Source: Flavobacteriales bacterium (GTDB lineage: Bacteria > Bacteroidota > Bacteroidia > Flavobacteriales_D > Crocinitomicaceae). From it: a DNA stretch of 64,000 bases. This document shows, piece after piece, positions 1 through 64,000 of this stretch (positions within the stretch are counted from its first letter, which is position 1; every line of letters begins with the position of its first letter). The stretch is from NCBI GenBank assembly GCA_947462255.1, contig CANHOA010000007.1:62001-126000 (forward strand), read 5' to 3'. The notes under the pieces are model-generated. The model made no database searches and was not told the DNA's origin. It saw nothing but the letters and a program-made list of their open reading frames with translations. Both the position numbers and the translations under genes were made by a program.

Positions 1-686
1 TTCGTTCCAACATGAGTTTTGTTAATAAAGATGCAAAAATAATTGCGGTATCCTCATCAGTTTCGGGAGAAGGAAAAACATTTATCATCTTAAATCTTGC
101 CGGTCTTATTGCAGCGAGTGGAAAGAAAACATTAATTATTGACCTTGATTTAAGGAAGCCAAAAGTTCACCATGGATTTAATGTTGAAAATACGAATGGG
201 ATGAGTAATTATATTTCTGGCTTATCTACCTTCGATGACGTTATTAAACATTCCGATTTTGCTAATTTAGATTTTATTACTTCCGGCTTAATCCCACCAA
301 ACCCCTCCGAATTAATTCAAAGTAACGCGTTTAAAACTATTCTCAGCGATTTAAAAGAACGCTATGACATCATCCTTATTGATAATCCTCCAGTCGGCAT
401 CGTTTCAGATGGAATTCATGTTCTTGCACAAGCGGATATTCCTATCTACGTCTTTAAAGCTAATTATTCAAAACGCATTTTTGCAGAGCGTGTAGAAGAA
501 TTGTTTAAAGTTCAAAAAATACAAAAGCTTAATGTTATTTTAAACGGTGTTGAAAATAGTAATTCCATATATGGATATGGTTATCAATATTCCTACACAG
601 ATTCAGGGTATTATACAGAAGATGAAGAAAGCGGTTTTTTTCTTTTTAATTGGATAAATAAAATAAAAAAGAAGTGGAAGAAATAA
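1..686 (+). CDS. Tyrosine-protein kinase (BY-kinase, CpsD/Wzc type), 5'-truncated by the window edge
   Basis: The reading frame is open through the left edge (in-frame Arg-Ser-Asn precedes the Met at base 12), so this is the C-terminal part of a longer protein. It is the cytoplasmic kinase domain of a bacterial tyrosine kinase, a family that controls polymerisation and export of capsule or exopolysaccharide. Counting from the Met at base 12, Walker A GEGKT lies at residues 19-23, Walker A' LIIDLDLRKP at 41-50 and Walker B IILIDNPP near 120. A tyrosine cluster (YGYGYQYSYTDSGYY, about 187-201) is the expected autophosphorylation tail. The missing upstream part probably carries the Wzz-like chain-length domain. 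The end overlaps the next gene by 13 bp, as in one polysaccharide operon. Confidence 0.9.
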   Translation, partial: RSNMSFVNKDAKIIAVSSSVSGEGKTFIILNLAGLIAASGKKTLIIDLDLRKPKVHHGFNVENTNGMSNYISGLSTFDDVIKHSDFANLDFITSGLIPPNPSELIQSNAFKTILSDLKERYDIILIDNPPVGIVSDGIHVLAQADIPIYVFKANYSKRIFAERVEELFKVQKIQKLNVILNGVENSNSIYGYGYQYSYTDSGYYTEDEESGFFLFNWINKIKKKWKK

Positions 687-1216
687 AAACAACTATTGAT
701 GATTTAATACTAATTAAACCCTCCGTTTATAGAGATGAGCGCGGTGAGTTTTTAGAGTCGTATAATGATATAAAATATCCGCCGCTAATTAAGGAATCCC
801 ATTTTTCACAAGACAATCTATCTAAATCACATAAGCATGTTTTAAGAGGCTTGCACTTCCAATTACCGCCCTACGCGCAAGGTAAATTAGTCCAAGTATT
901 AAGAGGTTGTGTTCTTGATGTCGCAGTAGACCTAAGAAAAAATAGCTCAACATTTGGAAAGCACTTTAGCGTCGAACTAAATGAAGATAATAAATTACAA
1001 TTATGGATTCCAGTGGGCTTTGCGCATGGATTTATAGCAAAAGAAGCGGGTACTATTTTCTCTTATAAGTGCAGCAATAGTTATTCTCCCTCTCACGAAA
1101 TGACATTACTGTGGAATGATTCTGAGCTAAATATTGATTGGGGATTTGAATCGCCAATCGTATCTTCAAAAGACCGCGATGGGATATTATTTAAAGATTT
1201 TAAGAGTCCATTTTAA
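674..1216 (+). CDS. rfbC: dTDP-4-dehydrorhamnose 3,5-epimerase family protein (RmlC)
   Basis: This cupin-fold sugar epimerase of 180 residues converts dTDP-4-keto-6-deoxyglucose to dTDP-4-keto-rhamnose, a step towards dTDP-L-rhamnose for surface polysaccharide. Family marks are the N-terminal DERGEFLESYN (about 21-31), LRGLHFQ with the expected catalytic His61, and QVLRGCVLDVAVDLR. Length is normal for the family. The start is a GTG lying 13 bp inside the upstream kinase gene; no ATG gives a better N-terminus, and translational coupling is likely. RmlA, B and D are not in the window, so a related dTDP-sugar 3-epimerase role cannot be excluded. The position between the kinase and a WecA-like transferase fits a polysaccharide locus. 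Confidence 0.9.
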   Translation: MEEIKTTIDDLILIKPSVYRDERGEFLESYNDIKYPPLIKESHFSQDNLSKSHKHVLRGLHFQLPPYAQGKLVQVLRGCVLDVAVDLRKNSSTFGKHFSVELNEDNKLQLWIPVGFAHGFIAKEAGTIFSYKCSNSYSPSHEMTLLWNDSELNIDWGFESPIVSSKDRDGILFKDFKSPF

Positions 1217-1219
1217 GGT

Positions 1220-2287
1220 ATGACGATACTCTATCATTATTTAATTTTCTGTGCAACAGGACTAATTTGTTCACTTATTTTCAATCGCCTCCTGATCAAT
1301 TTTTCAGCTTCCTTAGGGATACGAAATAAAAATGATATTACTGTGCGCTGGAGTAACCAATCTAGGCCATCATTAGGCGGGATAAGCTTGTTTTTAAGCT
1401 TTTTAGGCTTTGTAATTTTATATCTCTTTCTTAATCCATCCATTAATTTATTCAGCCAAATTGACTTTACGGGACTCTTTATCGCTGCTGGCCTTGCCTT
1501 TATGATGGGGCTTTTCGATGATGCATACAACACCCGCCCACTTATTAAATTAAGTATTCAAATCTGCTGCGGCCTTATTCTTTCCTATACTGGTAGCATG
1601 ATCGAAATTACTGCCTATCCCCTACTTAATATAACTATTACATCGTTATGGGTCGTCCTATTAATGAATTCATTAAATCTACTAGATAATATGGATGGAA
1701 TAACTGGTATAACCACTATTTTTATATTGATTGCTTGTTTATCAGTGAACCTTCTCCTTGGTATTGACAGCAACCAATTATGGAACTTAATGCTTCTTTC
1801 AGTAATTGGATCGCTAATTGGATTTTTAGTTTTTAATCATCCACCAGCAAAACTCTTTATGGGTGATTCAGGAAGTCAATATCTAGGTTTAATAGTCGCT
1901 TTTTTTTCCATTAAATTTATTTTTGGTGCTAACAGTATCGCTAATGCAATTCCTTTATGGCAAGTAATTATAGGTTTAACGGTATGTTTTAGCGCTCCAT
2001 TCATTGATACGTTTACAGTTATCTTTAATCGGATTAAACGCAAGAGTTCTCCATTCATTGGGGGCAAAGACCACACTACGCACCATCTTGTATATATAGG
2101 CTACAGTGAAAAAAAAGTTTTTTATTGCTTTACACTAATTGGATTAATTTCCGCTTTAATAACATTTTTATTATTTTGGCAGGCAAGAAGTACTATGAAT
2201 TGGTTCAGTTTTGTAGCTCTTGCTTGGTTTTTATTTGCCTTCTATTTTCTGTATAAAAATACCCTCATTAAAAGTCAAAATAAATGA
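1220..2287 (+). CDS. WecA/MraY-family undecaprenyl-phosphate sugar-1-phosphate transferase
   Basis: This polytopic inner-membrane enzyme of 355 residues should transfer a sugar-1-phosphate from a nucleotide sugar onto undecaprenyl phosphate, the first membrane step in making a polysaccharide or O-antigen. Conserved cytoplasmic motifs appear in family order: GLFDDAYN, NLLDNMDG, FMGDSGS and the His motif DHTTHHL. These acidic residues bind Mg2+ and the lipid phosphate. About ten hydrophobic segments are visible. It is closer to WecA than to MraY because it sits outside any mur cluster and next to RmlC and a BY-kinase. The sugar cannot be deduced. It begins 3 bp after rfbC and its TGA overlaps the next ATG in an ATGA junction. 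Confidence 0.9.
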   Translation: MTILYHYLIFCATGLICSLIFNRLLINFSASLGIRNKNDITVRWSNQSRPSLGGISLFLSFLGFVILYLFLNPSINLFSQIDFTGLFIAAGLAFMMGLFDDAYNTRPLIKLSIQICCGLILSYTGSMIEITAYPLLNITITSLWVVLLMNSLNLLDNMDGITGITTIFILIACLSVNLLLGIDSNQLWNLMLLSVIGSLIGFLVFNHPPAKLFMGDSGSQYLGLIVAFFSIKFIFGANSIANAIPLWQVIIGLTVCFSAPFIDTFTVIFNRIKRKSSPFIGGKDHTTHHLVYIGYSEKKVFYCFTLIGLISALITFLLFWQARSTMNWFSFVALAWFLFAFYFLYKNTLIKSQNK

Positions 2288-3195
2288 AACCATACATCAT
2301 TTTATTACTTTCCATTTTAATGTTTGGGTGTAAAGACGAAAGAAGCCAACAAAAAGAAGTAAGCCAAATTTCCAAACAAAATCAGTTACCAAAGCTGCCA
2401 TTAAAAATGACGCTTTTTGGAGAGACCATAGATTTGCAAGATGAAGATATTCGCGAACGCTTAGATAATGAATTGATTGTTAATTCATACTTTCATAGTG
2501 CTACCACTCTTATTATCAAAAGATCAAATCGGTATTTTCCGAACATTGAAAAATTATTAAAAGGAGAAAAAATACACGATGATTTTAAATATTTGAGTGT
2601 CATTGAAAGTAATTTAACACAAGCTAGAAGTCCAGCAGGCGCATTAGGATTTTGGCAATTTATGCCCCAGACAGCAAGTGAATATAATTTAGTGATCAAT
2701 GCTGAAATTGACGAACGCCTTGATGTTCACAAAAGCACCCTAGCTGCCTGTGCTTATTTAAGAAGATCGCATGCTGAATTTAAGGACTGGGTCTTAGCTG
2801 CAGCATCTTACAACAGAGGTATGGGCGGGATTCGTTCCGATATGAGAAATCAATATGCAACAAATTATTTTGATGTCGAAATGAACAATGAAACTGCGCG
2901 ATATGTTTTTAGGATTATGGCAATGAAGCTCATACTAGAAAATCCTAAGGCATATGGATTCAATATTAATTCTAGTGATCTATATCCTGAACGAAAGACA
3001 TACCCTTTGGTGATTAACTATCCAATTAAAGATTTAGCGCTATGGGCAAAAAACAAGGGTGTCAACCTTAAAATTTTGCGAAAATTAAATCCCTGGTTAA
3101 TTGGAAATTCGCTAACTATTCGACCATTAAATTATACAATTGACCTTCCAATACCTAGCTATAATCTGAAAAATTACCTCGATTACAAAAAATGA
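2284..3195 (+). CDS. Lipoprotein lytic transglycosylase (SLT domain, MltD-like)
   Basis: Murein hydrolase of 303 residues, predicted to cleave the MurNAc-GlcNAc bond with formation of anhydro-MurNAc. A short lipoprotein signal ends at Cys16 (SILMFGC). The SLT core follows, with the catalytic Glu108 in VIESNL, the downstream GALGFWQFMPQTA motif, and AASYNRG near the end of the domain. The last 60 residues (INYPIKDLALWAKNKGVN and onward) look like a degenerate LysM-type peptidoglycan-binding module. It overlaps the transferase upstream and uvrA downstream by 4 bp each (ATGA junctions), so the three genes are probably translated from one message. A role in opening the wall for polysaccharide export is an inference from position only. 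Confidence 0.88.
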   Translation: MKPYIILLLSILMFGCKDERSQQKEVSQISKQNQLPKLPLKMTLFGETIDLQDEDIRERLDNELIVNSYFHSATTLIIKRSNRYFPNIEKLLKGEKIHDDFKYLSVIESNLTQARSPAGALGFWQFMPQTASEYNLVINAEIDERLDVHKSTLAACAYLRRSHAEFKDWVLAAASYNRGMGGIRSDMRNQYATNYFDVEMNNETARYVFRIMAMKLILENPKAYGFNINSSDLYPERKTYPLVINYPIKDLALWAKNKGVNLKILRKLNPWLIGNSLTIRPLNYTIDLPIPSYNLKNYLDYKK

Positions 3196-6011
3196 AGATA
3201 GAAAAGATTGAATCAGGACATATATCTATTTTCGGAGCGAAAGAGCATAACCTAAAAAACATAGACTTAAAAATCCCTAGAAATCAGTTGACCGTTTTCA
3301 CAGGTTTGAGTGGCAGTGGTAAATCTTCTCTTGCTTTCGACACTATTTTTGCTGAAGGCCAACGGCGATATATCGAAACATTCTCTTCCTATGTTCGCCA
3401 GTTTATCGGTAACTTAGAAAGACCCGAAGTAGATAAAATTGATGGCTTAAGTCCGGTTATTGCCATCGAACAGAAAACTGTTTCACGCTCGCCCAGATCA
3501 ACTGTTGGAACAATTACAGAGCTCTATGATTTCTTTAGACTCCTATATGCAAGGGCGTCAACAGCTTATTCTCTTCATAGTGGGGAAAAAATGGTAAACT
3601 ATTCAGAGGAAGAAATTACTGAAATCATACTCACAACCTACGCTGGAAAAAAAGTTGCCTTATTAGCACCAAAAGTTAGAGGTCGTAAAGGTCATTACAG
3701 AGAACTATTTGAGCAGATCCTGAGAATCGGCTATACAAAAGTTAGAGTTGATGGCGAAGTTCAAGATATTACCAAAGGCATGCGCCTAGATCGCTATAAA
3801 AATCATGATATTGAGATGGTTATTGATCGAATAGTTGTTGAACAAAAAGATAGAAAACGCCTAAATGACGCTGTTCAGATTTGCCTAAAACATGGCGATG
3901 CGAACATGATGGTACTCGACATGGAAACGAATAAAAGTCACTATTTTAGTCGCTCTCTGATGTGTCCCACAAGCGGAATTAGTTATCCTGAACCTGAACC
4001 CAATTTATTTTCTTTTAATTCTCCATACGGAGCTTGTCAAGTTTGCAGTGGATTAGGAGATGTAAGTGTTGCATCAATGGAAAAAATCATCCCCGATCCA
4101 TCAAAATCAATACGAAAAGGTGGATTAGCTCCTCTAGGGGAATACAAAAAAAGCTGGATTTTTGATAAAATTGAGGAACTTGTTATTGCCAACGGATATA
4201 ATATTGCTACTCCGCTTGCAGAATATGATGAAGAGCTTGTGAAATTGATTTTGTATGGTAATGAAGATATGGAGCTAATAAGTGGTGATAATACCGCTCG
4301 ATTTGAAGGAATTATCAACTTTATTTCTAGACATGCTGAAGATAGTACTGCTGGTATACAGCGATGGGCACAAGGATTTATGAATAAAAAAACATGTGAT
4401 TCTTGCTCAGGTTACCGACTTAGAAAAGAAGCGCTACATTTTAAAATTGGACAGCTACACATTGGACAAATTTCCAATATGGATTTAAGTGAATTATCAA
4501 AATGGCTAACAGAAATTGAAAGTCACTTGACCAACGATCAATCCATTATTGCCTATGAAATCATTAAAGAAATTCGTTCTCGCTTACACTTTATCTTAGA
4601 GGTTGGACTTGAGTACCTCACCTTAAATCGCTCTTCCAAAGGTCTTTCCGGTGGTGAAGCGCAACGCATACGCCTTGCCACGCAAATTGGAACTGAATTG
4701 ATCAACGTTTTATACATTCTCGATGAACCCTCCATTGGATTGCACCAGCGCGACAATCAAAAACTAATTGCATCCTTAAAGAAACTAAGGGATGCTGGCA
4801 ATACGGTATTAGTGGTGGAACACGATAGAGAAATGATGGAGGAAGCAGACTTTGTGGTAGATATTGGTCCGGGCGCAGGGATTTATGGGGGAGAAATTAT
4901 GTATGCTGGCAATTATGCAGGATTATTAAAAACCGGAAGCTTAACGGCAGCCTATCTAAATGGGGATAAGAAAATTAGCATGCCTAGTCAACGCCGAAAA
5001 GGAAATGGAAAAAAAATCACCTTGAAAAAAGCAAGTGGCCACAACCTAAAAAATGTTGATCTAATCTTACCTTTAGGAACCTTCACTTGCATAACAGGCG
5101 TATCGGGAAGCGGCAAATCCTCCTTGATAAGCCATACCCTTTATCCCATTTTGCTAAAACACATTTACAAAGGCGTTCGTGAACCGCTTCCCTATAAAAG
5201 TATTGAAGGACTTGAGCACATTGATAAAGTAATTGATATTGACCAAAGTCCAATTGGCAGAACACCTCGTTCAAATCCGGTAACCTACACTAAAGTATTT
5301 GATGAAATACGAAGTTTGTTTGCGTCCTTACCAGAAGCACAAATTAGAGGGTACAAACCAGGGCGATTTTCTTTCAATGTTGCTGGAGGGAAATGTGAAA
5401 CCTGCAACGGTGGTGGAATGCGCTTAATTGAGATGAATTTTTTGCCCGATGTTTATGTGAAGTGTGAAACCTGTAATGGACAACGCTACAACAAAGAAAC
5501 CATCGAAATAAAATACAAAGGGAAATCAATTGCGGATGTATTAAACATGAACATTTCCGAAGCGGTAGTATTTTTTGAACACCTGCCAAAAATTTATCGT
5601 GTTTTAGAAACCTTGAATAGCGTGGGACTAGGATATGTAACACTTGGACAATCATCCACTACCCTTTCGGGAGGCGAAGCACAACGCATAAAATTAGCAA
5701 GTGAATTAACAAAGAAAGGGACTGGTAAAACCATTTATTTACTCGACGAACCTTCAACAGGATTGCATTTTGAAGACATTGAATTACTCTTAACTGTTTT
5801 GCAACGATTAGTTGACGAAGGAAATACCGTAGTCGTGATTGAACATAATCTTGATATCATTAAAACAGCCGATTATATTATTGATTTAGGTCCGGAAGGC
5901 GGCAGTGGTGGCGGTAGCATTTGCTGCATGGGAACGCCCGAAGAACTTGTTAAACTGCATGCCTTAAGCTCTTATACAGCTAAGTACTTGAAGCAAGAAA
6001 TGATGAAATGA
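3192..6011 (+). CDS. uvrA: Excinuclease ABC subunit A
   Basis: DNA-damage recognition ATPase of nucleotide excision repair; it loads UvrB at lesions. At 939 residues it matches the usual 940. Both ABC halves are complete: Walker A GLSGSGKSS near residue 41 and GVSGSGKSS near 640, two ABC signatures (LSGGEAQRIRLA and LSGGEAQRIKLA), and two Walker B segments ending LDEPS. The C-terminal zinc finger is intact (CETCNGGG ... CETCNGQ). The first finger reads CPTSGIS where the classic form is CPxCG, so one ligand is replaced by Ser, a state I recall in other Bacteroidota proteins. It overlaps the lytic transglycosylase gene by 4 bp, an unusual partner, perhaps only a shared promoter. Confidence 0.97.
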   Translation: MKIEKIESGHISIFGAKEHNLKNIDLKIPRNQLTVFTGLSGSGKSSLAFDTIFAEGQRRYIETFSSYVRQFIGNLERPEVDKIDGLSPVIAIEQKTVSRSPRSTVGTITELYDFFRLLYARASTAYSLHSGEKMVNYSEEEITEIILTTYAGKKVALLAPKVRGRKGHYRELFEQILRIGYTKVRVDGEVQDITKGMRLDRYKNHDIEMVIDRIVVEQKDRKRLNDAVQICLKHGDANMMVLDMETNKSHYFSRSLMCPTSGISYPEPEPNLFSFNSPYGACQVCSGLGDVSVASMEKIIPDPSKSIRKGGLAPLGEYKKSWIFDKIEELVIANGYNIATPLAEYDEELVKLILYGNEDMELISGDNTARFEGIINFISRHAEDSTAGIQRWAQGFMNKKTCDSCSGYRLRKEALHFKIGQLHIGQISNMDLSELSKWLTEIESHLTNDQSIIAYEIIKEIRSRLHFILEVGLEYLTLNRSSKGLSGGEAQRIRLATQIGTELINVLYILDEPSIGLHQRDNQKLIASLKKLRDAGNTVLVVEHDREMMEEADFVVDIGPGAGIYGGEIMYAGNYAGLLKTGSLTAAYLNGDKKISMPSQRRKGNGKKITLKKASGHNLKNVDLILPLGTFTCITGVSGSGKSSLISHTLYPILLKHIYKGVREPLPYKSIEGLEHIDKVIDIDQSPIGRTPRSNPVTYTKVFDEIRSLFASLPEAQIRGYKPGRFSFNVAGGKCETCNGGGMRLIEMNFLPDVYVKCETCNGQRYNKETIEIKYKGKSIADVLNMNISEAVVFFEHLPKIYRVLETLNSVGLGYVTLGQSSTTLSGGEAQRIKLASELTKKGTGKTIYLLDEPSTGLHFEDIELLLTVLQRLVDEGNTVVVIEHNLDIIKTADYIIDLGPEGGSGGGSICCMGTPEELVKLHALSSYTAKYLKQEMMK

Positions 6012-6064
6012 AAAATTATTTCGTTAAAACTTAAAATTGTTTAAGCTTAGATTGAAAATTGAAT

Positions 6065-6072
6065 TAATTTTA
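6065..6072 (+). promoter_or_regulatory. Possible -7 box for trxA
   Basis: TAATTTTA matches the Bacteroidota -7 consensus TAnnTTTG at seven of eight positions and lies 31 bp before the trxA ATG. The nearest upstream TTG (6037-6039) is 25 bp away, slightly too far for a -33 box. Confidence 0.35.
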
Positions 6073-6103
6073 CAATCTATTAAAAAAAATAAAATCAAAT
6101 ACA

Positions 6104-6424
6104 ATGGCAGTAGAAATAACAGATTTAAATTTTGATGAGTTGGTAATGAATTCAACTCAACCCGTAGTCGTAGATTTTTGGGCGGAATGGTGTGGCCCAT
6201 GTAGATTAATTGGACCTGTAATAGAAGAACTTTCCAAAGAATATGAAGGAAGAGCCATTGTTGGAAAAGTGGATGTAGATGCTAATTCAGAAGTTTCCGC
6301 AAAATTTAATGTTAGAAGTATACCAACCGTTTTGTTTATACAAAATGGAGTTGTCGTAGATAAATCTGTAGGTGCTGTTCCAAAAGCGACTCTTGCTGAA
6401 AAGCTAAACGCCCTATTGTCATAA
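6104..6424 (+). CDS. trxA: Thioredoxin
   Basis: Small cytoplasmic thiol-disulfide reductase of 106 residues that passes electrons from thioredoxin reductase to many targets. The active site WCGPC is at residues 29-33, with the redox cysteines Cys30 and Cys33. The family cis-proline segment RSIPTVLF and the C-terminal strand-helix are present. Length is typical of TrxA. The leader just before the ATG is A-rich with no Shine-Dalgarno motif, as usual in Bacteroidota. The gene stands alone between a weak promoter and a good intrinsic terminator directly after its stop codon, so it is probably a single transcription unit. Confidence 0.97.
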   Translation: MAVEITDLNFDELVMNSTQPVVVDFWAEWCGPCRLIGPVIEELSKEYEGRAIVGKVDVDANSEVSAKFNVRSIPTVLFIQNGVVVDKSVGAVPKATLAEKLNALLS

Positions 6425-6431
6425 CCTATTG

Positions 6432-6454
6432 AGCCGCTAAGCGGCTTTTTTTTT
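6432..6454 (+). terminator. Intrinsic terminator after trxA
   Basis: Six-base-pair GC-rich stem AGCCGC / GCGGCT with a TAA loop, followed directly by nine T residues. It begins 8 bp after the trxA stop codon. Confidence 0.9.
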
Positions 6455-6463
6455 AAACTCAGA

Positions 6464-7165
6464 ATGGATAATTTTTTTCGCAGGTTAAAAATTTATGGAA
6501 TTGGTTTTGGCATTGGTTTAATTTGTGTCTTTTTATTTTTTCGTAATAGAGGATGCAACTGGCTTCCGGAAAACAGAGTGAAATCAGCTTTCATTGAACG
6601 CGTAATTGTTGTGCATGAGGAAGAAATGCCTTCTTTTAAAGCGCTTGCATTGAATGAAAATCAACTTAACGATTTGATACAAAACTCATCTATTTCCTTT
6701 ACCGAAAGTAAAAAGAAAGGAGAACCTAAAGCCTATCAATTAACAGGGGCCTTACCCAACGGTAAATCTCTCCGTTTCATTTTAACTCTTCCTGACCGAA
6801 GTGTTATTAGCGAAATGAAGATCAATGCTACAGCAACTGAAAAAGTTAAAAATTCAATAACAGGAAAAGGTTACCCAGTCTTGTTTCCAAACAATAAAGA
6901 ACTTTTCGATTTGGGAACTGATAAAAACATTCTGACAAAGCTAAACTCCGTTGGAATAGTAAAAAGCGAGCAATTGTTAAAAATGATCAAAGAAATTGGC
7001 TACATAGATTATTCAAAATCAACATTTGATAGTGAAAAATCATCACATTGCTGGGTTATCGAAAAACCGTCTGCTGCCTTTTCAATGCAAACAACTTGGT
7101 ACAAAGATAAAATCACCCTTAAATCAGTTGAATTAGCTAATTCAGAAGAAAATCCAAGCAACTAA
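6464..7165 (+). CDS. Membrane-anchored protein of unknown function
   Basis: Protein of 233 residues with one hydrophobic N-terminal segment (about residues 9-24, IYGIGFGIGLICVFLFF) followed by NRGCNWLPENRVK and a soluble remainder. The N-terminal pattern of a short anchor and then Cys-x-Trp-Leu-Pro-x-x-x-Arg-Val recalls proteins of other Flavobacteriia annotated as DUF4258, but I hold that family name with low confidence. No catalytic motif is visible. It starts only 10 bp after the trxA terminator and ends 71 bp before lpxD, so it may have its own message or depend on read-through. Function not assigned. Confidence 0.7.
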   Translation: MDNFFRRLKIYGIGFGIGLICVFLFFRNRGCNWLPENRVKSAFIERVIVVHEEEMPSFKALALNENQLNDLIQNSSISFTESKKKGEPKAYQLTGALPNGKSLRFILTLPDRSVISEMKINATATEKVKNSITGKGYPVLFPNNKELFDLGTDKNILTKLNSVGIVKSEQLLKMIKEIGYIDYSKSTFDSEKSSHCWVIEKPSAAFSMQTTWYKDKITLKSVELANSEENPSN

Positions 7166-7224
7166 TCACCTTATCATGTTAATAAATTAATCACCTTAAG
7201 GAAGGCTGTCAAGCATTATATAAT

Positions 7225-7232
7225 TATATTTG
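7225..7232 (+). promoter_or_regulatory. -7 box TATATTTG directly before lpxD
   Basis: An exact TAnnTTTG box ending 4 bp before the lpxD ATG. No good TTG -33 box is seen; a CTG sits 17 bp upstream (7205-7207). If used, transcription would begin at or next to the start codon. Confidence 0.55.
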
Positions 7233-7236
7233 ATGA

Positions 7237-8283
7237 ATGGAATTTTCGGCCGAACAAATCGCAGAGATCCTCAAGGGGAAAATAATTGGTGAACCAACAA
7301 TTACGGTTAATGGTTTAGCAAAAATTGAAGAAGGTCGAACAGGAACGCTTTCCTTCTTATCGAATCCCAAATACGAAAACTATATTTATACCACAGCATC
7401 TAGTATTTGTATTGTTAACGACTCCTTTATACCAAGTAAACCACTTCCCAAAACACTTACCTTAATTAAAGTGGAAGATGCCTATGCTTGTTTTGCTAAA
7501 CTCTTAGAAGTATATAGTAACCTAAGCAAAAAGCAAGCTGTAATTGAGCAACCGACATTTGTAGACGAAAGCGCAAAAATTGCTACCGGCGTTTACTTAG
7601 GAGCATTTACTTATGTTGGGAAAAACGTGGAAATTGGCGAAAACTGTAGCATATACCCTAACACATACCTTGGTGACAATGTAAAAATTGGGAAGCAAAC
7701 AACCCTCTATTCAGGTGTAAGTATCTATGACGCTTGTACAATTGGAGAAAATTGCATACTTCATGCAGGTGTTGTTGTTGGATCTGATGGATTCGGTTTT
7801 GCACCCGATGAGCATGGCGTTTATCAAAAAATACCTCAAATCGGTAACGTAATCATTGAAGACAATGTGGAGATTGGAGCAAATTCTACCATTGACAGGG
7901 CCACTATGGGCTCGACCATTATCCGTAAAGGTGTCAAAATAGATAATCTATGTCAAGTAGCACACAATGTAGAAATTGGTGAAAATACAGCCATGGCAGC
8001 CCAAGTTGGTATTGCAGGTTCGGCAAAAATTGGCAAGCGAGTAATGATTGGCGGTCAGGCTGGTATTAGTGGACATCTTGAAATTGCTGATGAAACAAAA
8101 ATTGTTGCGCAATCCGGTGTTCCTTCCAGTGTGAAGAAAGCCATAACCTTAATGGGTTCACCTAGCTTTCCAATAGATGATTTTAAACGGTCTTTTATTG
8201 GCTTTAGAAAACTGCCTCAACTGATGAATAGAATTAGTGAATTAGAGGCGAAATTGGAAGCCCTTACGTCAAAAAATAAATAG
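7237..8283 (+). CDS. lpxD: UDP-3-O-(3-hydroxyacyl)glucosamine N-acyltransferase
   Basis: Third enzyme of lipid A synthesis: it adds a 3-hydroxyacyl chain from acyl-ACP to the amine of UDP-3-O-acyl-glucosamine. At 348 residues it has the family layout: an N-terminal uridine-binding domain (FSAEQIAEILKGKIIG to about residue 100), a left-handed beta-helix of hexapeptide repeats (about 105-310) and a C-terminal helix. The catalytic His lies in CQVAHNVEIG. The start is fixed by the typical opening MEFSAEQIAEIL. It is followed after 1 bp by the lpxC-fabZ fusion and then lpxA, so the operon carries three consecutive steps of the early Raetz pathway. Confidence 0.96.
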   Translation: MEFSAEQIAEILKGKIIGEPTITVNGLAKIEEGRTGTLSFLSNPKYENYIYTTASSICIVNDSFIPSKPLPKTLTLIKVEDAYACFAKLLEVYSNLSKKQAVIEQPTFVDESAKIATGVYLGAFTYVGKNVEIGENCSIYPNTYLGDNVKIGKQTTLYSGVSIYDACTIGENCILHAGVVVGSDGFGFAPDEHGVYQKIPQIGNVIIEDNVEIGANSTIDRATMGSTIIRKGVKIDNLCQVAHNVEIGENTAMAAQVGIAGSAKIGKRVMIGGQAGISGHLEIADETKIVAQSGVPSSVKKAITLMGSPSFPIDDFKRSFIGFRKLPQLMNRISELEAKLEALTSKNK

Positions 8284-8284
8284 C

Positions 8285-9685
8285 ATGATAGAAAAACAAT
8301 GCACCTTACTTTCTCCCGTAATTTTCAAAGGCATAGGCCTACATTCAGGGGAATTAGTTAGCATGGAAATTTGCCCTGCACCAGGAAATCATGGGTATGT
8401 ATTTCAACGAGTTGATTTACCGGGAGAACCGACAATTAAAGCAGATGTTGATTTAGTTGTTGCAACTGATAGAGGCACGACCTTAGCTTCAAATGGCGCA
8501 AAAGTATTTACCACCGAACATATATTAGCCGCTTTATGTGGCTGTCAAATTGATAACGCACTAATTAAATTAAATGCCCCAGAAGTTCCAATTATGGACG
8601 GAAGTTCTAAATTGTTTGTGGAAGGATTTTTAGCTACAGGGAAAATAGAACAAGATGAAGAACGTGAATATTTTGAATTGGCAGAAAATATACCTTGGGA
8701 AGATGTCGATAAAGGGATTGAATTTTTAGCCATTCCAGATAAAAATTATCGAGTAACCGTTATGGTTGATTACAACTCTCCAGTACTAGGAACCCAACAT
8801 GCTAGCATGTATCACCTTGGTGAATTCAATACGGAAATTGCTCCTTGTAGAACCTTTGTCTTTTTAAGGGAGCTAGAGTATTTAGCAAGCAATAACTTGA
8901 TAAAAGGAGGAGATTTAGATAATGCCATTGTCTTGGTCGATAAAATGGATATTGATCAAACTGAACTTGATCGTCTAGCTAAGCTGCTTGGAAAAGAAGA
9001 ATTAAAAATATCGATACAAGGGCTAGGTGTTTTAAACAGCATTAAACTTCAGTATGAAAATGAACCTGCAAGACATAAATTATTGGATATTGTGGGTGAT
9101 TTAGCATTAGTTGGCAAGCCGATAAAAGCGCATATTCTAGCGGCTAGACCTGGTCATGCTGGCAATGTTCGCTTTGCTAAAGTGTTGAAAGACCAAATTA
9201 AAAAACAACAAACAAAAGCTAGATTCTTTGATCTAAGCTTACCTCCCTTGTATGACATCGTGGCAATTGAAAAAATGCTGCCGCACCGATTTCCTTTTTT
9301 AATGGTTGATAAAATCATGTCGATTAATGAAACAACAATTATTGGGGTTAAAAATATCACCATGAATGAACCCATATTTACGGGTCATTTTCCCGGAAAT
9401 CCAGTTTTTCCTGGTGTACTTCAGATTGAGGCAATGGCTCAGACAGGAGGTATTTTTGCCCTTAGCAAAGTAGAAGATCCGCATTTATATACAACTTACT
9501 TTATGAAAATAGATAAGGTGAAATTTAAGCAGAAGGTCGTTCCAGGTGATACTCTTGTGTTTGAGCTGAATCTTATGTCACCGATTCGAAGAGGATTGGT
9601 TGAAATGAAAGGCTTAGCCTATGTAAATGGAGAGGTAGTTATGGAAGCTGAAATGCTCGCGCTTGTTACCAAAGACAAAGAATAA
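8285..9685 (+). CDS. lpxC/fabZ: Bifunctional UDP-3-O-acyl-GlcNAc deacetylase / 3-hydroxyacyl-ACP dehydratase (LpxC-FabZ fusion)
   Basis: Fusion of two enzymes that compete for 3-hydroxyacyl precursors. Residues 1 to about 300 are LpxC, the committed zinc-dependent deacetylase of lipid A synthesis, with metal-site segments TTEHILAALCG and HKLLDIVGDLAL. Residues about 315-466 are FabZ, the fatty-acid elongation dehydratase, with the hot-dog motif GHFPGNPVFPGV and the downstream EAMAQTGG carrying the catalytic Glu. Frame is continuous across the linker with no sign of sequencing error, and this fusion is known throughout Bacteroidota, where it may balance lipid A against phospholipid. It sits 1 bp after lpxD and directly abuts lpxA. 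Confidence 0.97.
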   Translation: MIEKQCTLLSPVIFKGIGLHSGELVSMEICPAPGNHGYVFQRVDLPGEPTIKADVDLVVATDRGTTLASNGAKVFTTEHILAALCGCQIDNALIKLNAPEVPIMDGSSKLFVEGFLATGKIEQDEEREYFELAENIPWEDVDKGIEFLAIPDKNYRVTVMVDYNSPVLGTQHASMYHLGEFNTEIAPCRTFVFLRELEYLASNNLIKGGDLDNAIVLVDKMDIDQTELDRLAKLLGKEELKISIQGLGVLNSIKLQYENEPARHKLLDIVGDLALVGKPIKAHILAARPGHAGNVRFAKVLKDQIKKQQTKARFFDLSLPPLYDIVAIEKMLPHRFPFLMVDKIMSINETTIIGVKNITMNEPIFTGHFPGNPVFPGVLQIEAMAQTGGIFALSKVEDPHLYTTYFMKIDKVKFKQKVVPGDTLVFELNLMSPIRRGLVEMKGLAYVNGEVVMEAEMLALVTKDKE

Positions 9686-10462
9686 ATGAAAAGTCCACTC
9701 GCAGTTATTTCACCAAATGCTCAATTGCACGATAGCGTTGAGGTTGGTCCGTTTACTACAATACAAGATAATGTGATTATCGGTGAAGGAACGAAAATTC
9801 ACTCCAATGTTTCAATCTATTCAGGGACTAAAATAGGAAGTTATTGCGAAATTTTTCCAGGTGCCGTCATTGGTGTGATTCCCCAAGACCTCAAATTTGA
9901 AGGTGAAGACACCACCGTTGAGATTGGAAATAACACTGTGATTCGAGAATGTGTTACGATTCATAGAGCCACTAAGGATAAATGGAAGACAAGCATCGGA
10001 AATAATTGCTTGCTTATGACCTACGTTCATGTTGCACATGATTGCCAAATTGGGAACAATGTTATTCTCGCAAGTTATACAGGACTTTCAGGACACGTTA
10101 CTATAGATGATTTTGCTATTCTAGAAGGAAAAGTTGCTGCACAGCAATTTGTACATATCGGTCGCCATGCTTTTATTGGCGGAGCGTCCTTGATCCGAAA
10201 AGACGTACCTCCGTTTATTAAAGCAGCCCGTGAACCCTTGACCTTTGCCGGTGTTAATTCTGTTGGGCTGCGTCGAAGAGGATTCACAGATGAAGAAGTT
10301 CGAAGCATTGAAGATATATACCGAATAATTTATATTCAAAATAGTAATGTTTCCAAAGCCTTACAACTCATAAAAGATACGGTTGCTGACTCTATTTTGC
10401 GAAATGAAATCATTGATTTCATAGAAAAATCTAATAAAGGCGTAATACGTGGTATGATTTAA
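9686..10462 (+). CDS. lpxA: UDP-N-acetylglucosamine O-acyltransferase
   Basis: First enzyme of lipid A synthesis, transferring a 3-hydroxyacyl chain from ACP to the 3-OH of UDP-GlcNAc. The 258 residues are near the usual length. A beta-helix of hexapeptide repeats fills about residues 8-190 and carries the catalytic His in YVHVAHDCQIGNN. The C-terminal helical domain (GLRRRGFTDEEVRSIEDIYR and onward) forms the trimer surface. The ATG follows the lpxC-fabZ stop with no gap. The next gene begins 1 bp later, so an RNA methyltransferase is tied to the lipid A operon, a physical link without an obvious functional reason. Confidence 0.97.
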   Translation: MKSPLAVISPNAQLHDSVEVGPFTTIQDNVIIGEGTKIHSNVSIYSGTKIGSYCEIFPGAVIGVIPQDLKFEGEDTTVEIGNNTVIRECVTIHRATKDKWKTSIGNNCLLMTYVHVAHDCQIGNNVILASYTGLSGHVTIDDFAILEGKVAAQQFVHIGRHAFIGGASLIRKDVPPFIKAAREPLTFAGVNSVGLRRRGFTDEEVRSIEDIYRIIYIQNSNVSKALQLIKDTVADSILRNEIIDFIEKSNKGVIRGMI

Positions 10463-10463
10463 C

Positions 10464-11894
10464 ATGTTTAGTAAGGGGGAAATTGTTGAGTTACTTATTA
10501 CCGCATACGGGTTCGGCGGAAGGGGTATTGCTAAGGTACCTATTGAAGATTCTCATTTCGTAGTTTTTGTTGATAATACATTTCCAGGGCAACTTGTACG
10601 CGCGAAAATTGATGTTAAACGTAAAAATCACGCGGAAGGAAAACTACTTGAGGTTCTTACCCGATCTGTCGATGAAAAAGTATCAGATTTTCAAGAAATT
10701 TCTGGAGGACCCTATATTTACGTGCCGCCTCAGCTTCAAGAAAAAGTAAAAGAAGCTGCTACACTTGATACCTTTTCTCGAATTTCTGGGTGTAAAAATA
10801 TACATGAGAAATACGATGGATTTATCGCTTCTCCCCACCACTACTTTTATAGAAATAAAATGGAATACAGTTTTTCTTCCATCGAGCATTGTGTGTTAAC
10901 AGGAGAAGAAAAAGACGACGCCTTTGCACTTGGGTTTAAACGTAGAGGCACTTGGTGGAAAGTAGAAAGCCTAAATAAACCCAGCGGATTATTCGATGAA
11001 GAATGGGAAAGTAAGTTAATTGCCATCCGAGAATTTCTTCATAAAACAAACTTGCCAGCTTGGCATCCTCCGAAAAAAGAAGGGTTTTTTAGGCATATTG
11101 TGATTCGGAAATCATTTCAATCTAATCTGCTGTTAGTCAACCTTGTAAGCTCGTCAATGGGCTTAAGTAAATTTGATCGCAAAGCTTTTGTTGCTTTTAT
11201 CATTGCTCAATTTGGAGATAGAATAGCTGGAATACAGCATACCATTAATGACAATGTCGCTGATCGTGCAAAGATGGAAAATGGTGAAACAAAACTGCTC
11301 TACGGAAAAGCTGTCATTGAAGAGACCATCAACAACCTTCGATTTGAAATAAGCATGGAGAGTTTTTTTCAAACCAATCCTCTTTGTGCTGAATTACTTT
11401 ATAAGCGAGCCATTGATTATTTAGGTTTGGAAGACATAAGCTCAAATAGTGTCGTGTTGGATTTATTCTGTGGAACAGGAACGATTGCCCAACTTATCGC
11501 AAAACGCAACCAATCGCTCACCATTATAGGCGTGGACATTGTAGAAGAAGCCATTAAAGATGCTCGGCGAAATGCTGCCATTAATGGCTTACATTCTATC
11601 CAATTTATCCCCTTAGATGTGGGGAAATTCTTAAAGGAACATCCCGATTTAGAAGGAAAAATTGCCGCCTTAATTTTAGACCCTCCAAGAGCAGGAATAG
11701 CGCCTAAAACCTTACAAAAAGTAATTAATTTAGGCGCAAAAGTAATTGTGTATATTTCCTGCAATCCATCGACTCAAGCACGTGATGCCTCTTTACTCAT
11801 CGATGCAGGATATAGCATCGAAAATTACAGCTTAGTAGACCAATTTCCGCATACAGGACATATTGAATCAATCGCTAAATTTGTAAAAAAATGA
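10464..11894 (+). CDS. RlmD/TrmA-family 23S rRNA (uracil-5)-methyltransferase lacking the usual Fe-S cysteines
   Basis: Class I SAM-dependent RNA m5U methyltransferase, 476 residues. The N-terminal TRAM domain (about 1-70) binds RNA. The Rossmann domain carries LDLFCGTGTIAQL, and the nucleophile is the Cys in VYISCNPST; LDPPRAG is also conserved. In RlmD the TRAM domain is followed by a CxxxxxCGGC cluster that holds a 4Fe-4S centre. Here the equivalent stretch reads QEISGGPYIYVPPQ and has no cysteine; only isolated Cys residues (SGCKN, EHCVL) follow. The cluster is therefore probably absent while catalysis is intact. RlmD, RlmC or TrmA activity cannot be told apart from sequence alone. It overlaps cinA by 4 bp. 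Confidence 0.88.
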   Translation: MFSKGEIVELLITAYGFGGRGIAKVPIEDSHFVVFVDNTFPGQLVRAKIDVKRKNHAEGKLLEVLTRSVDEKVSDFQEISGGPYIYVPPQLQEKVKEAATLDTFSRISGCKNIHEKYDGFIASPHHYFYRNKMEYSFSSIEHCVLTGEEKDDAFALGFKRRGTWWKVESLNKPSGLFDEEWESKLIAIREFLHKTNLPAWHPPKKEGFFRHIVIRKSFQSNLLLVNLVSSSMGLSKFDRKAFVAFIIAQFGDRIAGIQHTINDNVADRAKMENGETKLLYGKAVIEETINNLRFEISMESFFQTNPLCAELLYKRAIDYLGLEDISSNSVVLDLFCGTGTIAQLIAKRNQSLTIIGVDIVEEAIKDARRNAAINGLHSIQFIPLDVGKFLKEHPDLEGKIAALILDPPRAGIAPKTLQKVINLGAKVIVYISCNPSTQARDASLLIDAGYSIENYSLVDQFPHTGHIESIAKFVKK

Positions 11895-13132
11895 AGGTTG
11901 AATTAATTTCAATTGGCGATGAATTACTCATCGGACAAACCATAAATACAAATGCGGCGTGGTTGGGGCAGACCTTAAGTAACTTTGGCGCAAGAATAAC
12001 AAAAACAACCACTATTTCTGATCAAGCATCTGAAATAATAAGCGCCTTAAATAACGTTTCGAACGATACAGATTGCGTGATAATCACTGGTGGTTTAGGT
12101 CCAACGAATGATGATATAACAAAACATACACTTGCAGCGCATTATGGATTAACATTAAAGATGCACCAAGAAACGTTGGAGCACATTGAAGGATATTTTA
12201 AGAACCGAAATCGGCCAATGTTAGAAAGTAATCGTCTACAAGCAATGTTACCTGATGGATGCACAGTTTTACGCAATAAAAATGGAACAGCAGCTGGCAT
12301 GTGGATCAACAGCGGAAAACAAGTAATTATAAGTCTACCTGGTGTTCCTTACGAAATGAAGTCCATAGTCGAAGAAGAATTACTACCACTGCTCACCAAA
12401 AAATATAATCCATCCGCATTATATTTCAAAACAGCTCATACACAGGGTATTGGAGAGTCATTTTTAGCAGAAAAGATAAGAGACTGGGAAGAAGCATTGA
12501 ATGCAGACGCGCTTCAATTAGCCTATTTACCCTCTCCGGGCTTTGTTAAGTTGAGAATTAACTCCTACAAAGGAGCAGCGGATGCCGAAAAAATCAATCG
12601 CTATTTTAAAGAACTTGAAGCCATTATTCCAGAAGCATTGTATGGATACGAAAAGGAAACTTTAGCCGAAGTGGTCGCCAAATTATTAGTTGGTCAAAAT
12701 CTTAAAATTGGTACAGTAGAGAGCTGCACAGCAGGTTTATTAGCACACCAACTCACCACTATTCCAGGTGCTTCAGAATATTATCAAGGATCAATTTTAA
12801 GCTACAGTAATGCACTTAAAACTAAAATGGCAGGTGTAGATCCAAATTTAATAGCACGGTATGGAGCCGTTAGCCAAGAGGTAGCCTGCGCAATGGCAGA
12901 AGGCGGAAGAGAAATTTTAGAGGTAGACATTTGCGTATCCACCACCGGAATCGCAGGGCCATCTGGAGGAACAGATGAGAAACCTGTCGGCTTGGTCTGG
13001 ATTGCCATAGCGACCAAAGAAAAAACACGTGTTAAATCATTTCAATTTGGTGATAATAGGGAGCGAAATCTCACCATGACTGTTGCAGCAGCGCTTAATT
13101 TTTTGCGCTTTGAATTACTTCCTTTGCCTTAA
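11891..13132 (+). CDS. cinA: CinA family protein (nicotinamide-nucleotide amidase)
   Basis: Protein of 413 residues with the two-domain CinA layout: an N-terminal MoCF/molybdopterin-binding-like domain (about 1-170; GDELLIGQTINTN, ITGGLGPTNDD) and a C-terminal amidase domain (about 255-413; GTVESCTAGLLAHQL, TTGIAGPSGGT). The C-terminal domain deamidates nicotinamide mononucleotide in pyridine-nucleotide salvage, and the N-terminal domain has ADP-ribose pyrophosphatase activity in some members. The start overlaps the methyltransferase stop in an ATGA junction. No terminator is obvious between it and rpmB, but rpmB has its own promoter. Confidence 0.95.
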   Translation: MKVELISIGDELLIGQTINTNAAWLGQTLSNFGARITKTTTISDQASEIISALNNVSNDTDCVIITGGLGPTNDDITKHTLAAHYGLTLKMHQETLEHIEGYFKNRNRPMLESNRLQAMLPDGCTVLRNKNGTAAGMWINSGKQVIISLPGVPYEMKSIVEEELLPLLTKKYNPSALYFKTAHTQGIGESFLAEKIRDWEEALNADALQLAYLPSPGFVKLRINSYKGAADAEKINRYFKELEAIIPEALYGYEKETLAEVVAKLLVGQNLKIGTVESCTAGLLAHQLTTIPGASEYYQGSILSYSNALKTKMAGVDPNLIARYGAVSQEVACAMAEGGREILEVDICVSTTGIAGPSGGTDEKPVGLVWIAIATKEKTRVKSFQFGDNRERNLTMTVAAALNFLRFELLPLP

Positions 13133-13241
13133 TTCGTAAAGAAAAAAATTGCGACGCTATTTTCTTGAGCAACACTGCGTATTTGTTAAGATACAACCTT
13201 ACAATTTAGACAAGAAAAATTAAAAAAAAATTAACTTTAAG

Positions 13242-13272
13242 TTGTATTTATTGGAAAAAAGTGTTTTCTTTG
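13242..13272 (+). promoter_or_regulatory. Promoter of the rpmB-rpmG-DUF4295 operon
   Basis: A -33 TTG at 13242-13244 is separated by 20 bp from a -7 box TTTCTTTG at 13265-13272, which matches TAnnTTTG at seven of eight positions. It lies 35 bp before the rpmB ATG and argues against the longer reading frame that opens at 13242. Confidence 0.65.
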
Positions 13273-13307
13273 CACCCGCTTATAGCATTACAAGTAAAAA
13301 TTTATAC

Positions 13308-13544
13308 ATGTCACGAGTTTGTCAATTAACAGGAAAGTCAGTTTTAACTGGGAACAACGTTTCTCACTCTAACCGCAAAACGAAGCGTCGCTTCTATCCT
13401 AACCTTATTACCAAAAAATTCTTCATTCCTGAAGAAGATCGATTTGTAACGTTAAAGATTTCGACCTCTGCATTGCGTACAATCAATAAAAAAGGAATTA
13501 TTGCTTGTTTGAAAGAAGCAAAAGAAAAAGGATATTTAAAATAA
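13308..13544 (+). CDS. rpmB: 50S ribosomal protein L28
   Basis: Large-subunit ribosomal protein bL28, 78 residues from the ATG at 13308 (MSRVCQLTGKS), the normal N-terminus for the family. An in-frame upstream TTG would add 22 residues but would place the promoter inside the gene, so it is rejected. Conserved marks are GNNVSHSNRKTKRRF and the basic C-terminus. Only one cysteine remains, so this is the zinc-free form. It leads the conserved Bacteroidota block rpmB-rpmG-DUF4295-ftsY, and ends 29 bp before rpmG. Confidence 0.96.
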   Translation: MSRVCQLTGKSVLTGNNVSHSNRKTKRRFYPNLITKKFFIPEEDRFVTLKISTSALRTINKKGIIACLKEAKEKGYLK

Positions 13545-13573
13545 GCGAAATAATTAGCATTAAGTAAATAAAA

Positions 13574-13762
13574 ATGGCAAAGAAAGCAAAAGGGAATAGA
13601 ATTCAAGTTATACTAGAATGCACCGAGCATAAAACAACAGGTATGGCCGGTATATCACGCTACATAACCACCAAGAATCGAAAAAATACCCCTGACAGAA
13701 TGGAGATAAAGAAATTTAATCCAATTTTAAAGAAATATACACTTCATAAAGAAATTAAATAA
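13574..13762 (+). CDS. rpmG: 50S ribosomal protein L33
   Basis: Large-subunit protein bL33 of 62 residues, slightly longer than many because of its N-terminal MAKKAKGNR extension, as in other Bacteroidota. Family marks are [23 protein letters not shown] and [14 protein letters not shown]. The zinc-binding cysteine pairs of C+ paralogues are missing (a single Cys at ECTE), so it is the C- form. The gene lies between rpmB and the DUF4295 gene, 7 bp before the latter, clearly in the same message. Confidence 0.96.
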
Positions 13763-13769
13763 ATAGACC

Positions 13770-13925
13770 ATGGCAAAGAAAGTTGTAGCATCCCTACAAA
13801 AAGGTGGTGGAAAAGAGCATACGAAAGTGATTAAAATGGTAAAGTCTGATAAGACTGGATCTTACACTTTTAAAGAAGAAATCGTTCACAACGATAAAGT
13901 AAAAGAGTGGTTTACTAAGAACTAA
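13770..13925 (+). CDS. DUF4295 small basic protein, probable Bacteroidota-specific ribosomal protein
   Basis: Tiny gene of 51 residues (MAKKVVASLQKGGGKEH ... VKEWFTKN), highly basic, 7 bp after rpmG and ending just before the operon terminator. The sequence and position match the DUF4295 family, found next to rpmG in Bacteroidota. From memory, structural work on a Flavobacterium ribosome described a phylum-specific large-subunit protein (bL38) that I believe is this family; I cannot verify that here. The co-transcription with L28 and L33 and the basic composition agree with a ribosomal role. Confidence 0.88.
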   Translation: MAKKVVASLQKGGGKEHTKVIKMVKSDKTGSYTFKEEIVHNDKVKEWFTKN

Positions 13926-13946
13926 TGAATTAAAAAACATATGTAC

Positions 13947-13977
13947 AAGCTTCCTCGAAAAGGAAGCTTTTTTTTTT
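13947..13977 (+). terminator. Intrinsic terminator of the rpmB-rpmG-DUF4295 operon
   Basis: Perfect 9-bp stem AAGCTTCCT / AGGAAGCTT with a CGAAA loop, running into ten T residues (13968-13977). It stands 8 bp before the ftsY ATG, so ftsY would have to be read by escape through it or by an overlapping start. Confidence 0.92.
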
Positions 13978-13985
13978 AACATATT

Positions 13986-14942
13986 ATGGGATTATTTGAC
14001 TTTTTTTCGCGATCTAAAAAAGAAACACTTGACCAAGGGTTAGAGAAAACAAAACAATCATTTCTTGATAAAATAAAACGCGCTGTATTAGGTAAGTCAA
14101 GCGTGGATGATGAGGTTCTCGATAACCTAGAAGAAATTCTTATTACCTCTGATGTAGGCGTTGAAACAACCCTTAAAATCATCAAACGAATTCAAGAAAG
14201 AATCGCTAAAGACAAAGTCCTAAATACAGATGAAATTCAACGAATTTTAAAAGAAGAAATCATCTCTCTTTTAGCTGAAAATCCGCTAAAGGAATTTAGT
14301 TCAGAGCAAACAGATATCCCTGATGCCAAACCATATGTTATCATGGTGGTAGGCGTTAATGGCGTTGGCAAAACTACCAGTATTGGGAAACTTGCCTACC
14401 AGTTTAAAAAAGCAGGAAAGAAAGTCGTTCTCGGAGCTTCTGATACATTTAGAGCAGCAGCCGTTGACCAATTAATTATCTGGGCTGAGCGCGTTGGTGT
14501 GCCAATTGTACAACAAGGAATGAATGCAGATCCGGCGAGCGTTGCTTTTGACACCTTACAATCAGCGAAATCCCAAGGTGCTGATGTGGTTATTATCGAT
14601 ACAGCTGGTCGTTTGCATAACAAAATCAACCTAATGAATGAATTATCGAAGATAAAAAGTGTTATGGGTAAGGTTGTACCTGGTGCACCACATGAAATAC
14701 TTTTGGTGATTGATGGATCGACAGGTCAAAATGCATTCGAGCAAGCAAAGCAATTCTCGCAGGCTACAGAAATAAATGCGCTTGCAGTAACGAAATTAGA
14801 TGGCACTGCGAAAGGTGGGGTAGTTATTGGTATCTCTGATCAAATGAATATCCCTGTCAAATATATTGGTGTTGGCGAAAAAATGGAAGATCTTCAACTT
14901 TTTGATCGGAATTTATTTGTCGAATCACTTTTTAGCGATTAA
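13986..14942 (+). CDS. ftsY: Signal recognition particle receptor FtsY
   Basis: SRP-family GTPase, 318 residues, that docks the SRP-ribosome complex at the inner membrane for co-translational insertion. An N-terminal helical N domain (about 10-95) is followed by the G domain: G1 VNGVGKTTSIGKLA, GASDTFRAAAVDQL, G3 IIDTAGRLHN, G4 TKLDGTAKGG and the closing GVGEKMEDLQLFD. The acidic A domain of enterobacterial FtsY is missing, as in many bacteria; membrane binding probably relies on the first basic helix (FFSRSKKE). It lies 8 bp behind a strong terminator. A repeat-filled gap follows. Confidence 0.97.
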   Translation: MGLFDFFSRSKKETLDQGLEKTKQSFLDKIKRAVLGKSSVDDEVLDNLEEILITSDVGVETTLKIIKRIQERIAKDKVLNTDEIQRILKEEIISLLAENPLKEFSSEQTDIPDAKPYVIMVVGVNGVGKTTSIGKLAYQFKKAGKKVVLGASDTFRAAAVDQLIIWAERVGVPIVQQGMNADPASVAFDTLQSAKSQGADVVIIDTAGRLHNKINLMNELSKIKSVMGKVVPGAPHEILLVIDGSTGQNAFEQAKQFSQATEINALAVTKLDGTAKGGVVIGISDQMNIPVKYIGVGEKMEDLQLFDRNLFVESLFSD

Positions 14943-15045
14943 TCTTAAAAAAAATTTGAGTTTACGCTTTCGTACCACTAATCAAATTCGTAACGTGAAC
15001 AATAACCTCAATTTGAGTAATTATTCCATTTGCCTTTCTTTTTTA

Positions 15046-15086
15046 CTTGACAAAAAAAGAAACAAAAAAGTCAAGGCTCTGAATTT
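15046..15086 (+). repeat. Repeat box A, left copy, with CTTGAC/GTCAAG stem
   Basis: CTTGAC (15046-15051) and GTCAAG (15070-15075) form a 6-bp stem around an 18-nt A-rich loop. The 23-nt block 15064-15086 (core GTCAAGGCTCTGAATTT) occurs exactly, in inverse orientation, at 63972-63994. Confidence 0.8.
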
Positions 15087-15102
15087 CTATTTTTCCGCCG
15101 AT

Positions 15103-15151
15103 GCGGACGCATATTCTTATTTTACAACCATTTAAAACTCGTTGCGTCCGC
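15103..15151 (+). repeat. GC-rich inverted repeat
   Basis: GCGGACGCA (15103-15111) and TGCGTCCGC (15143-15151) are perfect inverted arms separated by 31 AT-rich nt. It lies between boxes A and B of the composite repeat and is absent from the partial copy at the right end. Confidence 0.7.
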
Positions 15152-15278
15152 CGCGTCGTAAATTTTAACTACTTTCTGAAACTGAGATTTTTCAAAATGT
15201 TCTTACAGAAATTTTAAAAATCAACAGTTTCAATTCAGTAGCAAAAACCATCAAATTCAAGGCCGAATATTTCAGGTT

Positions 15279-15341
15279 GGCGGAAGCTAATACCCACTAA
15301 ATAGTTCTCACTTCGAATGAATACTTGATTTTTAACATTAA
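15279..15341 (+). repeat. Repeat box B, left copy (63 nt)
   Basis: Matches the reverse complement of 63894-63956 at 57 of 63 positions by hand alignment with no gaps; the core TAGTTCTCACTTCGAATGAA is identical. Boxes A and B are 192 nt apart here but only 15 nt apart in the right copy. Confidence 0.85.
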
Positions 15342-15591
15342 AATATTTTATTAGTACTATTTCGATTAAGCTTAAAAAAATATTATTCTTTTAAAAATAA
15401 TAAATCCAAGTTTTAATGGCGTTCCATGTCCAATAAGCGCTGGCTTTATCTGAATATGGGCACAGGCTAATACTAAGCAATTAATCTTAATAATTCTCAT
15501 TTATATCGGTTAGTGGGTCTTAATGTCAATACCTTACAAATTCAATCTAACTAAATCACTAAAAAATAACCTATATCTATAGATAAAGCCG

Positions 15592-15599
15592 TAAATTTG
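15592..15599 (+). promoter_or_regulatory. -7 box TAAATTTG of the TonB-dependent receptor gene
   Basis: Exact TAnnTTTG match ending 17 bp before the ATG at 15617. No clear TTG -33 box at the expected spacing. Confidence 0.6.
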
Positions 15600-15616
15600 A
15601 AACTCAAAAACAAGAA

Positions 15617-17953
15617 ATGAAAAACTTCTTATTAATTATTTCAATTTTTACTCAATTTGCATTATTTGCTCAAGATTTTAATGTCAGAGGATATGTATAC
15701 GATCAGTCAAATGGAGATGCGGTTAGTTTTCAAAAAGTAAAATTACTTCGAAAAGATAGTACCATACTTGCTGGAGCAATTACTGATTTGAATGGCCTAT
15801 TTTCTATACCTAAATTAGCATTAGGAGAATATATCGTGAAGGTTGACAATCAAGCATACGAATTATTTACCACCAATATAAGCTTTAAGGAGGGGAAGAA
15901 AATTCTGGACTTAACAATTGAACTTAAAAAATTATCCACAACTAAAGCATTTGATGAAATCCGCATTACAGCAGAAAACAAAACAAAACGAACAGAAATA
16001 GAGATTTCAAAACTAAAATTAGATCAAAAAGGACTAGAAAGAATACCAAGTTATGGAGCTGAGAACGACATCGTTGGTGCATTCAGTGTAACCCCAGGTG
16101 TTATTACCACAGGCGATCAAGGAGGTCAGTTGTACGTGCGTGGAGGGACTCCGATTCAAAATAAAGTACTACTTGATGGGATGACCATCTACAACCCGTT
16201 CCACTCCATTGGGTTTTTCTCCATTTTCGAAACTGAACTCGTTAAAAATGTGGATATCTACACCGGTGGATTTGAATCAAAATACGGAGGAAGAATTTCT
16301 TCGGTAATGGACATTACCTATAGAGATGGTAACCGAAAAGAATTTGGAGGAAAGCTTTCCACCTCTCCATTTTTAGCCAAACTAGTTTTAGAAGGACCGA
16401 TTGGTAAAATAAAAAATGATAAACCCGCCAATGGCTCATACATTTTTTCAGCAAAACACTCACTTCTTGACTATACCTCAAAATCACTTTACCCTAACAT
16501 CAACGATGGCAACGGTTTACCGTTTAATTTTACCGATTTATATGGTAAGATTACCTTCACTGGTGATGGAGGATCAAAAGTTAGCGTATTTGGCTTCCAC
16601 AATCAAGATAGCGTAAATTATTCCGTTGCCGATCTAAATTGGGAAGCATCTGGTGGCGGACTTAACTTCCTAATGATACCAAGTGGGTCCCCAGTATTCA
16701 TTCGTGGGCATGTAAATGGCAGTAATTTTCAAACGACTTTTTCTGAATCTGCTACAGAACCACGCTTTTCGAAAATTGGTGGCTTCGACCTTGGCTTTGA
16801 TTTTAGTTACTTTTTAAAGAACGAAAGCGAAATGAATTATGGATTTAATATTAATGGATTCAATACGCAATTCGTTACCTACAACGAGGTTCAACGTAAA
16901 ATTGAAGCAACCAATTTCACCACCGAAATAGGTGGTTATTTTAATTACCGATACGTTGGATTAAGGTGGGTATTTCAAGGAGGATTTAGGGTTCAAGCCT
17001 ACACATCCCTGAATACAATTTCTCCCGAACCAAGGTTGGGATTGAAATTTAATGCCACCGAAAACCTACGATTTAAGTTTTCAGGTGGTCGATATTCTCA
17101 AAACTTCACCTCAGCGTCATCAGATAAAGATGTCGTAAACTTATTCAATGGCCTACTCTCTGCCCCTACTAATGTACAAGATGTTTTTACAAATGAGTTT
17201 CAACAAGAAAAAACGGTACAAAATGGACTGCAATATGCGACCCACGCCATTGCAGGAGTGGAATATGACTTGGGAAACAATGTAAGTATCAATGTAGAAG
17301 GATACTACAAATACTTTTCCCAACTAAGCAATATTAATCCTAATAAACTCTACGAGGATATTTCGACCTTTAATCAAATTGCTGATGTATTTAAAAAAGA
17401 CTTTATCATTGAATCAGGCCAATCTTATGGGGTAGATTTTTTAATCAAATATACCAAAGACCGCCTGTTTTTGTGGGGCGTATACTCACTAGGAAAATCA
17501 ACTCGCTGGGATGGCTTTACCGAATACTTCCCTGTCTTTGATCGACGCCACAATGTGAATTTAGTAGGTTCGTATTCTTTTGGCAAAAAGAAAGATATTG
17601 AGCTAAATATGCGATGGAATCTTGGTTCTGGCCTACCATTTACGCCAACGGCAGGATACTATCAAGCAGAAAACTTTTCCGGTGGTGTTACTAGCAACTA
17701 CGTAACCAATAATCCTTCTAGTATTTCAACCATTCTAGGTGGGTTTAATAGCCAACGATTGCCATACTATCATCGCTTAGACATTACCATAAAAAAACAC
17801 ATTGTTTTTAAAAATAAGAATGTGCTAGAACTTATTGGTAGTGTTACCAACGTTTACAACCGAAAAAATATATTTTACGTAAATCGAATAAGCTCAAAAG
17901 AAATTTATCAATTTCCATTACTACCAAGTTTTGGAGTAAGCTTTAAATTTTAA
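15617..17953 (+). CDS. TonB-dependent outer membrane receptor
   Basis: Outer-membrane protein of 778 residues. A signal peptide (about 1-19, ending ALFAQ) is followed by a carboxypeptidase-regulatory-like beta domain (about 22-105, FNVRGYVYDQSNGDAVSFQ), a plug domain (about 130-230, with GGQLYVRGGTPIQNKVLLDGM) and a long beta-barrel ending in an aromatic residue (FGVSFKF), as needed for outer-membrane assembly. Such receptors import iron complexes, vitamins or oligosaccharides with energy from TonB-ExbBD. No SusD-like lipoprotein or regulator is adjacent, so the substrate is unknown. It has its own -7 box and is followed after 2 bp by a DUF1015 gene. Confidence 0.92.
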   Translation: MKNFLLIISIFTQFALFAQDFNVRGYVYDQSNGDAVSFQKVKLLRKDSTILAGAITDLNGLFSIPKLALGEYIVKVDNQAYELFTTNISFKEGKKILDLTIELKKLSTTKAFDEIRITAENKTKRTEIEISKLKLDQKGLERIPSYGAENDIVGAFSVTPGVITTGDQGGQLYVRGGTPIQNKVLLDGMTIYNPFHSIGFFSIFETELVKNVDIYTGGFESKYGGRISSVMDITYRDGNRKEFGGKLSTSPFLAKLVLEGPIGKIKNDKPANGSYIFSAKHSLLDYTSKSLYPNINDGNGLPFNFTDLYGKITFTGDGGSKVSVFGFHNQDSVNYSVADLNWEASGGGLNFLMIPSGSPVFIRGHVNGSNFQTTFSESATEPRFSKIGGFDLGFDFSYFLKNESEMNYGFNINGFNTQFVTYNEVQRKIEATNFTTEIGGYFNYRYVGLRWVFQGGFRVQAYTSLNTISPEPRLGLKFNATENLRFKFSGGRYSQNFTSASSDKDVVNLFNGLLSAPTNVQDVFTNEFQQEKTVQNGLQYATHAIAGVEYDLGNNVSINVEGYYKYFSQLSNINPNKLYEDISTFNQIADVFKKDFIIESGQSYGVDFLIKYTKDRLFLWGVYSLGKSTRWDGFTEYFPVFDRRHNVNLVGSYSFGKKKDIELNMRWNLGSGLPFTPTAGYYQAENFSGGVTSNYVTNNPSSISTILGGFNSQRLPYYHRLDITIKKHIVFKNKNVLELIGSVTNVYNRKNIFYVNRISSKEIYQFPLLPSFGVSFKF

Positions 17954-17955
17954 AT

Positions 17956-19188
17956 ATGGCATTGATTCGTCCTTTTAGAGCCATTCGACCTCAACGGGAT
18001 AAAGTGCACTTGGTGGCAACAAGGCCCTATTATTCCTATAAAAAAAATGTGTTGAAGGCAAAAATGGAGGATAACCCCTATACCTTCTTACACATCATTA
18101 ATCCTGAATTTAATCAAAAGGTTAGCACTAAACCCAATTCAAAAGAGCGCTTTAAATTGGTAAAAAGTCGCTTTGATTCCTTTTTAGAAAGTGGGGTGTT
18201 GATGAAAGAAAAACAGCCCACACTTTACCTCTATCGACAACATAAAGATAAGCATATATTTACAGGAGTGATAGGTGGTGCAAGCGTTGCAGAATATCAA
18301 AATGGATTAATCAAAAAACATGAAGCAACGTTAACATCGAGAGAAGAAATGTTCACAAGCTACTTGGAAGAAGTGGGATTTAATGCGGAACCCGTATTAC
18401 TAACTTACGAAGGAAATGATACGATAAACTCAATCATTAATGCAAGTACACAAGAGCGACCGGAGTATGAATTTACAACAACCGATCACATCAAGCACGA
18501 GGTTTGGGTGCTAAGTCAAGAACACTCAACGCAACTTCAAAATGCCTTTGAGCGCATTCCTTGCACATATATAGCCGATGGTCACCACCGTTGCGCTTCC
18601 TCCGCTAGCTTAGCCAAAAACCGACTTAATAATGGCCAAGCTGTATTAGGGGCGGAAAATTTTCTAGCGTATTTCGTTGAAGAAAATAACCTTTCCATCT
18701 TAGCCTTCAATCGATTAATACGTTCCTTAGCTGGGTATTCAAAAGCAACATTTTTACATGCGCTGGCAGCATTAGGCAACGTTGAATTATTGAGCGAAGC
18801 CAGAACGCCATTGCAGGAACACGAGATTTGTATTTACATAGAGAATGAATGGTATAGTTTACGTTTAGTTGATTACCTCATCGAAGAAGATCATGCTGTA
18901 AATTCACTAGATAGCCAAATGCTAACCGAATTTATTCTTAAACCATTGCTTGGAATCGAAGACCTAAAAACGAGTGACCAAGTTGAATTCGTGCCAGGGA
19001 ATCAAGATTTATCCGTGATTTCTTCAAGCGTAGATAGTGGGAAATATGCCATTGGTTTTGTTCTCTACCCTTTGAGTATCGAACAAGTTAAGAAAGTGGC
19101 AGATCAACAAATGAATATGCCACCAAAAACAACCTATGTAGAGCCAAAATTACGGAGTGGCTTAACTAACTACGACATCAACGAATGA
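17956..19188 (+). CDS. DUF1015 family protein
   Basis: Cytoplasmic protein of 410 residues that matches DUF1015, a widespread bacterial family without an established function. Recognisable segments are the opening IRPFRAIRP, the downstream NPYTFLHIINPE and the central YIADGHHRCASSASL, the best-conserved family motif, which looks like an active or metal site (Asp-Gly-His-His-Arg). Full length. It begins 2 bp after the TonB receptor stop and overlaps the following YggS gene by 4 bp (ATGA). Family members are sometimes found beside serine-biosynthesis genes elsewhere, but nothing here supports a specific pathway. Confidence 0.88.
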   Translation: MALIRPFRAIRPQRDKVHLVATRPYYSYKKNVLKAKMEDNPYTFLHIINPEFNQKVSTKPNSKERFKLVKSRFDSFLESGVLMKEKQPTLYLYRQHKDKHIFTGVIGGASVAEYQNGLIKKHEATLTSREEMFTSYLEEVGFNAEPVLLTYEGNDTINSIINASTQERPEYEFTTTDHIKHEVWVLSQEHSTQLQNAFERIPCTYIADGHHRCASSASLAKNRLNNGQAVLGAENFLAYFVEENNLSILAFNRLIRSLAGYSKATFLHALAALGNVELLSEARTPLQEHEICIYIENEWYSLRLVDYLIEEDHAVNSLDSQMLTEFILKPLLGIEDLKTSDQVEFVPGNQDLSVISSSVDSGKYAIGFVLYPLSIEQVKKVADQQMNMPPKTTYVEPKLRSGLTNYDINE

Positions 19189-19844
19189 TTGAGCAGCAAA
19201 TCAAACAAATTAATAGGGAAATACCACCCCATGTTCAGTTAATTGCGGTCTCCAAAACCAAAACCAATAACGCGATTCTATCTGCATACAGTATGGGTCA
19301 ACGTCATTTTGGGGAAAATAAAGTACAAGAACTTTGTGACAAATGGGAAAGCTTGCCAAAAGACATCCATTGGCATATTATTGGGCATCTACAAACCAAT
19401 AAAGTAAAATACATCGCCCCTTTTATTCACTTAATCCATGCTGTTGACAGCATAAAATTATTAATCGAGATTGATAAACAAGCGAAAAAGCACGATCGAA
19501 ACATCTCCTGTTTACTACAATTTCACATAGCAAAAGAAGATACAAAATTTGGCTTAAGTTATTCGGAGGCATCGGAAATTTTAGAATCTTCTGCTTATTC
19601 ATCGCTTGAAAACATCACTATTATTGGAGTAATGGGCATGGCCTCTTTTGTGGAAGACGAAGATCAAATCGTTACAGAATTCAACGAACTCGCAGATATT
19701 TTCAAGAAATTGAAAGAAACCTTTTTTAAAAACAATGATTCCTTTAAAGAAATCTCCATGGGAATGAGTGGCGATTATCCCTTAGCAATCGAAGCTGGTA
19801 GTACCATGATTCGAGTTGGCAGCACTATATTTGGAAGTCGGTAG
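19185..19844 (+). CDS. YggS-family PLP homeostasis protein
   Basis: Single-domain PLP-binding protein of 219 residues (PLPBP/YggS family) that buffers free pyridoxal phosphate rather than acting as an enzyme. The PLP lysine is in LIAVSKTKTNNA near residue 24; HFGENKVQEL, WHIIGHLQTNKVK, MGMSGDYPLAIEAGST and RVGSTIFGSR are diagnostic. The start overlaps the DUF1015 stop. Nearby on the opposite strand lies pdxH, the enzyme that makes PLP, so two parts of vitamin B6 metabolism lie within 2 kb, although on separate messages. Confidence 0.95.
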   Translation: MIEQQIKQINREIPPHVQLIAVSKTKTNNAILSAYSMGQRHFGENKVQELCDKWESLPKDIHWHIIGHLQTNKVKYIAPFIHLIHAVDSIKLLIEIDKQAKKHDRNISCLLQFHIAKEDTKFGLSYSEASEILESSAYSSLENITIIGVMGMASFVEDEDQIVTEFNELADIFKKLKETFFKNNDSFKEISMGMSGDYPLAIEAGSTMIRVGSTIFGSR

Positions 19845-19858
19845 CGCTTCGCTATTTT
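19842..19858 (+). terminator. Weak hairpin between convergent yggS and M16 peptidase genes
   Basis: Five-bp stem TAGCG / CGCTA with a CTT loop followed by only four T residues, overlapping both stop codons. Too short to be sure. Confidence 0.3.
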
Positions 19859-21099
19859 GCGGCTTTTTTACAATCAAAAACCAATTCGGAAATTAAATGT
19901 GGTGAAAAGTATGTGTTGGCAATCGTTAATAATTCTTGTGAAGTAATTCGATCAATTCCTGCATGGATATCCTTAATGGTGTCTATTTGATTGAAAGCCA
20001 ATAGACTTTTACCAAGTCCCAACATTAAGCCTAAATTACTGTCCATACCTAAAGCAAGATGTCCTTTTAATTGCTCTTTCGCTCGGTGCAATTGTACCGT
20101 AGATAATCCTGTATCACACAAGCGGTGTATTTCTTTTTTAGCCAATGAAAGTGCCTTATCCATGTTTTTAGGATCCGTTGCCAAATAAACACCCCAAAAA
20201 CCAGTATCTGAAAAAGAAGTATAACTGGCATCAACTGCGTAAGCTAATCCATGTTTTTCACGAATAGACAAGGTAAGTCTAGAGTTTAATGCTGGTCCAC
20301 CAAGCACATTAATCAATAAACCCATGCCGCGACGATCATTATGAAGATAACTTGGCGCAATACCACCAATAACAGCGTGGGATTGATTATTAGCCTCTTT
20401 AGTACGAATTGAAAAAGGTTGATAATTCGTAATAGTGGAATATATTGGCCGTGAAGAAGTAGTAGGAACATGTGCCAATGCCTTTTCCAATAGCGCCAAC
20501 AACTTCAATTTTGGGTAATTTCCTACATAAGAAACAACCAGGTTATCTGCCGTAAAATACATCTTAACATACGCAACTAAATCATCACGCGTAAATCCTT
20601 TAACACTTTTCTTTGTCCCTAATATATTATTTCCCAAGGAATGATCCTTAAACAAATGTGCTTCAAAATCATCAAAAATTTTATCGCTAGGACTATCCAA
20701 ATAAGAATTTAACTCATCGAGGATAACCTCTTTCTCTTTATTCAACTCAAGTTCAGGAAAAGAAGATCGCAATGAAATATCAGCCAAGAGATCAATTGCT
20801 CGAGCCGTATATTTCTTTGTGAATGAAGCGTGTAGGCAAATCTCCTCTTTCGCCGTAAAAGCGTTTAGTTCGCCCCCTACATCATCCAAACGAGACAGAA
20901 CTTGTATCGCTTTACGTTTTTCCGTTCCCTTAAATACACAATGCTCCAAAAAATGCGCTAAACCCACTTCTTTTGCTTGCTCAAATTTAGATCCTGCCAA
21001 AAACGTAAAGCCTAGATGCGAAACCTCACTCGCTTTGTACAGATATACAATGCGAACACCATTTGATAAGGTGAAACATAAGGGTTCAATTTCTTTCAT
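19852..21099 (-). CDS. M16 family zinc metallopeptidase
   Basis: Insulinase/pitrilysin-family peptidase of 415 residues from the ATG at 21099-21097. The inverted zinc motif HFLEHCVFKG supplies the two His ligands and the catalytic Glu, with the third ligand expected in the downstream KEKEVILDELN. A second, non-catalytic M16 domain follows from about residue 165. Size matches single-chain members related to mitochondrial processing peptidase. An in-frame upstream ATG (21126) would add nine residues inside pdxH, but the internal start gives a TGATG junction with the pdxH stop and the normal opening CFTLSNGVRIVY, so I prefer it. No signal peptide is seen. Confidence 0.9.
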   Translation of the reverse strand: MKEIEPLCFTLSNGVRIVYLYKASEVSHLGFTFLAGSKFEQAKEVGLAHFLEHCVFKGTEKRKAIQVLSRLDDVGGELNAFTAKEEICLHASFTKKYTARAIDLLADISLRSSFPELELNKEKEVILDELNSYLDSPSDKIFDDFEAHLFKDHSLGNNILGTKKSVKGFTRDDLVAYVKMYFTADNLVVSYVGNYPKLKLLALLEKALAHVPTTSSRPIYSTITNYQPFSIRTKEANNQSHAVIGGIAPSYLHNDRRGMGLLINVLGGPALNSRLTLSIREKHGLAYAVDASYTSFSDTGFWGVYLATDPKNMDKALSLAKKEIHRLCDTGLSTVQLHRAKEQLKGHLALGMDSNLGLMLGLGKSLLAFNQIDTIKDIHAGIDRITSQELLTIANTYFSPHLISELVFDCKKAAK

Positions 21100-21743
21100 C
21101 AAGGATTCTTTCGATGTATTTTCCAAGTCCCCTCAAAAGATGTAAACACAATACGATCGTGTAAACGTGATGGGCGTCCTTGCCAAAATTCAATACATTG
21201 AGGCATAAGAGCGTAGCCACCCCAATGTGCGGGACGTGGAACGACATCCCCAAACTTATCCGAATAAAAAGCCATTCGATTATGAATTTCAGACGAATCA
21301 ACTAATTCATCTGATTGATGAGAAGCCCAAGCACCCAATTTGCTTTGTAGAGGTCGAGATTCAAAGTAAGTATCACTTATGGCTTCAGGGAGTTTTACAA
21401 CCTCGCCTTCTATTCGAACTTGACGTTCATTTTTAGGCCAGAAAAAAAGCATCGATGCTTTTGGATTAATCGCTAATTCTTTTCCTTTTTGACTACTATA
21501 ATTGGTATAAAACACAAAGCTATTATCCACCATCTCTTTCAAATAAACAATGCGTGCACTTGGTTGTAAATCAACACTGACCGTTGAAATAACACATGCA
21601 TTTGCTTCCAATTCACCCGAGGCGATTGCTTCATCGAACCAACGACCAAAGAGCAAATAAGGGTTCTTTTCTTGGTTACTATCTAAGCTTCCCTTAGAAA
21701 AATCTTGGTGATTATTTTTAAGATCTTCTAAATTATCACTCAT
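21099..21743 (-). CDS. pdxH: Pyridoxamine 5'-phosphate oxidase
   Basis: FMN-dependent oxidase of 214 residues that converts pyridoxine or pyridoxamine 5'-phosphate to PLP, the last step of vitamin B6 synthesis and salvage. Family marks are ARIVYLKEMVDNSFVFYTN (FMN and substrate region), SQKGKELAINPKASMLFFW, RPLQSKLGAWAS and the C-terminal EFWQGRPSRLHDR that binds the substrate phosphate. Length is normal. It overlaps the DUF4494 gene upstream by 8 bp and its stop codon shares a base with the M16 peptidase start. Confidence 0.96.
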   Translation of the reverse strand: MSDNLEDLKNNHQDFSKGSLDSNQEKNPYLLFGRWFDEAIASGELEANACVISTVSVDLQPSARIVYLKEMVDNSFVFYTNYSSQKGKELAINPKASMLFFWPKNERQVRIEGEVVKLPEAISDTYFESRPLQSKLGAWASHQSDELVDSSEIHNRMAFYSDKFGDVVPRPAHWGGYALMPQCIEFWQGRPSRLHDRIVFTSFEGTWKIHRKNP

Positions 21744-22344
21744 TTTCGTCGTCTAATTCATCGACCAAATCACTTTCAGATTCTTCTTCATCAGAGCCTG
21801 ATGCACTAAAAATAACCCCTTTATTTTGAGTAAGATTCTCGGATTCGAAAACGTCATTAGCTGGACTGATTTCATCAATTATTTCGGAAATAACGTTATT
21901 TATTGGAGCAACATCATCGGCATTGTAAGGGAAAATCTCAACGATTGGCGATTCAGCAACAATGGTAATCTTAAAATCAATCATCAATGTCGATAAACTT
22001 TCCTGAACCCTAGTAAAGGCATCTTTCACATTTGTCGCTGTAACTAAATAATTTTGTGATATTGTTTTTTTCTTATCACCTTCATCATCTATTTTATCAT
22101 AGGTAACCTTACATTTATACCATGTTTCGGAATCATCGTAAGCAAAAATATCGTGCACATCAGTTCGCGCTATTCCAACTACCGTAAATTCTCCCCGAAT
22201 TAATGCTCCAAGCTCTTCATAAATTCTTGCTTCAGCATCGGTAAATGTCATGGCTGCTAACATATATGGCTCAGACACACGCTTAAAAGTGCCATTTTCT
22301 AATTGTTTTGTGTACTTAACCTTAACGGTAAACCAATTGTTCAT
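21736..22344 (-). CDS. DUF4494 family protein with internal duplication
   Basis: Bacteroidota-restricted protein of 202 residues that I assign to DUF4494 from its opening (WFTVKVKYTKQLENG, EPYMLAAMTFTDAEARI). The two halves are homologous: residues about 4-70 (WFTVKVKY ... HDIFAYD) repeat at about 74-140 (WYKCKVTY ... VEIFPYN), with matching Leu/Ala-rich helices and the same closing FxY. The last 60 residues are strongly acidic and probably disordered (GSDEEESESDLVDELDDENE). No catalytic residues are apparent and the function is unknown. It heads the message that continues into pdxH and the M16 peptidase. Confidence 0.88.
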   Translation of the reverse strand: MNNWFTVKVKYTKQLENGTFKRVSEPYMLAAMTFTDAEARIYEELGALIRGEFTVVGIARTDVHDIFAYDDSETWYKCKVTYDKIDDEGDKKKTISQNYLVTATNVKDAFTRVQESLSTLMIDFKITIVAESPIVEIFPYNADDVAPINNVISEIIDEISPANDVFESENLTQNKGVIFSASGSDEEESESDLVDELDDENE

Positions 22345-22364
22345 AATGAAATAATTTTAGTCAA

Positions 22365-22393
22365 CAAAGATACGCTACAAAGCAGGAATTCAA
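22365..22393 (-). promoter_or_regulatory. Promoter of the DUF4494-pdxH-M16 operon
   Basis: On the minus strand, TTG (22393-22391), an 18-bp spacer and TATCTTTG (22372-22365), an exact TAnnTTTG match. It ends 20 bp before the ATG at 22344. Confidence 0.7.
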
Positions 22394-22436
22394 TCAATTG
22401 TTGAAAACAAATTTACAGAAGAAAACAAGGAATGAA

Positions 22437-22913
22437 TTAGTCGATACGACCGAAGCCAAATGGCAATAATTGAATAACCGAATCCAAAACCATTGTGCGA
22501 CCGTCTTGATTAACAAGAATAACACGAATAGGTTGTTTTTGTCGATTTTCAGATTCCAACATCACTTGCCTGCAACCTCCACAGGGAGAAAGAAGCTGTG
22601 AGGCTGGCATTAATTCACCTTTTGCAACGATGCATAGGGTTAGCACTTTTTTATTGGGGAAATTAGCGCCTGCATAAAATAAAGCTACTCGTTCAGCACA
22701 AATACCAGAAGGGAAAGCCGCATTTTCTTGATTATTTCCAAGAATAAATGAACCATCATCCATTAAAGCGCAAGCGCCAACCTTGAACTCGCTATATGGC
22801 GCGTAAGCATTTTCCATAGCTTCATAGGCTTTATCAACTAGGCGTTGTTCCTGCTCAGGAAGATCCGTCCAATTTGAGAAAAGTTGGTAGTTGAATGTAA
22901 AGCTTTCTTTCAT
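22437..22913 (-). CDS. cdd: Cytidine deaminase
   Basis: Zinc-dependent pyrimidine salvage enzyme of 158 residues that deaminates cytidine and deoxycytidine to uridine forms. The zinc site is complete: AFPSGICAERVA supplies one Cys and the catalytic Glu, and SPCGGCRQVM supplies the other two Cys ligands. APYSEFKVGACAL, the substrate-binding opening, is also present. It is somewhat longer than tetrameric forms because of an N-terminal extension (ESFTFNYQLFSNWTDLP), as seen in Bacteroidota relatives. It stands between two genes on the same strand but with gaps of 92 and 65 bp, so it is probably its own unit. Confidence 0.95.
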   Translation of the reverse strand: MKESFTFNYQLFSNWTDLPEQEQRLVDKAYEAMENAYAPYSEFKVGACALMDDGSFILGNNQENAAFPSGICAERVALFYAGANFPNKKVLTLCIVAKGELMPASQLLSPCGGCRQVMLESENRQKQPIRVILVNQDGRTMVLDSVIQLLPFGFGRID

Positions 22914-22978
22914 TATGGTATTATTTAGGCTATAGGGTACGCAAGAAGTAGTGCATAGTTTCGTACGAAGCCGTTTAT

Positions 22979-23545
22979 CTATGAAATTCTCATTTCAACG
23001 ATTGACCTCACCTTATCAATAAATTGGCTTGGATGAAATGCTCGCCACTCAAGATCGTCTAATTGCCCCCCCATTGCAAAATACTGATCAATATGAATTC
23101 GCTTAAATTCATCAGTAACATGCTCGTGAAAATTTACCATGGCAATCCAACCATCCTCCACATCTTCAAACCACTCTTCATAATAACAATCATCCGAATA
23201 ATGAAAATTCAATACATTTTCACCAATAAGAATAAACGTTGTAATCCCATATTTGATTAAGACATCCACCACCTCGCGTTTCAGCACCATAATATCATTT
23301 TCAATAGCATCATTCCATTCGCCAATCAATTCAATTACTGCCGACGATTTATCATAATCTACATAAAGTATCTTCAAGAACAAGGTTTCCGAACCCATGT
23401 TATCCCATTGAGGATGAATGTAAAAATTATAAATTTTATTCGAATACTGTAGCTCGCTATAATCACAATTAAAAAAAGGTGATATCGGATCATCAGAAGC
23501 GATGTAATACCCTCGCCAATTATAAAAAGGTTCAATATAATGCAT
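22979..23545 (-). CDS. Conserved-looking protein of unknown function
   Basis: Soluble protein of 188 residues beginning MHYIEPFYNWRGYYIASDD. I do not recognise the family. It is rich in aromatic and acidic residues (YSDDCYYEEWFEDVEDGW), has no signal peptide, no membrane segment and no known catalytic motif. The sequence IKYGITTFILIGENVLNFHY suggests an alpha/beta core. Codon use looks like that of neighbouring genes, so it is unlikely to be spurious. Its -7 box lies only 4 bp before the ATG. Function unassigned. Confidence 0.75.
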   Translation of the reverse strand: MHYIEPFYNWRGYYIASDDPISPFFNCDYSELQYSNKIYNFYIHPQWDNMGSETLFLKILYVDYDKSSAVIELIGEWNDAIENDIMVLKREVVDVLIKYGITTFILIGENVLNFHYSDDCYYEEWFEDVEDGWIAMVNFHEHVTDEFKRIHIDQYFAMGGQLDDLEWRAFHPSQFIDKVRSIVEMRIS

Positions 23546-23549
23546 GGAC

Positions 23550-23557
23550 CAAAATTA
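23550..23557 (-). promoter_or_regulatory. -7 box TAATTTTG directly before the 22979-23545 gene
   Basis: Exact TAnnTTTG match on the minus strand, ending 4 bp before the ATG at 23545, the same geometry as at lpxD. No TTG at -33 spacing. Confidence 0.5.
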
Positions 23558-23639
23558 GTCTTAGAAATTGAAAACACATAATAAATTCAAAATAGTAGTA
23601 AATTCGCGCCTCAATAATATCAAAAGTTAGAAGCAATAA

Positions 23640-24308
23640 GTGGGAAAAGATAAGCTGCGCAGATTTGAAGCCATTAAATCATTTGAGAATGTTCATGAAC
23701 ACTCACTTGATCATTTATCCGAGATTAAAGGGCATTGGAACGAACGTGTATTTAAAAATTCAGGCAAACTAATTCTTGAACTAGGTTGCGGAAAAGGGGA
23801 ATACAGTGTTGGACTCGGAGAACTATATCCAGAGAACAATTACGTTGGCGTAGACTTAAAAGGAAATAGAATTTATATTGGAGCGAAAATAGCCCTAGAA
23901 AAAGAACTTAAAAACGTTGCTTTCTTGCGCACTAGAATTGATTTTATAGACGACTACTTTGGCGAGAATGAAGTGGATGAAATTTGGTTAACCTTTTCCG
24001 ATCCGCAACCAAACAAACCTCGAAAAAGACTGACCTCTACCCTATTTATTAATCGTTACCGGAAATTTTTGAAGCCTGCTGGCTTAGTTCATCTAAAAAC
24101 GGACAGTGAACTCTTATATGAATCGACCTTAGAAGAGATAACAAGTAATAATTATTGCTTAATTGACAATAAACCAGATTTATACGCTGCCTTAGCCACC
24201 AGCGAAAATAGAGACGAGCAAGCCATTTTTTCGATAAAAACACATTATGAAAACGCATTTGTAAAGCGTGGTCATACCATAAAGTATTGCTGTTTTACCA
24301 TCAATTAA
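23640..24308 (+). CDS. trmB: tRNA (guanosine(46)-N7)-methyltransferase
   Basis: SAM-dependent methyltransferase of 222 residues that makes m7G46 in the variable loop of tRNA. The SAM-binding motif ILELGCGKGEYSVGL and the TrmB signature WLTFSDPQPNKPRKRL are clear, as is LKTDSELLYE near the C-terminus. The start is a GTG (GKDKLRRFEAIKSF), the normal family N-terminus; no suitable ATG exists. A near-consensus -7 box TAAATTCG (23599-23606) lies 33 bp upstream. A hydrolase gene begins 2 bp after the stop. Confidence 0.96.
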   Translation: MGKDKLRRFEAIKSFENVHEHSLDHLSEIKGHWNERVFKNSGKLILELGCGKGEYSVGLGELYPENNYVGVDLKGNRIYIGAKIALEKELKNVAFLRTRIDFIDDYFGENEVDEIWLTFSDPQPNKPRKRLTSTLFINRYRKFLKPAGLVHLKTDSELLYESTLEEITSNNYCLIDNKPDLYAALATSENRDEQAIFSIKTHYENAFVKRGHTIKYCCFTIN

Positions 24309-24310
24309 AT

Positions 24311-25135
24311 ATGAAAGTTGACATTATTAACGGAAGCTATGTTGGTTCAGATAAACGTGAAAGTCTTTATGATCTTAGTATTCCTATGCAGTTTAATGGG
24401 CAACTCATTATTTTTGTTCACGGCTTTATGGGTTTTAAAGATTGGGGGGCTTGGCACTTAGTTCAGAAATATTTTACGGAGAAAGGCTTCGCATTTTGTA
24501 AATTTAATTTAAGTCATAACGGCGGCACAGTGCAAAACGGCATCGATTTTCCGGATGAGGAATCCTTTGCAAGAAATACCTATTCATTTGAAGTAAATGA
24601 TATTAAATGCATTACCAATCAGATTATTCCATACTTTGAAAAAACGCCAGAAATTCATCTAATTGGGCATTCGCGAGGTGGTGGTGCAGCACTTCTTGCA
24701 GCAAAAGAAATTGGCTCAAAAACACTTAGTTTATGGGCTTCGATATCCTCTATAGCATCTCGATTTCCAGCAAATGAGACGCTAAAAAAGTGGGGAGAAG
24801 ATGGTATTCGCTATGTGGAGAATTCAAGAACGAAACAAGCATTACCTCAGTATTTTTCATTGTTCCAAGACTTTCAAGAAAATCACAAACGCCTTGACAT
24901 TGAAATAGCTGCTCGTTCCTTAGAATGCGCTGTTAGTGTTTTTCATGGAAAACAAGATAAATCCGTTGATCTTTCTGAGGGAGAATCATTGGCTAAATGG
25001 CTGAATGTCGATCTTTTCATTTTGGAAAATGCTGACCACGTGTTTGGAGCAAAACACCCATGGAAAGAAAAGCAACTGCCGATAGCATTAAAAAAATTAT
25101 GTGCTGAAACATGCCTCTTTTTGACAAAAAACTAA
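24311..25135 (+). CDS. Alpha/beta-fold hydrolase
   Basis: Serine hydrolase of 274 residues from the ATG at 24311 (MKVDIINGSYVGS). The oxyanion HG motif is FVHGFMGFKDWG, the nucleophile elbow LIGHSRGGGAA (Ser in GHSRG), the acid probably Asp in FHGKQDKSVDL, and the base His in ENADHVFGAKHPW. Overall it resembles dienelactone-hydrolase-like and acyl-esterase-like cytoplasmic proteins; the substrate cannot be told. An upstream in-frame ATG at 24287 lies inside trmB and is less likely. It starts 2 bp after trmB and is probably co-transcribed with it. Confidence 0.88.
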   Translation: MKVDIINGSYVGSDKRESLYDLSIPMQFNGQLIIFVHGFMGFKDWGAWHLVQKYFTEKGFAFCKFNLSHNGGTVQNGIDFPDEESFARNTYSFEVNDIKCITNQIIPYFEKTPEIHLIGHSRGGGAALLAAKEIGSKTLSLWASISSIASRFPANETLKKWGEDGIRYVENSRTKQALPQYFSLFQDFQENHKRLDIEIAARSLECAVSVFHGKQDKSVDLSEGESLAKWLNVDLFILENADHVFGAKHPWKEKQLPIALKKLCAETCLFLTKN

Positions 25136-25140
25136 CTTTG
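25133..25140 (+). promoter_or_regulatory. -7 box TAACTTTG of the SDR gene
   Basis: Exact TAnnTTTG match that begins on the stop codon of the upstream hydrolase and ends 17 bp before the ATG at 25158. Confidence 0.55.
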
Positions 25141-25157
25141 CAAGCAATAAATTAATA

Positions 25158-26153
25158 ATGAAAATACTTGTTACAGGTGCAGATGGTTTATTAGGTAGTA
25201 ATGTAATCAGAGAATTGATAAGTAGGAAGTACGAAGTAAGTGCCCTAGTTCAAGAAGATCGCACATATATTACATTAGTTGGCCTGCCCATTTCAATAAT
25301 AAAAGGAGACCTTATCGATGCCCAGAGTATAAATAATGCTTGCTCGAATGTAGATGTTGTGATTCATTGCGCAGCAAATACAAGCATGTTTCCACCGCGG
25401 CAGCAAGCAGTAAAGCGTGTTAATAAATCAGGAACGCAAAATATTATTGATGCATGCAAGCTAAATAAGGTAAAGCGATTGATATACGTTGGAACAGCAA
25501 ATTCATTTAATTCCGGTACCATTGATCATCCTGGTAACGAAACCAATGAATACACAGCCCTTAAATATGGACTTGATTACATGGATTCAAAATATGAAGC
25601 GCAATGCTTAGTCCTTGAAGAAGCAGCCAAAGGAACCCTCGATGCGCTGGTTGTTAATCCTACATTTATGATCGGACCCTATGATAGCCGACCAAGCTCT
25701 GGAGAAATGATATTGGGAATTTATTTCAAAAAAATTCCTGGTTACACGCTCGGAGGTAAAAACTTTGTTGCTGTTAAGGATGTTGCCTTTGCTATTGCTA
25801 ATTCAATCACCCTCGGACAAAAAGGACAATGTTATATTCTTGGTCATGAAAATTTAAGCTACAAGGAGGCATTTGAAAAAATTTCTACTGTATTAAATGT
25901 CCCTTCCCTAAAATTTAAGCTAAGTACCGGCCTTGTTCGCTTTTATGGGAACATAAATTCTTTCTTGGGAAAGTTCCTTCCCTACAATCCCAAAATATCG
26001 CGGGAGTTAGCAATACTCGCATCTGAAACACATTTTTATTCTTCAAAAAAAGCGATTACTGAGCTCAAAATGCCTCAAACTCCGTTGGAGATTGCCATAG
26101 CAGAATGTTATGCCTGGTTTGATGAGAATAATTACCTCAAAAAATCAACATAA
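25158..26153 (+). CDS. NAD(P)-dependent epimerase/dehydratase (extended SDR)
   Basis: Extended short-chain dehydrogenase of 331 residues related to dihydroflavonol-4-reductase-like proteins. The Rossmann motif is TGADGLLGSNVIREL (residues 6-20). The segment DVVIHCAANTSMF holds the usual post-beta-4 motif, and Tyr and Lys of the catalytic YxxxK are in YMDSKYEAQ. It is full length with no signal peptide. Reactions in the family include reduction of sugar or steroid-like ketones; the substrate is not predictable. It is followed after 2 bp by a CPBP-family membrane protein and then a Gre-like factor, forming a three-gene unit. Confidence 0.9.
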   Translation: MKILVTGADGLLGSNVIRELISRKYEVSALVQEDRTYITLVGLPISIIKGDLIDAQSINNACSNVDVVIHCAANTSMFPPRQQAVKRVNKSGTQNIIDACKLNKVKRLIYVGTANSFNSGTIDHPGNETNEYTALKYGLDYMDSKYEAQCLVLEEAAKGTLDALVVNPTFMIGPYDSRPSSGEMILGIYFKKIPGYTLGGKNFVAVKDVAFAIANSITLGQKGQCYILGHENLSYKEAFEKISTVLNVPSLKFKLSTGLVRFYGNINSFLGKFLPYNPKISRELAILASETHFYSSKKAITELKMPQTPLEIAIAECYAWFDENNYLKKST

Positions 26154-26155
26154 AT

Positions 26156-26902
26156 ATGACAACTGAAGCCGTTGATATTAATTGGCAAGCAACTGATCTA
26201 GTTTCTTTTCTACCCCTAATGTTATCATTAGTATTTTTTACCGTGTATTGGTTTATAGCACAATCCAGTAAAATAAAAGGTATGTTCCTTACTAAATTTG
26301 CACTTGACGAAGCACTTGTTAAGCACTTATTTTTTACTAAAACCATTGGATTCATTAGCATGGGGATAATACCTTTAGTGATTTGTTTGTTGGTATTTCC
26401 AACTACTTCATTTGCTAATTTTGGGCTTACCTCAGGTTTGAAAAATAGTGCCTTTACCCTAACATGGATTGGAATACTATCCATTATTGTCATTCCAATT
26501 GCCTATTTCAGTGCAAAAAAACCAAAGAACTTAGTTAATTACCCACAAGCTCGATCCAAAATTTGGACAAAAAAAATGATGTTGACAGAAGGATTGGGAT
26601 GGTTTATTTATCTATTTGGCTATGAATTATTATTTCGAGGAATACTGTTATTCCCCTTGGTTGCCGCAATTGGTGTTTGGCCCGCGATTGGTGTGAATAT
26701 CGCACTATATTCGGCTACCCACATTCCAAAAGGAGTTGAAGAAACCATCGGCGCTGTTCCGCTAGGACTTGTACTTTGCATCCTTACCTTATTATCGGGA
26801 AACATTTGGATTGCCTTTTTCGTGCACGTTTTCATGGCTTGGACGAATACCTTTACAGCGCTTCACTATAATCCTGAAATGACCTACGCAGCTAAAAAAT
26901 AA
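26156..26902 (+). CDS. CPBP (Abi) family intramembrane protease-like protein with altered Glu pair
   Basis: Polytopic membrane protein of 248 residues with about seven hydrophobic segments. It matches the CPBP/Abi family of Rce1-like intramembrane metalloproteases by GYELLFRGILLFPL (motif 1), SATHIPKG (motif 2 His) and FVHVFMAWTN (motif 3 His). In the usual EExxxR motif the first Glu is replaced by Tyr (YELLFR), while the second Glu, the Arg and both His residues remain. Activity is therefore uncertain. Family members take part in prenyl-protein processing, bacteriocin self-immunity or envelope functions. It overlaps no neighbour but lies 2 bp after the SDR and 5 bp before the Gre-like gene. 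Confidence 0.82.
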   Translation: MTTEAVDINWQATDLVSFLPLMLSLVFFTVYWFIAQSSKIKGMFLTKFALDEALVKHLFFTKTIGFISMGIIPLVICLLVFPTTSFANFGLTSGLKNSAFTLTWIGILSIIVIPIAYFSAKKPKNLVNYPQARSKIWTKKMMLTEGLGWFIYLFGYELLFRGILLFPLVAAIGVWPAIGVNIALYSATHIPKGVEETIGAVPLGLVLCILTLLSGNIWIAFFVHVFMAWTNTFTALHYNPEMTYAAKK

Positions 26903-26907
26903 ATACC

Positions 26908-27354
26908 ATGGATAAGGTAATGATTTATCAATCAACCTTGGAGGCATTAAATAATAAAATCAATGACTTAAGATTGATTCTACAAGAAAGCTATCCTTCC
27001 ATGTTTGATGACTCAAAAAGTTCTGCCGGAGATAAACATGAAACTGCTCTTGCCATGGCCCAATTAGAACAAGAAAAACTAACCAAGCAATTAAATATAC
27101 TACTACTGCAAGAGGCAAGTATGAAAGTCATTGATCCTACCTTGAAACACCAAAAAATTACCATTGGAAGTTTGGTAGAAACCAACAAAGGATGGTATTA
27201 TTTTTCTATCAGTTTAGGGCAATTGATTTGTCAAAACAATGCTTTTTTTGCACTGAGTTTGGAAGCGCCTCTGGGTCAAATAATGAGAGGTAAAGTCGCA
27301 GGTGAACAAGTAACATTTAATGGAATGATAACAGAAATTATCTGCGTAATTTAA
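26908..27354 (+). CDS. GreA/GreB-like transcription factor
   Basis: Protein of 148 residues with the Gre layout: an N-terminal antiparallel coiled coil (about 5-75; LEALNNKINDLRLILQES, HETALAMAQLEQEKLTKQLN) and a C-terminal FKBP-like domain ending SLEAPLGQIMRGKVAGEQV. True Gre factors bind RNA polymerase and insert the coil tip through the secondary channel to rescue stalled complexes. The coil here is shorter and the acidic tip less clear (FDDSKSSAGDKHE), so it may be a Gre-like regulator without cleavage activity. I recall relatives misnamed as 3-oxoacyl-ACP synthases. It ends the SDR-CPBP unit. Confidence 0.75.
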   Translation: MDKVMIYQSTLEALNNKINDLRLILQESYPSMFDDSKSSAGDKHETALAMAQLEQEKLTKQLNILLLQEASMKVIDPTLKHQKITIGSLVETNKGWYYFSISLGQLICQNNAFFALSLEAPLGQIMRGKVAGEQVTFNGMITEIICVI

Positions 27355-27374
27355 GCTGATAGATAAATTAGACT

Positions 27375-27382
27375 TACCTTTG
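27375..27382 (+). promoter_or_regulatory. -7 box TACCTTTG of the T9SS type B gene
   Basis: Exact TAnnTTTG match ending 14 bp before the ATG at 27397. Confidence 0.6.
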
Positions 27383-27396
27383 ATGAAAGGTTATTC

Positions 27397-30015
27397 ATGC
27401 GTGTAATTTTTCTTTGTTTTTTATTTTTTGGAATAGTCATTCCAACGCGCTTATTTTCTCAATCACTTATCATCAATGAAGTTTCCCAAGGACCTACAGG
27501 ATCGAAAGAATATGTCGAGCTTTTAGTTATTCCGGGCGTCAATTATAATCCTTGCATTGCTGGTACAAACTGTCTTGATTTAAAAGATTGGATAATTGAT
27601 GATAACAATGGTTATTTTTCAAATGGACCAAGTACCGGGGAAGGTGTTGCTGGTGGTTGTATTCGTTTCGCGAATAATAGTTTTTGGTCATGCATCCCTG
27701 TTGGGACCTTGATTGTCATCTACAACGATGCCGATCTAAATGCCTCAATGCCAGCACAAGATTTAAGTATGGTGGATAATAATTGCCGCTTGGTAATTCC
27801 TATTTCTTCTACCTTATTTGATAAACATACCACATCACCCTCAACTGGCACTGGTCAGACCTATCCAATGTCAGGATATAGTGCAGGAGGGGCATGGAGT
27901 AACGTGGGCATGGCGAATACCGACGATTCCTTTCAGATTTATAGTTCCAGTAATTATACTGTTCCAGTACATGGTGTTAGTTGGGGAAATAACAATAGTG
28001 CAACTATTATCTACTTCACCGGACCTGCAACAAACAGCGTGTATAGTTTTACAAATAATTTTTCTAATAGTCCCATTGTACAAGCAAATTGGACTGTCGG
28101 AAATTGTACGGCGCCAAATAACCAAACACCAGGATTAGCGAATAATGCAGGAAATCAAGCCTATATTAGTTCCCTAACAAATAATTGCATTGCTATACAG
28201 CCAATTCAAGGAAATTTAAACCTTGTAATTCCTGCAACTTGTGGCTGCAATGCCTCAGCTTCGGCCGCTCCTACTGGAGGAAGTGCTTATAGTTATGTCT
28301 GGATGAACAGTGCTCAAGTTCCGATTGGTCAGACGAATGCAACGGCAACTAACCTGTGCTCAGGGTGGTATTTTTGTCAAGTTACATCCGCGAATGGATG
28401 TGTAATTATTGATAGTATTCAAATTCCAAATAGTGTCCCGATTACAGAACCTTTGTTTGCAAATATTGGCGCTCTTTGCCAAAATTCGGTTGCGCCATTA
28501 CTTTCGAATATCTCTACAAATGGGATCAGCGGCACATGGTCTCCGCCCTTAATTTCAACCAACATCATTGGAAATACCACTTTTCAATTTACACCCAATG
28601 CTGGCCAATGCGCCGATACAGCTAGCTTAATCGTTTATATTTTAAATGGTGCGCCAGCCGTCTTTAACATAGATTCAAGCTATTGTGTTTTTGCAAGTCC
28701 ATCCCTACTTCCATCAATCTCTGCGAACGGAATTTCAGGAACTTGGAATCCTGCTACTATTACGACAGGTTCCGCAAGCCAAACTAGCTACACCTTTACA
28801 CCTTTATCCGGACAGTGTGCTATAGGAACAACTATTAGTATTGATGTCTTGGACAGTATTCCGCCATCATTTTTTTATTTTGGTACCTACTGTATCAATG
28901 AAGTACCTTTAACACTTGAACCGCAATCAACTAATTTTTACAATGGTACTTGGAACCCGAATTCAATAAATACGAGTACTCAAGGTGTTTCATATTATAC
29001 CTTCACACCTTTTGATCAAGCCAATAATTGTGTTACAAGCCTTACCCTAAACATTGTCATTACCGATTCCATTGTTCCCTTATTCAACCAAATGGGGCCT
29101 TATTGCGTTGGCGATGTTGCACCAACCATGCTAACACAATCAAATCAAGGCATTTCAGGTTCTTGGTATCCCAGCCCAATAAATACGAGCATTGCAGGCA
29201 CCTACAGCTTTATCTTTACCTCGATACCAATGGCATGTACCACCATTGGAACAATGGATATCGTTATCGCAGCATCAATTGTAGTCGATGCAGGGAATGA
29301 TACTACCGTTTGTTCTGGAAGTCCGGTTTTATTAACGGGTAGTGGCGCTACAAGCTACAGTTGGTCAAATGGGATTCAAGACAGCACAATTTTCATTGCT
29401 AATACCACGACCAATTACACCGTAACAGGAAACTCAGGTTCATGCCAAGACACGGATGACGTATTAATTACGGTCATACCTACTCCATCCGCATCAGTTT
29501 CTGGAAATGTCACAGGAAATAGTGCTCAATTTACAAATACTACGACCAATGGAACGAATTATTTTTGGGATTTTGGAGATGGGAACACCACTACTTCAGG
29601 AACATTAGCAGGCATTAATCATACGTATACCGCACCTGGAACCTACCAAGTTCAAATGATTGCAAACAACAATGGATGTTTAGACACCTCCTATTATAGT
29701 ATTACGATTCAGCCGATTATTCCACCTGAACCAATCGTTCCACTTAGTGTTGACATTCCAAATTTCTTCACTCCGAATGGCGATAATGATAATCAACTTT
29801 ATGAATTACTCTTGGAAGGAGATAGCACATTTACAGCGGTAATTTTGAATAGATGGGGAGAACAAGTTACAGAATTAAATGAGCAAAATCCGAGTTGGGA
29901 TGGCACCTTCCGAGAAAAAAATTGTCCTGAAGGAGTCTATTTTATTATTTACAAGGTAATTGGCATCGATCAAACCACCAAAGAAGGCCATGGATTTTTA
30001 CATTTAATTAGGTAG
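27397..30015 (+). CDS. Secreted T9SS type B protein with Ig-like repeats and PKD domain
   Basis: Large secreted protein of 872 residues. A signal peptide (about 1-22) is followed by a lamin-tail-like domain (SLIINEVSQGPTGSKEYVEL, about 24-230), then four tandem Ig-like repeats of about 60-65 residues (about 355-625, bases 28465-29275), each with paired cysteines and the core GISGTW or NGTW, then a further Ig-like module, a PKD domain (YFWDFGDGNTTTSG, about 700-770) and a gliding-motility-type C-terminal domain (IPNFFTPNGDNDN ... NRWGEQV ... WDGTF ... GVYFIIYK). That last domain marks export and surface attachment by T9SS. It is probably an adhesin or surface-layer protein. Confidence 0.9.
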   Translation: MRVIFLCFLFFGIVIPTRLFSQSLIINEVSQGPTGSKEYVELLVIPGVNYNPCIAGTNCLDLKDWIIDDNNGYFSNGPSTGEGVAGGCIRFANNSFWSCIPVGTLIVIYNDADLNASMPAQDLSMVDNNCRLVIPISSTLFDKHTTSPSTGTGQTYPMSGYSAGGAWSNVGMANTDDSFQIYSSSNYTVPVHGVSWGNNNSATIIYFTGPATNSVYSFTNNFSNSPIVQANWTVGNCTAPNNQTPGLANNAGNQAYISSLTNNCIAIQPIQGNLNLVIPATCGCNASASAAPTGGSAYSYVWMNSAQVPIGQTNATATNLCSGWYFCQVTSANGCVIIDSIQIPNSVPITEPLFANIGALCQNSVAPLLSNISTNGISGTWSPPLISTNIIGNTTFQFTPNAGQCADTASLIVYILNGAPAVFNIDSSYCVFASPSLLPSISANGISGTWNPATITTGSASQTSYTFTPLSGQCAIGTTISIDVLDSIPPSFFYFGTYCINEVPLTLEPQSTNFYNGTWNPNSINTSTQGVSYYTFTPFDQANNCVTSLTLNIVITDSIVPLFNQMGPYCVGDVAPTMLTQSNQGISGSWYPSPINTSIAGTYSFIFTSIPMACTTIGTMDIVIAASIVVDAGNDTTVCSGSPVLLTGSGATSYSWSNGIQDSTIFIANTTTNYTVTGNSGSCQDTDDVLITVIPTPSASVSGNVTGNSAQFTNTTTNGTNYFWDFGDGNTTTSGTLAGINHTYTAPGTYQVQMIANNNGCLDTSYYSITIQPIIPPEPIVPLSVDIPNFFTPNGDNDNQLYELLLEGDSTFTAVILNRWGEQVTELNEQNPSWDGTFREKNCPEGVYFIIYKVIGIDQTTKEGHGFLHLIR

Positions 30016-30023
30016 TTATCTAA

Positions 30024-30572
30024 ATGATTCATTTAAAATTATACATGATCATGTTAGGGTGTCGGCCAAAAGGCAGAAACACAGAACAACATGACATATT
30101 TTTTGGAATTGGAAGCTCGATTAACGATATAATTCCCCAACTTAATACATTCTGGCCTGAGGCAAAGGGAAAAATTCACATTGATGCATGGCGAGAAGTG
30201 AGCTGTGTCGACCAACACAAAATAGAAATAGTTGCCAAAGGACTTGAAACATCCAATCAAACGCAATTGTTTTTCATCAATCTAGGCGGATACAAAGAAA
30301 ATGAATTCGAAGAATACCACTACAAAATAATATGCACCGGCGAGACCTTATTGGAGGCCACTACAAAGGCAAAAGCAACTAGCTTTTACAAACATTATGA
30401 CTTTAATGGCGCCAAGTCGCACATTGACGACAAATTTGGAATTGATATAGATGAAGTGTATAATGTTACTGATATTCTTGCGTCCGATTTAACAGCGAAA
30501 TTTGCGATAAAAATCACCAAATCCAATGATTTGACCGATGATGAATTACATATTGGATATCTCAAGTTATAG
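30024..30572 (+). CDS. DUF1543 family protein with internal duplication
   Basis: Cytoplasmic protein of 182 residues that I recognise as DUF1543 from its opening LYMIMLGCRPKGRNTEQHD and DIFFGIG. The family is known in Bacteroidota and some Proteobacteria and has no assigned function. The two halves look homologous: LYMIMLGCRPKGRNTEQHDI (about 6-25) aligns with LFFINLGGYKENEFEEYHYK (about 83-102), and IHIDAWREV aligns with SHIDDKFGI. This suggests a duplicated small alpha/beta unit. It begins 8 bp after the T9SS type B gene, possibly on the same message. Confidence 0.85.
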   Translation: MIHLKLYMIMLGCRPKGRNTEQHDIFFGIGSSINDIIPQLNTFWPEAKGKIHIDAWREVSCVDQHKIEIVAKGLETSNQTQLFFINLGGYKENEFEEYHYKIICTGETLLEATTKAKATSFYKHYDFNGAKSHIDDKFGIDIDEVYNVTDILASDLTAKFAIKITKSNDLTDDELHIGYLKL

Positions 30573-30651
30573 TTGATTAAATTGCATCAATATGCTAAAT
30601 CAAAGCAAAATCTTCCACCAAATAAGGTCATGAATGTTTACATTTTATACC

Positions 30652-30861
30652 TTAAGTCAAGGTAACCTCATTATTTTCAATTTCTACAACATCGTCAATA
30701 ATCATTTTAGCACGTCTTCGGTATTCGATTTCGCCATTCCTAAGCACCAATCCTGCATCAATTAAATGCTTGGCATGACCACCTGTGGAAGCAATACCTA
30801 AAGCCTTCAACAAGGCCATTAATTCGATATACTCACCTTCAATTTTAAACGTTGACGTCAT
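30652..30861 (-). CDS. Small S4-domain RNA-binding protein
   Basis: Protein of 69 residues that is essentially one S4 RNA-binding domain (YIELMALLKALGIASTGGHA, AGLVLRNGEIEYRRRAKM), similar to E. coli YbcJ-type proteins. Such proteins bind structured RNA, probably rRNA or tRNA; the precise partner is unknown. The ATG overlaps the MeaB stop codon in an ATGA junction, so translation is coupled. It is the last gene of the bshA-elbB-meaB operon. Confidence 0.9.
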   Translation of the reverse strand: MTSTFKIEGEYIELMALLKALGIASTGGHAKHLIDAGLVLRNGEIEYRRRAKMIIDDVVEIENNEVTLT

Positions 30862-31895
30862 ACTTTCCCTTTAAAATTAGCATATAGTTCATCTGCTGCC
30901 TCGAAGGGAGAAATCAGACCTTGTTTTACCTTCTCTTGATAATTTAGCAATTCGTCTTTCCATGCTTTTTCGCCGAAAAAACCCTGTTGAATTAAAAAAG
31001 AAATGTTTTCATTGAAAAATGAGATGTCTTGTTCTTTTCGCTGAAATTCATGCATTCCATTGGATTTCATCAGGTCAAAATAGCGATTTACTAAGTCGTA
31101 AACTTCCTCTATTTTTTCTTCTTCTAAACTGCTACAAGTTTGCACTTTAGGAAGCCAATCCCCTTCTTGATGAGCAAATAAATGCAAGGCATTTTGATAG
31201 GCTATTTTTGCTTCCTTAGCCCTTTGACTATTTTCACCATCTGCTTTAGTAATTAGAATAGCATCAGCCATTTCCATGATGCCACGTTTTATTCCTTGAA
31301 GTTCGTCACCAGCACCCGCGAGCATGAGTAATAAAAAGAAATCAACCATAGAATGCACCATCGTTTCAGACTGACCAACACCCACGGTTTCGATAATAAT
31401 TACATCATAGCCAGCCGCTTCGCAAAGAAGGATCGACTCGCGTGTATGACGCGCCACACCACCAAGCATATCACCTGTTGGCGTAGGGCGAATAAAAACA
31501 TTTTCTTGCAAGGAAAGCCAATTCATGCGTGTTTTATCGCCCAAAATACTCCCCCCACCAATCGATGAAGAAGGATCAATAGCCAACACAGCAATGCGAT
31601 GTCCCTTGCTCAGTAATACCTTACCAAAAGCTTCAATAAAGGTACTTTTCCCAACACCAGGAACACCCGTAATTCCTAATCTCCAAGCGCCGCCAGCATA
31701 CGGCATGAGTTTGTTTACTAATTTACTGGCCTCTTTTCTAAATTCAGGTGAATTATTTTCAATTAAGGTAATGGCGGAGGACAAGGCTGCACGATCTTTT
31801 GACAACAATAGAGGCAATAACTTATCGCACGTTAAACTCTCCAATCGTTCCTTTCGGCTATGCCTCCAATCATCAATAAAAGAATCGTCTACCAT
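30858..31895 (-). CDS. meaB: Methylmalonyl-CoA mutase-associated GTPase MeaB
   Basis: G3E-type P-loop GTPase of 345 residues that gates loading of adenosylcobalamin into methylmalonyl-CoA mutase and protects the enzyme. Motifs: Walker A GVPGVGKSTFIEAF, AIDPSSSIGGGSILGDKTRM, IETVGVGQSETMV and LITKADGENSQRA (base specificity). The start is the ATG at 31895, which shares a base with the elbB stop (TAATG); an upstream in-frame ATG at 31985 would add 30 residues with no family similarity. The matching two-subunit mutase is not in the window; the only mutase seen, IcmF near 60 kb, carries its own G domain. Confidence 0.94.
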   Translation of the reverse strand: MVDDSFIDDWRHSRKERLESLTCDKLLPLLLSKDRAALSSAITLIENNSPEFRKEASKLVNKLMPYAGGAWRLGITGVPGVGKSTFIEAFGKVLLSKGHRIAVLAIDPSSSIGGGSILGDKTRMNWLSLQENVFIRPTPTGDMLGGVARHTRESILLCEAAGYDVIIIETVGVGQSETMVHSMVDFFLLLMLAGAGDELQGIKRGIMEMADAILITKADGENSQRAKEAKIAYQNALHLFAHQEGDWLPKVQTCSSLEEEKIEEVYDLVNRYFDLMKSNGMHEFQRKEQDISFFNENISFLIQQGFFGEKAWKDELLNYQEKVKQGLISPFEAADELYANFKGKV

Positions 31896-32575
31896 TATAC
31901 TAATTGTTTTAGCGCGAGCAAAGCAGATTGAACATTCAAGCGAACATCTAAAATTGAAGCATCCATCATATAACAAGGAGCACAAACAATTTTATTCTCA
32001 TGATCAATTAAAATTTCACGAACATTTTTATCTTGTATAGCGGCACCAGTTTGCTTTATTCCCTCTTGAAAATCAAGAATATCATAAGGAGAATCCTCTT
32101 TTGTGGAACCAATAGATAAGGTTAAGGGAATTGAACTATTCTTCATCGCTAAAGCAAGAACCACAGGGCTAACACAAAGTGCTGCAATTGGTTTTCCAAC
32201 ATTTATTAAATTCACAATGAGTAATTTGACTTCCGGTAATATTGTTCCATCAGCACCATGAAAAGCCCAAGATGTAAAATTCTTTGCGCTTCCAAAGCCA
32301 CCGGGAATAACTAAGGCATCAATATCGACAGGTTGAATGGCGCGAATATTATGAATTTTTCCCCGTGATATTCTAGCGGCTTCAATCAACATATTACGGG
32401 TTTCAGGTAATTCCTCACCGCTAATATGGTTAATCACATGATGTTGATTTGCATCGACTGCTATACAAACCGCCTCATCGCCCATTTCTTCAATAGCTAA
32501 CAATGTTAGCACCGCTTCTTGAATTTCAACACCGTCATAAACCCCGCAACCTGAAAGAAGCACGCCTATTTTCAT
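31895..32575 (-). CDS. elbB: ElbB-type glyoxalase (class I glutamine amidotransferase-like fold)
   Basis: DJ-1/PfpI-like protein of 226 residues of the ElbB/ES1 family. Diagnostic segments are the opening VLLSGCGVYDGVEIQEAV, the central DALVIPGGFGSAKNF and the nucleophile elbow IAALCVSPVVLA, whose Cys aligns with the reactive cysteine of the family. E. coli ElbB has glyoxalase activity and was linked to isoprenoid synthesis. It sits between bshA and meaB with 4-bp and 1-bp overlaps. Glyoxal detoxification beside the bacillithiol synthase gene fits a thiol and carbonyl stress theme, although that is inference. Confidence 0.93.
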   Translation of the reverse strand: MKIGVLLSGCGVYDGVEIQEAVLTLLAIEEMGDEAVCIAVDANQHHVINHISGEELPETRNMLIEAARISRGKIHNIRAIQPVDIDALVIPGGFGSAKNFTSWAFHGADGTILPEVKLLIVNLINVGKPIAALCVSPVVLALAMKNSSIPLTLSIGSTKEDSPYDILDFQEGIKQTGAAIQDKNVREILIDHENKIVCAPCYMMDASILDVRLNVQSALLALKQLV

Positions 32576-33711
32576 CTTAAAATCTTTGGAACTAAGTTAC
32601 TATAAATTTGTTCGTATTGAGGTAGAATAGCCGCTAAAGAAAATAAGTTAGCCTGAGCTAATGCATTCTCCTTAAACTGCATCATCTGATCGGGTTGCAA
32701 CAAATGAATAGTATTCTTGGCCATATCCTCGACATCGCCAACATTGGATAAAAAACCTGAAAAACCATGCTTATTTACCTCCGCTAGTCCGCCTGTATTT
32801 GAGGAAATAACGGGAACAGATTGCGCCATTGCCTCTAGAGCGGCTAGACCAAAACTTTCTGTTTCAGAAGGCAGTAAAAACACATCAGCGATTTCAAGAA
32901 CATGCGCCGTATCCCTTAATTTTCCTAGAAACAATATCTTATCACATAAATTTAACTTTCGTGCTAATTGCTCGCAACTGTAGCGTTCAGGACCATCACC
33001 AACCATGATTAACTTAGATGGCAACTCAGCATTTACCTTTTCAAAAATACGGATGACATCCTCTACCCGCTTAACCTTTCTAAAATTAGAAATGTGACAA
33101 AGTATGGGCTCATTCGCCAGAGCATATTTTAAACGCGTATTGTTTAATCCTTCCTTAGTTTCATTATTTGGAACTATGAAATTATGAATAACATCAATGT
33201 GACGAGTGACCTTAAAATGTTCGTATGTAGCTTCCTTCAAACTATGCGATACAGCAGTAACGGCATCAGATTCATTAATACAAAAAGTAATCACCGGCTC
33301 AAACGATGGATCTTTACCCACTAACGTTATATCAGTACCGTGCAATGTTGTTACAAAAGGAATTTCGATGCCTTGCGAACGAAGAATCATTTTTGCCATA
33401 AAAGCGGCAGATGCATGGGGAATAGCATAGTGAACATGAAGTAAATCAAGTTTTTCATTTCGTACAACGTCTACCATTTTGGAAGTCAACTCAGTTTCAT
33501 AAGGTTGAAAATCAAACAAGGGGTAATCCGACACTGAAACCTCATGATAAAAGATGTTTTCACGAAAAGAACCCAAACGAACCGGCTGAGAATAGGTGAT
33601 AAAATGAACTTGATGCCCTTTCGCAGCTAATGCTTTTCCTAATTCTGTGGCCACAACACCACTACCACCAAACGTAGGATATAAAACAATCCCAATTTTC
33701 ATGTGCGTCAT
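32572..33711 (-). CDS. bshA: N-acetyl-alpha-D-glucosaminyl L-malate synthase
   Basis: GT4-family glycosyltransferase of 379 residues that joins GlcNAc from UDP-GlcNAc to L-malate, the first step of bacillithiol synthesis. The BshA opening KIGIVLYPTFGGSGVVATEL, LHVHYAIPHASAAFMAK and FVTTLHGTDITLVGKDPSF are diagnostic, and the GT4 donor motif ends SETESFGLAALEAMA. Start is the ATG at 33711 (MTHMKIG); the ATG three codons later is also possible. BshB and BshC are not in the window. It lies 13 bp after an outer-membrane protein gene and overlaps elbB by 4 bp. Confidence 0.94.
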   Translation of the reverse strand: MTHMKIGIVLYPTFGGSGVVATELGKALAAKGHQVHFITYSQPVRLGSFRENIFYHEVSVSDYPLFDFQPYETELTSKMVDVVRNEKLDLLHVHYAIPHASAAFMAKMILRSQGIEIPFVTTLHGTDITLVGKDPSFEPVITFCINESDAVTAVSHSLKEATYEHFKVTRHIDVIHNFIVPNNETKEGLNNTRLKYALANEPILCHISNFRKVKRVEDVIRIFEKVNAELPSKLIMVGDGPERYSCEQLARKLNLCDKILFLGKLRDTAHVLEIADVFLLPSETESFGLAALEAMAQSVPVISSNTGGLAEVNKHGFSGFLSNVGDVEDMAKNTIHLLQPDQMMQFKENALAQANLFSLAAILPQYEQIYSNLVPKILR

Positions 33712-33724
33712 TTAATTCAGAATA

Positions 33725-34309
33725 TTAATGGTTTGATTCTTTCCACCCTAGCGGAAAAAAGAATGAAATACGATAAATCATGGGTAAAATCTTGACAATC
33801 TGCCCTGCCTCATTTTTAACATTAAAATTATAACTGCTCCTAAAAGGGCTATTATCGGCATTGATGACATCGTAGAATACACCAGCATTTATTCTGATTT
33901 TATGATTGAAATCCCTAGAAAAACCACCACCTATGAATAAGGTCGATAACCATGATTTTGAGGAATTTACATTCACATAATTAATAGGGCAATGCAATGC
34001 TTCAAATTCTATTCCAGCAAAAACGACATTCTTTAAGCGATAATGAGCGAAAACGCCAGCGCCATAAATCGAGAAACCAAATTTCTGACCTAAATTATTA
34101 GACCATGTTCGCTGCATTCGGAAAGAAGGCCCAAGAGCGAAATTTTCATTTAATACCGCGGCATATTTAAGATCACCACCAACTGAGCCACCTAAATTGG
34201 ATCCACTGGCGACCAATTCAAGGCCAATTTCAGAACCATTAAAGCTTACTTGACTATAAATTGGGGAAACGAAAGCAAAGCCTAATAAAAGAACAACGAA
34301 AATTTTCAT
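33725..34309 (-). CDS. Predicted outer-membrane beta-barrel protein
   Basis: Secreted protein of 194 residues. The ATG at 34309 gives a clean signal peptide (MKIFVVLLLGFAFVSPIYSQ, residues 1-20); a longer frame from 34357 would hide it and lie upstream of the -7 box. The mature part alternates polar and hydrophobic residues with many Gly and aromatic positions (GGSVGGDLKYAAVLNENFAL, HKIRINAGVFYDVINAD), as in small eight-stranded barrels. No lipobox, no enzyme motif and no family name recognised. It heads the bshA-elbB-meaB-S4 operon, which is an unexpected partner for an envelope protein. Confidence 0.72.
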   Translation of the reverse strand: MKIFVVLLLGFAFVSPIYSQVSFNGSEIGLELVASGSNLGGSVGGDLKYAAVLNENFALGPSFRMQRTWSNNLGQKFGFSIYGAGVFAHYRLKNVVFAGIEFEALHCPINYVNVNSSKSWLSTLFIGGGFSRDFNHKIRINAGVFYDVINADNSPFRSSYNFNVKNEAGQIVKILPMIYRISFFFPLGWKESNH

Positions 34310-34325
34310 AACCTTTAATTTTATG

Positions 34326-34333
34326 CAAAGATA
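34326..34333 (-). promoter_or_regulatory. -7 box TATCTTTG of the outer-membrane protein-bshA operon
   Basis: Exact TAnnTTTG match on the minus strand, ending 16 bp before the ATG at 34309. It is divergent from the folD promoter, about 45 bp away. Confidence 0.6.
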
Positions 34334-34375
34334 AGGTGGAATTAAATAGTTCAGCATTATTTCTTATGGAGTTTC

Positions 34376-34383
34376 TATCTTTG
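34376..34383 (+). promoter_or_regulatory. -7 box TATCTTTG of folD
   Basis: Exact TAnnTTTG match ending 15 bp before the folD ATG at 34399; supports that start over the upstream ATG at 34336. Confidence 0.6.
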
Positions 34384-34398
34384 TGTAAAATTAGCTTC

Positions 34399-35277
34399 AT
34401 GCAAATCATTGACGGTATCCGTATTTCATCTGAAATAAAACAAGAATTAGCGATTCAAGTAATCGAAAGGAAAGCTCAGGGTAAAAAAATACCCCACCTT
34501 GCAGCCATTCTAGTAGGAAATGACGGTGCCTCCATGTCATATGTGAATGCTAAGGTAAAAGCCTGTGAAGAAATTGGATTTGAAAGCACACTAATTCGCT
34601 ACGATTCATCTGTATCTGAAGAAATTTTATTGGCAAAAGTTCTCGCATTAAATCTTGATAAAAGCATTGATGGTTTTATTGTTCAACTTCCTCTACCCCC
34701 ACAAATTGATGAAATGAAAATCACCCAAGCTATTGACCCATTAAAAGATGTCGATGGATTTCATCCGCAAAATTTAGGGAACATGGTGGTGAGTTTACCT
34801 GGCTTTTTGCCCGCAACACCCATGGGAATACTAGAATTAATAAAGAGAATGAAAATAGAAACTGAAGGGAAAAACTGCGTTATAATTGGAAGAAGTAACA
34901 TTGTTGGTATGCCCCTAAGTATTATGCTTGGACGCAATTCTTATCCTGGGAATTGTACCGTGACCTTGGCGCATTCAAGAACAAAAAATCTAAGTGAAGT
35001 ATGCCTAAAAGCTGATATCATCATTGCAGCAATCGGACAACCAAACTTTATTAAAGCAGACATGGTTAAAAAAGGTGCTGTTGTTATTGATGTTGGAACA
35101 ACAAGAGTAGAAGATTCTTCCCGTGAAAGAGGCTGGCGTTTGGTGGGAGATGTCGATTATGAAAATGTAGCCCCTCTTTGTAGTTATATTTCACCGGTGC
35201 CAGGAGGAGTTGGGCCAATGACTATTGCATCATTAATGATGAATACATTAAAAGCGCTTGAATTAAAAGGCAAATGA
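34399..35277 (+). CDS. folD: Bifunctional methylenetetrahydrofolate dehydrogenase / cyclohydrolase
   Basis: Cytoplasmic C1-folate enzyme of 292 residues that interconverts methylene-, methenyl- and 10-formyl-tetrahydrofolate, supplying purine synthesis. Family marks are [20 protein letters not shown] (with the catalytic Lys in YVNAK), [22 protein letters not shown], the NADP motif [12 protein letters not shown] and the closing [10 protein letters not shown]. The ATG at 34399 gives the standard opening [14 protein letters not shown] and follows the -7 box. The gene is monocistronic, 196 bp before the Nfu gene. Confidence 0.97.
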
Positions 35278-35445
35278 AACGCTCACATTTTTATAATAGT
35301 TTTGGCATTATAAAATAAGCGCTTACAGCTAAAATATTGTTGATTTTCACAAACATTTCAGTATACTAATTGTTAAAATGACAATAAGTTTATAGAGAAA
35401 TTAAATAAACGTGAAATTATTTCCTCATATCGTTTTTTTTTTGCT

Positions 35446-35453
35446 TATTTTTG
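35446..35453 (+). promoter_or_regulatory. -7 box TATTTTTG of the Nfu gene
   Basis: Exact TAnnTTTG match ending 20 bp before the ATG at 35474, just behind a run of ten T residues. Confidence 0.55.
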
Positions 35454-35473
35454 ATAGATAAAATATACATTTA

Positions 35474-36085
35474 ATGAATGTTCCTGTAACGATTTACGCT
35501 GAAATGACCCCTAATCCGTCGACAATGAAATTTGTGGCGAACAAATACTTATTAATTGCTGGAGATTCCGTTGAATTTGTAAGTAAACAAGATGCCAAAG
35601 GGTTTTCACCTCTTGTAGAAGCCTTATTTGATTTCCCATTTGTAAAAAGCGTTTTCATTGCGGCTAATTTTGTAACGATTACGAAAACAAATAATGTTCC
35701 CTGGGACTTTATTACCATGCAGTTGCGAGAATTTGTTAAAGATTGGATTTCTGAAGGAAAAGAAGTGCTAATACAAATGCCCCAAGCTAAAGAAACAACA
35801 GCAGAAAATAATTCCTCATCATCTGCAGATGAGATAGCTTCTTTTGAACCAAGCGATTTAGACGAAGCGATCCGATCACTTTTAGACCAATATGTGCGAC
35901 CTGCAGTAGAAAATGATGGAGGAGCAATTGATTTTTTAGGATTTAAAGATGGAACAGTAAGTGTTAAAATGAAAGGTTCATGTGCTGGTTGCCCTTCCTC
36001 AACCGCAACCTTGAAAGGTGGCATCGAAAATCTACTGAAGCAACACTTACCTGAAGTAACAAATGTCATGGCAGTAAACGAATAA
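35474..36085 (+). CDS. Nfu-type iron-sulfur cluster scaffold/carrier
   Basis: Protein of 203 residues with the two Nfu domains. The N-terminal Nfu_N domain (about 1-95) carries EMTPNPSTMKFVANKYL and the C-terminal NifU-like domain (about 125-200) carries the cluster-binding CxxC in MKGSCAGCPSSTATLKGG. A low-complexity acidic linker joins them. The family receives 4Fe-4S clusters from the assembly machinery and passes them to target proteins. Length and order match eukaryotic NFU1 and many bacterial forms. Its own promoter precedes it and recQ follows after 21 bp. Confidence 0.93.
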   Translation: MNVPVTIYAEMTPNPSTMKFVANKYLLIAGDSVEFVSKQDAKGFSPLVEALFDFPFVKSVFIAANFVTITKTNNVPWDFITMQLREFVKDWISEGKEVLIQMPQAKETTAENNSSSSADEIASFEPSDLDEAIRSLLDQYVRPAVENDGGAIDFLGFKDGTVSVKMKGSCAGCPSSTATLKGGIENLLKQHLPEVTNVMAVNE

Positions 36086-36106
36086 CAACCATCAACTAGA
36101 AAGAAA

Positions 36107-38317
36107 TTGATACTTAAAGAACAAAATATTGTGGGTCAGGTGCAGAATAATTTAAAAGAATCTTTGCAGCGCTTCTTTGGATTTAGTCAATTCAAAGGTG
36201 AACAGGAAGCTATTATCAATAATATTTTGAGTGGTAAGAATACCTTTGTTATCATGCCAACAGGTGGTGGAAAATCACTGTGCTATCAACTTCCAGCATT
36301 AATAAGCGAAGGAACAGCCATTATTGTTTCTCCCTTGATTGCATTAATGAAAAATCAAGTGGATGCGATGCGTCATGTAAGTAATAATGATGATATCGCC
36401 CATTTCTTGAATTCTTCCTTATCCAAAGCAGATATTTTAAAAGTAAAGAAGGACATTCAAGATGGGAAAACCAAAATGCTCTATGTTGCACCAGAATCGC
36501 TAACAAAATTAGAAAATATTAAGTTTTTAACATCTGTCAACATTTCTTTTTTCGCCATTGATGAGGCCCATTGTATTTCAGAATGGGGGCATGATTTTAG
36601 ACCAGAATACCGTCGTTTAAGAGAAATATTCGAGAAGATTTCAAATGTTCCTATTGTTGCATTAACTGCCACTGCTACCCCAAAAGTACAGCATGACATC
36701 CAAAAAAACTTGAACATGTTGGATGCTACCCTTTATCAATCATCTTTCAATAGGGATAATTTATACTATGAAATTCGTCCCAAGCGAGATGTAGAAAAAG
36801 AAATTATCAAATACGTAAAAAGGCACTCAGGTAAAAGTGGCATCATCTATTGCTTGTCAAGGAAAAAAGTGGAAGAAATTTCTGAAGTACTGCAAGTTAA
36901 TGGCATAAAAGCACTAGCCTACCATGCAGGCTTAGACTCAACTACAAGAGCGAAGCATCAAGACATGTTTTTGATGGAAGATGCAGATATTATTGTTGCA
37001 ACAATTGCATTCGGAATGGGAATTGACAAACCGGATGTGCGCTTTGTAATACATCATGATATTCCTAAATCCATAGAAAGCTATTACCAAGAAACAGGGC
37101 GCGCAGGTCGAGATGGTGGAATTGGAGAATGCATTGCGTTTTATAGCTACAAGGATATTGAAAAATTAGAGAAGTTTTTACAAGGAAAACCAATCACTGA
37201 ACTTGAAATAGGGCGACAATTATTAAATGAAATTGTTTCCTATGCTGAAACTTCTGTTTGTAGAAGAAAATTTATACTGCACTATTTCGGAGAAACATTT
37301 GAAGAGAAAAATTGCGATGAGCAGTGCGATAATTGTAGAAACCCACTCGAGAAAACAGAAGGTGAAGCCAGTGTGACAAACTTATTAAAAGCGGTTACTA
37401 TTCTCGAAGAGACTCAAAAGGCTAAACACTATTGCGCTTTTCTTTCAGGGAATCTTACCTCTGATATAAAGGCATATAAACACAATTTGCTGCCCTTATT
37501 TGGTATAGGAAAAGAATTTGATGAACACTTTTGGAATGCCGTGATCCGACAAGTAACCTTAGGTGGCTTATTGTATAAAGACGTTGAATCATTTGGGATA
37601 TTAAAAATTACCGATGCAGGCAAAGCATTTTTAGCTAATCCGAAGTCGTTTAAGTTGTTGAAGCAGCACGATTTCTCCAATACAGATGATGACGATTCCA
37701 TTATTTTAGGTGGAAAAGGTGGTGTATTTGATGAACGATTATATGATTTACTTATTGACTTAAGAAAATCAATTGCCAAAGAAATGGGAGTTCCACCTTT
37801 TGTTGTGTTTCAAGAACCATCTCTAAAGGACATGTGTTTTCAATACCCGATTGAACTAGAAGAATTAACAAATATTCAGGGAGTTGGGGTTGGAAAAGCG
37901 CAGCGATATGGCGAGCCATTTATCGCTCTAATTGCCAACTACGTTGAAGATAATGATATTGAACGACCACAAGATATGGTGGTTAAATCCTTAATAAATA
38001 AATCTGGATTAAAGGTGCAATTGATTCAAAACATTGATCGAAAATTACCTTTAGATGATATAGCTAATAGCCAAGGCAAAACGTTTAATGAATTGTTAGA
38101 TGAAATAGAATCTATTGTTGCATCAGGTACGCGGGTTAATATCAATTATTACATCAATACGCTACTAGACTTGGACAATCAAAATGAAATATTTGAATGC
38201 TTTAACAATGCAAATTCGGATGACTTAGTGACTGCATACCATGAGTTAGATGGCCTTTACACGGAAGAAGAACTTCGTTTGGTGCGCATTCGCTACATGA
38301 GCGAAATGGCTAACTAA
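36107..38317 (+). CDS. recQ: ATP-dependent DNA helicase RecQ
   Basis: SF2 3'-5' DNA helicase, up to 736 residues, for repair of replication forks and recombination. Motif I is MPTGGGKSLCYQLP, motif II AIDEAHCISEWG, motif III LTATATP and motif VI QETGRAGRDG. The zinc module (CDEQCDNC), a winged helix and an HRDC domain (about 545-625) follow, then about 100 residues of extra C-terminal helical sequence seen in many Bacteroidota RecQ proteins. There is no usable ATG before motif I: the frame opens with TTG at 36107, GTG at 36131 or GTG at 36140, and I cannot decide. Its stop overlaps that of the convergent aminopeptidase gene. Confidence 0.95.
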   Translation: MILKEQNIVGQVQNNLKESLQRFFGFSQFKGEQEAIINNILSGKNTFVIMPTGGGKSLCYQLPALISEGTAIIVSPLIALMKNQVDAMRHVSNNDDIAHFLNSSLSKADILKVKKDIQDGKTKMLYVAPESLTKLENIKFLTSVNISFFAIDEAHCISEWGHDFRPEYRRLREIFEKISNVPIVALTATATPKVQHDIQKNLNMLDATLYQSSFNRDNLYYEIRPKRDVEKEIIKYVKRHSGKSGIIYCLSRKKVEEISEVLQVNGIKALAYHAGLDSTTRAKHQDMFLMEDADIIVATIAFGMGIDKPDVRFVIHHDIPKSIESYYQETGRAGRDGGIGECIAFYSYKDIEKLEKFLQGKPITELEIGRQLLNEIVSYAETSVCRRKFILHYFGETFEEKNCDEQCDNCRNPLEKTEGEASVTNLLKAVTILEETQKAKHYCAFLSGNLTSDIKAYKHNLLPLFGIGKEFDEHFWNAVIRQVTLGGLLYKDVESFGILKITDAGKAFLANPKSFKLLKQHDFSNTDDDDSIILGGKGGVFDERLYDLLIDLRKSIAKEMGVPPFVVFQEPSLKDMCFQYPIELEELTNIQGVGVGKAQRYGEPFIALIANYVEDNDIERPQDMVVKSLINKSGLKVQLIQNIDRKLPLDDIANSQGKTFNELLDEIESIVASGTRVNINYYINTLLDLDNQNEIFECFNNANSDDLVTAYHELDGLYTEEELRLVRIRYMSEMAN

Positions 38318-40266
38318 TCGTTAAAAAGTTCAGCGATTGAATTTCGAGATACAGCATGATAATATGCTTTTGATTTGTCAAAAACTTTTTTTGCCCAAAC
38401 TTTATCTTCAGGATTTTTTATCAAGGCTTTATATATTGGCAGCAAAAATTTTCGCCTTCCTACCTTGCTGATAAATTTTTCAATTTCAGGTCTAATTTCT
38501 CTATTACCACAATTGATATTTAATACGAACCACTCAGCCATGACCTCACTATTCCCCCAAGCACTAAAGTTCATTTTTTGATCTAAGTATCTCAACCTTT
38601 CAATAGCAATATCTTGGTCTAACGCTCGAATAAATGTTTGCCATTCTTGAACAATAAAGTCTTCCCTTTTAAGCTGATTAATAACCTTAACACGCTGTTT
38701 TTTAGCTCGATTTTTAACTTTTTTCCATTCATAACTAATCACTTGATCAAAAATATTTTCACCAGAAGAGCATCGTTTGGCCAACGATTGCATATTCATC
38801 AAACGTGGAGAATTAATTGACACACAATTTTTTGGCAATCCATTCTGATAAATCCATTCATCATAGTCAAAAACAAGACGATTAGGCGCAAGTAAATTCC
38901 TTTCTATTTCGTCAATAAATGTTGTTGAGTTAACGGTTTTGAATTGAAATACCTTAAAGTAATGATTAAGAAACTGATCAAACACCTTTCTTCCCACCTT
39001 ATTTTCTAATGTTTTGAGAAAGAAAGCACCTTTAACATATGCAATACTTGTCATACCATCATCAGGATTTCGATTCTTTAAATTTAAATGCAATTGGCTA
39101 TCTTCAGGATGTTTTCCTTTTAGAATTTCTTTTAATTCAGCTTGCAATTCCTGAAATTCAATTTGCGCTAATATATCCGCCACTTCTTTACCATAAAGAG
39201 CTTCCATAATGCGCTGCTCGAAATAAACAGTAAAACCTTCATTAAGCCAAAAATCATCCCATGTGCTATTCGTTACCAAATTACCTGACCACGAATGGGC
39301 CAACTCGTGAGCAATAACCGAAACTAAACTTCTATCACCAGCAAGAATCGTTGGATTGACAAATGTTAAGCGAGGATTTTCCATTCCTCCAAAAGGAAAT
39401 GAATAAGGCAAAACCAACAAGTCATATTGCTTCCACTGATAGCTTCCGTACAAGGATGAAGCAGCCGTCATCATCTTAGGTAGTTCCTCGAATTCATAAA
39501 CGCAGGCGGACAATAGTTCTTTTTCGGCATAAACGCCGGTATTAGTGCTAAGTGGGTGATAAGCAATATCGCCTACAGCCAATGAAATTAAATAGGATGG
39601 TATCGGTTGATCCATTTCGAATTCATAAATCCCAGTAGTATTTTTTTCTTTTGGATTTGTTGCACTCATCAAGGCAAGTAGGTCTTTTGGAACTTTTACT
39701 GTTGCATTATAGGTAAATCGATTCGAAGGAGAATCCTGAAGCGGAATCCATGTACGTGTTAATATAGCCTGACCTTGAGTATATAAAAAAGGCGTTTTCT
39801 TGGAACTTGTAGAAAGCGTATCAAGCCAATCTAATGCCTCTGCACCCTTTGTAGTTTGGTAATAGATATTAACTTGTGTTGTTTTAGGATCTACGGTAAC
39901 CGTAAGTGGCTGACCTAAAATGGAGTCCTTATCCATCTGTCCGATAACAAAATCAACTTCTTTTTCATGAAATTTTTGACCAGTTGTTACTTTTTGAATT
40001 AATAAATTACGCGTATCAAAAATAGCCACGGATGCATTATTATTAACCATTTCATGGCGTGCAACACCATAGATTGTCTGGTTTTCAAAATTAACATCCA
40101 ATTCAAGTTCTAAGTGAACTGTTTTGATCGCCTTAAAATTTGCATAAGAATGATGGTCTACAATCGTATCATTTGATGCATTCACATCATGCTCAATAAA
40201 TTTGGCTCTTGTAGAACAGGAAGAAAGAGCGATAATCAATAAAAGCAGGAAAAGTATATGGCGCAT
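38314..40266 (-). CDS. M1 family aminopeptidase, lipoprotein
   Basis: Zinc aminopeptidase of 650 residues. A lipoprotein signal ends at Cys17 (LLIIALSSCS), so it is probably anchored to a membrane on the periplasmic side. The substrate-exopeptidase motif is FPFGGMENPRL and the zinc site is VIAHELAHSWSG ... WLNEGFTVYFE (HExxHx18E). The C-terminal helical domain resembles that of leukotriene-A4-hydrolase-like members. It removes N-terminal residues from peptides, likely for nutrition. The gene follows the unknown secreted gene upstream without a gap, in an operon headed by purB. Confidence 0.94.
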   Translation of the reverse strand: MRHILFLLLLIIALSSCSTRAKFIEHDVNASNDTIVDHHSYANFKAIKTVHLELELDVNFENQTIYGVARHEMVNNNASVAIFDTRNLLIQKVTTGQKFHEKEVDFVIGQMDKDSILGQPLTVTVDPKTTQVNIYYQTTKGAEALDWLDTLSTSSKKTPFLYTQGQAILTRTWIPLQDSPSNRFTYNATVKVPKDLLALMSATNPKEKNTTGIYEFEMDQPIPSYLISLAVGDIAYHPLSTNTGVYAEKELLSACVYEFEELPKMMTAASSLYGSYQWKQYDLLVLPYSFPFGGMENPRLTFVNPTILAGDRSLVSVIAHELAHSWSGNLVTNSTWDDFWLNEGFTVYFEQRIMEALYGKEVADILAQIEFQELQAELKEILKGKHPEDSQLHLNLKNRNPDDGMTSIAYVKGAFFLKTLENKVGRKVFDQFLNHYFKVFQFKTVNSTTFIDEIERNLLAPNRLVFDYDEWIYQNGLPKNCVSINSPRLMNMQSLAKRCSSGENIFDQVISYEWKKVKNRAKKQRVKVINQLKREDFIVQEWQTFIRALDQDIAIERLRYLDQKMNFSAWGNSEVMAEWFVLNINCGNREIRPEIEKFISKVGRRKFLLPIYKALIKNPEDKVWAKKVFDKSKAYYHAVSRNSIAELFND

Positions 40267-41838
40267 TTAATTCTTATTTTTAAATGATAAAATCCCAAAG
40301 CGTTCCTTACCCCTTGTTATCGCATAGAGCAACAATTCCTTATCTTTTTGATTTAATTTCATCATTTTAGGAATTACGATGGAGGATAACTCCTTCCTTG
40401 AAAACAAGGTCTTTCTTTCTAATTTACCCGTTTCAATATTAATTGAACAAATCGCTACGGCATTATTTCTTCGCGATAAATTATAGGAGTATACCTGTCC
40501 ATCAAATTGAGAAAATTCACCTAGCTCATCATAATTTCGTTGGTTATCATTAAAAATAAAATGAAGGTCTTTGCCATTAGTAAAACTCTGATAGGAGCTA
40601 TAAGGCCCACCATCATTAACAGAAACTTGTTGTTTAGCAATTCTTGTTTCCCAGACAAATTTTCCATCTAATCCTATTCTGAAGGCGATAATATCATTGT
40701 AATAATATGTATTGGTGGTATTTGATATCCCTGTTCGAGAATCATAATTGGTTCGAGTTTGAATAAAATATTTTTCCAATGAACCAATAGAGGAACCATC
40801 ATCAAGAGTAAAAATGGTGCGTAACTTGTAATCATAAATTTGAGGGGATTGACCATTATTTTGAAACCTTCGTTCAAAGCGATCGAATTGACGATCAGTC
40901 ATATTATCTTTCAGGATGTCCTTGCCAAATGGAATTAATCCCCTTGCCGTCATCGAATCTTTATTAGCATCAATCCGAATAGAAAAAACACCTTCAAGCC
41001 CTTGATAATTACCATTGCCATACAATCCTGATAAACTTATAATATTGCTGTCATTCGAAGAAATAAAAATATCATCAATTCTTTTATCATCAACATCAAC
41101 ACTAAACTCTTTCAAATCGCTGTTATGAATTTTATAAATATGAATGGCTTTAAAGTTCTCATACGCTTTATTGAGAAAACGCGTATTACTTTCTTTATGT
41201 TCTGTCAAAATAAGGTAATAATCCCCGGTATTAGAGATGTGATCCTCATTAATGGTAGACATATTTCCACTAAATGGCAGAGTGTATTCTCCTTTCTGAG
41301 TGGTTGTTAAGGCAGAATCTAATATCACATAGCCATAAAGATCGCTCACTTCTTTTCGTCCAGGAATTTGCCAAACAACCCCAATATAACGTCTATTCGC
41401 AGAACTGATGATGTTAAAATTAGGCTTCGCACCAAGATTAGCATTAACATATTCAGCCAATAAAACGGATGGTCCTGATGGTAATAAATCTTCACCCAAT
41501 TCTTGGCTATACAATGCCATTGTGCCATTCGCTTTATCAGATAGAAAGACAATGAGTTTTCCTCCATGGTACAGTGTCGATTCAATGGTAGCAATTCCCG
41601 ATTCAATAACAGGTTTAATACGCTCTTGATTCACCTCTATCATATTGTAGTGTTCATTTATACGATAATTTCCAAGTAATCCTGACCACCGGAGTGTATA
41701 AAAAGATGAATTTTCCTTTGGAAGAATATCAATTAAATAACCCGAGCTTTTAATAGGTGGACCCCATTGGACAGGAAATTCCTGACAAAATAATGGCAAG
41801 GATAACATAAATAACACCGCACTAATTATGACTTTCAT
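40267..41838 (-). CDS. Secreted protein of unknown function
   Basis: Protein of 523 residues with a clear signal peptide (residues 1-19, MKVIISAVLFMLSLPLFCQ). I recognise no family. The mature part is rich in beta-strand-like patterns with repeated short hydrophobic strands and Gly/Asp turns, which could be a propeller, but no repeat could be aligned with confidence. There is no T9SS tail and no catalytic motif. The gene overlaps purB by 4 bp (ATGA) and directly abuts the M1 aminopeptidase gene, so the two envelope proteins are expressed together; the link to purine synthesis is probably only transcriptional. Confidence 0.72.
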   Translation of the reverse strand: MKVIISAVLFMLSLPLFCQEFPVQWGPPIKSSGYLIDILPKENSSFYTLRWSGLLGNYRINEHYNMIEVNQERIKPVIESGIATIESTLYHGGKLIVFLSDKANGTMALYSQELGEDLLPSGPSVLLAEYVNANLGAKPNFNIISSANRRYIGVVWQIPGRKEVSDLYGYVILDSALTTTQKGEYTLPFSGNMSTINEDHISNTGDYYLILTEHKESNTRFLNKAYENFKAIHIYKIHNSDLKEFSVDVDDKRIDDIFISSNDSNIISLSGLYGNGNYQGLEGVFSIRIDANKDSMTARGLIPFGKDILKDNMTDRQFDRFERRFQNNGQSPQIYDYKLRTIFTLDDGSSIGSLEKYFIQTRTNYDSRTGISNTTNTYYYNDIIAFRIGLDGKFVWETRIAKQQVSVNDGGPYSSYQSFTNGKDLHFIFNDNQRNYDELGEFSQFDGQVYSYNLSRRNNAVAICSINIETGKLERKTLFSRKELSSIVIPKMMKLNQKDKELLLYAITRGKERFGILSFKNKN

Positions 41839-43196
41839 AAGGTATCATTTACGAGTTGCACGCCAAGATAATTCCAAGGCGTTATATTTTTTAGTTCATC
41901 TTTTAGCGCTGAAGAAATTGCGAGCGTATCAATGAAATCATGAACAGTATCTTTGGTTACTTTTTCATTTTTCCTAGTCAATTGTTTTAAAGCCTCGTAT
42001 GGCTTTTCGAATTGCTCTCTGCGTAAAATGGTTTGGATCGCCTCTGCAATTACTGCCCAATTATCCTCCAAATCTGCTTTTAATTTGGCTTCATTCAATA
42101 CCAACTTATCCAATCCTTTTAAAGTGGATAAAACTGAAATCAAACTATGCCCTAGCGGAACACCAATACTTCTCAAAACGGTAGAATCTGTTAAATCACG
42201 CTGTAATCGCGAGATCGGTAATTTAGCAGACAAATGTTCAAAAAGGGCATTGGCTATGCCTAAATTACCTTCTGAATTCTCAAAATCGATGGGGTTCACT
42301 TTGTGTGGCATCGCCGATGACCCAATCTCACCTTCTTTTAATTGCTGTTTGAAATAATCCATGGAAATGTAGGTCCACAAATCGCGATTTAAATCGATGA
42401 GTATGGTATTCATTCGTTTTAATGCATCGAGAAGAGCCGCTAAGGTATCGTAATGGTCAATTTGAGTGGTCGTTTGATTTCTCTTTAAACCTAATGAGTC
42501 CAAAAATGCATTGCTAAAATTGATCCAATCAGTACTTGGATAGGCGACATGATGAGCATTAAAATTACCGGTTGCCCCACCAAACTTTGCAGTGAAAGGT
42601 ATCGATTTGGCCACACGAAGCTGACCTGCTAATCGTTCTTCAAAAACTTGAATCTCTTTTCCCAATCTAGTTGGGGAAGCAGCTTGCCCATGCGTTCTTG
42701 CCAACATAGGAACATCTTTCCACTGTATGGCAAAAGCTCTTAATTTACCAATCACCTTTTCATATTCGGGGAAAATAACCTGCTCGAGGCCATCCTTTAA
42801 TGACAAGGGAATTGCGGTATTATTAATGTCTTGAGAGGTAAGTCCAAAATGAATGAATTCAGCATACTTTAACCATCCTTCCCCTTCAAATTTGTGTTTT
42901 AAAAAATATTCAACCGCCTTCACATCGTGATTGGTTACCTTCTCCGAATCTTTAATCCACTGGGCATCTGCCTCAGAAAAATCCTTGCACCAACCTCGCA
43001 TCAAAGCGATGCCACTTTTAGGGAAATCAGAAAGAGCTGGTAAAGGCAATTCACATAAGGCAATAAAATAGGAAACCTCAATAAAAACCCTGTATTTTAT
43101 CAGTCCAAATTCAGAAAAAAATGGCTGCAAGTTACTTGTTTTCGAATGGTAGCGACCATCTATTGGTGATATTGCTGTTAGTGGATTAAATTCCAT
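41835..43196 (-). CDS. purB: Adenylosuccinate lyase
   Basis: Fumarase/aspartase-superfamily lyase of 453 residues that cleaves SAICAR and adenylosuccinate in purine synthesis. The superfamily signature GSSAMPHKVNPIDFEN (with the catalytic Ser loop) is present, as are TSQDINNTAIPL and ARTHGQAASPTRLG. The opening FNPLTAISPIDGRYHSKT is typical of the E. coli-like, longer PurB group. It has a clear -7 box 35 bp upstream. The region between this gene and dapD has been expanded by an AT-rich segment carrying one gene. Confidence 0.97.
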   Translation of the reverse strand: MEFNPLTAISPIDGRYHSKTSNLQPFFSEFGLIKYRVFIEVSYFIALCELPLPALSDFPKSGIALMRGWCKDFSEADAQWIKDSEKVTNHDVKAVEYFLKHKFEGEGWLKYAEFIHFGLTSQDINNTAIPLSLKDGLEQVIFPEYEKVIGKLRAFAIQWKDVPMLARTHGQAASPTRLGKEIQVFEERLAGQLRVAKSIPFTAKFGGATGNFNAHHVAYPSTDWINFSNAFLDSLGLKRNQTTTQIDHYDTLAALLDALKRMNTILIDLNRDLWTYISMDYFKQQLKEGEIGSSAMPHKVNPIDFENSEGNLGIANALFEHLSAKLPISRLQRDLTDSTVLRSIGVPLGHSLISVLSTLKGLDKLVLNEAKLKADLEDNWAVIAEAIQTILRREQFEKPYEALKQLTRKNEKVTKDTVHDFIDTLAISSALKDELKNITPWNYLGVQLVNDTL

Positions 43197-43231
43197 GCGT
43201 GCTTATGAATTAACATCGTTTATTAAGCTCC

Positions 43232-43239
43232 CAAAGATA
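43232..43239 (-). promoter_or_regulatory. -7 box TATCTTTG of purB
   Basis: Exact TAnnTTTG match on the minus strand, ending 35 bp before the purB ATG at 43196. It lies only about 32 bp from the dapD-derived repeat. Confidence 0.6.
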
Positions 43240-43271
43240 CGCTTAAAGGTTGATATTAGGAAGGAATCAGA

Positions 43272-43299
43272 ATTAAATCGCTAGATTATGTTCACGAAG
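43272..43299 (-). repeat. Detached copy of the dapD 3' end (28 nt)
   Basis: Identical over 28 nt to 44616-44643, which holds the last codons of dapD (minus strand ...Leu-Arg-Glu-His-Asn-Leu-Ala-Ile-stop). Core CTAGATTATGTTCACGAAG. Beyond the 28 nt the two sites differ. It marks one edge of the probable insertion. Confidence 0.9.
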
Positions 43300-43350
43300 A
43301 ATTAATGAATCGACACAAAGTGAACGCTGAACGACTCGCTAAGGAAGGCT

Positions 43351-43425
43351 AAAAACAAGGGATAGTGAAACAAATACTGCATTTATGCATACACTTAACA
43401 AACCGCTTGTTTCACCCTTGTTTTT
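43351..43425 (-). terminator. Long imperfect hairpin, possible terminator of the orphan gene
   Basis: AAAAACAAGG (43351-43360) and GTGAAACAA (43365-43373) pair with TTGTTTCAC (43407-43415) and CCTTGTTTTT (43416-43425): 19 bp in all with a 4-nt bulge and a 33-nt loop that itself holds TGCAT-TT-ATGCA. Read on the minus strand it ends in T residues and lies about 50 bp after the stop of the 43478-44560 gene. Confidence 0.65.
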
Positions 43426-43477
43426 TATATTTTCTGAAGCTGTTGTGAGAATGACGAAGCCGACTTTTGCAGTTTGA

Positions 43478-44560
43478 TTACCGTGATTGTTCCACCTTGA
43501 AATTTGGTATTAATTGAGGATTGATTTTTTCTATTTCAGACGTGCAAAACAACAATTGATTATAACTCAAAGAACTTTCAACTTTAAATATATTCATTAA
43601 GGTAAAGAAACAAAACAAACGTAATTTGTTCTTTTTAACTAAAATCATAAAATCTAATAATTTCTTATTAAATGTATCTAATGATTCTGAATCGTATTTT
43701 GAATATACATTAATACGAATAAAATTTTCAATTAATACAAACAAGTCATTGTATGAATTGAATTCATAACCTATTGACTTGAACGAATTATGAAATTTTT
43801 GAATTTCATCAATATGATTGGGGTTTTTCTTAAATGCAGAGATAACACAAAGTTCTAATTCTTGAAAATCCAATAATTGATCTATTTCTATAAAGTTTTC
43901 GAATAAAATATCACCAAACATATAGAAATTAAAAGCATCAATACTGGACAAGCCATAATTATATACGGCAAAAAAAGCATTATAAAGTTTAAAATATTCA
44001 ACATTATTTAGATTAATATCAGAGAGTGATTCTAAATAATATGCTGTATTATATAAATCATGAATCTTGTTGTCTCGGTATACTATTGCTTTGTACTTCA
44101 CAAAAAAATGTTCATAATATTTGAATATATTCTCAATAGTACTTTTATAATCAGATGTTTGTGAAATAACAATAGGAGTAAACATGTTCAATAAGTTATT
44201 TTCTAATTGACTGATTTTATAATCCCTGATAAGTTTGATGTCTTTTTGAGTTGTTGAATATTCATAACCTAATCTTATAGAAGATAGGGTTTGCAGGTTC
44301 CCTAAATGAATGAATTTTGAATCTTTAAAAAATAAATTTGTTTTGCTCAGTTCATATTCTTGCACTTCAGAGGTTAAATCCTTAAGCTCAATAAGATCGC
44401 AATGAACAATCGAATCGATTTTATCAATAAGGAATCCTGATTCATAAAAAGCATTAGAAGAAGCATTTTTATAAAGGCGATAGGCTGCTAATCCAGATGA
44501 TGTTGAGGCGAAATCTCCAATTTTAAATAATCCTTGTAATAATCTAGTTAAAACACTCAT
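43478..44560 (-). CDS. Orphan AT-rich gene of unknown function inside the dapD-purB interval
   Basis: Protein of 360 residues (MSVLTRLLQGLFKIGDFAST) that I do not recognise. It is rich in Ile, Asn, Lys, Phe and Tyr, mostly helical in pattern (LLDFQELELCVISAFKKN, LIENFIRINVY), with no signal peptide, no clear membrane segment and no catalytic motif. Base composition is far more AT-rich than dapD or purB. No TAnnTTTG box is found upstream. It is the only gene between the duplicated dapD ends and is best read as recently acquired cargo. A defence, toxin or phage-related role is possible but nothing in the sequence proves it. Confidence 0.75.
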   Translation of the reverse strand: MSVLTRLLQGLFKIGDFASTSSGLAAYRLYKNASSNAFYESGFLIDKIDSIVHCDLIELKDLTSEVQEYELSKTNLFFKDSKFIHLGNLQTLSSIRLGYEYSTTQKDIKLIRDYKISQLENNLLNMFTPIVISQTSDYKSTIENIFKYYEHFFVKYKAIVYRDNKIHDLYNTAYYLESLSDINLNNVEYFKLYNAFFAVYNYGLSSIDAFNFYMFGDILFENFIEIDQLLDFQELELCVISAFKKNPNHIDEIQKFHNSFKSIGYEFNSYNDLFVLIENFIRINVYSKYDSESLDTFNKKLLDFMILVKKNKLRLFCFFTLMNIFKVESSLSYNQLLFCTSEIEKINPQLIPNFKVEQSR

Positions 44561-44615
44561 AAATTCTCTGTTAAAATCCCAATCTGATTTTTAAAATGGT
44601 TCTAATAAGCCTTAC

Positions 44616-44643
44616 ATTAAATCGCTAGATTATGTTCACGAAG
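44616..44643 (-). repeat. dapD 3' end, native copy of the 28-nt duplication
   Basis: The last 27 nt of dapD including its stop codon plus one flanking base. Identical to 43272-43299, 1344 bp away in the same orientation. Confidence 0.9.
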
Positions 44644-45423
44644 TACTTGATTCAAGGATGTTTTTAGATCAGTCGACGCTTTTCGTTGCCCAATAATAAG
44701 GGCGCATGGAACCTGATATTCACCTGCCGGAAATTGTTTTTTATAGGTACCTGGAATTACCACACTCCTTGGCGGAACAAATCCCTTATATTCAATTGGG
44801 TTTTCTCCTGTTACATCAATCACTTTAGTAGAATTCGTAAGCACGACATTGGCACCTAAAACTGCTTCTTTGCAAACCCTAGCCCCTTCTACAACGATGC
44901 AACGAGATCCAATAAATGCATTATCTTCAATAATGACAGGAGAAGCTTGAAGAGGTTCTAATACGCCGCCAATTCCAACGCCACCACTTAAATGAACATT
45001 TTTGCCAATTTGCGCACAGCTACCAACTGTTGCCCATGTATCCACCATCGTTCCTGCATCAATGAATGCCCCAATGTTTACAAAAGATGGCATCAAGATA
45101 ACACCAGAAGAGATATATGCCCCATAACGAGCAATCGCACCAGGAACAACACGCACACCTTGCGATTTATAATCAGACTTTAAAGCCATTTTATCATAAA
45201 ATTCTAGAGGACCAACTTCAAAAACTTCCATCTGACGAATCGGAAAATAAAGAACAACTGCTTTCTTAACCCAATCATTAATGATCCAAGAGTCGTCGCT
45301 AGGTTCAGCTACGCGCAACAATCCTTTATCGAGTTGGTCGATAACAGCTTCTATTGCTTTTATTATTTCTGGATTTTGCAACATAGCTCTATCTTCCCAA
45401 GCAGCTTCAATTAGTTCTTTCAT
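44617..45423 (-). CDS. dapD: 2,3,4,5-tetrahydropyridine-2,6-dicarboxylate N-succinyltransferase
   Basis: Hexapeptide acyltransferase of 268 residues for the succinylase branch of lysine and meso-diaminopimelate synthesis. An N-terminal helical domain (about 1-95) precedes a left-handed beta-helix (about 100-230) with MPSFVNIGAFIDAGTMVDTW and GVGIGGVLEPLQASPVIIED, the family core. The C-terminus ends REHNLAI as in relatives, so the gene is intact despite the duplication of its 3' end. A -7 box lies 16 bp upstream. The MFS gene upstream on the same strand ends 85 bp away. Confidence 0.97.
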   Translation of the reverse strand: MKELIEAAWEDRAMLQNPEIIKAIEAVIDQLDKGLLRVAEPSDDSWIINDWVKKAVVLYFPIRQMEVFEVGPLEFYDKMALKSDYKSQGVRVVPGAIARYGAYISSGVILMPSFVNIGAFIDAGTMVDTWATVGSCAQIGKNVHLSGGVGIGGVLEPLQASPVIIEDNAFIGSRCIVVEGARVCKEAVLGANVVLTNSTKVIDVTGENPIEYKGFVPPRSVVIPGTYKKQFPAGEYQVPCALIIGQRKASTDLKTSLNQVLREHNLAI

Positions 45424-45439
45424 GATGGAAAATTTTAAG

Positions 45440-45447
45440 CAAAAATA
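45440..45447 (-). promoter_or_regulatory. -7 box TATTTTTG of dapD
   Basis: Exact TAnnTTTG match on the minus strand ending 16 bp before the dapD ATG at 45423. Confidence 0.6.
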
Positions 45448-45508
45448 TACTTTTTAGAAGGGGTATTGATTCCCAAAGATTGATTTAACATTAAATAATA
45501 ATTAATTC

Positions 45509-46855
45509 TTAGATGTTGGTTGAATTAAGCCTATCAGATTTTGGCACGAATAACAACAAGATAAATCCAGCAACAAAAAATACGATTAGCGCCAAAATTG
45601 ACGTTCGAATATCCAAATACCCTTCAATTATTCCAAAAGTAAGCGTTCCAATCGCTAAACCAATTTTTTCCGCTAGATCGAAAAAACTAAAATAAGAGGT
45701 GATATCGTTTGTTTGTGGCAATAATTTGGAATAGGTTGACCTTGATACCGATTGAATTCCTCCCATTACTAATCCAACAACAGCAGCTGCAATATAAAAT
45801 TGCCAAGGCTCATAAACGACACTAAAAACAGCCACGCATAAACCAATCCATATTAAGATTGAAATGCCAATTGTTTTAATGTTTCCAATAACGGATGATA
45901 TTTTTGACATCAAAAATGCGCCAGCAATACCCAAAAATTGAATAATTAATATGCTAATAATTAGATCCGATGATTTAATTCCTCTAATTTCCTTATTCGC
46001 AAATGCTACAGCCATTACCATGATCGTTTGCACCGCCATGTTGTACATAAAATAACTGGCTAAAAATCGTCTTAAATGAATATTCGCTTTAATTTCACAT
46101 GCTACTTTTCTAAGTTCTACAAATCCTTTTAGGAAAATATTTCCTTTTGTTTTAGCGCTTGTCGGAACCGTTTTTGGAAGATGATAAAAGGAATACGTTG
46201 CGAAAGCAATCCACCATAAACTAACCAATGGAAAGGCAAACTTAATTGGAATAGTTTTCGTGAAAACGGTTAGAATGAGTATAATAATTAATAATAGGGA
46301 ACTTCCAAAGTAGCCCATTGAAAATCCCCTAGCACTAATCTTATCGTGGTCACGATAATCAGCGATTTCAGGCAAATACGAATTGTAGTAAACCAAACTT
46401 CCCCAAAACCCTATACTCCCAATAAACAGTGGTAAAATGGTGATTCCGAGTTCAAATGGCGTACCATCAACACCATGATTATCCGCACTAAAAAAGTATA
46501 ATAAGCCAGAAGCGATCGCTCCCATGTAACAAAAGAATTGCATGAATAATTTACGTTTACCGCCTGCATCCGCAATACCTGAAAGTATAGGCGATAACAA
46601 AGCGACAATGATGTATGATAGCGAAATTAAGTAGGCATAAAATTCAGTGTTTTTAAATTCTATTCCTAAAAATGAAATAATATCATAGGTCGTTTTTCCA
46701 CTAACAGGATCCTTAATACTCGTATTTACTTCATAGAGTATTGGAAAAATAGCCGAACTAATTATCAATGGGTAAACCGAATTAGCCCAATCATACATTA
46801 CCCATGCTCGAATGGTTTTTTTATCGTCTTTTTTTACAGTAGTAAGAGTATCCAT
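45509..46855 (-). CDS. MFS transporter, UMF1/Atg22-like
   Basis: Inner-membrane transporter of 448 residues with about twelve hydrophobic segments. The opening KKTIRAWVMYDWANSVYPLI, with the AWxxYDWANS motif, and the later GGIQSVSRSTYSKLLP place it in the UMF1 branch of the major facilitator superfamily, related to the yeast vacuolar amino-acid effluxer Atg22. The substrate in bacteria is not established; amino-acid or small-metabolite export is the usual guess. It is separated by 85 bp from dapD downstream and by a gene-poor stretch upstream, so it is probably monocistronic. Confidence 0.9.
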   Translation of the reverse strand: MDTLTTVKKDDKKTIRAWVMYDWANSVYPLIISSAIFPILYEVNTSIKDPVSGKTTYDIISFLGIEFKNTEFYAYLISLSYIIVALLSPILSGIADAGGKRKLFMQFFCYMGAIASGLLYFFSADNHGVDGTPFELGITILPLFIGSIGFWGSLVYYNSYLPEIADYRDHDKISARGFSMGYFGSSLLLIIILILTVFTKTIPIKFAFPLVSLWWIAFATYSFYHLPKTVPTSAKTKGNIFLKGFVELRKVACEIKANIHLRRFLASYFMYNMAVQTIMVMAVAFANKEIRGIKSSDLIISILIIQFLGIAGAFLMSKISSVIGNIKTIGISILIWIGLCVAVFSVVYEPWQFYIAAAVVGLVMGGIQSVSRSTYSKLLPQTNDITSYFSFFDLAEKIGLAIGTLTFGIIEGYLDIRTSILALIVFFVAGFILLLFVPKSDRLNSTNI

Positions 46856-47082
46856 TTTCTTGAATCAATTAATAAAATTTCATTGCGATTTTTCCGCTAA
46901 AACTACAAAAGAAATTAACATCTTACTACTTCAAATTTTTCCTAAACATTTAAAACAACATTATGATTGCAAAAATCTACTTGGCGAGTTCAATTAATAA
47001 AATAAAATAAAATTAGTACCTTAGCATTAAACTTATCTGATTAAACAGAAAAGTTAGTTAACTCCAAATACCTGTAATTGAA

Positions 47083-47319
47083 ATGGAAACATGCGAAAAT
47101 AAAGGTCAAAACGAATCGCAACTTCAGCGAATGTCAGTATTAATAGGTGCAATTTTCACCTCATTATTTTATGTGATTTTGCGATGCAACGACATTGAAC
47201 TTACATTTATAGACAAGTTTTGGTGCTCTATTCCTATTTTTAGTAGTTTGATAATCACAGATAGATGCATTATCAAAAGATTAATCAATTTAATATTAAC
47301 AAAAAAAATAAAAGTATGA
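47083..47319 (+). CDS. Doubtful small membrane protein
   Basis: Possible 78-residue protein (METCENKGQNESQLQRMSVL) with two hydrophobic stretches (SVLIGAIFTSLFYVIL about 18-33 and WCSIPIFSSLIITD about 47-60) and a basic C-terminus. It is supported only by length, an ATG start, the imperfect -7 box at 47017-47024 and an ATGA overlap with a second tiny frame. Composition is the AT-rich background, so it may be chance. No family recognised. Confidence 0.3.
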   Translation: METCENKGQNESQLQRMSVLIGAIFTSLFYVILRCNDIELTFIDKFWCSIPIFSSLIITDRCIIKRLINLILTKKIKV

Positions 47320-47381
47320 TTGAACTTGCAGTAGCTATTTGCATTGGTCTTTGCCTTTTTAGGTGTTGTTGCGGAAGATAA
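47316..47381 (+). CDS. Doubtful 21-residue cysteine-rich micro-ORF
   Basis: ATG overlaps the TGA of the 78-residue frame (ATGA). The product would be a short hydrophobic helix ending LFRCCCGR. Such a peptide could be membrane-bound, but the frame is too short to be sure of anything. Confidence 0.2.
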   Translation: MIELAVAICIGLCLFRCCCGR

Positions 47382-47530
47382 TTCCACAGCCTAAAAAACT
47401 ACTTAATTATTAATCCGAACTTTTATAGTGCTTTAAGTGTAAGGCTTCATTTTTTGTTTTACTAGAACAAAATTTGGACTAATTCAAAAATAGTTTCCTT
47501 TTAAAATGCCTTTTCATTTGCCTGAATAAA

Positions 47531-47746
47531 TCAATGGCCTTCACAATGAACTACATAAGTTCCAGTTGTATCCGTAAATGATCCTAGCGTCTCTAGGTCT
47601 TTTAAATCATCGCCACAAAATTCTCCCAAAACAACTTCTAGTCCGCCTTTATCGTAGTGGCATTCAGAACATTTGTTTTTATTACAAGAACTAGTTAATG
47701 TAACAAAGGAAATTGCTGCGGCAAATAATAAAAGGTTAGTTTTCAT
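47531..47746 (-). CDS. Small cysteine-rich lipoprotein coupled to a TonB receptor gene
   Basis: Protein of 71 residues. Residues 1-20 are a signal with lipobox LTSSC, so the mature lipoprotein starts at Cys21. The remaining 51 residues hold four more cysteines and two histidines (NKCSECHYDKGG, GEFCGDD, VVHCEGH), a pattern suited to metal binding or disulfides. I do not know the family. The ATG lies 11 bp inside the 3' end of the TonB receptor gene, so translation is coupled. With the divergent Fur/Zur-type regulator, a role in binding a metal handed over by the receptor is a reasonable inference, not shown. Confidence 0.78.
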   Translation of the reverse strand: MKTNLLLFAAAISFVTLTSSCNKNKCSECHYDKGGLEVVLGEFCGDDLKDLETLGSFTDTTGTYVVHCEGH

Positions 47747-49982
47747 TGTTTTTGTTTTTAAGTTTATAATTAATCAAATAGTTAAAAGATAGGTATACGC
47801 TTCTTCCAGGAGAAGGCATACTTATATTTTTTAAACGGGAAAGATGATCGATGTATCGTGCATTAAATAAGTTTCTAAGGCCAACATTTAGCGTCAACCG
47901 CTCGGTTCTACCAAGAGAAATTAGCATTCCTAGGTCAAATAAATGATATAAATTCGATGGGGTTTCATTAAAAGCGACCTGATTTTGAGCGCCAAGTAAA
48001 GTGGATTGCAGGTGCAAATCTTTGAGACGTATCTTTTTTCCTAATTCAAATTCGTATTTGAGGGAATTCATTAATCTTGGCTGGGGAATTAAGGAAACCG
48101 AACTATCATTTCCTGTAAAGGGTCGAATGTAGGATGCAGATATTTCCCAGTGTAATTTATGGGCAAAGTGAGGGTGAAAATGATAAGCAATATCGCCTCC
48201 TAGAAACAAAACTTTTGGAGCTTGCTGATAGATAAAAACTGGCATTCCACCAACCATAGAATCAATGGGTTGAATAAAAATATAATTATCGATAAGGTTA
48301 GCAAACGGATTTAAAGTAAGGGCACCATGCTCTTGGTTGTGTTCAAATGTGATATCAAGCTGAACAGCCTTTTCCGAAATTAAATTTCTATTCCCTATTT
48401 CATAGCGCAACGCACCATGATGATATCCATCGGATAGTAATTCCGTTAAATGAGGAGCTCGATAACCTGTCGAAAAATTAGTTCTAAATATAAATTCGTT
48501 TTTAGAAAATACGGCTCCTACACTTCCATTTAATCCACTGTAATTGAAATCTGTAAGTCCATATAAACTTTCATCAATTCCAAAAATCGTTCTTAAGTCG
48601 TAACGAACCCCTGATTGCAACACCCAAAATCCTTTGCTCCACGTAACTGTTGAATAAACACCGAAGTCAAATGTATTGGAATTAGGAATCAAGGTATCGG
48701 AAGCATTAGCAGCATTTCTATTGAGCTGAAACATGCTTTGAGTTCCTGTAATCCATTTCAAATTGTCCCATTTTTTAACAGAGAATTTGGTGTTTACTAT
48801 AAAATTTTGGAGAAGCATGCTCAAAGAGGGAACGGTAAACTTTTCGTCGTATTCTATCAACCTATTGGCAGTATAACCCATTAGTAGCTGCACATCCATA
48901 TTTTTCCTATACCAATTGGATGTTTGATGAGCGAGGTAATTGCGAAAAAATTGAGAAGGCAGTGAATACCTTCGAGATTGTAATTCAACTTGAAAAGATG
49001 CTGGAGTTGCCAATGAGTCATGTGTATGTCCAGGAATCCCAGCAATTCTATGATCCATAATCATACGCCATTGATGCAAGCTTTTTTTTCCTTTAAAAGA
49101 TATACTCCCCTTCATGGCGAGGGAATTAAAACGAGAATTCTTTGCGAATAGTCCGCTAGGGATTTGAAAATCGGCATGGTTGGCGTAACTACCTCCCAAT
49201 AACCACCTCCAGTTTCTATAAGACTGTTTAATTAAAAGACGAGATTCTGCTCCCATGGTGTTTTGATTGAGGTTTGTTTGAAATTGTACCTCAGCGGTAT
49301 TTACAGCAGCGAATGGAACATCTAAAAGGGAAACCACACCTCCCAAGGCATCTGCACCATATATTAAACTAGCAGGTCCTTTAATTATCTCTGCAGTACC
49401 AATACCTAATTCTGATAATCCCATACCATGATCACCCCCCCACTGTTGTCCCTCTAAACGAAGTCCATTAACCAAGGTAATTACGCGCATTCCTTGCATT
49501 CCTCGCACAACAGGTTTAGAGATACCATTTCCCAATGAAGATGAATAAACACCTGGAATTCGACCGATTAATTCGCCAAGGTTTAAGGCAGGAATTTGGT
49601 TTAAATCGTTAATTTTTCGCGATTCAATGTGGAAAGGATTTTTGTTTTGGGTTACAGTAGAACCACTCGACACTGTAACTTCTTGCAAATCTAAATGCAT
49701 TGGGCTTAGGGTAATAACAAGAGAAGGCGTAAGCACTATTTTTTGCAAAATACTTTTATACCCTGTGGCAAAAATTCGAATTTGACACGATTTCATGTCA
49801 TTTTCAAAAATGATTATTTTACCAAAATCATTGGTTTTAAAACTTTGATCGGTCTCCAAAATAAAAAGTTGGGCGCCTATGATTGGCTCTTTAGTCTTTT
49901 CATCTAATAAGGTAATTTCTACCCCTTGAGCGAAAGAGAAACTGGAGACTAAACCTAAAAAAAACAAGAAAATAAATTTCAT
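47736..49982 (-). CDS. TonB-dependent receptor, probably for a metal or metal complex
   Basis: Outer-membrane receptor of 748 residues. Signal peptide 1-18 (ending SSFSFAQ), a carboxypeptidase-like domain (about 20-100), a plug (about 115-225) containing NGISKPVVRGMQGMRVITLV and QWGGDHGMGLSELGIG, and a beta-barrel to the C-terminus. The plug motifs GISKPVVRG and QQWGxxHG are, as I recall, typical of ZnuD-like and related metal-scavenging receptors. Control by the divergent Fur/Zur-type gene is supported by an operator-like repeat on its predicted promoter. It is followed by a coupled cysteine-rich lipoprotein. Zinc is the first guess for the substrate; iron or heme remain possible. Confidence 0.9.
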   Translation of the reverse strand: MKFIFLFFLGLVSSFSFAQGVEITLLDEKTKEPIIGAQLFILETDQSFKTNDFGKIIIFENDMKSCQIRIFATGYKSILQKIVLTPSLVITLSPMHLDLQEVTVSSGSTVTQNKNPFHIESRKINDLNQIPALNLGELIGRIPGVYSSSLGNGISKPVVRGMQGMRVITLVNGLRLEGQQWGGDHGMGLSELGIGTAEIIKGPASLIYGADALGGVVSLLDVPFAAVNTAEVQFQTNLNQNTMGAESRLLIKQSYRNWRWLLGGSYANHADFQIPSGLFAKNSRFNSLAMKGSISFKGKKSLHQWRMIMDHRIAGIPGHTHDSLATPASFQVELQSRRYSLPSQFFRNYLAHQTSNWYRKNMDVQLLMGYTANRLIEYDEKFTVPSLSMLLQNFIVNTKFSVKKWDNLKWITGTQSMFQLNRNAANASDTLIPNSNTFDFGVYSTVTWSKGFWVLQSGVRYDLRTIFGIDESLYGLTDFNYSGLNGSVGAVFSKNEFIFRTNFSTGYRAPHLTELLSDGYHHGALRYEIGNRNLISEKAVQLDITFEHNQEHGALTLNPFANLIDNYIFIQPIDSMVGGMPVFIYQQAPKVLFLGGDIAYHFHPHFAHKLHWEISASYIRPFTGNDSSVSLIPQPRLMNSLKYEFELGKKIRLKDLHLQSTLLGAQNQVAFNETPSNLYHLFDLGMLISLGRTERLTLNVGLRNLFNARYIDHLSRLKNISMPSPGRSVYLSFNYLINYKLKNKNNEN

Positions 49983-50003
49983 TTTTTTCTACTAATTTTT
50001 ATT

Positions 50004-50026
50004 TGCAACTTTGATGCGATTACAAA
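50004..50026. promoter_or_regulatory. Operator-like repeat, copy A, over the receptor promoter
   Basis: TGCAACTTTGATGCG followed by ATTACAAA. It matches copy B (50040-50062) at 20 of 23 positions. It covers the predicted start of transcription of the TonB receptor, whose -7 box is at 50030-50023 on the minus strand. Confidence 0.7.
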
Positions 50027-50030
50027 CATA
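50023..50030 (-). promoter_or_regulatory. -7 box TATGTTTG of the TonB receptor operon
   Basis: Exact TAnnTTTG match on the minus strand, 40 bp before the receptor ATG at 49982, overlapping operator copy A. Confidence 0.6.
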
Positions 50031-50033
50031 CTA

Positions 50034-50041
50034 TAATTATG
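50034..50041 (+). promoter_or_regulatory. Possible -7 box TAATTATG of the Fur-family gene
   Basis: Matches TAnnTTTG at seven of eight positions and ends 28 bp before the ATG at 50070. Operator copy B covers its start region, consistent with autoregulation. Confidence 0.45.
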
Positions 50042-50062
50042 CAACATTGTTGCGTTTACAAA
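50040..50062. promoter_or_regulatory. Operator-like repeat, copy B, before the Fur-family gene
   Basis: Contains the perfect inverted repeat GCAAC-ATT-GTTGC (50041-50053) followed by GTTTACAAA. Centre-to-centre distance to copy A is 36 bp in the same orientation. It has the size and symmetry expected for a Fur-family site. Confidence 0.75.
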
Positions 50063-50069
50063 AAAAATA

Positions 50070-50462
50070 ATGGCAATAATTAGAAATACAATAGCAAAAA
50101 AAGCAGTTTTTGAAATTATTCAGCTCAATAAAACGGCCATGAGTCAAACTGAAATATTTGCCAAGGCAAACAACATTTGCGACCGAGTAACAGTGTATCG
50201 AATTTTAGAGCGTTTAGTAAAGGAAATGAAAATCCATAAAATTGTCAATGTTAACGGTGTTATTAACTATGCTCCATGCAACTCTTGCTCGCATGAGCAG
50301 CACGTACACCATGATCATCTTCACTTTAGCTGTACCACTTGCAAAAAACTTACCTGTATTTCAGACAATCGCATCGAGCTTAATATTCCATCAAACTATC
50401 AAGTAGCTGAAGTTTTTTTAACGGTTTCTGGTATATGTCCAGACTGTTTGATTATTACCTAA
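50070..50462 (+). CDS. Fur-family metalloregulator, Zur-like
   Basis: DNA-binding repressor of 130 residues. The winged helix (about 1-70) has the recognition helix in RVTVYRILERLVKE. The dimerisation and metal domain contains HEQHVHHDHLHFSCTTCKKL and a second CxxC in ICPDC, giving the structural Cys4 zinc site plus a His-rich regulatory site. It is shorter than iron Fur proteins. Its position divergent from a TonB receptor and cysteine-rich lipoprotein, with paired palindromic repeats between, supports metal-dependent repression of uptake. Zinc (Zur) is my preferred reading; manganese, iron or peroxide sensing cannot be excluded from sequence. Confidence 0.9.
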   Translation: MAIIRNTIAKKAVFEIIQLNKTAMSQTEIFAKANNICDRVTVYRILERLVKEMKIHKIVNVNGVINYAPCNSCSHEQHVHHDHLHFSCTTCKKLTCISDNRIELNIPSNYQVAEVFLTVSGICPDCLIIT

Positions 50463-50492
50463 GGAATTCCTGAATTGACAAGTATTGTGATT

Positions 50493-50577
50493 AAAAAGCT
50501 AGGGGCGTGCTTCTGAGTAAAAAGCTAGCCGAGTGTTCCGCTCCGCATGTGCGGAGGAGGAATGTATCGAGGCTAGC
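50493..50577 (+). repeat. Direct repeat plus long imperfect hairpin upstream of lpdA
   Basis: AAAAAGCTAG occurs at 50493-50502 and 50519-50528. From 50524 to 50577 the arms pair as GCTAGCC / GGCTAGC, TTCC / GGAA and CTCCGC / GCGGAG around a four-base ATGT loop. The GC-rich hairpin contrasts with its AT-rich surroundings and resembles a dispersed intergenic repeat. It lies before the lpdA promoter. Confidence 0.7.
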
Positions 50578-50611
50578 GAAAACGATTTTGAAAGTGATTC
50601 CTACTTATCAA

Positions 50612-50641
50612 TTGCACCTTCCGCTTTTTTAATTAATTTTG
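50612..50641 (+). promoter_or_regulatory. Promoter of lpdA
   Basis: TTG at 50612-50614, 19-bp spacer and TAATTTTG at 50634-50641, an exact match to the Bacteroidota form. It ends 20 bp before the ATG at 50662 and excludes the longer reading frame that opens with GTG at 50533. Confidence 0.75.
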
Positions 50642-50661
50642 TTTCCTTAAAACAAAGCAAT

Positions 50662-52053
50662 ATGAATTATGATATCATTGTAGTTGGAAGTGGTCCAGGT
50701 GGATACGTTACTGCTATTCGAGCTTCTCAATTAGGGCTTAAAACTGCCATTGTTGAACGCGAATCTCTTGGTGGAGTATGCTTGAATTGGGGCTGTATCC
50801 CCACGAAAGCGTTGATAAAAAGCGCTAATGTATTTGAATACCTAAACCATGCAAGTGACTATGGTATATCGGTTAAAGACGTGAAAGCGGATTTTACTGC
50901 CATGGTAAAACGAAGCCGGGATGTTGCCGATGGAATGAGCAACGGTATCCAATTCTTGATGAAAAAAAATAAAATTGATGTCTTAAAAGGCACAGGGAAA
51001 ATCGCAGCAGGGAAATCGGTTATCGTTACAGATGATGCTGGCGTTTCAACTACCTATGTTGCAGGAAAAGGGCTTATCATTGCTACCGGATCTCGTTCAC
51101 GCGAATTACCCAATCTTCCTCAAGATGGCACAAAAATAATTGGTTATCGTCAAGCGATGACATTGGCCACTCAACCGAAACGCCTTGTTGTTGTCGGTTC
51201 CGGAGCTATTGGTGTTGAATTTGCTTACTTTTATAATGCTATCGGAACTGAGGTTACTGTTGTTGAATATTTACCGAACATTGTTCCGGTAGAAGACGAA
51301 GATATATCTAAGCAATTAGAAAAATCATTCAAAAAAGCTGGGATTAAGATTATGACTAATTCTTCTGTTGAGCACGTAGATACAAGCGGTAGTGATTGCA
51401 TAGTAACTATAAAAACAGAAAAGGGTGAAGAGAAAATTTCATGTGACGTGGTCCTTTCCGCGGTTGGAATTCAAGCGAACCTGGAAAATATAGGATTAGA
51501 AGATATCGGAATTGTTGTTGATAAAGGACGAATATTAGTTGATGACTACTACCAAACAAATATACCTGGCTATTATGCTATAGGCGATATCGTTCCAGGA
51601 CCTGCCTTAGCACACGTTGCCTCAGCAGAAGGAATTATTTGTGTTGAAAAAATTGCTGGTCATCATCCTGCCCCATTGAATTATGGAAACATCCCAGGAT
51701 GCACCTATTGCTCGCCAGAGGTGGCATCCGTAGGAATGACAGAAAAAGCAGCAAAAGCAGCAGGCTTTGAATTAAAAATAGGGAAGTTTCCTTTTTCTGC
51801 CTCAGGTAAAGCAAGTGCAGCTGGAACAAAAGATGGCTTTGTAAAATTAATTTTCGATGCTAAATACGGTGAACTATTAGGAGGTCACATGATCGGTGCA
51901 AACGTTACTGAAATGGTAGCCGAATTAGTGGCCGTTCGTAAACTAGAAACTACTGGAGAGGAATTAATTAAAACCGTTCACCCCCACCCTACTATGTCTG
52001 AAGCTATTATGGAGGCAGCAGCAGCAGCATATGGCGAAGTAATTCACCTATAA
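50662..52053 (+). CDS. lpdA: Dihydrolipoyl dehydrogenase
   Basis: FAD-dependent disulfide oxidoreductase of 463 residues, the E3 component that re-oxidises dihydrolipoamide in pyruvate or 2-oxoglutarate dehydrogenase complexes. FAD motif VVGSGPGGYVTAIRASQ, redox site GGVCLNWGCIPTKALI (Cys-x4-Cys), NAD motif VVGSGAIGVEFAYF, FAD motif YYAIGDIV and the C-terminal catalytic HPHPTMSE are all present. The ATG at 50662 follows the promoter directly. No other complex subunits are nearby. It is followed after 3 bp by a CotH-domain gene. Confidence 0.97.
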   Translation: MNYDIIVVGSGPGGYVTAIRASQLGLKTAIVERESLGGVCLNWGCIPTKALIKSANVFEYLNHASDYGISVKDVKADFTAMVKRSRDVADGMSNGIQFLMKKNKIDVLKGTGKIAAGKSVIVTDDAGVSTTYVAGKGLIIATGSRSRELPNLPQDGTKIIGYRQAMTLATQPKRLVVVGSGAIGVEFAYFYNAIGTEVTVVEYLPNIVPVEDEDISKQLEKSFKKAGIKIMTNSSVEHVDTSGSDCIVTIKTEKGEEKISCDVVLSAVGIQANLENIGLEDIGIVVDKGRILVDDYYQTNIPGYYAIGDIVPGPALAHVASAEGIICVEKIAGHHPAPLNYGNIPGCTYCSPEVASVGMTEKAAKAAGFELKIGKFPFSASGKASAAGTKDGFVKLIFDAKYGELLGGHMIGANVTEMVAELVAVRKLETTGEELIKTVHPHPTMSEAIMEAAAAAYGEVIHL

Positions 52054-52056
52054 AAT

Positions 52057-55000
52057 ATGAATATACGGCTAGTAGCATTTCTGTTTCTCTGTATAAGTTA
52101 TTCTCAGCAAGCTTTTGCGCAGGTCGTAATCAACGAAGGATGTAATAAAAACTACACCACTAGCGTAGACGAAGATGGTGATATTGGGGATTGGATCGAA
52201 TTGTACAATGCTGGAATGAGCTCCGTTGACCTTTCATCGTATTCCTTAAGCGATAAATTTTCTGAACCTTTACTATGGCCACTTACTGGTTTGAGCATAG
52301 GTCCTAATGGCTTTTTAAAATTTTATTGCAGTAAAAAAAGCCGCTACCAAACCGCCCCTTTTTCTAATTCAGTGAGCGAACAGTCGTATGCTCCTTTTGT
52401 CGGTTGGAATACCCATACCTTTTCAAGCGCTTTCAATTGGGACGGGCAAAGTAACATATTATTAAACATCTGCTCCTACCAAAATTCGGGCTACACCGAA
52501 AATTCAGTTTTCTTACAAACAGCAACACCGTATGTTTCCACCATTGCTACCTTTAATGACGGGAGTGAGGCATCTTGTTCTTCTCAGTTTGGTGGTTCTT
52601 ACAACCAAAGACCCAATCTTCAAATAAATGGAACAACCATTGATTTTGGTACGCTACAGAATTCAAATACTGGTTACCCTGCTCCTTATGGAAATTGGTA
52701 TTGGAGTGCTCGACACCAAGTATTGGTTCGTGCTGCTGAATTAATAGCGGCTGGAATTACCTCCGGGCCTATCAATTCCATTGGCTTTCAAGTCGTATCA
52801 ACCAATACCATTACCTATACATATGTTGATGTCGCCATCAAAGAAACCACACTTAATGAGTTGCCCCCATCGTTTGTTCCTTTAACTGGGTATGCCAACC
52901 ACACGAACTTCAAAATCGATAACGGAGGTGAAACCATTTATTTATTTGATCCCGCGCTTACATCCGTAAGCTCTTTAATGGTCAAATCTCCTCAAACAGA
53001 TGTATCCATTGGACGCTTTCCTGATGCAGCAAACAATGCAGTTTGGATGAACCCAAGTTTTGGTCAAACAAACAACGGCACAACTACTTACGATGACAGT
53101 TTAGTGCCTCCACAGCTATCCATGGCCACAGGAATCGTTGACCAAATATTCTATTTGAAAATAACAAATTTAAATCCCGATTCTATCGCTACTAAAACAA
53201 CGTACACAGTTGATGGAAGCGAACCCACCTTTAATTCAACTGAATTATTAGACGATTCCATTTACGTCTATCAATCATTAATTGTTCGAGCAAAAACTTT
53301 TCCGATCAGCGCTAGCAATTACCTAGTGAGCCGCGAAAGCTATGGTACTTATTTATTCAATATTGACCATTCTACTCCCATCTTATTAGTCACTACGGAA
53401 AACAGCAACCTATATGGAGCAACAGGTATCTTTGATAATCCTAATTCAGATTGGTTAAGAGCAGCCCACGTAACTTGGTTGAGTAAAGAAGGAAATCATC
53501 CGACACTTTTTCAAACAAGAACGGCTATCCGAATGGACGGTGGCGCAGGTGGAAGTCGAGGAAACCCACAACGCTCTTTTCGCCTTTCTTTTGATCATGC
53601 AGCATTGGGAGAAAAAACAGTGAACCTACCCTTAATTCCAGCCATCCCATTTCGAAACAAATACAGCGATGTTTATTTGAGAAACGGAAGTAATCAATGG
53701 TTAACCTTTCCACAAAAAGACGCTTGTCAAGTGAGCATGATGAGCAAGGGAACCGATAATTATTATTCAGCCATGGAGCCGGTATCCGTTTACATAAATG
53801 GGCAATATTTTGGTCTTTATGAGTTGAGAGAAAAGTTCAATACAGAATACTTCGACGAACGAGAAAACATCAACAAAGACTCTATAGACATATTATCCAT
53901 GTCTTATTTTTATAACCTCGTCTTAAGAGCAGTTGAGGGCAAGACAGAAAATTTTACAAACGACTACACCTTATTTAATGCCCTAGACCCAAACCAAGCA
54001 AATTACATCAGCCAGGCAGAACAGTACTTCGACTTGAACCATTACACCGATTACGTTATCGGGGAAACGTGGATGGGAAATACGGATTGGCCAGGAAATA
54101 ATATCAAAATTTACCGATCCAACAAAACCAATTATCGTTGGCGCTTTGCACTAATAGATTTAGAGTTATCCATGCAGCCAGGTTCATGGACCTCCTGTAC
54201 CGACAACAACATAGCGTATATCATGGGACAAAGTCAAGATAATCCCTATATCAACATTTGGTTGCAGAGCATTCAAAACCTAAGTTATAAAAATTCATTC
54301 ATTAATCGCTATGCAGACCTTATGAATACTAGTTATCTAATCGATACCTTACTTCATACAGAGCAAGAATTTTTTGATAAAATGGTAGTCGAAATGCCAA
54401 AGGAATACCAACGTTGGGGCGATCCGAATAACATACCCGGTCAGATGACTAACTTTTTTAACAACCATGAAATTTTCCAACAGCAATTGGCCTGTAGGAA
54501 TGAAATTGTTAGAGAAGACATATTAACGGAATTTCAATTGACGAAACAAGTAAAAGTAGGGCTAGATGTGTTTCCAGATAGCTCAGGCTCCATATTACTC
54601 AATACCATTCAGCCCAGAATTTATCCATGGGAAGGAATTTATTTCGATGGTGTTCCCATCCGACTTACAGCATTAGCTGATTCAGGCTACAGTTTTGTCA
54701 AGTGGATGCCCCATCCCTTAATCGCTGACACATTAAATCCGACATTTGAAAGCAACGTAGATTTGGACTCAACAATCTTCACCGCCATCTTTAAACTAAT
54801 TCCACCACCACCAGACGGACCGACCATTGAATTTACACTTTTTCCATCCCCAAGTTCAACAAGCATTACCCTTGCGCACAACAACTCCACACTAGCGAAA
54901 AATATTCGATATGAAATTTACGATCTGAATGGAAGAATCATTAGCACGGGAAAACTCGATGAAAACAGTAAGCAAACCCACATCACTATTGCTAACTTTC

Positions 55001-55074
55001 AAGCAGCATTATATTTAATCCGCCTTACCAACGACAAAGACTTTCTCGAAACCAAGCGCTTTGTAAAAATATAA
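52057..55074 (+). CDS. Secreted CotH-kinase-domain protein with lamin-tail and T9SS type A tail
   Basis: Secreted protein of 1005 residues. Signal peptide (about 1-21), a lamin-tail domain (VVINEGCNKNYTTSVDEDGD, about 22-130), an unassigned beta region, a chitobiase C-terminal-like module (TTYTVDGSEPTFNSTEL, about 385), a CotH-type domain (IRMDGGAGGSRGNPQRSFRL, VYINGQYFGLYELREKFN, RFALIDLELSM, about 490-760), an InlB-B-repeat-like stretch (GYSFVKW, about 880) and a T9SS type A tail (EIYDLNGRIISTG ... FVKI, about 925-1005). CotH domains can phosphorylate secreted proteins. Probable role: surface protein or secreted kinase. It begins 3 bp after lpdA. Confidence 0.9.
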   Translation: MNIRLVAFLFLCISYSQQAFAQVVINEGCNKNYTTSVDEDGDIGDWIELYNAGMSSVDLSSYSLSDKFSEPLLWPLTGLSIGPNGFLKFYCSKKSRYQTAPFSNSVSEQSYAPFVGWNTHTFSSAFNWDGQSNILLNICSYQNSGYTENSVFLQTATPYVSTIATFNDGSEASCSSQFGGSYNQRPNLQINGTTIDFGTLQNSNTGYPAPYGNWYWSARHQVLVRAAELIAAGITSGPINSIGFQVVSTNTITYTYVDVAIKETTLNELPPSFVPLTGYANHTNFKIDNGGETIYLFDPALTSVSSLMVKSPQTDVSIGRFPDAANNAVWMNPSFGQTNNGTTTYDDSLVPPQLSMATGIVDQIFYLKITNLNPDSIATKTTYTVDGSEPTFNSTELLDDSIYVYQSLIVRAKTFPISASNYLVSRESYGTYLFNIDHSTPILLVTTENSNLYGATGIFDNPNSDWLRAAHVTWLSKEGNHPTLFQTRTAIRMDGGAGGSRGNPQRSFRLSFDHAALGEKTVNLPLIPAIPFRNKYSDVYLRNGSNQWLTFPQKDACQVSMMSKGTDNYYSAMEPVSVYINGQYFGLYELREKFNTEYFDERENINKDSIDILSMSYFYNLVLRAVEGKTENFTNDYTLFNALDPNQANYISQAEQYFDLNHYTDYVIGETWMGNTDWPGNNIKIYRSNKTNYRWRFALIDLELSMQPGSWTSCTDNNIAYIMGQSQDNPYINIWLQSIQNLSYKNSFINRYADLMNTSYLIDTLLHTEQEFFDKMVVEMPKEYQRWGDPNNIPGQMTNFFNNHEIFQQQLACRNEIVREDILTEFQLTKQVKVGLDVFPDSSGSILLNTIQPRIYPWEGIYFDGVPIRLTALADSGYSFVKWMPHPLIADTLNPTFESNVDLDSTIFTAIFKLIPPPPDGPTIEFTLFPSPSSTSITLAHNNSTLAKNIRYEIYDLNGRIISTGKLDENSKQTHITIANFQAALYLIRLTNDKDFLETKRFVKI

Positions 55075-55097
55075 ATTTGTCATAAATTCTGACAAAT
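55075..55097. promoter_or_regulatory. Inverted repeat ATTTGTCA / TGACAAAT upstream of dnaK
   Basis: Eight-bp perfect arms (55075-55082 and 55090-55097) with a 7-nt spacer. A third half-site TTTGTCA follows at 55127-55133. Looks like an operator, possibly for dnaK; no T-run follows, so it is not an obvious terminator. Confidence 0.5.
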
Positions 55098-55155
55098 AGT
55101 CACTCGTTTTGTGCTTTTTTCCTGATTTTGTCACTTGATTTAGAAAAAATACACG

Positions 55156-55171
55156 TGGCATATAAATTGAC
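55156..55171 (+). promoter_or_regulatory. Sigma-54-like element before dnaK
   Basis: TGGCATATAAATTGAC has GG and GA ten bases apart, matching the -24 half of the RpoN consensus, but the -12 half is TTGA instead of TTGC. It lies 38 bp before the dnaK ATG. TTG 55135-55137 and TATAAATTG (55161-55169) are a weak alternative vegetative promoter. Confidence 0.35.
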
Positions 55172-55209
55172 TTTAGGGGAGAAGTTCAATAAAATAAAAT
55201 TTAAAAAAA

Positions 55210-57123
55210 ATGGGAAAAATAATTGGAATTGACTTAGGTACAACAAATTCATGTGTATCAGTTATGGAAGGAAATGAGCCAGTAGTAATTGCTAACTCAG
55301 AAGGAAAAAGAACAACACCGTCTGTTGTAGGATTCGTTGAAGGAGGAGAACGAAAAGTAGGTGATCCAGCAAAACGACAAGCGATTACAAATCCAACGAA
55401 GACCATCTCTTCAATCAAACGATTCATGGGATCTAGCTTCGATGAGTGTAAAAAAGAAATTGCTCGTGTTCCTTACAAGGTTGTTAAAGGCGACAATAAT
55501 ACACCTCGTGTAGAAATAGACGATAGAAAGTATTCTCCGCAAGAAATCTCTGCAATGATTCTTCAAAAAATGAAGAAAACAGCTGAAGATTATTTAGGAC
55601 ATGAAATAACTGAAGCCGTAGTTACTGTTCCTGCGTATTTTAATGACGCACAACGCCAAGCAACAAAAGAAGCAGGTGAAATTGCAGGATTAACGATAAA
55701 AAGAATAATCAATGAGCCAACAGCTGCGGCACTTGCTTATGGATTAGACAAGAAAGGAATTGATCAAAAAATAGTAGTATTTGACTTCGGAGGAGGAACA
55801 CATGATGTTTCAATCTTAGAATTAGGTGATGGTGTATTTGAAGTATTAGCAACCGATGGTGATACTCACCTTGGTGGAGATGATGTAGATGAGGCAATCA
55901 TTGTTTGGTTAGCAGAAGAGTTTAAAAATGATGAAGGTTTAGACTTACGTCAAGATCCGATGGCATTACAACGTTTGAAAGAAGCTGCTGAAAAAGCAAA
56001 AATCGAACTCTCCTCAACGACATCTTCAGAAATAAACCTACCGTATATTATGCCTGTAAATGGCATGCCAAAGCATTTAGTTCGAACATTAACTAGAGCG
56101 AAATTTGAACAATTAATTTCATCAATCGTTGAACGAACAATTGCACCTTGTAAGAAAGCCTTAAAAAATGCAGGTTTAACTCCAAGTGATATCGACGAGG
56201 TAATTTTAGTAGGTGGATCGACAAGAATCCCAATTATTCAAGCTGCTGTTGAACGTTTCTTTGGCAAAGCCCCTTCAAAAGGTGTTAATCCAGATGAAGT
56301 AGTTGCTTTAGGCGCCGCTATTCAAGGAGGTGTATTAACAGGAGAAGTAAAAGACGTATTGTTGTTAGATGTTATTCCTCTTTCATTAGGAATTGAAACA
56401 ATGGGAGGTGTTTTTACCAAATTAATTGATGCCAACACAACAATACCTACAAAAAAATCAGAAGTTTTTTCTACTGCATCTGACAATCAACCTTCCGTAG
56501 ATATTCATGTATTGCAAGGAGAACGATCCATGGCAAATGATAATAAAACCTTAGGGAGATTTCAATTAACAGACATTCCTTCAGCACAAAGAGGAGTTCC
56601 ACAAATTGAAGTGACATTCGATATAGACGCAAACGGAATAATGAATATTTCTGCGAAAGATAAAGGGACAGGGAAGCAACAATCCATAAAAATTGAATCT
56701 GCTTCAGGACTATCAGATGAAGAAATTCAACGCATGAAAGCAGAAGCAGTGGCAAATGCTGAATCAGACAAGAAACAAAGAGATGAAGTAGAAATTGTTA
56801 ATAAAGCAGATTCCACTATTTTTCAAACGGAACGTCAATTAAAAGAATACGGTGATAAAATTCCTGCGGATAAAAAGCAGCCTATTGAAGATGCTTTAGC
56901 CGAACTTAAAAAAGAATTTGATGCTAAAAACGTTGAGAACTTAGAGCCAGCTATGGAAAAACTAAACACTGTTTTTCAAGCAGCTTCTCAAGAAATGTAT
57001 AACGCAGCGAATGCTGGAGGAGGAGAAGGAAACGAAGGCCAAAGCTCAACATCAACTGAAGAATCAAATCCACAAGATGAAGTAACCGATGTTGATTTTG
57101 AAGAAGTGGAAGACAAAAAATAA
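55210..57123 (+). CDS. dnaK: Molecular chaperone DnaK (Hsp70)
   Basis: Hsp70 chaperone of 637 residues. The ATPase domain (about 1-380) carries [30 protein letters not shown] and [13 protein letters not shown]; the substrate-binding beta domain and helical lid follow (about 390-600), and the acidic tail ends [15 protein letters not shown]. It works with DnaJ and GrpE in folding and stress protection; neither gene is in the window. No CIRCE element is found upstream; instead there is an inverted TTTGTCA repeat and a sigma-54-like element. A strong terminator follows. Confidence 0.98.
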
Positions 57124-57142
57124 TTCCAATTTTACATTACTC

Positions 57143-57176
57143 AAAAAGGACAAGAAATATCTTGTCCTTTTTTTTT
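57143..57176 (+). terminator. Intrinsic terminator of dnaK
   Basis: Stem AAAAAGGACAAG / CTTGTCCTTTTT with an AAATAT loop, ending in nine T residues (57168-57176). Confidence 0.93.
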
Positions 57177-57177
57177 G

Positions 57178-57185
57178 TAATTTTG
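57178..57185 (+). promoter_or_regulatory. -7 box TAATTTTG directly before the 57189 hydrolase
   Basis: Exact TAnnTTTG match ending 3 bp before the ATG at 57189 and starting just after the dnaK terminator. Confidence 0.5.
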
Positions 57186-57188
57186 TAT

Positions 57189-57962
57189 ATGCTTTACTTT
57201 AAAAAAATAGTTAATTTATCAAGTAATGAATGGTGTGTTTTCATACATGGCGCTGGAGGAAGCTCCGCCATTTGGCACAAACAAGTAAAAGCATATGCCG
57301 AAAACTTTAATGTTCTATTAATCGATTTAAGAGGCCATGGTAAATCGAAAGAAATAAAGACAACAAAAAACTATAGTTTTCAAATGATTGCAGAAGATGT
57401 AATCGAAGTGGTAGAGTATAACAAAATTGAGAAGGCTCACTTTATTGGCGTCTCCCTAGGAACAATTATCATTTATCAAGTCTTTGACCTTAAACCCAAG
57501 CTCGTTAAATCAATGATATTTTCGGGTGCCATAACGCGCTTAAATGTAAAATCACGTCTACTTTTAAGAATTGGGCGTATCTTAAATCCATTTCTTCCTT
57601 ATATGACACTTTATGCGTTATTGGCAAGAATTATAATGCCTAAAAAAAATCACAAAAAATCTCGCTTACTTTTCATTAACGAAGCGAAAAAAGTGATGAC
57701 GCATGAATTTAATCGTTGGTTTAAGTTAACGGCAAGATTAACCGCCTATCTAAATAAAGTGGAGCATGAAAATAATGATAAACCAACCATTTATATTATG
57801 GGTAGTGAAGACCACATGTTTTTGGAACCTGTTAAGAAAATTGTAAATTCAAACCCAAAAATATCCCTGAATATTGTTCTTAACTGTGGTCATGTTGTAA
57901 ATATTGAGCAAGCAGAAATTTTTAACGATATTTCGATAAATTTCATTCGGAAATTAGCCTAA
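57189..57962 (+). CDS. Alpha/beta-fold hydrolase
   Basis: Cytoplasmic serine hydrolase of 257 residues from the ATG at 57189. FIHGAGGSSAIWHKQ supplies the oxyanion hole, LLIDLRGHGKSKE the post-strand motif, FIGVSLGTIII the nucleophile elbow (Ser in GVSLG), GSEDHMF the acid and NCGHVVNIEQ the base His. It resembles the broad esterase, lipase and haloperoxidase group; the substrate is unknown. An ATG at 57162 would lie in the dnaK terminator stem and is rejected. The gene ends 13 bp before mnmH. Confidence 0.87.
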   Translation: MLYFKKIVNLSSNEWCVFIHGAGGSSAIWHKQVKAYAENFNVLLIDLRGHGKSKEIKTTKNYSFQMIAEDVIEVVEYNKIEKAHFIGVSLGTIIIYQVFDLKPKLVKSMIFSGAITRLNVKSRLLLRIGRILNPFLPYMTLYALLARIIMPKKNHKKSRLLFINEAKKVMTHEFNRWFKLTARLTAYLNKVEHENNDKPTIYIMGSEDHMFLEPVKKIVNSNPKISLNIVLNCGHVVNIEQAEIFNDISINFIRKLA

Positions 57963-57975
57963 AAAATTCAATAAA

Positions 57976-58998
57976 ATGAGCAAAATTGCATTCTCTTGGG
58001 ATTTATTAGAGAAAAGCTTAATTATTGATGTCCGAAGCGAAATTGAATTTGAAAAAGGACATATTCCAGGTGCAGTAAACATCCCTATTTTAGACACCGA
58101 AGAACGTAAAATAGTAGGTACTAGCTTTAAGCAAAATGGCCAAAAATACGCAATTCTTAAAGGACTAGAATTAAGTGGCCCCCATCTAAGTAAACGACTT
58201 AAATTAGCGGTTAAATTAGCTGAAAATAGCGAAAATATTGTCATTCACTGCTGGCGAGGAGGTATGCGAAGTGGTTTTTTCACTTACCTAATGGAGTTTT
58301 TTGGACTCAGGGTTTCGGTTCTAATTGGTGGCTATAAATCTTACCGGAAACATGTACAAGAAACCTTTGAGAAACCTTATAATATTGCCATTCTTGGAGG
58401 TATGACAGGGAGTGGAAAAACGCATATTCTTGACGAACTAGAAAAAACGACTGCTTTTTGCATTGATTTAGAAAAATTAGCCCACCACAGAGGTTCTTCT
58501 TTTGGTGCTTTAGGAATGGAACCACAACCTAGCCAAGAACAATTTGAAAACAATCTAGCACAACAACTTATTACAAGCGGAAAGAATACAATTTGGTTAG
58601 AAGATGAAAGCAGAACAATAGGTGCAAAAATTATCCCCGAAGGAATATGGAATCAAATGAGGGACGCACCCCATTATTTTTTAGATAGTTCCTTTGAGGA
58701 ACGACTTGATCAAATCATTTTAGATTACGGCTATTTTTCGATTGATGAACTGAAAATTTGCACCCTTAGAATAGCCAAACGGCTCGGACCGCAACATGCC
58801 AAGAAAGCAATAGAATTTCTTGATAACAATGAAGTAAGAAATGCTTTTTCCATTGCACTAAATTATTACGATAAAGCCTATTCCTACCATAAAGAAATCA
58901 ATCCGCTAGGTGAAAAAATTACAATTGATTGCCCTTCAAAAAACTATACAGAAATCGCCAATTTCTTAGTCGATATTAAAAATGAAAAGAATAGATAA
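57976..58998 (+). CDS. mnmH: tRNA 2-selenouridine synthase
   Basis: Protein of 340 residues that replaces sulfur by selenium (through a geranylated intermediate) at the wobble uridine of tRNA-Lys, -Glu and -Gln, using selenophosphate from SelD. The N-terminal rhodanese domain (about 1-125) has the catalytic Cys in VIHCWRGGMRSG; a P-loop domain follows (GGMTGSGKTHIL, about residue 142). Length is normal. The last 20 residues (PSKNYTEIANF ... NEKNR) occur again as a diverged copy 145 bp downstream. The selD gene follows. Confidence 0.95.
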   Translation: MSKIAFSWDLLEKSLIIDVRSEIEFEKGHIPGAVNIPILDTEERKIVGTSFKQNGQKYAILKGLELSGPHLSKRLKLAVKLAENSENIVIHCWRGGMRSGFFTYLMEFFGLRVSVLIGGYKSYRKHVQETFEKPYNIAILGGMTGSGKTHILDELEKTTAFCIDLEKLAHHRGSSFGALGMEPQPSQEQFENNLAQQLITSGKNTIWLEDESRTIGAKIIPEGIWNQMRDAPHYFLDSSFEERLDQIILDYGYFSIDELKICTLRIAKRLGPQHAKKAIEFLDNNEVRNAFSIALNYYDKAYSYHKEINPLGEKITIDCPSKNYTEIANFLVDIKNEKNR

Positions 58999-59034
58999 AT
59001 AGATTTCAATAGTACCAACGAAAAAAAACAAATA

Positions 59035-59070
59035 CTTTCCCCTCTGGAGGGGGATAAAGGGGGAGGAAAG
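59035..59070 (+). repeat. Y-shaped GC-rich intergenic repeat
   Basis: CTTTCC (59035-59040) pairs with GGAAAG (59065-59070), and inside CCCCT / AGGGG forms a second stem around CTGG, with a further G-rich run to 59063. I recall elements of this look (CCCCT...AGGGGG) as widespread in Bacteroidota intergenic DNA. It sits inside the inserted stretch between mnmH and its displaced tail. Confidence 0.65.
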
Positions 59071-59077
59071 ATCTAAA

Positions 59078-59137
59078 CCAACAAAAAACTACACGGAATT
59101 CACCAATTTTTTAGTCAATATTACCAATGGAAAATAA
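59078..59137 (+). pseudogene. Displaced copy of the mnmH 3' end
   Basis: Translates in the mnmH-equivalent frame as PTKNYTEFTNF ... TNGK and a TAA stop, matching the real MnmH end PSKNYTEIANF ... KNEKNR. The 52-nt stretch 59082-59133 matches 58937-58988 at 43 positions without gaps, several differences being synonymous. It overlaps the start of selD by 11 bp. It reads like the tail of an earlier mnmH that once overlapped selD. Confidence 0.75.
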
Positions 59138-60161
59138 CGAAATAAAATTAACAGAATTCACTAAGGGAGGAGGCTGTGGATGCAAGATTCCACCAGGTGA
59201 ATTAAAAGAACTACTTCAAGGAGTAATTGCAATCAATTCTGAAAATTTACTGGTTGGGAATTCAAGTGCCGACGATGCTGCTGTATACGCGATTAATGAT
59301 TCTCTTTGCTTAATTAGCACCTGCGATTTTTTTACACCTATCGTAGATTCTCCATACAATTTCGGACGTATTGCTGCAGCAAATGCTATCAGCGATGTCT
59401 ACGCTATGGGTGGCAAACCTATACTTGCGTTGAGTATTCTTGCATGGCCAACCTCGGTAATACCAATACATATTGCTTCCGAAGTTTTAAAAGGAGCAAC
59501 CGAAACATGTAATTTAGCAGGAATTACCCTGGCAGGTGGACATTCCATCGAAAATAAAGAGCCCATTTTTGGTCTTGCAGTAAATGGAATTGTTGACAAA
59601 AAAAATATTAAGAAAAATAATACGGCTCAAGAAAACGATCTTATTTTTTTAACAAAGCCTATAGGAACTGGCATTGCAGCAACAGCCATAAAACGCGGGA
59701 TGGAAAATCCGCAACTAATGAACGATTTTATACAAAATTGCTGTCAACTGAATAAAATAGGTGAAAAATTAGGGCTTTTAAACTTTGTTTCAGCCATGAC
59801 CGATGTAACTGGTTTTGGCTTATTGGGTCATTTACTTGAAATGACCGATAACGGTCGACTAAGTGCAAACCTGTTTAGAGAAAAAGTTCCCTTGCTTGAA
59901 GGAGTAAAAGAATTAGCAGATGCGTGGATCTATCCAGACAACACGATGCGTAATTGGAAAATGCATGGAGATAAGGTACTTGGCGTGGAGGATTCATCAT
60001 TATTAACCCTAAGTGATCCTCAAACAAATGGTGGTTTATTATTTTCCATTACTCCAAATGAAAAAGATAAACTAATTCAGCTATTCCAAAGTGAAAATTT
60101 ACCTTTGTATGAAATCGGTTATTTCACTGAGAAAGCACCCTTTTCAATAAATGTTAAGTAA
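59127..60161 (+). CDS. selD: Selenide, water dikinase
   Basis: Enzyme of 344 residues that makes selenophosphate from selenide and ATP, the selenium donor for MnmH and for selenocysteine synthesis. The N-terminal loop GGGCGCKIPPGEL holds the active-site Cys; the position often occupied by selenocysteine is Cys here. NSSADDAAVYAI, DFFTPIVDSPYNFGRIAAAN and MTDVTGFGLLGHL are family motifs. Start at 59127 (MENNEIKLTEFTKG), within the displaced mnmH tail. With mnmH next door and no SelA/SelB in the window, the local pair suggests tRNA selenation. Confidence 0.97.
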   Translation: MENNEIKLTEFTKGGGCGCKIPPGELKELLQGVIAINSENLLVGNSSADDAAVYAINDSLCLISTCDFFTPIVDSPYNFGRIAAANAISDVYAMGGKPILALSILAWPTSVIPIHIASEVLKGATETCNLAGITLAGGHSIENKEPIFGLAVNGIVDKKNIKKNNTAQENDLIFLTKPIGTGIAATAIKRGMENPQLMNDFIQNCCQLNKIGEKLGLLNFVSAMTDVTGFGLLGHLLEMTDNGRLSANLFREKVPLLEGVKELADAWIYPDNTMRNWKMHGDKVLGVEDSSLLTLSDPQTNGGLLFSITPNEKDKLIQLFQSENLPLYEIGYFTEKAPFSINVK

Positions 60162-60162
60162 G

Positions 60163-60414
60163 ATGGAACGCACGCATTCGTTTCCCAGCTACAGAAAACT
60201 TTCGAACGGCAAATCACTTTATAAAATTTTATCCGATATCGAATTTATTGAAATTCAATTCATTCAAAACAAAGGATTTATATTCCATATTCGAGCGCAG
60301 ACTTACTTTGAAAAAACTAGAATAAAAGATATGCTTCATGCGGAATTACCATTTGAAATACTAAATGAGTCTATATTCCAAGCAGAAAAGAATAAAATTG
60401 ACCTTATAGAGTGA
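60163..60414 (+). CDS. Small conserved-looking protein of unknown function
   Basis: Protein of 83 residues from the ATG at 60163, one base after the selD stop; an ATG at 60151 would add four residues and overlap selD by 11 bp. The sequence (SYRKLSNGKSLYKILSDIEF, EILNESIFQAEKNKID) suggests a small alpha/beta fold with no signal peptide. I recall similar short proteins in flavobacteria but cannot name a family. Tight linkage to selD suggests co-expression, perhaps with the selenium pair, but function is open. Confidence 0.72.
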   Translation: MERTHSFPSYRKLSNGKSLYKILSDIEFIEIQFIQNKGFIFHIRAQTYFEKTRIKDMLHAELPFEILNESIFQAEKNKIDLIE

Positions 60415-60425
60415 ATGGCTTTTTG

Positions 60426-60433
60426 TAAATTTG
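60426..60433 (+). promoter_or_regulatory. -7 box TAAATTTG of icmF
   Basis: Exact TAnnTTTG match ending 27 bp before the ATG at 60461. A second weaker candidate, TTG 60423-60425 with TTATTTTG at 60445-60452 (19-bp spacer), would start transcription almost at the ATG. Confidence 0.5.
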
Positions 60434-60460
60434 CTCGTTTAGCATTATTTTGCCACTGAT

Positions 60461-63400
60461 ATGAAACAAGAAAGTCCCTATCAACCCATTCATAAAATCC
60501 GAATTGTAACGGCTGCCTCTCTTTTTGACGGCCACGATGCTGCCATCAATATAATGCGGCGTATAATTCAAGCAACAGGATGCGAAGTCATTCACCTTGG
60601 CCACGATCGATCTGTCGAAGAAGTAGTTGATTGTGCCATCCAAGAAGATGCTCATGCCATTGCAATGACATCCTACCAAGGTGGGCATATCGAGTACTTC
60701 AAGTTTATGTCAGATTTACTGAAAGAAAAAGGAGCTCCTCAAATCAAAATTTTTGGAGGTGGAGGCGGTACCATTTTACCATCTGAAATTAAAGAATTAA
60801 TGGATTATGGTATAACAAAAATTTACCACCCCGATGATGGAAGAAAGCTCGGCCTGCAAGGAATGATAAACGACCTCATCAAACAATGTGATTTTGCACT
60901 TGGTGATAAATTGACAAATGAATTTTCAGAAGTTAAAAACCAAGTGATCCCGGCAATAGCAAGAGTTATTTCTGCTGCAGAAAATTTTCCGGCATTGTAC
61001 CTCAATGAAATAAAAGAAATTAAAAAAATCGCCAAGGACTCAAAAATTCCAGTCTTAGGAATTACAGGAACTGGTGGTGCAGGGAAATCATCTTTAGTAG
61101 ATGAGCTCGTTAGGCGTTTTCTTCACGACTTTTTGGATAAAAAAATTGCAGTTGTCTCGGTAGATCCATCGAAAAGAAAAACAGGAGGTGCCCTTCTAGG
61201 CGACCGAATTCGAATGAATTCAATCAATAGCAACCGCGTTTACATGCGATCGCTAGCCACTAGGCAATCTAATTTAGCCCTTTCAAAGCACGTAGCAGAT
61301 GCCATTAGTATTTTAAAAGTGGCAAAATACGACCTCATTATTATTGAAACTTCAGGGATTGGTCAATCTGACACAGAAATATTAGACCACTGCGATGTTT
61401 CACTATATGTTATGACACCAGAATATGGTGCCGCAACTCAGCTAGAGAAAATTGACATGTTGGATTTCGCAAATGTCATTGCCTTAAATAAGTTTGATAA
61501 ACGAGGTGGACTAGATGCCCTCAGAGACGTTAGAAAACAATACCAGCGAAACCACAACTTGTGGGATGATAGCGTTGATAGCATGCCTGTATATGGAACA
61601 ATTGCTTCGCAATTCAATGATCCAGGAATGAATTCGCTCTACAAAGTAATCATGGATAAAATTGTCTCCATGACGAATGCTCCACTTGTCTCCTCGCTTG
61701 TCATTACGTCAGAAATGTCGGAAAAAATCTATGTTATTCCACCAGAACGAACCCGCTATTTATCAGAAATTTCAGAAAATAATCGAGCCTATGATAATTG
61801 GGTAAATAAGCAAGTAGAAGTCGCGGAAAATTTATACGGATTACACGTTTCAATGCAGTCCATTAAAAATTCCGAAATTGAGGATAAAGATCGACTAATA
61901 AAGCAGTTACAAGAAGTATTTGAGAAAGAAAAACTAAATTTTGATCCTAAAAATTGGGCGTTTTTACAAGAGTGGGAAGCAAAGAAGCAAACGTTTAAAG
62001 ATCCAATTTTCAAATTTAATGTAAGGGATAAAGTGTTAAGTATTCAAACGCACACCACATCCTTATCTCAAACGCAACTGCCAAAAGTAGCTAGTCCAAA
62101 ATACAGAAGTTGGGGCGATATCTTACGATGGGGCTTGCAAGAAAATTTTCCGGGTGAATTCCCCTATACTGCAGGATTGTTCCCTTTCAAACGAGAAGGC
62201 GAAGATCCAACCAGAATGTTTGCAGGAGAAGGTGGGCCTGAGCGCACTAACAAACGTTTTCATTACGTAAGTTTAGGACTTCCAGCCAAGCGCCTATCTA
62301 CCGCCTTTGATTCAGTTACCTTATACGGAAATGATCCTGCTATTCGGCCCGACATATACGGAAAAATAGGTAATTCCGGCGTTTCTATTTGTTGTCTAGA
62401 TGATGCTAAGAAACTCTATTCCGGTTTTGATTTATCGCATCCTGCAACATCGGTTTCCATGACTATAAATGGCCCCGCTCCTATGCTGCTTGCTTTTTTC
62501 ATGAATGCTGCCATCGATCAGAATTGTGAAAAATACATCATGGCAAATGGCCTAGAAAAAGAAATTTCAACTAAAATTGTAGCTTTATATAAGCAAAAAG
62601 GAATTGAGCGACCAAAATACAATGGCGATTTACCCGAAGGGAATAATGGTCTTGGTCTTTTTCTTCTTGGCATTACCGGTGATCAAGTACTTCCTTTAGA
62701 AATATATAATCAAATAAAAAAAGAGACACTTGCTCAAGTAAGAGGAACGGTACAAGCCGATATTCTTAAAGAAGACCAAGCGCAAAACACCTGTATTTTT
62801 TCTACAGAATTTGCACTCCGATTAATGGGAGATGTTCAACAATATTTTATTAATAATCAAATTCGTAATTTCTATTCCGTTTCAATTTCTGGCTACCATA
62901 TTGCAGAAGCAGGTGCAAATCCTATCACGCAATTAGCCTTTACCTTGGCGAACGGATTCACCTATGTCGAGTATTATTTGAGCAGAGGAATGGACATCAA
63001 TGATTTTGGTCCAAATCTATCTTTCTTTTTCTCGAATGGAATCGATCCTGAATATGCTGTAATTGGCCGAGTAGCTAGAAGGATTTGGTCGAAAGCCTTA
63101 GCTAAAAAATACCATGCGAATCCTCGTGCTCAAATGTTGAAATATCATATTCAAACATCGGGAAGATCCTTGCATGCACAAGAAATTGATTTCAATGATA
63201 TACGTACCACATTACAAGCATTGTATGCCATTTACGACAACTGTAATTCCTTGCATACCAACGCATACGATGAAGCAATTACTACCCCAACAGAAGAATC
63301 CGTTAGAAGGGCAATGGCGATTCAGTTGATTATCAACAAAGAGTTGGGCTTAGCAAATAATGAAAATCCATTACAAGGCTCATTCATCATTGAAGAATTA

Positions 63401-63841
63401 ACGGAACTCGTTGAAACGGCTGTTTTAATGGAATTTGACCGAATTACCGAACGTGGCGGAGTATTAGGTGCCATGGAAACGATGTACCAACGATCGAAGA
63501 TACAAGAAGAATCCTTGTATTACGAAACCTTAAAACATACGGGAGAATTTCCAATTATCGGTGTAAACACCTTTTTAAGTTCTAAAGGTTCACCAACAAT
63601 TCTTCCAAAAGAAGTAATCAGGGCAACAGAAGAAGAAAAAGCATATCAAATAAGCATGCTCCAAAATTTGCATGTCATGAATAAGGAAGAATTTGATAAA
63701 AAAATAAGCCAAATTCAAGATGCCGCTATTAATAACACCAATATTTTTGATGAATTAATGGAAGTAGCGAAATATGCATCACTTGGTCAAATTACTTCTT
63801 CTTTATTTGCAGTTGGTGGACAATACCGACGCAATATGTAG
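60461..63841 (+). CDS. icmF: Fused isobutyryl-CoA / methylmalonyl-CoA-type mutase (IcmF)
   Basis: Adenosylcobalamin-dependent acyl-CoA mutase of 1126 residues. Domains in order: B12-binding (about 1-140, [11 protein letters not shown] with the lower-ligand His), a MeaB-like GTPase (about 190-420, [41 protein letters not shown]), a linker, and the mutase barrel (about 545-1126, [34 protein letters not shown]). IcmF enzymes interconvert isobutyryl- and n-butyryl-CoA and related acyl-CoAs, for branched-chain amino-acid and fatty-acid metabolism. The built-in G domain replaces a separate MeaB. Own promoter; a hairpin and repeats follow. Confidence 0.96.
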
Positions 63842-63850
63842 TACGAATTG

Positions 63851-63898
63851 ATTAATTTATTATTTAAATGGAGTAATCGTACTGTTAAATAAATTAAT
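63851..63898 (+). terminator. AT-rich hairpin after icmF
   Basis: ATTAATTTATTATTTAA (63851-63867) pairs with TTAAATAAATTAAT (63885-63898) with a two-base bulge and a 17-nt loop; AGTACGA (63840-63846) / TCGTACT (63877-63883) is a competing pairing. No strong T-run follows, so termination is only possible. Confidence 0.4.
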
Positions 63899-63956
63899 GT
63901 TAAAAACTAAGAATTCATTCGAAGTGAGAACTATTTAGTGAATATTAGCTTACGCC
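63894..63956 (-). repeat. Repeat box B, right copy, inverse orientation
   Basis: Reverse complement matches 15279-15341 at 57 of 63 positions. Begins at the end of the icmF hairpin. Confidence 0.85.
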
Positions 63957-63971
63957 AAGAAGGGAAAATAA

Positions 63972-63994
63972 AAATTCAGAGCCTTGACTTTTTT
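63972..63994 (-). repeat. Repeat box A, right copy, inverse orientation
   Basis: The 23 nt are the exact reverse complement of 15064-15086. It runs to the window edge, so the rest of the element (including any CTTGAC arm) is not seen. Confidence 0.85.
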
Positions 63995-64000
63995 AGCTTC

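Follow-up and report, generated by a model that had tools for sequence, protein, structure and literature searches.

How single-gene defence candidates move between genomes without a transposase is an open question, and it is raised here by a short repeat at the end of the housekeeping gene mnmH in a 64,000-nucleotide stretch of DNA (the window) from a Flavobacteriales bacterium of the Crocinitomicaceae. Insertion with long target duplication is a known but little-understood mode of gene movement. It is described for restriction-modification genes of Helicobacter pylori (Nobusato et al. 2000, as cited in PMC1643837, PMC3031569, PMC3874152, PMC4978471). The structure of the mnmH/selD junction in the window is probably the scar of a Bro-N gene that was inserted with such a long target duplication and later lost. 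Insertions with empty sites, long duplicated targets, and an edge at the stop codon make the idea of 2000 testable on a second kind of gene.

The Duplicated End of mnmH

The features of the junction, in window coordinates, are the following:

57976-58998, plus strand: mnmH, tRNA 2-selenouridine synthase; identity confirmed by NCBIfam; stop codon TAA at 58996-58998
58937-58978, plus strand: native (upstream) copy of the duplicated mnmH tail; one mismatch in 42 sites to L023, a relative with an empty site
58976-59170, no strand: approximate tract probably gained by recombination, as judged from alignment and identity bins; L025/L026-like source
58985-59009, plus strand: last 25 nt of a Bro-N (PDC-S13) gene, left as a remnant and identical to the 3′ terminus of the L025 Bro-N ORF
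59010-59082, plus strand: spacer; 94.5% identity (69/73) to the L026 spacer
59038-59066, no strand: GC-rich palindromic dispersed repeat of the CCCCCTCTnGAGGGGGAnnAAGGGGGAGG family, from a pattern search of the genome
59078-59137, plus strand: displaced mnmH tail, the putative second copy of the target duplication; stop inside selD
59127-60161, plus strand: selD, selenide, water dikinase; identity confirmed by NCBIfam

Positions 58937-58988 and 59082-59133 match without gaps at 43 of 52 bases. A self-match search of 58500-59600 gave 43 as the best 52-mer score, a value reached by none of 200 first-order Markov simulations (maximum 34), and the repeat described in an initial annotation of this DNA is thus borne out. 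Rereading of the sequence also confirmed that the displaced copy is a readable MnmH C-terminus overlapping the selD start: translated from 59078 it gives PTKNYTEFTNFLVNITNGK, followed by the stop TAA at 59135-59137, and it ends inside selD with an 11-bp overlap. The synonymous differences that had been claimed between the two tails are real (codons TAC, ACG, and TTT), and all three are also present in the native mnmH tail of L025. Residues after NFLVDI at the end of the window's MnmH now come from inserted DNA; the L023 protein ends NFLVNITNGK.

A 145-bp tandem duplication was ruled out, as 58989-59081 has no second occurrence after 59133. Downstream of selD, the window carries a gene for a fused isobutyryl-CoA mutase/GTPase (IcmF) at 60461-63841, and the small ORF between selD and this gene had no NCBIfam match.

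The Same Junction in Related Genomes

Relatives of mnmH were compared at 69 loci taken from species genomes. A search for the junction across 86 genomes of the genus yielded 17 with any match and 13 with a readable junction. The spacer is absent from 10 of these 13, and 7 of the 10 have an 11-bp overlap of mnmH and selD. Spacer and displaced tail occur together in two of the 13, the window and L026 (genome G073), and a Bro-N gene of 849 bp occupies the junction in one, L025 (G067); a junction holding a Bro-N gene plus both tail copies was not found among the 13. The former mnmH/selD overlap proposed in the initial annotation is thereby supported, and aligning the junctions of relatives has revealed the overlap without spacer that its model expected.

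The closest relative found, L023, is 95.4% identical to the window in mnmH and 96.1% in selD. Its junction is empty, as is that of L024, with the target present once in each. L024 is close to L026 (94.5%), yet empty at the junction. All four loci, L023 to L026, are from metagenome bins.

Native and Foreign Parts of the Junction

The initial annotation had proposed that a diverged 3′ part of mnmH came in together with the spacer, leaving the resident tail as a remnant. Two tail alleles, an ancestral spacer-less overlap, and recombination between lineages are all true, but the direction is wrong. Measured in 75-nt bins up to 58950, mnmH of the window is 92-100% identical to L023 and 69-91% identical to L026, without the recombination breakpoint that had been predicted within the gene, so no foreign mnmH 3′ part was imported; moreover, the likeness to another lineage sits in the displaced tail and not in the upstream one. 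This makes the proposal highly improbable. Judged from sequence comparison, the foreign piece in the window is the spacer with the displaced tail, and the upstream mnmH tail is native.

The displaced tail of the window matches the native tails of L025 at 40 of 42 positions, L024 at 39, and both L023 and L026 at 37, compared with 36 of 42 for its own upstream copy. Where the five native tails compared all have GCC, ACC stands in the displaced tail of the window and in that of L026 alike, which indicates that these two tails descend from one duplication; this common duplication appears to have begun to decay before the two copies parted.

The spacers of the window and L026 are identical at 69 of 73 positions, against 104 of 212 four-fold sites (49/97 in mnmH and 55/115 in selD; Fisher p about 1e-13). 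Two further gene-junction stretches are 72.7% and 75.9% identical between the window and L026, and 75.2% and 100%, respectively, between the window and L023. A spacer so much more alike than four-fold sites argues for a single duplication that was passed between lineages by recombination. The same excess speaks against an old duplication that both lineages inherited, that L023 and L024 then lost, and whose spacer purifying selection has preserved, for instance as a terminator or RNA element. Such a history would also need at least two losses, each restoring the overlap precisely, and, even granting that the palindrome in the spacer could act in transcription, we consider it very improbable indeed. 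The spacer was rejected as an RNA element because an Rfam scan returned nothing up to E 0.1 and its predicted fold is no better than those of shuffled sequences (z −0.12).

The extent of the transferred piece can be gauged from selD, which by binned identity is L023-like past its first codons. Over bases 1-75 of the gene, identity is 94.7% to L023 and to L026 alike; over the next 75 bases it is 96% to L023 and 68% to L026. This pattern suggests that a tract of some 190 bp carried the scar from one lineage to another, with its right edge somewhere from 59162 to 59171. Within the supposed imported tract, ACCAATGG in the displaced tail is as in L023 and not as in L024 or L026, so the tract would be a mosaic or its donor unsampled. 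The partial allele replacement first suggested for this locus therefore holds in one respect, since the tails are alleles of diverged lineages joined by recombination, and fails in another: the duplication is not a by-product of replacement and likely goes back to an earlier Bro-N insertion.

A Bro-N Gene and Its Remnant

The Bro-N ORF of L025 lies at 3604-4452 of that locus, at the same mnmH/selD junction, and no other plus-strand ORF in the insertion reaches 60 aa. Its protein matches the PADLOC profile PDC-S13 essentially in full length (4.8e-131; residues 1-278 of 282, profile 1-275 of 286), which would make it a candidate defence gene; the window lacks that gene and retains 25 bases of it. 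We take PDC to stand for phage defence candidate. The PADLOC paper does not use the abbreviation, and a literature search gave no match for PDC-S13. Comparison of the Bro-N protein with solved structures produced a single insignificant match, and its viral relatives amounted to one locus (L406).

The remnant begins where the native mnmH tail ends in the window and includes the Bro-N stop codon at 59000-59002. Among the loci compared, the window's genome and that of L025 are the only ones with this 25-nt end, in both cases at this junction and nowhere else. The allele of L026 and the left part of that of L025 are the same as the window's except for 18 missing bases, which include most of the remnant, and one further A. 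This loss suggests that the form in the window is probably older, and L025 would then have been rearranged again. Indeed, the downstream tail copy is absent from L025 and the GC-rich repeat stands before its Bro-N gene instead of after it, so that at least two rearrangements are required. Genome G056 has a Bro-N gene at a contig end, 97% identical over the 68 residues present, with other upstream DNA, which suggests that the gene itself is the moving unit.

Two side observations concern Bro-N loci. A short unexplained stretch, TCATTAGTGTCCGATAC, precedes selD in the Bro-N insertion of L025 (3518-4478), and paired adjacent Bro-N genes are found in G066 and G091 (L142, L166, and L167), one of them a fragment in G091.

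The GC-Rich Repeat and DUF559 Genes

The GC-rich repeat noted in the spacer is real: a pattern search allowing up to 3 mismatches finds six matches, this one among them, in the window's genome. The genomes of L023, L024, L025, and L026 have 7, 0, 1, and 4 matches, respectively, and five others have none. It resembles repetitive extragenic palindromes (REPs) in being a short, dispersed, intergenic, GC-rich palindrome, and differs from them in its link to DUF559 genes and in having so few matches in its own genome. REPs are associated with RAYT transposases. Of the 38 DUF559 genes tested in the order (66 places, of which 40 were taken and 2 long fusions skipped), 14 have a member of the family no more than 700 bp away, against 0/150 Bro-N genes; the family is thus a separate dispersed repeat and not a usual part of a Bro-N cassette.

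For the same reason, the repeat could itself have caused the duplication by inserting at the end of mnmH as a DUF559-linked element, with the Bro-N gene coming and going separately. It is present in all three insertion-bearing alleles (window, L025, and L026), its family is dispersed, and DUF559 genes are often flanked by direct repeats (16/38 at E <= 1e-6), several of which hold the GC-rich unit. In the window, however, the inserted DNA starts on its left with the Bro-N end and not with the repeat, and no direct repeat of at least 18 nt accompanies the single copies of the GC-rich repeat at L095, L096, and L107. Direct repeats are present at L101, L102, and L108, but these include the GC-rich unit itself. 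An origin of the duplication from the repeat is therefore unlikely, though not negligibly so, and the Bro-N gene is favoured as its maker on account of the left edge.

Across the order, as sampled by L092 (contig C18 of the window's own genome), L316-L345, and L396-L405, DUF559 genes are thus often flanked by the GC-rich palindrome and by direct repeats, and a partnership of the repeat with the DUF559 endonuclease is possible. At L102 (1284-1656), in L023's genome, a 201-bp unit containing the GC-rich repeat forms a tandem duplicate between two genes, with 110 bp at 90% identity.

A Proposed History of the Junction

The preferred history would begin with insertion of a Bro-N gene of the PDC-S13 type at the very end of mnmH, either in the L024-L026 lineage or in an unsampled relative, with a duplication of some 46-52 bp of target sequence. 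Through the upstream copy mnmH would have stayed readable, with new last few residues, while the downstream copy retained the old mnmH stop and the selD start. A GC-rich repeat of the DUF559 type would have entered the same spot, the Bro-N gene would have been deleted save for its last 25 bases, and homologous recombination spanning some 190 bp would have carried the resulting scar allele into the lineage of the window. We infer this order of events, as well as the role of the Bro-N gene rather than the GC-rich repeat in making the duplication; the three alleles are no proof either way. A classical insertion sequence differs on two counts, since the spacer has no room for a transposase gene and the duplication, at about 46-52 bp, is not short.

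The junction shares several traits with the insertions described by Nobusato et al., as cited in those later papers: a gene-sized insert with no visible transposase, a defence-type cargo, an empty site in a relative, and a target duplication that is long, on the scale of 100 bp, and variable. The relatives L023 and L024 are empty, and the repeat at 58937/59082 matches their mnmH tail. It differs in that the cargo is a single Bro-N gene (PDC-S13/PDC-S04 candidates) and not a restriction-modification system, and in that the window holds a scar, with no inserted gene between the repeats, whose allele passed between lineages. Because the inserted gene is gone and the cargo is of another kind, the locus is described as a scar and is not filed as a member of that class. 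Among the literature matches listed, there was no report of Bro-N genes moving by long target duplication.

Independent Bro-N Insertions with Empty Sites

A related Bro-N gene is found 3′ of a SIS-domain gene (L148) in G106, which was taken as L023's genome on the basis of an identical junction. Compared with L240, the corresponding locus of the window's own genome, L148 has an additional 910 bp with the Bro-N gene between two copies of a 74-bp SIS-gene tail that is single-copy in L240. The two copies are 95% identical, with 65 bp identical. Beside the insertion the end of the SIS gene has changed from ERML to ERELGL, and the second copy retains the old end. Apart from the gene, which has not been lost here, the layout is that of the mnmH junction.

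Three genomes, G000, G106, and G073, share a PDC-S04 Bro-N gene at a third site, with repeats of 140 bp in G106. In the G098 and G067 loci, which lack Bro-N there, the repeated sequence occurs once. The inserts of G106 and G073 are 94.7% identical and their flanks only 82-84%, and the insertion allele thus seems to have moved between lineages.

Direct Repeats Flanking Bro-N Genes

For a wider survey, 700-bp flanks of Bro-N genes were compared for direct repeats. The order set consisted of 67 of 81 Bro-N places plus two added after their repeats had been seen (G073:C53 and G104:C15), and the phylum set of 81 of 98 places. A flanking direct repeat at E <= 1e-6 was found for 17 of the 69 genes in the order and 18 of the 81 in the phylum sample, compared with 2 of 43 in the first control set at this looser limit. 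Strict limits (E <= 1e-8, both flanks at least 500 bp, gene at least 200 aa) removed 12 of 69 and 13 of 81 genes for being shorter than 200 aa or having a flank below 500 bp, and left 26 repeat-flanked genes out of 125 (16/57 in the order, 10/68 in the phylum sample), or 24 of 123 without the two rows chosen after the repeats were seen.

Control ORFs under the strict limits gave 1/74 and 0/95 (together 1/169); these are mechanical ORFs of 200-340 aa and not accessory genes, and the set of 95 consists mostly of mnmH neighbours. The difference is significant for 24/123 against 1/74 (p 9e-5) and for the phylum sample alone (10/68 against 1/74, p 0.003). About four of five Bro-N genes (99/125) have no flanking repeat, which may mean that their repeats have decayed or that this mode is not universal.

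The stop codon of the gene is a preferred edge. The start of the right copy is at most 11 bp away from the Bro-N stop in 11 of 26 cases (9 of 24 without the two rows), and the left copy is equally near to the Bro-N start in 2 of 26; uniform placement over 600 bp is the assumption behind the binomial test of the right edge. Repeats fall at gene ends for 15 of the 26 repeat-flanked genes, a share that has no control counterpart. All 11 Bro-N proteins scanned with PADLOC match PDC-S13 or PDC-S04, including 10 of 10 scanned from the 26 repeat-flanked genes.

These results lead us to suggest tentatively, with rather more doubt than confidence, that Bro-N candidates of the PDC-S13 and PDC-S04 types are phylum-wide self-moving single genes that have a right edge at their own stop, duplicate some 40-280 bp of target, frequently where a gene ends, swap the last codons of the neighbouring gene, and leave scars that spread by recombination. 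If this is true, the mobility known for restriction genes extends to other single-gene defences. The mnmH junction also illustrates how insertions of this kind can alter the last codons of a housekeeping gene and leave scars that later cross between lineages.

One control behaved in a similar manner. At L208, a short minus-strand ORF of no known identity (2108-2738 in reverse-complement coordinates) is flanked by 139-bp direct repeats of 91% identity and is possibly another gene moved by insertion with long target duplication.
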